Positions 1 through 14,127 of a DNA stretch of 14,127 nt are shown one piece after another; position 1 is the stretch's first letter; each line of letters begins with the position of its first letter. Origin of the DNA: Streptomyces bikiniensis (lineage in GTDB: Bacteria > Actinomycetota > Actinomycetes > Streptomycetales > Streptomycetaceae); contig JNWL01000079.1 of the NCBI GenBank assembly GCA_000716465.1, positions 1 to 14,127 of the forward strand. The letters are read 5' to 3'. Below the pieces are notes generated by a model. That model saw only the letters and a program-made list of their open reading frames with translations, searched no databases and was not told where the DNA came from. Made by a program: the position numbers and the translations under genes.

Positions 1-83
1 CGGAAGCTGCGGTGTTCCACCACACGCATCACCGCCCTCGTTCAAGCCGTCCTCACCCTGCATCTGGCCAGCTCAGACCGAGG

Positions 84-875
84 ATGAAAAACGCTCAGTA
101 CCTCGGGAACATGGTCCGCGAGGCCCGGCTCGCGCTCGGGCGTGAATGGACGCAGACGTATCTGGCGGCGAAGGTCTTCAGCAGCACCACTCGGATCTCC
201 GAGATCGAGCGGGGTGAGGATCCGCCGGACCGGGACTTGGCGAAGAAACTGGAAGTGGTGCTCCAGCTCGCGCCCGACTCCTTGGTGAACCTGGTGAAGA
301 TCGTGAGCCAGCAGAGCGTCCGCGACTACGCGAAGACCTATCTGCGGCGCCAGCTCGAAGCCACCGCCATCCACGAGTTCTCCATCGTCGTGCCGGGACT
401 GCTCCAGACCGCCGGCTACGCGCGCGGAGCGATGGAAGCCGGACTCGCGGGTGCTCCGAGCCTGATCGGTGACTACGTGCAGGGCCGCCTGGAACGACAG
501 GCCGTCCTCGAACGGCCCGATCCGCCCTGGATGATGACCGTTCTGGACGAGGCCTGCCTACGTCGTGAAACCGGAGGCAGGCAGGCGATGCGGGAGCAGA
601 TCGAGCACCTGCTCGCCATGTGCGAGCGCCCCAACGTGAACATCCAGGTGTTTCCCATGCGCGGTGTGCCCGTAGCCGGTTCCTTCGCGCTCCTCACCCT
701 CCCGAAGGGCGAGCGGGGCGCGTACACGGAGGGTTTCAGCACGGGCAGTTACACCGAGGATCGCACCGAGGTCCTGCAGTTTCAGCGGGTCTATGATCTG
801 CTGCAACAGGATGCCCTGAGCGTCCGGGCGTCTCTCGAACTGATGCGTGCCATTGCGAAGGAACACGATGACTGA
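84..875 (+). CDS. XRE-family regulator with DUF5753 (Scr1-like) domain
   Basis: Predicted 263-aa cytoplasmic DNA-binding protein. Residues about 6-65 form an XRE-type helix-turn-helix, with the recognition-helix signature TTRISEIERGE at 35-45. The rest is a DUF5753 domain, seen in the motif VPGLLQTAGYAR at 103-114. Such proteins are abundant in Streptomyces and usually sit beside a DUF397 gene; some pairs (WhiJ/AbaA-like, Scr1/Scr2) affect development or antibiotic production. Here the DUF397 gene overlaps the 3' end, which fits. I chose the ATG at 84 because the HTH begins just after it. The frame is also open from a GTG at 12 and upstream to the window edge, and the region before 84 has no clear Shine-Dalgarno, so a longer N-terminus is possible. 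The target is unknown. Confidence 0.9.
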   Translation: MKNAQYLGNMVREARLALGREWTQTYLAAKVFSSTTRISEIERGEDPPDRDLAKKLEVVLQLAPDSLVNLVKIVSQQSVRDYAKTYLRRQLEATAIHEFSIVVPGLLQTAGYARGAMEAGLAGAPSLIGDYVQGRLERQAVLERPDPPWMMTVLDEACLRRETGGRQAMREQIEHLLAMCERPNVNIQVFPMRGVPVAGSFALLTLPKGERGAYTEGFSTGSYTEDRTEVLQFQRVYDLLQQDALSVRASLELMRAIAKEHDD

Positions 876-1059
876 GACCTCTCCGAACTGGCACAAGAGC
901 ACGTACAGCGGCAACACCAACGACGCCTGCGTCGAGGTCGCCGACAACCTCCCCCTCGTCCACGTCCGGGACACCAAGGACCATGCCAAGGGCGAGCTGA
1001 CCGCCACCCCGGCCGCCTGGTCCGCCTTCACCGCGTTCGCGCGGGCGCACACGGTCTGA
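868..1059 (+). CDS. DUF397 protein, partner of the upstream XRE regulator
   Basis: A 63-aa protein that is essentially one DUF397 domain. It shows the family pattern W-x-K-S-x-Y-S-G (8-15), N-D-A-C-V-E-V-A (18-25), V-R-D-T-K-D (33-38), and an A-W-x-A-F tail (50-54). The ATG at 868 overlaps the end of the regulator gene by 8 bp, and AAGGA lies about 6 nt upstream, so the two are almost certainly co-transcribed and translationally coupled. In Streptomyces these small proteins are proposed to modulate the neighbouring XRE/DUF5753 regulator, in a way likened to antitoxin-toxin pairs. No catalytic residues are evident. The family call is firm; the mechanism is inference. Confidence 0.9.
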   Translation: MTETSPNWHKSTYSGNTNDACVEVADNLPLVHVRDTKDHAKGELTATPAAWSAFTAFARAHTV

Positions 1060-1098
1060 TCCCTTCCGGTCCACGGGTGCCGGCCGGTCGAAAACCCT

Positions 1099-1128
1099 TT
1101 GCGGCGGGCGGGGTGCGGGCGTCAGGCT
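1099..1128 (+). promoter_or_regulatory. Possible promoter for a leaderless DUF2087 gene
   Basis: TTGCGG (1099-1104) and CAGGCT (1123-1128) are separated by 18 nt, resembling -35 and -10 elements. The -10 ends 8 nt before the ATG at 1137, and no Shine-Dalgarno precedes that ATG, which suits a leaderless transcript. The -10 lacks the usual first T, so this is tentative. Confidence 0.35.
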
Positions 1129-1136
1129 CCTCGTCC

Positions 1137-1451
1137 ATGACCAGTCACCCCCCTTCCCCCGCCTCCGTCGCGGACCTGTTCGCCGCCGACGGGCGCCTCA
1201 AGGCGATCCCACGCCGGGCCGCCCGCCGCGAGGCGCTGCTCGCGCACCTCGCCGCATCCCTCTTCGAGACCGGCCGCGACTACCGCGAGCCCGAGGTCAA
1301 CGAGGCGCTGAAGGGCGTGCACGAGGACTTCCCGGCCCTGCGCCGCTACCTCGTGACCGGCGGGTTCCTCTCCCGTACGAAGGACGGCGCCGCCTACCGC
1401 CGACAGCAGCGGACCGGCACCCCGGGAGGCGCGATCCCCGCCGTCGCGTGA
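1137..1451 (+). CDS. DUF2087 domain protein, small winged-helix-like
   Basis: A 104-aa protein. Residues about 13-90 match the DUF2087 pattern: DGRLKAIPRR (18-27), a helix rich in A/L, GRDYREPEVNE (46-56), then HEDFPALRRYLVTGGFLSR (62-80) and a closing Y-R-R (87-89). This domain is found alone or fused to ArsR/MerR-type HTH regulators and has a winged-helix-like look, so a regulatory or nucleic-acid-binding role is plausible but unproven. There is no HTH fusion here. The ATG at 1137 is preferred over the GTG-started extension from 1077, whose residues are low-complexity. It lies 77 bp after the DUF397 gene and converges on vapC with only 10 bp between stops. Confidence 0.75.
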   Translation: MTSHPPSPASVADLFAADGRLKAIPRRAARREALLAHLAASLFETGRDYREPEVNEALKGVHEDFPALRRYLVTGGFLSRTKDGAAYRRQQRTGTPGGAIPAVA

Positions 1452-1461
1452 CGGCGGGCGG

Positions 1462-1869
1462 TCAGGCGTCGGGCAGCAGCCGGACCATGTCGATGCCCGG
1501 TCGTACCTTGGCGATGGCGGCGAAGTCGTCGTCCACGTGCAGCAGGGTCAGCCGGTGTCGCTCGGCCGTGAGCGCGATCAGGACGTCCATCGGCGACGGC
1601 CCGCGGTGATGTCCGATCGCGAGCAGGTCCCGCTGCACGGCGATGACCTCGGGCCAAGGATCCTCCGGGGCCGGGACCCAGGTGAAGGACTGGTTCAGCA
1701 TGGTGGTGAACGGCTCGTGGTCGCGGTCGGAGCGCAGCGCCCGCATGAGTTCCGCCTCGACCGGCGGGCAGAGGGAGACCTGGCCACGTGCCACACGGCT
1801 CGGCCAGGGATCGCCCACCTGCCGACGCAGGATGCGCCACACGGCCGACGTGTCGGCAAGGTAGTTCAC
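1462..1869 (-). CDS. vapC: VapC-type PIN-domain ribonuclease toxin
   Basis: A 135-aa PIN-domain protein, the usual size for a VapC toxin, expected to cleave RNA using Mg2+ or Mn2+. The acidic active-site set is visible: D6 in LADTSAV, E40 in PVEAELMRAL, D95 in SPMDVLIAL and the D113/D115 cluster in HVDDDFAAIA. The GTG start at 1869 overlaps the antitoxin stop by 4 bp (GTGA), so translation is likely coupled. The frame continues upstream through vapB, but PIN homology begins exactly at this GTG. No catalytic residue appears lost, so the toxin is probably active. It converges on the DUF2087 gene. Confidence 0.92.
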   Translation of the reverse strand: MNYLADTSAVWRILRRQVGDPWPSRVARGQVSLCPPVEAELMRALRSDRDHEPFTTMLNQSFTWVPAPEDPWPEVIAVQRDLLAIGHHRGPSPMDVLIALTAERHRLTLLHVDDDFAAIAKVRPGIDMVRLLPDA

Positions 1870-2084
1870 CGGCCGGACCGCTCCTCTTCCTCCAGGAAGT
1901 CGAAGTCGAGGAAGTCCTCGGCGTTCTCCTGGAGCCACCGCAGCGCCCGGGCGCGGTCGTCCGCGCTGATCGACGCCGCTATCGTCAGCGCGCGGTTGAT
2001 GGTGTCCCGCTTGGTCCTGGTGCCGAGCTGTCGCTGCGCGAAGGCGAGTGCCGCTTCGTCGATGTCGATCAGGGTCTTGGACAT
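1866..2084 (-). CDS. vapB: VapB-type ribbon-helix-helix antitoxin
   Basis: A 72-aa antitoxin. The N-terminus is a ribbon-helix-helix DNA-binding fold: a strand at 2-8 (SKTLIDI), then helices through TKRDTINRALTIAAS (24-38). The acidic and aromatic C-terminus (AEDFLDFDFLEEEE, 55-68) is typical of tails that occupy the VapC active site. The ATG at 2084 is preceded by GGAGG (2090-2094) with a 5-nt spacer. The stop overlaps the vapC start. As in other VapBC systems the complex should repress its own promoter; AT-rich direct repeats just upstream are candidate operators. Confidence 0.92.
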   Translation of the reverse strand: MSKTLIDIDEAALAFAQRQLGTRTKRDTINRALTIAASISADDRARALRWLQENAEDFLDFDFLEEEERSGR

Positions 2085-2100
2085 GAGCGCCTCCGGCAGG

Positions 2101-2136
2101 TCGTATATCCGGCGGCGCCCAGTATATATCGCCGCC
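2101..2136 (-). promoter_or_regulatory. vapBC promoter/operator with paired GTATAT repeats
   Basis: This AT-rich island in a GC-rich context lies 17-52 bp before vapB. It holds two similar 15-bp copies on the + strand, 2103-2117 and 2122-2136, both beginning GTATAT and spaced 19 bp apart. On the coding strand, TATACT (2126-2121) is a good -10 candidate. Direct repeats over a -10 suit autoregulation by a VapB/VapC complex. No clear -35 is visible. Confidence 0.55.
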
Positions 2137-2140
2137 CCCG

Positions 2141-2485
2141 TCACCGGCCCCGCCGCGCCCCCGAGACCAGGACGGCCGCTCCGGCCAGCCCCACGAGCGT
2201 CCCCGCCGCCAGGACCCCGCCGCGCGAGCGCCAGGAGAGGACGGAGCCGATCGAGAGGGCCGAGCCGACCGAGCCGACGCTCGCCCAGGAGCCGATCGAG
2301 GCGAACGAGTGGGCGGAGCCGACGGATCCGACGGAGAGGAAGGAGCCCACCGAGCCGATGGAGAGCATCGAACCCACGGAACCGACGGAGAGGAACGAGC
2401 CCACCGAGCCGATGGAGAGGAACGAGTCCCGGGACCAGAGGGACAGGGACGGGTTCCCCGGGCGGGAGGAGGGGTGAGAGGCCAT
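2141..2485 (-). CDS. Nonapeptide-repeat protein with C-terminal membrane segment
   Basis: A 114-aa protein of unknown function. Residues 21-83 are seven consecutive nine-residue repeats of the form S-x-x-S-[IVA]-G-S-V-G, for example SFLSIGSVG and SFLSVGSVG; an eighth degenerate copy covers 84-92. A hydrophobic stretch at about 90-109 followed by basic residues looks like a membrane anchor with a cytoplasmic tail. The regular small-residue and beta-branched pattern could form a beta-solenoid or a glycine/serine-zipper membrane assembly. I recall similar SxGSxGS proteins in Streptomyces but know of no function. The ATG at 2485 lies 6 nt after a TAGGAT -10-like element, suggesting a leaderless transcript. 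It is upstream of vapB on the same strand, 56 bp apart. Confidence 0.75.
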   Translation of the reverse strand: MASHPSSRPGNPSLSLWSRDSFLSIGSVGSFLSVGSVGSMLSIGSVGSFLSVGSVGSAHSFASIGSWASVGSVGSALSIGSVLSWRSRGGVLAAGTLVGLAGAAVLVSGARRGR

Positions 2486-2491
2486 GGGGCG

Positions 2492-2497
2492 ATCCTA
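2492..2497 (-). promoter_or_regulatory. -10 element for leaderless repeat-protein gene
   Basis: TAGGAT on the minus strand ends 6 nt before the ATG at 2485. This is the expected position for a -10 box when transcription starts at the A of the start codon. I could not see a convincing -35. Confidence 0.45.
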
Positions 2498-2669
2498 GGG
2501 ACGCACCGGGAACGCCGCTCCCCGAACGCACCTCGTCACGAAAGCCCCGCCCCGAAGGCCCTTTGACCGGGTGAACGCGCCGGGTTACGTTGCCGGTACA
2601 GCCCGAAAGGCCCTGACCAGGCCGTTTCCGGGGCTGCACGTCGACCTGCGTACGGGGGAGTGGAAGCGG

Positions 2670-2993
2670 ATGCGAGCGGAAGAAGGAAGCGTTCCGGCGA
2701 CGGTGCCGGAGGGCGGCGCGGGGGAGGGCGGCACGGCGGACGCGGAGAAGCCGAACTGGTACGTGACGGGCCTGCTCGCCGCGATCGCGTGCGCCGTGCT
2801 GAGGCTCGGCGGGGTCTGGTCCTGGTGGGCCCTCCTGTGGGCCCCGCTGCTCCTGTTCGCCGTCGCGCTCGGGGCCCACGACTGGCGTCTCATGGCCCGC
2901 CACCGTCCACGCCTCGGCGCCTACGAACGGTTCGTGCTCGTCACCGCCCACCTCGGCGTCGCCGTCGCGGTCGCACGGATCGTCACCAGGTAG
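2670..2993 (+). CDS. Small membrane protein of unknown function
   Basis: From the ATG at 2670 this is a 107-aa protein. A short acidic, Gly-rich cytoplasmic-looking N-terminus (1-28) is followed by hydrophobic segments at about 31-49, 52-69 and 86-103, consistent with three membrane helices. A basic loop DWRLMARHRPRL lies between the second and third. No known family motif is recognised. GGGGGAG (2654-2660) sits 9 nt before this ATG. The frame is also open from a GTG at 2571, adding 33 residues, but that start has only a distant GAAGG. It is divergent from the nonapeptide-repeat gene and converges on the DUF4157 gene. Confidence 0.7.
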   Translation: MRAEEGSVPATVPEGGAGEGGTADAEKPNWYVTGLLAAIACAVLRLGGVWSWWALLWAPLLLFAVALGAHDWRLMARHRPRLGAYERFVLVTAHLGVAVAVARIVTR

Positions 2994-3030
2994 TGCGCCC
3001 GCGCCCCGGCCGGAGGACGGGGACGCCCGG

Positions 3031-5076
3031 TCACTGCGCGGCGCCCTCCTGCTGCTGGGCGTTCCGCAGGGCCTCGCGCGCCGTGTCGCGGTCGGTGGTG
3101 GCCCGGTGGGCCGCGTCCAGCAGCAGGGTGTAGAAGACGCTGTCGCGAGGGGTCTCCCACATGTGGAGGTAGATCAGCATCTGGTTGAGGACGGTGTCGT
3201 ACTCGACGAGGGTCGCGGAGGCGTCCCCGGCCGCCCGCTCCCAGGTGAGCACCGTGTCCCGCTCCGCGTCGCTCAGCTTTCCCGCCCTGTGGTAGTTGGT
3301 CGCGTACTTCTCGAGCTTGCCCGCCCCGCCGCCGTACTCCACCTTCTCCCTCAGGAGGGAGTACTGGTTCTCGTTGAAGAGGTCCGACTCCTTCGCCAGC
3401 GCGTCGGCCAGGGACTTCAGCGTCGCCTTGCGGGCCCTCGCGATCTCCCCCACGGCCTCCGGGGTGGAGGTGTAGGGGGCCAGCAGCATGGCGTCCGTGG
3501 CCGCGTAGGCCCGGTGCGCCGCGACGTGGGTGAGTTCGTGGGCCATGTGCCCGAGGAGGAAGGAGGTTCCCCCGCGCGCCTGGGTGTCCACGTTGAAGGT
3601 GTAGCGCCGGTCGGGTCCCGCGCCGCTCCGGTAGGGCGGGGCCGCCGTCATGCCGAGGGACGAGATCGGCCGGATGAAGTCGACCGCATCCGCCAGCGGC
3701 AGGATCTCCTCCAGCACCCGGCGCGTGACGGCCGGCAGCAGCGGGTCGCCCCGCATCTCCTCCAGCTTTCCGACGAAGGTGCGCATGAGGGAGTCGAACC
3801 CGCCGACGGTGAGCATGCGGGCGGTGGCCTGCGCCTCGCCCGGGATGTTCAGGCGGTTCATGTGGTCGGCGAACGTCGCGTTCCGGCCGCCCGGCCCCAT
3901 GAGCTTGTCCGCGTGGGCCAGCAGCTCCCGGAAGACCCGGGCGACCTCCGCGTCGGAGTCCGCCGTGCCGTCGGTCCGCGCGCGGGGGAGTTCCTTCGGC
4001 ACGGTCTCCAGCAGCCCCAGTTCGGCGGCGGCCTCGCCGCGCAGCTTCTCCACCCCGGCGTACCGCGGCGACGCCTCCCTCCCCTCCATGTACGTCCGGC
4101 ACAGATCGACGAGCCGGGTGAGCGCCGCCAGCTGCGCCGCCAGGTCGCGGCCGAGCGAGTTGTACTCCTCCAGGCCCCGGTCGACCTCCGTGACGGTCGA
4201 CCTGCCGCGGACCTTGCCGGGGACGGACGTCTCCTCCTTGAACTCCTCGGGGGTCATCATCCGTTGGACCGACGGGGACGGGGCGGCGGGGCGCGCCTCC
4301 CGGTGGTCCGGTTCCTGCGGTACCGCCCTGTCCGGTGCCGGACGCGACATCACCCGGGTCGCGTTCGCCTCGGCCTCGCGCTCGTACCGGTCGGAGGGGT
4401 CGCTGATCCGCAGCCCGCCGCCGTCGTCGGTGCCCGCGACGGGTCCCCGGCGCTGCTGGATGACGTGGGTCAGTTCGTGGGCGAGGGTGTGCCGGTCGCC
4501 GCCGCCGTCCCCGATGACGACGTGACTGCCGGACGTGTACGCGCGGGCGCCGACCTCGGCCGCCGACGCCCTCGCGGCGCCGTCGTCGTGGACGCGGACG
4601 TCGGAGAAGTCCGCGCCGAGCCGGGCCTCCATGTCGGCGCGCGTGGCGTCGTCCAGCGGGCGCCCGGGGGTGCGCAGGACGTCGTGGACGGCGGAGCGCT
4701 GTACGGCCGCGGGCTGTTGTACGGCCGTGGACCGCTGCACGGCCGCGGACTGCTGTACGGCCGTGGACCGCTGTACGGCCGCGGACTGCTGCACGGCTGC
4801 GGACCGCTGTACGGCCTCGGACCGCTGTACGGCCTCGGGCCGTTCGGCCCCCGTCGCCCCCTGGTGGCCGCAGCCCGCCCCGTGCCGGTGCTCCTCCCGG
4901 GCCCAGGAGTGGCCGGCTCGGCGGAGCAGTTGGACGACGGCCTCGTTCCCGGCGCTCCCCTGGAGGGCGAGGAGTTCCCGGGCGCGCGCGGTCCCGGCGG
5001 TGTCGGAGGCGGTGGCGCGCGTCGGCGCGCGGCCGGTTCCGGCGGCGGGCTCTCGGGCGTTCTCGTGGGCTCGCAT
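3031..5076 (-). CDS. DUF4157 protein with two HELTH motifs and hexapeptide repeats
   Basis: A 681-aa protein. Residues 34-53 (ELLALQGSAGNEAVVQLLRR) are the N-terminal motif common in this family. A His/Cys-rich patch (HRHGAGCGH, 63-71) follows. Residues 81-128 are eight tandem hexapeptides [EAT]-A-V-Q-[RQ]-[SP]. The DUF4157 domain (about 133-245) has a putative zinc motif HELTHVIQQ (200-208) and EREAEANA (232-239). VQRMM at 270-274 echoes the repeat. A long helical region (275-475) leads to a second motif HELTH (513-517) in a C-terminal domain, ending in predicted helices. DUF4157 proteins are often linked to extracellular contractile injection systems or toxin delivery; no injection-system gene is visible here. 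Start ATG 5076 has GAAGAGG 4 nt upstream. It could be a secreted-complex cargo or a metalloprotease; the substrate is unknown. Confidence 0.9.
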   Translation of the reverse strand: MRAHENAREPAAGTGRAPTRATASDTAGTARARELLALQGSAGNEAVVQLLRRAGHSWAREEHRHGAGCGHQGATGAERPEAVQRSEAVQRSAAVQQSAAVQRSTAVQQSAAVQRSTAVQQPAAVQRSAVHDVLRTPGRPLDDATRADMEARLGADFSDVRVHDDGAARASAAEVGARAYTSGSHVVIGDGGGDRHTLAHELTHVIQQRRGPVAGTDDGGGLRISDPSDRYEREAEANATRVMSRPAPDRAVPQEPDHREARPAAPSPSVQRMMTPEEFKEETSVPGKVRGRSTVTEVDRGLEEYNSLGRDLAAQLAALTRLVDLCRTYMEGREASPRYAGVEKLRGEAAAELGLLETVPKELPRARTDGTADSDAEVARVFRELLAHADKLMGPGGRNATFADHMNRLNIPGEAQATARMLTVGGFDSLMRTFVGKLEEMRGDPLLPAVTRRVLEEILPLADAVDFIRPISSLGMTAAPPYRSGAGPDRRYTFNVDTQARGGTSFLLGHMAHELTHVAAHRAYAATDAMLLAPYTSTPEAVGEIARARKATLKSLADALAKESDLFNENQYSLLREKVEYGGGAGKLEKYATNYHRAGKLSDAERDTVLTWERAAGDASATLVEYDTVLNQMLIYLHMWETPRDSVFYTLLLDAAHRATTDRDTAREALRNAQQQEGAAQ
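4693..4836 (-). repeat. 18-bp tandem repeat coding for AVQRS/AVQQS hexapeptides
   Basis: Eight in-frame 18-bp units (144 bp) inside the DUF4157 gene. They encode EAVQRS, EAVQRS, AAVQQS, AAVQRS, TAVQQS, AAVQRS, TAVQQP and AAVQRS. DNA units share a core seen on the + strand as CTGTACGGCC or CTGCACGGCC. The R/Q alternation suggests a 36-bp higher-order unit in the middle copies, and copy number could vary between strains. Confidence 0.9.
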
Positions 5077-5127
5077 GGGACCTCTTCGCGCGGGGACATG
5101 GCCGTTCGTGGCACCTCGGTGCACCTC

Positions 5128-5169
5128 GGTACCTGGATACAAGGCGGCCGCGGCCCGTGGCCAGGTACC
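5128..5169. promoter_or_regulatory. 9-bp perfect inverted repeat upstream of the DUF4157 gene
   Basis: GGTACCTGG (5128-5136) and CCAGGTACC (5161-5169) are exact reverse complements with a 24-nt spacer. The spacer's minus strand contains TTGTAT (5142-5137), a weak -10 candidate for the DUF4157 gene. A direct repeat GCACCTCGGT occurs twice at 5111-5130. It may be an operator for a regulator, possibly the adjacent GlxA-like protein, but this is untested. Confidence 0.4.
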
Positions 5170-5172
5170 CGG

Positions 5173-5200
5173 GGGCAGCCGGGGCTGCCCGTAGGGGCAG
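5173..5200. terminator. Terminator-like alternative hairpins after the GlxA-like gene
   Basis: GGGCAGC (5173-5179), a 4-nt loop and GCTGCCC (5184-5190) form a 7-bp stem. The same CTGCCC arm can instead pair with GGGCAG at 5195-5200. The site lies 12-39 bp beyond the stop of the minus-strand regulator gene, so it may terminate that transcript. There is no T-tract, as is common in high-GC actinobacteria. Confidence 0.4.
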
Positions 5201-5211
5201 ACCCCGGTGCG

Positions 5212-6180
5212 TCAGGGGGCCTCCGTGCTCCGCACCGCGCTCCGGAACGTGCGCCGGTACGTGTCCGGCGGCACCCCCAGCGCGTTGTGGAAGTGGCGGC
5301 GCAGGGTCGTCGCCGTGCCCATGCCCGTGCGGGCGGCGACGAGTTCGACGCTGTCGTCCGTGGTCTCCAGGAGTTCCTGGGCCCGGTGGATGCGCTGGGT
5401 GTGCAGCCAGCGCAGCGGGGTCGTACCGGTGGTGGCGGTGAAGCGCCGGGTCAGGGTCCGGGTGCTCATGTTCATCCGGCGGGCGAGGTCGGGGACCGTC
5501 AGGGGCTCGTCGAGCCGGGCGCCCGCCCAGGCGAGGAGGTCCGCGAAGGCGTCGGCGGTCTCGGCGGACGTCGGCGCGGCGACGTACTGCGCCTGGCCGC
5601 CCGCGCGGCGGGCCGGGACCAGGAGGCGGCGGGCCAGCTCGGCGGCGACGGCGGCCCCGTGGTCGGCGCCGACCAGGTGCAGGCACAGGTCCATCCCGGC
5701 GGCCTTGCCCGCCGAGGTCAGGACGTTGCCGTCCTCGACGTAGAGGACGTCCGGTTCGACCTCGACCCGGGGGTGACGGGCCGCCAGGTCCTCGGTGTGC
5801 GCCCAGTGGGTGGTGGCGCGCCGGCCGTCCAGGACGCCCGCGGCCGCCAGGACGAACGCCCCCGTGCACAGCGACACGATCCGCGCGCCCCGCGCGTGCG
5901 CCGTGCGCACGGCCTCCAGGAGGTCGGCGGGCGGGGCGGCGTCGACGTCGGAGCAGGACGGGACGATCACGGTGTCCGCGGCGGCGAGGGCGTCGAGGCC
6001 GTGCGGGGCGTCGATCCGGAGCCAGCCGCCGACCCGGGCGGCGGCGGTGTCCCGCGCCGCGCAGACCTTGAAGTCGTACCAGCGCCCGGTGATCCCCCGG
6101 TCCACACCGAACACCTCGCAGGCCGCCGCGGTCTCGAAGAGCATCGTCCCGTCGTGGACCGCCAGCGCCACAGAAGTCAT
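5212..6180 (-). CDS. GlxA-like AraC-family regulator with DJ-1/PfpI domain
   Basis: A 322-aa regulator of the GlxA type. Residues 1-185 form a DJ-1/PfpI-like (class I glutamine-amidotransferase-like) domain, with the nucleophile-elbow motif SLCTGAFVLAAAGVLDGRRA (103-122, Cys105) and TTHWAHTEDL (123-132). Residues about 215-315 are an AraC-type DNA-binding domain with two HTH units: LTVPDLARRMNMSTRTLTRR (227-246) and SVELVAARTGMGTATTLRRH (277-296), ending with GVPPDTYRRTFR. The sensor domain normally lacks proven enzyme activity and is thought to sense a small ligand. The ATG at 6180 has no Shine-Dalgarno but a TACACT -10 lies 6 nt upstream, implying leaderless translation. It sits between the copper ATPase and the DUF4157 gene on the same strand; its targets are unknown. 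Confidence 0.92.
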   Translation of the reverse strand: MTSVALAVHDGTMLFETAAACEVFGVDRGITGRWYDFKVCAARDTAAARVGGWLRIDAPHGLDALAAADTVIVPSCSDVDAAPPADLLEAVRTAHARGARIVSLCTGAFVLAAAGVLDGRRATTHWAHTEDLAARHPRVEVEPDVLYVEDGNVLTSAGKAAGMDLCLHLVGADHGAAVAAELARRLLVPARRAGGQAQYVAAPTSAETADAFADLLAWAGARLDEPLTVPDLARRMNMSTRTLTRRFTATTGTTPLRWLHTQRIHRAQELLETTDDSVELVAARTGMGTATTLRRHFHNALGVPPDTYRRTFRSAVRSTEAP

Positions 6181-6186
6181 GCGGGG

Positions 6187-6192
6187 AGTGTA
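6187..6192 (-). promoter_or_regulatory. -10 element of the GlxA-like gene (leaderless)
   Basis: TACACT on the minus strand fits TANNNT and ends 6 nt before the ATG at 6180. No ribosome-binding site is present between them, so the mRNA probably starts at the initiation codon. The element lies within the first of the GTACGGAG-type repeats. Confidence 0.5.
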
Positions 6193-6289
6193 CGGAGCGG
6201 GGACCCGTGCCTCGGAGCCGCTGTACGGAGCCGGAGCCCGGGCCCGGAGGTGCCGTACGGAGCCGGGGCTCCGGAACCGCTGCATGGAG
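6190..6289. repeat. Degenerate GTACGGAG repeats before the GlxA-like gene
   Basis: GTACGGAG occurs at 6190, 6223 and 6255, and the variant GCATGGAG at 6282, each followed by C/G-rich sequence such as CCGG. Spacings of 33, 32 and 27 bp suggest a decayed tandem repeat of about 33 bp. It lies in the gene-free stretch 6181-6563 and covers the probable promoter of the regulator. Confidence 0.55.
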
Positions 6290-6305
6290 CCGGGGAGCCG
6301 TATGC

Positions 6306-6339
6306 CCGTGTACGGGCCCGGGCCCAGGCCCGTACACGG
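6306..6339. repeat. 13-bp perfect stem-loop
   Basis: CCGTGTACGGGCC (6306-6318) and GGCCCGTACACGG (6327-6339) are exact reverse complements around an 8-nt loop that itself contains CGGGCCC. It would fold strongly in RNA from either strand. It is 126 bp before the GlxA-like start and 225 bp after the copper ATPase stop, so it could terminate the ATPase transcript or serve as an operator. Confidence 0.75.
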
Positions 6340-6391
6340 ACCCAGGCCGAGGAGCCGTACTCCCGTGCCCCCGTCGCCCGCCCCCTCCCTC

Positions 6392-6545
6392 GTACGCCCA
6401 AGGGGCCGATCCCGTACGCCCACGGGACCGACCTCGTACGCCCAAGGGGCCGACCCCATACGCCCACGGGACCGACCTCGTACGCCCAAGGGGCCGACCC
6501 CATACGCCCACGGGACCGACCCCGTACGCCCAAGAGGCCGACCCC
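6392..6545. repeat. Array of seven 22-bp tandem repeats (44-bp super-period)
   Basis: Seven contiguous units of exactly 22 bp begin GTACGCCC or ATACGCCC; an eighth starts at 6546 and fades into the end of the copper ATPase gene. Two types alternate: type A continues AAGGGGCCGA and type B continues CACGGGACCGA, giving a 44-bp higher-order unit of about 3.5 copies. Type A contains GGGGCCGACCCC, able to form a 4-bp stem. As 22 is not a multiple of 3, frames through it are artefactual. It lies 19 bp beyond the ATPase stop codon. Confidence 0.92.
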
Positions 6546-6563
6546 GTACGCCTCCCCGCCCCC

Positions 6564-8840
6564 TCAGCCCTCCGCCGCCCTGAACCCCCGCAGCCGCAGG
6601 CTGTTGCCGACCACGAAGACCGACGAGAAGGCCATGGCCGCGCCCGCGATCATCGGGTTGAGCAGGCCGGCCGCGGCGAGCGGCAGCGCCGCCACGTTGT
6701 AGGCGAAGGCCCAGAAGAGGTTCGAGCGGATCGTGCCGAGGGTCCGGCGGGAGAGCCGGATCGCGTCGGCCGCCGCCCGCAGGTCCCCCCGTACGAGGGT
6801 CAGGTCGCCGGCCTCGATGGCGGCGTCCGTGCCCGTGCCCATCGCCAGGCCCAGGTCGGCCTGGGCGAGCGCGGCGGCGTCGTTCACGCCGTCGCCGACC
6901 ATGGCGACCGAACGGCCCTCCTCCTGGAGGCTCATGACGACGTCGACCTTGTCCTGCGGCATGACCTCCGCGATCACCTCGTCGATGCCGACCTCGTCGG
7001 CGACCGCCTCCGCGACCGCCCGGTTGTCGCCGGTGAGCAGGATCGGGGTGAGGCCGAGCCCGCGCAGCCGCCGGATCGCCTCGGCGCTGGTGTCCTTGAC
7101 GGCGTCCGCGACCTCCAGGACCGCGCGCGCCTCCCCGTCCCAGGCGACCGTGACGGCGGTCCGCCCCGCCGCCTCGGCCGCGCCCTTCGCCGCCTTGAGG
7201 CCGGCCGGGAGGGTCATCGCCCACTCCTCCAGGAGCTTCTCGCGGCCGACGAGGACCGCGTGGCCCTCGACCACGCCCTGCACGCCGAGGCCGGGGACGT
7301 TCGCGAAGTCCTCGGGCACGGGCAGGGTGCCGACCCGGTCGGCCGCGCCGGTGGCGACCGCCCGGGCGATCGGGTGCTCGGAGGAGTGCTCCAGGGCGCC
7401 CGCGAGCCGCAGCGCGTCCTTCTCGTCCACGTCGTCGGCGGTGTGGACCGCGAGGAGGGTCATCCGGCCGGTGGTGACGGTGCCGGTCTTGTCCAGGACG
7501 ATCGTGTCGACCCGGCGGGTGGTCTCCAGGACCTCGGGGCCCTTGATGAGGATGCCGAGCTGCGCGCCGCGCCCGGTCCCGACCATGAGGGCGGTGGGGG
7601 TGGCCAGCCCCAGGGCGCACGGGCAGGCGATGATCAGGACGGCGACGGCGGCGGTGAACGCGGCGGTGAGGCCCTGCCCGCTGCCGAGCCAGAAGCCGAG
7701 GGTGCCGAGGGCGAGCGCGATGACGACCGGCACGAAGACGGCCGAGATGCGGTCGGCGAGGCGCTGGGCGGCGGCCTTGCCGTTCTGCGCGTCCTCGACC
7801 AGCTTCGCCATCCGGGCGAGCTGGGTGTCGGAGCCGACGCGGGTGGCCTCGACCACGAGCCGGCCGCCGGCGTTCAGGGTGGCGCCGGTGACGGCGTCCC
7901 CGACGCCGACCTCGACCGGGACGGACTCGCCGGTGAGCATGGAGGCGTCCACGGCGGACGAGCCCTCGACCACGGTGCCGTCGGTGGCGATCTTCTCGCC
8001 GGGGCGGACCAGGAAGCGGTCCCCGACCCGGAGCCCGGCGGTCGGTACGGTGACCTCCCGGCCGTCCTTCAGGACGGTGACCTCCTTGGCGCCCAGCCGC
8101 ATCAGGGCCTTGAGGGCGGCGCCCGCCTTCCGCTTGGAGCGGGCCTCGAAGTACCGGCCGGCCAGGATGAAGGCGGTGACGCCCGCGGCGGCCTCCAGGT
8201 AGATGTTCCCGGCGCCGTCGGTGCGGGCGATCGTGAACTCGAAGGGGTGCGTCATGCCGGGCGTGCCGGCGGTGCCGAAGAACAGCGCCCACAGCGACCA
8301 CAGGAACGCGGCACCCGTACCGACCGAGATCAGGGTGTCCATGGTGGCCGCGCCGTGCTTGGCGTTGGTCCAGGCGGCCCTGTGGAAGGGCCAGGCGGCG
8401 TAGACGACGACCGGCGCGGCGAGCGTGAGGCTCAGCCACTGCCAGTACTCGAACTGCAGGGCCGGGACCATGGCCATCGCGATGACGGGGACGGCGAGGA
8501 CGACGGCGGTGACGAGCCGCTGCCGGAGGGGCCGCAGCTCCTCGTCGGCCCGCTCCTCCTCGGCCCGCTCCTCGTCGGCGTCGTGGGCGTCGGCGGCCCC
8601 GTCCCCCGGGGGTTCGGGTTCGGCGGCGGTGTAGCCGGTGGCCTCGACGGTGGCGATGAGGTCGGCGACGCCGACGCCCGCGTCGAAGGTGACCTTCGCC
8701 TTCTCGGTGGCGTAGTTGACGGTGGCCTCGACCCCGTCCATGCGGTTGAGCTTCTTCTCGATGCGGGCCGCGCACGAGGCGCAGGTCATGCCGCCGATGG
8801 CGAGCTCGACCTGAGCCGTGCCGGATGTCGTCGTTGCCAT
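6564..8840 (-). CDS. copA: Copper-translocating P1B-type ATPase
   Basis: A 758-aa integral membrane pump that should export Cu(I) using ATP. In order: one N-terminal heavy-metal-associated domain with GMTCASC (17-23, C20/C23), an acidic linker (72-104), membrane helices, the actuator motif TGES (303-306), the transmembrane metal site CPC (406-408), the phosphorylation motif DKTGT (450-454), the SEHP motif (487-490), GDGVND (649-654), and the TM7 YN (714-715) and TM8 MxxSS (736-740) residues diagnostic of Cu(I) selectivity. All key residues are present. ATG 8840 has GAGGAG 8 nt upstream. It is downstream of the copZ remnant and most likely transcribed from the same CsoR-boxed promoter. Confidence 0.97.
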
Positions 8841-8947
8841 GGGCTCTGCTCCTCGTGGGGTACGGGGTGGACGAGGTGTACGGGTCCGGGGCCGGGGTCC
8901 GGGCGGGGCGGCCCCGGCGGCCGGAGCGGGCGGTGGACCGGGGCCGG

Positions 8948-9135
8948 TCAGACGCGGCCGGTCAGCTCGTAGCCGCGTCGTCGACGGCCGCGGCGATCGC
9001 GGCGTCGTCGGGCGCGGCGCCGGTGGTCACGGTCACCAGGCCGCCGGCGACGGCCGTACCGCCCGCACCATCGGTGCCGTCCGTGCCGTCCGTGCCGGTC
9101 GAACAGCCGTGGTCGGGGGTGCAGCAGGAGCCCAT
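8948..9135 (-). pseudogene. copZ: copZ copper-chaperone remnant lacking the metal-binding core
   Basis: Starting at ATG 9135, with GGAGGAGG 5 nt upstream (9141-9148), the frame encodes 57 aa ending at 8962. The N-terminus MGSCCTPDHGCSTG resembles streptomycete CopZ leaders, and [20 protein letters not shown] matches the last strand and helix of a heavy-metal-associated domain. The expected TVxGMTCxHC motif and the central roughly 35 residues are missing, replaced by TDG repeats. The usual C-terminus GYELTGRV is present but in another frame (stop at 8948): one missing C after the codon pair GAC GAC explains this. Without the Cys pair it should not carry copper like CopZ, though Cys4, Cys5 and Cys11 remain. 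It could be genuine decay, a reduced peptide, or an assembly error. Confidence 0.7.
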
Positions 9136-9172
9136 GACTTCCTCCTCCGTCTCTGTCGTTCTCTGTCGCGGG

Positions 9173-9189
9173 ATACCCTAGGGGGGTAC
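9173..9189. promoter_or_regulatory. CsoR-like operator box 1
   Basis: ATACCCTAGGGGGGTAC is a 17-bp pseudo-palindrome with TACCC/GGGTA arms, matching the G/C-tract palindromes bound by the copper sensor CsoR in actinobacteria. It lies just downstream of the inferred leftward transcription start, in the 5' leader of the copZ remnant. No csoR gene is in the window. Confidence 0.7.
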
Positions 9190-9204
9190 CTTCCCATGCC
9201 TCCA

Positions 9205-9233
9205 TGTATACCCCCCGCCCGTATCAGGGGCAA
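9205..9233 (-). promoter_or_regulatory. Leftward promoter for copZ remnant and copA
   Basis: On the minus strand TTGCCC (9233-9228) and TATACA (9210-9205) are separated by 17 nt, a good -35/-10 pair. CsoR-like box 2 fills most of the spacer. The inferred start is near 9198, giving a leader of about 60 nt before the ATG at 9135. Confidence 0.65.
9208..9224. promoter_or_regulatory. CsoR-like operator box 2 (imperfect)
   Basis: ATACCCCCCGCCCGTAT keeps the ATAC...GTAT ends and the exact 17-bp length of the other two boxes. Its right half has CCC where GGG is expected, so the palindrome is imperfect. It sits within the leftward promoter spacer. Confidence 0.5.
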
Positions 9234-9246
9234 GCGGATCACGGGT

Positions 9247-9274
9247 TTGATTTAATACCCCCCAGGGGTATGGT
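9247..9274 (+). promoter_or_regulatory. Rightward promoter for the His-rich gene
   Basis: TTGATT (9247-9252) and TATGGT (9269-9274) are separated by 16 nt. CsoR-like box 3 occupies the spacer and overlaps the -10, a layout that would give copper-relieved repression. The next gene starts at 9343. Confidence 0.6.
9255..9271. promoter_or_regulatory. CsoR-like operator box 3 (best match)
   Basis: ATACCCCCCAGGGGTAT is a 17-bp near-perfect palindrome with C-tract and G-tract halves, the clearest CsoR-type site here. It overlaps the rightward promoter between -35 and -10. Confidence 0.8.
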
Positions 9275-9342
9275 GAAGTGTATCGGGCGGTTCCTTGCGT
9301 ACCCGTCCGCGCCACCCACGGACGACCTATGGGAGAGCAGCC

Positions 9343-9561
9343 ATGAACACCGGTGTGAAGATCGCCGCCTTTGCCGCCGTGCTCGCCGCGACCTTCGGGG
9401 CCGCGTACGGGGTCGGTGCGGCCGTCGGCCCCTTCGACGCTCCCGCGAAGGCCCCGGCGGTCGACGGACCCGCGGTCCCCGGGGGCGAGGGGGGCACGGT
9501 CCACGAGGGTGGAGGGCACGCGGGCCACGAGGGTGGAGGGCACGCGGGACACGGAGGCTGA
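9343..9561 (+). CDS. His-rich membrane-anchored protein, probably truncated
   Basis: A 72-aa protein from ATG 9343, with GGGAG (9331-9335) 7 nt upstream. Residues 6-29 are one hydrophobic segment after a Lys, a signal-anchor or membrane helix. The exported tail is Pro/Gly-rich and ends in a His-rich repeat (EGGGHAGH twice, 55-62 and 63-70), coded by two 24-bp tandem units at 9502-9549. Such tails can bind copper or zinc. It is divergent from copZ/copA under CsoR-like box 3, so a role in extracytoplasmic copper binding is likely. I recall longer streptomycete homologues with a large domain after this tail; here a stop follows, and frame-shifted continuation is possible downstream. Confidence 0.7.
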   Translation: MNTGVKIAAFAAVLAATFGAAYGVGAAVGPFDAPAKAPAVDGPAVPGGEGGTVHEGGGHAGHEGGGHAGHGG

Positions 9562-9664
9562 GGCGCGGACGGCGGTCCCCGCGGTACGGGCGGCCGGTTC
9601 CGGGGTAGCCGTTTCCGCAGATGGTGAGGCCGAGCACGGTGCGGGCGGCCGCGAGCACGGCTAG
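9562..9664 (+). pseudogene. Possible frame-shifted remnant of the His-rich gene
   Basis: Directly after the stop at 9561, a different frame stays open to TAG at 9664 and reads EARTAVPAVRAAGSGVAVSADG, then EAEHGAGGREHG. The SGVAVSADG stretch resembles the start of the beta-rich domain and the His/Gly end resembles the C-terminus of longer homologues, with the middle missing. Several codons (GTA, GTT, GCA, GAT) are not streptomycete-preferred, so this may be chance. Confidence 0.3.
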
Positions 9665-9671
9665 GCTGGTC

Positions 9672-9687
9672 ATTGGACTAGACCTAT
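9672..9687. promoter_or_regulatory. DasR-like (dre) operator before cutC
   Basis: ATTGGACTAGACCTAT matches 12 of 16 positions of the streptomycete DasR responsive element (A-S-TGGTCTAGACCA-S-T), including the CTAG centre and flanking GG/CC. It lies 30 bp before the cutC start, inside the likely promoter region. Other GntR-family regulators use similar palindromes, so DasR itself is an inference. Confidence 0.45.
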
Positions 9688-9716
9688 AGCCGTCATTCAT
9701 GGAGGAATGGGCTTCG

Positions 9717-10427
9717 ATGAGCAACCGTGCAGTCCTTGAGGTGATCGCCCTCGACGAGCAGGACGCGGTCGCCGCCCAGACCGGCGGCGCCGACCGGCTC
9801 GAACTCGTCACCGACATGGCGGCGGACGGGCTCACCCCGTCCGGGGCCGGGTTCGCCGCGATCCGCGCCGCCGTCGACATCCCGCTGCGCGTGATGCTCC
9901 GGCTCACCGACGGTTTCTCGGCGGGCGGCCCCGAGGGCGTCGACGCCCTCGTGACGCGCGCCGCCGACCTCCGGGAGGCGGGCGCGGACGAGTTCGTCCT
10001 CGGCTTCCTCACCCCCGACGGCGAACCGGACCTGGTCGCCGTCGAGCGGCTGATCGCCGTCCTCGACGGCTGCCGCTGGACCTTCCACCGGGCGATCGAC
10101 CGCGCCGCCGACCGCGACGGCCTGCGCAAGGGCCTCGCGGACCTGCCCGGCCTCGACACCTACCTCACGGCCGGCTCCGCCACCGGCGTCGACGACGGCC
10201 TCGCCACCCTCAAGGCCGAGGCCGCCCGGGCGGGCGAGCCCGGCTACGAGGCCCGCATCCTCGTCGGCGGCGGCCTCCGCCTCGACCACCTCCCCGAACT
10301 GCGCGCGGCCGGCCTCGACGCCTTCCACATCGGCGGCGCGGCCCGTCCCGAGGGCTGGACGGCCCCGGTCTCGGCCGACGCGGTCCGCACGTGGCGCGAG
10401 GCGGTGGACGCGCCCCTGGGGTCCTGA
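9717..10427 (+). CDS. cutC: CutC-family TIM-barrel protein
   Basis: A 236-aa protein matching the CutC family: LEVIALDEQDAVAAQTGGAD then RLEL near the N-terminus, DGLTPSGAGF (33-42), WTFHRAIDRA near residue 121, YLTAGSATGVDDGL near 149, and a closing ILVGGGLRLDHLPEL then AFHIGGAAR. CutC was linked to copper tolerance in E. coli, but a direct copper role is disputed and the barrel looks enzyme-like. Where many homologues have RPRGGDF, this protein reads MLRLTDGFSAGG, so it is divergent. ATG 9717 follows GGAGGA (9701-9706) by 10 nt; the upstream in-frame ATG at 9699 overlaps that site. It lies beside copper genes but has its own leader with a DasR-like site. Confidence 0.88.
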   Translation: MSNRAVLEVIALDEQDAVAAQTGGADRLELVTDMAADGLTPSGAGFAAIRAAVDIPLRVMLRLTDGFSAGGPEGVDALVTRAADLREAGADEFVLGFLTPDGEPDLVAVERLIAVLDGCRWTFHRAIDRAADRDGLRKGLADLPGLDTYLTAGSATGVDDGLATLKAEAARAGEPGYEARILVGGGLRLDHLPELRAAGLDAFHIGGAARPEGWTAPVSADAVRTWREAVDAPLGS

Positions 10428-10441
10428 CGGACGGGGCCCGA

Positions 10442-10474
10442 CGGGCCGGGGCGCGACCGTAAACCCCCGGCCCG
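10442..10474. terminator. Hairpin terminator candidate after cutC
   Basis: CGGGCCGGGG (10442-10451) pairs perfectly with CCCCGGCCCG (10465-10474) across a 13-nt loop, 15 bp beyond the cutC stop. No T-tract follows. The next 40 bp (to about 10510) are low-complexity GGCCC/AGCCC repeats. Confidence 0.6.
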
Positions 10475-10560
10475 GCCCAACTCGGCCCGGCCCAGCCCAA
10501 CCCGTCCCGGCACCGGAAACGCGCGGGAAAAACCCATCGCCCCCGCCGCACGCGGACGAC

Positions 10561-10566
10561 TAGCCT
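10561..10566 (+). promoter_or_regulatory. -10 element for the leaderless kinase gene
   Basis: TAGCCT fits TANNNT and ends 7 nt before the ATG at 10574, where no Shine-Dalgarno is seen. That spacing is classic for leaderless actinobacterial transcripts. No clear -35 is visible. Confidence 0.55.
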
Positions 10567-10573
10567 CGCCCGC

Positions 10574-11467
10574 ATGTCCGCCTCCCACGCCGCCTCCCCC
10601 GCCGTCGGCACCGCCCTCGTCCGGCGTCTGGTCGCCGCGCAGTTCCCCGCGTGGGCGCACCTGCCCGTGCGGGCCGTGGACTCGGCGGGGACGGACAACG
10701 CCATGTTCCGGCTCGGGGACGACCTCGCCGTACGCCTGCCGAAGGCCGAGTGGGCCGAGGGGCAGGCCGAGAAGGAGCGGTACTGGCTGCCGCGCCTCGC
10801 CCCGCACCTGACGCTCCCCGTCCCCGAGCCCGTCGGACACGGCGTACCGGGGGAGGGCTTCGGCCGGCCCTGGACGGTGTACCGGTGGCTCGACGGGGAC
10901 GACGCGTACAACGCCCCGATCACCGATCCCGCCCACGCCGCCGTCGAGCTGGGCCGCTTCGGCGTCTCCCTGCGCGCGGTGGACGCGACCGGCGGCCCGA
11001 GGTCCTTCCGGGGCGGCCCGGTCACCGGCTGGGAGGAGGGCGCCATGCTCCCGGCGATCGCGGCCCTCGGCGGGGACGGCACGCTCGACGCCGCCGCTGT
11101 CACGGAAGCCTGGGAAGCGGTGCTCCGCCTCCCGCAATGGCGGGGCGCACCCGTCTGGGTCCACGCCGACCTGCTCCCCGGCAACCTCCTCACCCGCGAC
11201 GGACGCCTGCACGCCGTCATCGACTTCGGCGGCCTCGGCACGGGCGACCCGGCCTGCGACATGATGGCCGCCTGGTCGCTCCTCACCGCCGACACCCGCC
11301 CCCTCTTCCGCGAGGCCTCCCGCGTGGACGACGCCACCTGGGCCCGGGGCCGCGGCTGGGCCCTGTGCTGGGGCGTCGTCACCGAGGCGTACTACCGGGA
11401 GAAGAACCCGGTCCTGGCGACGGTCGCCCGCCGCACCCGGACCGAGGCCCTGGCGGACTTCCCCTAG
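10574..11467 (+). CDS. Aminoglycoside phosphotransferase-family kinase
   Basis: A 297-aa APH/choline-kinase-fold protein. GTDNAMFRLG (39-48) and LAVRLPKAE (51-59) form the N-lobe nucleotide site. The catalytic loop is VHADLLPGNLL (196-206: H197, D199, N204), and IDFGGLGTGDPACD (216-229) carries the metal-binding D217. WTVYRWLDGD (100-109) is the hinge region. All catalytic residues are present, so it likely phosphorylates a hydroxyl on a small molecule. Members of this subfamily in Streptomyces are rarely characterised, so antibiotic resistance should not be assumed. The ATG at 10574 is probably leaderless. The gene converges on the helicase with just 7 bp between stops. Confidence 0.92.
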   Translation: MSASHAASPAVGTALVRRLVAAQFPAWAHLPVRAVDSAGTDNAMFRLGDDLAVRLPKAEWAEGQAEKERYWLPRLAPHLTLPVPEPVGHGVPGEGFGRPWTVYRWLDGDDAYNAPITDPAHAAVELGRFGVSLRAVDATGGPRSFRGGPVTGWEEGAMLPAIAALGGDGTLDAAAVTEAWEAVLRLPQWRGAPVWVHADLLPGNLLTRDGRLHAVIDFGGLGTGDPACDMMAAWSLLTADTRPLFREASRVDDATWARGRGWALCWGVVTEAYYREKNPVLATVARRTRTEALADFP

Positions 11468-11474
11468 CGGACGG

Positions 11475-13535
11475 TCACGCCTCCCCCAACTGCTCCGGAA
11501 CGGGAGCGGAGTGAACCACCGTCAGGCCCGACACGGCACGCGTCAGCGCCACGTACAGGCGACGCAGGCCCGTCCGCCCGTCGGGTTCGCCGTCGACGAC
11601 CGCCGCCGGCTCGTCCAGGACCACGTAGTCGTACTCCAGACCCTTCGCGAGCGACGCCGGGACCAGGGTCAGACGGGACTCGGCCGTCGTCTCCTCGCCG
11701 GGCGAGAGGTGCGCGAGGCCCGCCTCCGCCAGCGCCTCCGCGAGCGGCGCGATCCGCGCGTCGGCGGCGATCAGACCGATCGAGCCCTCGTGCCCCAGCG
11801 CCTCGACGCAGGCCGCGACCACGGCGGCGTCCAGGTCCTCCGCGCGACTGTGCCGGATCTCCAGCGACCCCGGGTTCTCCCGCACCGACTCCACCGGCGC
11901 GAGCCCCGGCGACATGTGCGGAAGCAGCCGCGAGGCGTACGCGATGACCTCGCGCGGCACGCGGAAGCCGGCCGTCAGCTCCTCGACCACCGCCTCCGGC
12001 TTCCCCAGGTGCCCGAGCGCCTGCGCCCAGCTCTCCGTCGCCCACGGCGTGGTCCCCTGCGCCAGGTCGCCGAGGACGGTGGCCGAACCGGTCGTGCAGC
12101 GCCGCCCCACCGCCCGGTACTGCATGGGGGACAGGTCCTGCGCCTCGTCCAGGACCACGTGCCCGAGCGAGTGCGTCCGCTCCACCAGGTCCTTCGCCTC
12201 GTCCACGAGCACCGCGTCCGCCGCCGACCACTTCGCCGTCCTCACGCTCCGGCCCGGCTTCTCCCACAGCAGCAGCTTCTGCTCGTCCTCCGTCAGCACC
12301 CCCTCGGCGTGCTCCGCCAGGAACTCCGCGTCGCTCAGCAGCCGCAGCACCAGCTTCGCCGGGTCCACCGGCGGCCAGCACTCCTTCACGACCGCCTTCA
12401 CCGCCGCGTTGCGCGCCACCGCGTTCTGCACCCGGTCGTCCGGCGCCTCGCCCGCCTGCTCCATCCGTACGAGCACGGCGTGCGCGATCCGCTGCGGAAG
12501 CGCCTCGCGGGCCGCCCCGTACCGGATGTCCCGGTCCAGCAGCTCCCGCACGATCTCCTCGATCTCGTACGCCGGGACCCGCCAGCGGCGCGAGCCGCGC
12601 ACCACCATCAGGGACTCCTCCGGCAGCCTCACGTGCGAGCGGACCGCCCGCCGCAGCACCTCCGCCATCCGGGCGTCGCCCTTCACGACCGCCGTCGCCG
12701 CCGCGTCCGTCCCGCGCACCTCGACGTGCGCCACGAGATCGTCCACCGTCGCCTGCTTGACCTCCAACTCTCCGAGCGCGGGAAGGACCTGCTCGATGTA
12801 CTGGAGGAAGGAGCGGTTCGGCCCGACGACCAGGGTCCCGGTGCGGGCCAGCCGCTCCCGGTGCGCGTAGAGGAGGTACGCGACGCGGTGCAGGCCCACG
12901 GCCGTCTTGCCGGTCCCGGGCCCTCCCTGCACGCACACCGACCCCGACAGGTCGGACCGGACGATCTCGTCCTGCTCGGGCTGGATCGTCGCCACGATGT
13001 CCCGCATGGGACCCACGCGCGGCCGCTCGATCTCCGCCTGGAGCAGCCGGCTCGTGCGCTCCAGCTCCTCCGGGTCGGACAGGTGCTCGTCCTCGTACGC
13101 CGTGAGCTCGCCGCCCGTGTAGCCGAAGCGGCGCCGCAGCCCCACGTCCTGCGTGTCCTTGCGCGAGGCCCGGTAGAACGGCTGCGACACCGGGGCGCGC
13201 CAGTCGATCACCATCGGATCGCCGTCGGCGTCGTGCACGTGCCGCCGCCCGATGTAGAACCGCTGCCCCTCCTGCGCGGTGTGCAGGTAGTCGAGCCGCC
13301 CGAAGAAGAGCGGTGTCCCGGCCAGGTCGGCCAGCGCCTTGATCCGGTCCTCGATCTGCCGCTCCAGGACGACCGCGTTCACCCAGTTCGCGGTGACGTC
13401 CTTGATGTCGAGCGCCTGCACGTCCTCGCGCATCGCGCGCAGGGCGGCGCGGGAGGCGGCCAGATGGGCGCGCTCGCGCGCGAGCGGATCGTCGGCGGAC
13501 GACGGCTGGTCGACTTCGGGTACGGACACGGACAC
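11475..13535 (-). CDS. helD: HelD-like UvrD/Rep-family helicase
   Basis: A 686-aa superfamily 1 ATPase of the HelD type. The N-terminal helical region (about 15-75) is followed by FYIGRRHVHDADGDPMVIDW (93-112), a HelD hallmark. Walker A is GGPGTGKT (204-211). A long insertion (about 260-435) separates it from Walker B VVLDEAQDLSP (460-470), and motifs GFRVPREVI (523-531), KGLEYDYVVLDEP (631-643) and LYVALTRA (660-667) follow. HelD proteins bind RNA polymerase and free it from nucleic acid; actinobacterial HelR forms can also protect against rifamycins. The GTG at 13535 is chosen: GGAGG (13543-13547) is 7 nt upstream, and the frame's extension to 13682 is low-complexity. I saw no rifampicin-associated inverted repeat upstream. 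HelD versus HelR subtype is undecided. Confidence 0.93.
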   Translation of the reverse strand: MSVSVPEVDQPSSADDPLARERAHLAASRAALRAMREDVQALDIKDVTANWVNAVVLERQIEDRIKALADLAGTPLFFGRLDYLHTAQEGQRFYIGRRHVHDADGDPMVIDWRAPVSQPFYRASRKDTQDVGLRRRFGYTGGELTAYEDEHLSDPEELERTSRLLQAEIERPRVGPMRDIVATIQPEQDEIVRSDLSGSVCVQGGPGTGKTAVGLHRVAYLLYAHRERLARTGTLVVGPNRSFLQYIEQVLPALGELEVKQATVDDLVAHVEVRGTDAAATAVVKGDARMAEVLRRAVRSHVRLPEESLMVVRGSRRWRVPAYEIEEIVRELLDRDIRYGAAREALPQRIAHAVLVRMEQAGEAPDDRVQNAVARNAAVKAVVKECWPPVDPAKLVLRLLSDAEFLAEHAEGVLTEDEQKLLLWEKPGRSVRTAKWSAADAVLVDEAKDLVERTHSLGHVVLDEAQDLSPMQYRAVGRRCTTGSATVLGDLAQGTTPWATESWAQALGHLGKPEAVVEELTAGFRVPREVIAYASRLLPHMSPGLAPVESVRENPGSLEIRHSRAEDLDAAVVAACVEALGHEGSIGLIAADARIAPLAEALAEAGLAHLSPGEETTAESRLTLVPASLAKGLEYDYVVLDEPAAVVDGEPDGRTGLRRLYVALTRAVSGLTVVHSAPVPEQLGEA

Positions 13536-13724
13536 GACGGAGCCTCCGGGGCGGATGCGCGGACACGGCGAAGTGGCCGCCGGTTTCCGACCGGGCGGCG
13601 GCTCTCCACGGGGGAGGCGGGGAAGCTGGCGAGTGTAGACCCTGGGGGCGGGAGGCGGCGAATGGATTCCGCCCGTCTCCATCCCGTAGGGGACGAGGTC
13701 GCTCTCACGTCGGACCCCCGGCCC

Positions 13725-13780
13725 GTCCCGGACGGGACCTCAGACCGATGTGTTCGCAATGTCCGGATTCCATGATGGAA
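13725..13780. promoter_or_regulatory. Two short palindromes in the helD divergent intergenic region
   Basis: GTCCCGGACGGGAC (13725-13738) has 6-bp arms with a 2-nt centre; TTCCATGATGGAA (13768-13780) has 6-bp arms around one base and ends just before the ATG at 13783. They lie in the 247-bp space between helD and the small divergent gene and may be operators. The rest of 13536-13724 shows only G/C-rich sequence. Confidence 0.4.
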
Positions 13781-13782
13781 AC

Positions 13783-13971
13783 ATGTCCGCGACGACCTTC
13801 ACCCTCGTGACCACCGCCCCCCGCCTCCACCGCGTGGGCCTCGCCCTCCGCGCGATACGCGCCTTCGGCGGCGCCGCGGCCGGAGTCGTCCTGCTCGGCG
13901 ACTACGGCCCGCCGGAGGCGGGGGTGCGAGACCCCCGCCCGAGGTACGCGCCCGAGCGCACGTCCACCTGA
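13783..13971 (+). CDS. Small protein of unknown function, divergent from helD
   Basis: A 62-aa protein from ATG 13783. It has a Thr/Val-rich start (MSATTFTLVTTAPRLHRVGL), a weakly hydrophobic Ala/Gly-rich middle (24-39) that may be a short membrane-associated helix, and a Pro/Arg-rich tail. Third codon positions are almost all G or C, which supports real coding despite the small size. Upstream GGAA is a poor ribosome-binding site and the palindrome TTCCATGATGGAA overlaps the leader. An in-frame ATG at 13750 would add 11 residues. No family is recognised. Confidence 0.6.
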   Translation: MSATTFTLVTTAPRLHRVGLALRAIRAFGGAAAGVVLLGDYGPPEAGVRDPRPRYAPERTST

Positions 13972-14040
13972 GTACGGGCCCCGCCCGGCTGAGTACGGCG
14001 ACGCCTGACGCGCCCCGGCGCCCCTTGATGTGATCGGCCC

Positions 14041-14072
14041 ATGACGACGCCGACGCCGACGCACCCCGCAGC
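14041..14072 (+). CDS. Possible 5' end of a gene cut off at the contig end
   Basis: ATG 14041 begins a frame reading MTTPTPTHPA before genuine sequence ends at 14072. A TGTGAT element (14029-14034) 6 nt upstream could be a -10 for a leaderless transcript. Only about ten codons remain, so no product can be named. Confidence 0.3.
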
Positions 14073-14127
14073 CTGTCTCTTATACACATCTCCGAGCCCA
14101 CGAGACTAAGGCGAATCTCGTATGCCG
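14073..14127 (+). other. Illumina Nextera adapter, index and P7 sequence (contamination)
   Basis: 14073-14091 is the 19-bp Tn5 mosaic-end sequence used in Nextera libraries (CTGTCTCTTATACACATCT). It is followed by the read-2 adapter CCGAGCCCACGAGAC (14092-14106), the 8-base i7 index TAAGGCGA (14107-14114) and the start of P7 (ATCTCGTATGCCG, 14115-14127). This is library read-through retained at a contig end, not a mobile element. Confidence 0.98.

Follow-up and report, generated by a model that had tools for sequence, protein, structure and literature searches.

The closest described systems are the CopZ chaperones of the Streptomyces CsoR regulon. According to the sections of PMC3902906 that deal with them, S. 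lividans possesses two CsoR-controlled copZA operons, one of them expressed under homeostatic conditions and the other assumed to serve at higher copper, and the same sections describe a CsoR operator of the form TACCC-N5-GGGTA. For S. coelicolor, the relevant part of PMC6414726 reports that overexpression of SCO2731 without SCO2730 led to a moderate gain in germination, from which its authors infer chaperone-free activity. The role expected of CopZ in these operons is to bind Cu(I) and to transfer it to CopA, and it is this role that is predicted to be lost, together with the core of the protein, at the locus described here.

The window, i.e., the whole stretch of DNA that was analysed, is an entire contig of 14,127 bp (C79) from a 7.39-Mb draft genome assembled in 163 contigs. 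It contains an intact copA preceded by what is very probably a young copZ pseudogene, the product of ordinary decay in a CsoR-type copZ-copA operon that is tolerated through a paralogue. The features of the locus that are needed to follow the argument are listed below.

6564-8840, minus strand: intact Cu(+) P-type ATPase of the CopA type, which carries an HMA domain (GMTCASC) at its own N-terminus; Pfam matches its ATPase, hydrolase and HMA domains
8948-8974, minus strand: former copZ 3' end (GYELTGRV and stop), out of frame via a 1-bp deletion and overlapping the end of the 57-aa frame
8962-9135, minus strand: 57-aa open frame, the copZ remnant, comprising the N-terminal Cys tail, a repeat-rich junction and the last strand and helix of HMA; assigned by alignment with relatives, with no HMA match in Pfam
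9040-9060, minus strand: approximate deletion junction (TAVA/GGLV), with 117 or 123 nt absent relative to intact relatives
9074-9097, no strand: 9-nt tandem repeat, 2.7 copies, encoding a Thr-Asp-Gly stretch
9174-9188, no strand: CsoR-operator-like TAC-N9-GTA site upstream of copZ, aligned with relatives
9256-9270, no strand: another CsoR-operator-like site, located between copZ and the small divergent gene and present in relatives
9343-9561, plus strand: small, divergently encoded protein rich in His and Gly (72 aa when counted from this ATG), with no family match (Pfam was run on 9295-9561)

The 57-aa frame starts with MGSCCTPDHGC and ends with DDAATS, and its ATG is preceded by GGAGGAGG, a strong ribosome site; the strong Shine-Dalgarno sequence and the CopZ-like start recognised in a first-pass annotation of this DNA are therefore both in place. 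The GMxCxxC Cu(I) site, present in 91 of the 93 proteins that we collected, is absent from the frame. A Pfam search at E up to 1 gave no HMA match to it, and even at E up to 10 the HMA profile PF00403 matched neither the 57-aa protein (P0001) nor its S. bikiniensis relative P0002, the value for the intact P0005 being 1e-16. The GYELTGRV segment, which ends at 8948, lies in a different frame from the MGSCC start. The stop codon of the remnant is separated from the copA start by 121 nt, and an intact copZ occupies the identical position in relatives. The remnant thus has a CopZ-like position directly upstream of copA, and the GMxCxxC site and the HMA profile match are missing from it. A longer frame of 85 aa (8948-9205) was rejected as a gene: it begins in the operator region, runs in another frame and is Pfam-negative at E up to 1. 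The window gave no match to Rfam at gathering scores.

What has been lost becomes apparent from the alignment with L018, L019 and L050, all of which encode a complete, GMTCGHC-bearing CopZ in the corresponding slot. These are the three closest of 80 named copA loci, a nonrandom set made up of the best matches of a contig scan, from which the nearest records were possibly left out. The operator region, the gene start and the final strand and helix match, and the core is absent: the missing part comprises the first strand, the MTCGHC loop, the first helix and everything onward up to the last strand, ~39-41 codons in total. The loss of the copper-binding core that had been proposed from the sequence is thus confirmed both by the absence of GMTCxxC and by the alignment. 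The proposed combination of an internal deletion with a 1-bp deletion was correct in kind and too small in size, as the internal deletion had been put at about 35 codons and relatives give 39 or 41. The large loss is in frame, because the MGSCC frame continues into GGLVTV as it does in relatives and because P0002 reads to its end. The second lesion, a 1-bp deletion near the 3' end, is found only in the window's version of the protein; one base is absent there in the alignment, just as the displaced GYELTGRV had led the first-pass annotation to expect. The TDG-rich junction that it had pointed out corresponds to the 9-nt tandem repeat, which encodes the stretch adjoining the junction. Two disabling lesions are therefore present in copZ, the loss of 117 or 123 nt and the 1-bp deletion.

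Short direct repeats are found around the missing segment in other copZ genes. Of the 30 different intact copZ genes that the loci provided, 28 could be evaluated, with in-frame offsets alone considered. In 11 of the 28, the missing stretch has a repeat of 7-8 nt, (C)GTCGCCG, on either side, and a deletion between its copies, 117 or 123 nt long, would lead to a junction like that of the window; in the other 17 this repeat is shorter or absent. The large deletion plausibly occurred between copies of this repeat.

In relatives, copZ is preserved at the same place. Every one of the 43 fetched rows (30 distinct loci) with a CopA 86.8-92.5% identical to that of the window has an intact copZ within 900 bp upstream; 41 of these rows had already been included in an earlier set of 126 loci. 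The full set comprised 145 loci, 137 of them with the copA start in reach, L010 being skipped and 7 having no copA match, and across these 145 loci no row fell between 92.5% CopA identity and the 100% of the own genome. Intact orthologues thus stand at the same locus in relatives, as expected if the remnant is a copZ pseudogene.

A protein search with the 57-aa frame as a query (~5.8 billion proteins) returned 40 sequences and a search with P0002 returned 86, giving 93 distinct proteins overall, of which P0001 and P0002 alone are without the CxxC site. P0002 (ACIGW0_32255), a 56-aa hypothetical protein of S. bikiniensis, is 74% identical over 95% to the 57-aa frame. It has in common with the window remnant the missing core, the first 17 residues, which are identical, and the TAVA junction; unlike the remnant, it carries no frameshift and runs in frame to GYEPTGRV, and it has more substitutions at conserved columns. 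Because P0002 lacks the same core and has no frameshift, the large deletion did not arise as an error in this assembly, and, judging from the two proteins, the large in-frame deletion is probably older than the frameshift. A single deletion shared by the window and S. bikiniensis would be the simpler reading of this comparison, in which P0002 is known as a protein alone.

The frameshifted version is not confined to the window. Four contigs, the longest of 22,514 bp, are counted as encoding the identical 57-aa protein, and since this length exceeds the 14,127 bp of the window and the own genome holds one copy of P0001, the protein must also occur in at least one further assembly, which may be of the same strain. 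No near-identical locus was present among the 392 genus genomes searched. Matches to the 57-aa and 56-aa sequences, obtained in 11 of 61 and 29 of 296 genomes (own included), revealed no further short frame in other genomes, the listed open frames that match outside the own genome being 82-496 aa long in the 61-genome set and 79-649 aa long in the 296-genome set. Among the proteins from both searches, none other shares the 57-aa frame. Relatives with exactly this frame under purifying selection, which the first-pass annotation had named as evidence that would speak against its proposal, were thus not found: the one relative in which the deletion was seen differs at the C-terminus.

How strongly the retained parts are constrained was judged at 32 of their columns that are at least 95% conserved, using 90 intact proteins (P0037, an 84-aa S. 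cinereoruber protein that keeps the CxxC site and is missing the segment after the first helix, was set aside). P0002 departs at four of the 32 columns (Ala to Thr, Ala to Pro, Leu to Pro and the last residue), compared with three or more departures in only 2 of the 90 intact proteins, 60 of which have none, 21 one, 7 two, one three and one nine. In the window remnant there is one substitution at the conserved columns, to which the frameshift adds 7 departures. The first 13 residues are free of departures in both remnants, as they are in 76 of the 90 intact proteins. This suggests that constraint on the remnants is relaxed, the evidence from so few codons being modest, because the Leu to Pro change of P0002 also occurs in the intact P0009 and another of its departures is the last residue. 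Since the frame of the window is open over 57 codons, has a strong ribosome site and, frameshift aside, shows a single conserved-column substitution, it is chiefly the two indels that speak for decay in this lineage.

The CopA of the window shares 96% identity with P0094, the CopA of S. cinereoruber, and its nearest relatives are those of Streptomyces. Upstream of the remnant, the TACCC-N5-GGGTA form is found twice without mismatches (at 9174 and 9256), where 0.18 sites are expected at up to one mismatch and 5 of 200 shuffles reach two. The genome contains two CsoR-family genes, and by the predicted operator upstream the remnant operon would fit the CsoR regulon. Operators resembling that of copZA1 (up to 4 mismatches) lie ahead of copZ or copA in 12 loci, and there is a weak pointer that the window's pair may correspond to S. 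lividans copZA1 rather than to copZA2.

The RNA of the spacer between copZ and copA folds better than shuffled sequences in a group of 33 loci that was chosen by sequence pattern and includes some second-type operons (mean z -2.3, with 18 of 33 below -2); L019, L018, L101 and L110 are among the strongly folded ones. A hairpin in the spacers of these other loci may determine how much chaperone is made relative to pump. In the window, the spacer ahead of copA has a z of +0.19, or -0.42 with other bounds, and 4 of the 33 other spacers likewise lie above -1. A structured leader ahead of the window's copA was rejected on these values, which show no excess folding. They hint, weakly, at a structured spacer that balances chaperone against pump and may no longer be kept in the window.

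Several other elements of the window deserve a mention. A tandem array with a 44-nt unit (6388-6552; 3.8 copies, 95% matches) lies between copA and a gene for an AraC/DJ-1-type regulator, and an 18-nt tandem repeat (4691-4842; 8.4 copies) is situated inside a 703-aa protein with an eCIS core domain. The product of 11475-13682 (minus strand) is a UvrD-type helicase akin to the RNA polymerase recycling motors HelR/HelD, scoring far under the curated NCBIfam cut-offs, and 1462-1938 (minus strand) encodes a VapC-type PIN-domain protein, also below the NCBIfam cut-off, with a small antitoxin-like stretch, recognised by eye, seemingly just upstream of it within the frame 1866-2951. The right end of the contig (14073-14127) we take to be an Illumina Nextera adapter with its index, an assembly contaminant; it creates false frames, e.g., one with GSEMCIRD.

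The genome may offer a replacement for the lost chaperone. Four HMA matches were found in it, namely the CopA of the window, a CopZ and a CopA on contig C56, and a third CopA on contig C2. The CopZ on C56 is intact and is encoded beside the second CopA. A cell in which CopA has no chaperone at all is thereby ruled out, and the suggestion, made in the first-pass annotation, of a copA working without its usual chaperone did not hold up in view of this second pair. The third CopA-type ATPase (G000 C2; L006, 1470-4580) belongs to a long branch of the CopA tree and has no CopZ within 900 bp upstream.

The 80 best-match copA loci include 39 from Streptomyces and Kitasatospora, 18 with a site-bearing CopZ within 900 bp upstream and 21 without it. 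No CopZ-like match exists in the fetched flanks of 20 of the 39, and the remaining locus of the 21, L025 (Streptomyces sp. Tue6028), has a CopZ in which GIGSAHC replaces GMTCGHC. Thus, a lack of a linked CopZ is common for this kind of CopA among the fetched loci of these two genera. Outside them, 33 of the 37 copA loci without a near copZ have a CopZ-like match ~0.8-1.7 kb upstream. The count of 58 of 80 copA genes without copZ within 900 bp is misleading because of these farther matches and was set aside, and the trees with 10 and 11 changes of copZ label were not relied on, since the labels came from the uncorrected 900-bp count.

There are other ways to look at the remnant. It could be a working Cys-rich peptide or a copper-sensing leader, its MGSCC-x5-C motif being made from the CsoR-type promoter and either binding Cu(I) or controlling copA translation. 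The frame, the start site and the operator-like sites are all kept, as this would require, and copper-responsive upstream frames are known elsewhere, as parts of PMC9426467 and PMC9973294 describe. The N-terminal Cys tail is free of departures in both remnants, and the L025 CopZ, whose first site Cys is substituted, still has MSNCCTPDGSC; survival of the tail in the remnants is nevertheless of little weight, because all 93 collected proteins have it. With no excess folding in the spacer before copA, a C-terminus that is truncated in the window and deviates from the conserved residues in S. bikiniensis, and no other protein from both searches with the 57-aa frame, we regard such a peptide as quite improbable, and the idea of the first-pass annotation that a short Cys/Gly peptide is still made has gained no positive support. 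Retention of the tail accompanies two core losses, one by deletion (the window and S. bikiniensis) and one by a lost Cys (L025). That the MxxCC-x5-C tail might be kept after the loss of the CopZ core as a stand-alone copper-binding or copper-sensing micro-peptide, expressed ahead of copA from the CsoR-type promoter, is a speculation to which we give very little credence.

Also quite improbable is an artefact, in which the cell would have an intact copZ from whose GC-rich sequence bases were dropped in the draft assembly. The fragmentation of the draft into 163 contigs and the adapter-like right end from ~14073 speak for it; however, the large deletion also occurs in the protein of another record, that of S. 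bikiniensis, and the frameshifted protein is found on 4 contigs, at least one of them longer than the window's, although these possibly derive from one strain or read set. If the remnant is a pseudogene, the deletions of the window and of S. bikiniensis could still be two independent events in the same place. The (C)GTCGCCG repeat does recur in 11 of the 28 evaluated intact genes, and P0037 is another CopZ with an internal loss, but both remnants have MGSCCTPDHGCSTGTDG and the TAVA junction in common, which indicates close kinship and makes independent origins unlikely.

If the remnant is indeed a decaying copZ, the large deletion would go back to a common ancestor with S. bikiniensis, in which short direct repeats slipped or recombined, and the frameshift would have arisen later. 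The copA gene would still be transcribed from the same promoter, and its product would receive copper either from the intact CopZ that the second copZ-copA pair encodes or directly via its own N-terminal HMA domain; the loss of copZ would be tolerated because of that redundancy. A literature search on copZ pseudogenes gave no title on this case among the matches listed. The locus would then be a natural example of how the chaperone is lost stepwise from a CsoR-type copZ-copA operon, with a likely intermediate, that of S. bikiniensis, present in databases. It suggests that a linked CopZ is a labile part of this CopA branch, and it makes testable the independence of CopA from a dedicated CopZ, or its reliance on that of a paralogue. 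The general picture of copper export is unchanged.

Among known systems, CutF and related copper-responsive upstream frames (DUF2946) are similar to the remnant in that a short Cys-containing frame likewise precedes copper genes, a likeness drawn from their published description. The L025 CopZ, encoded ~390-100 bp before copA, is closer: here too the copper site was lost before a related copA and the Cys tail was kept. It differs in that the loss occurred by substitution (GIGSAHC) in a frame that is full-length. With the CopZs of the Streptomyces CsoR regulon (S. lividans copZA1 and copZA2, S. coelicolor SCO1045 and SCO2730) the remnant shares its position before copA and the TAC-N9-GTA-like sites, as well as the N-terminal tail and the last strand and helix of HMA, as judged from the aligned sequences of the relatives. 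Unlike these chaperones, the remnant is without the copper-binding loop, the first helix and the neighbouring strands, and its end is out of frame.
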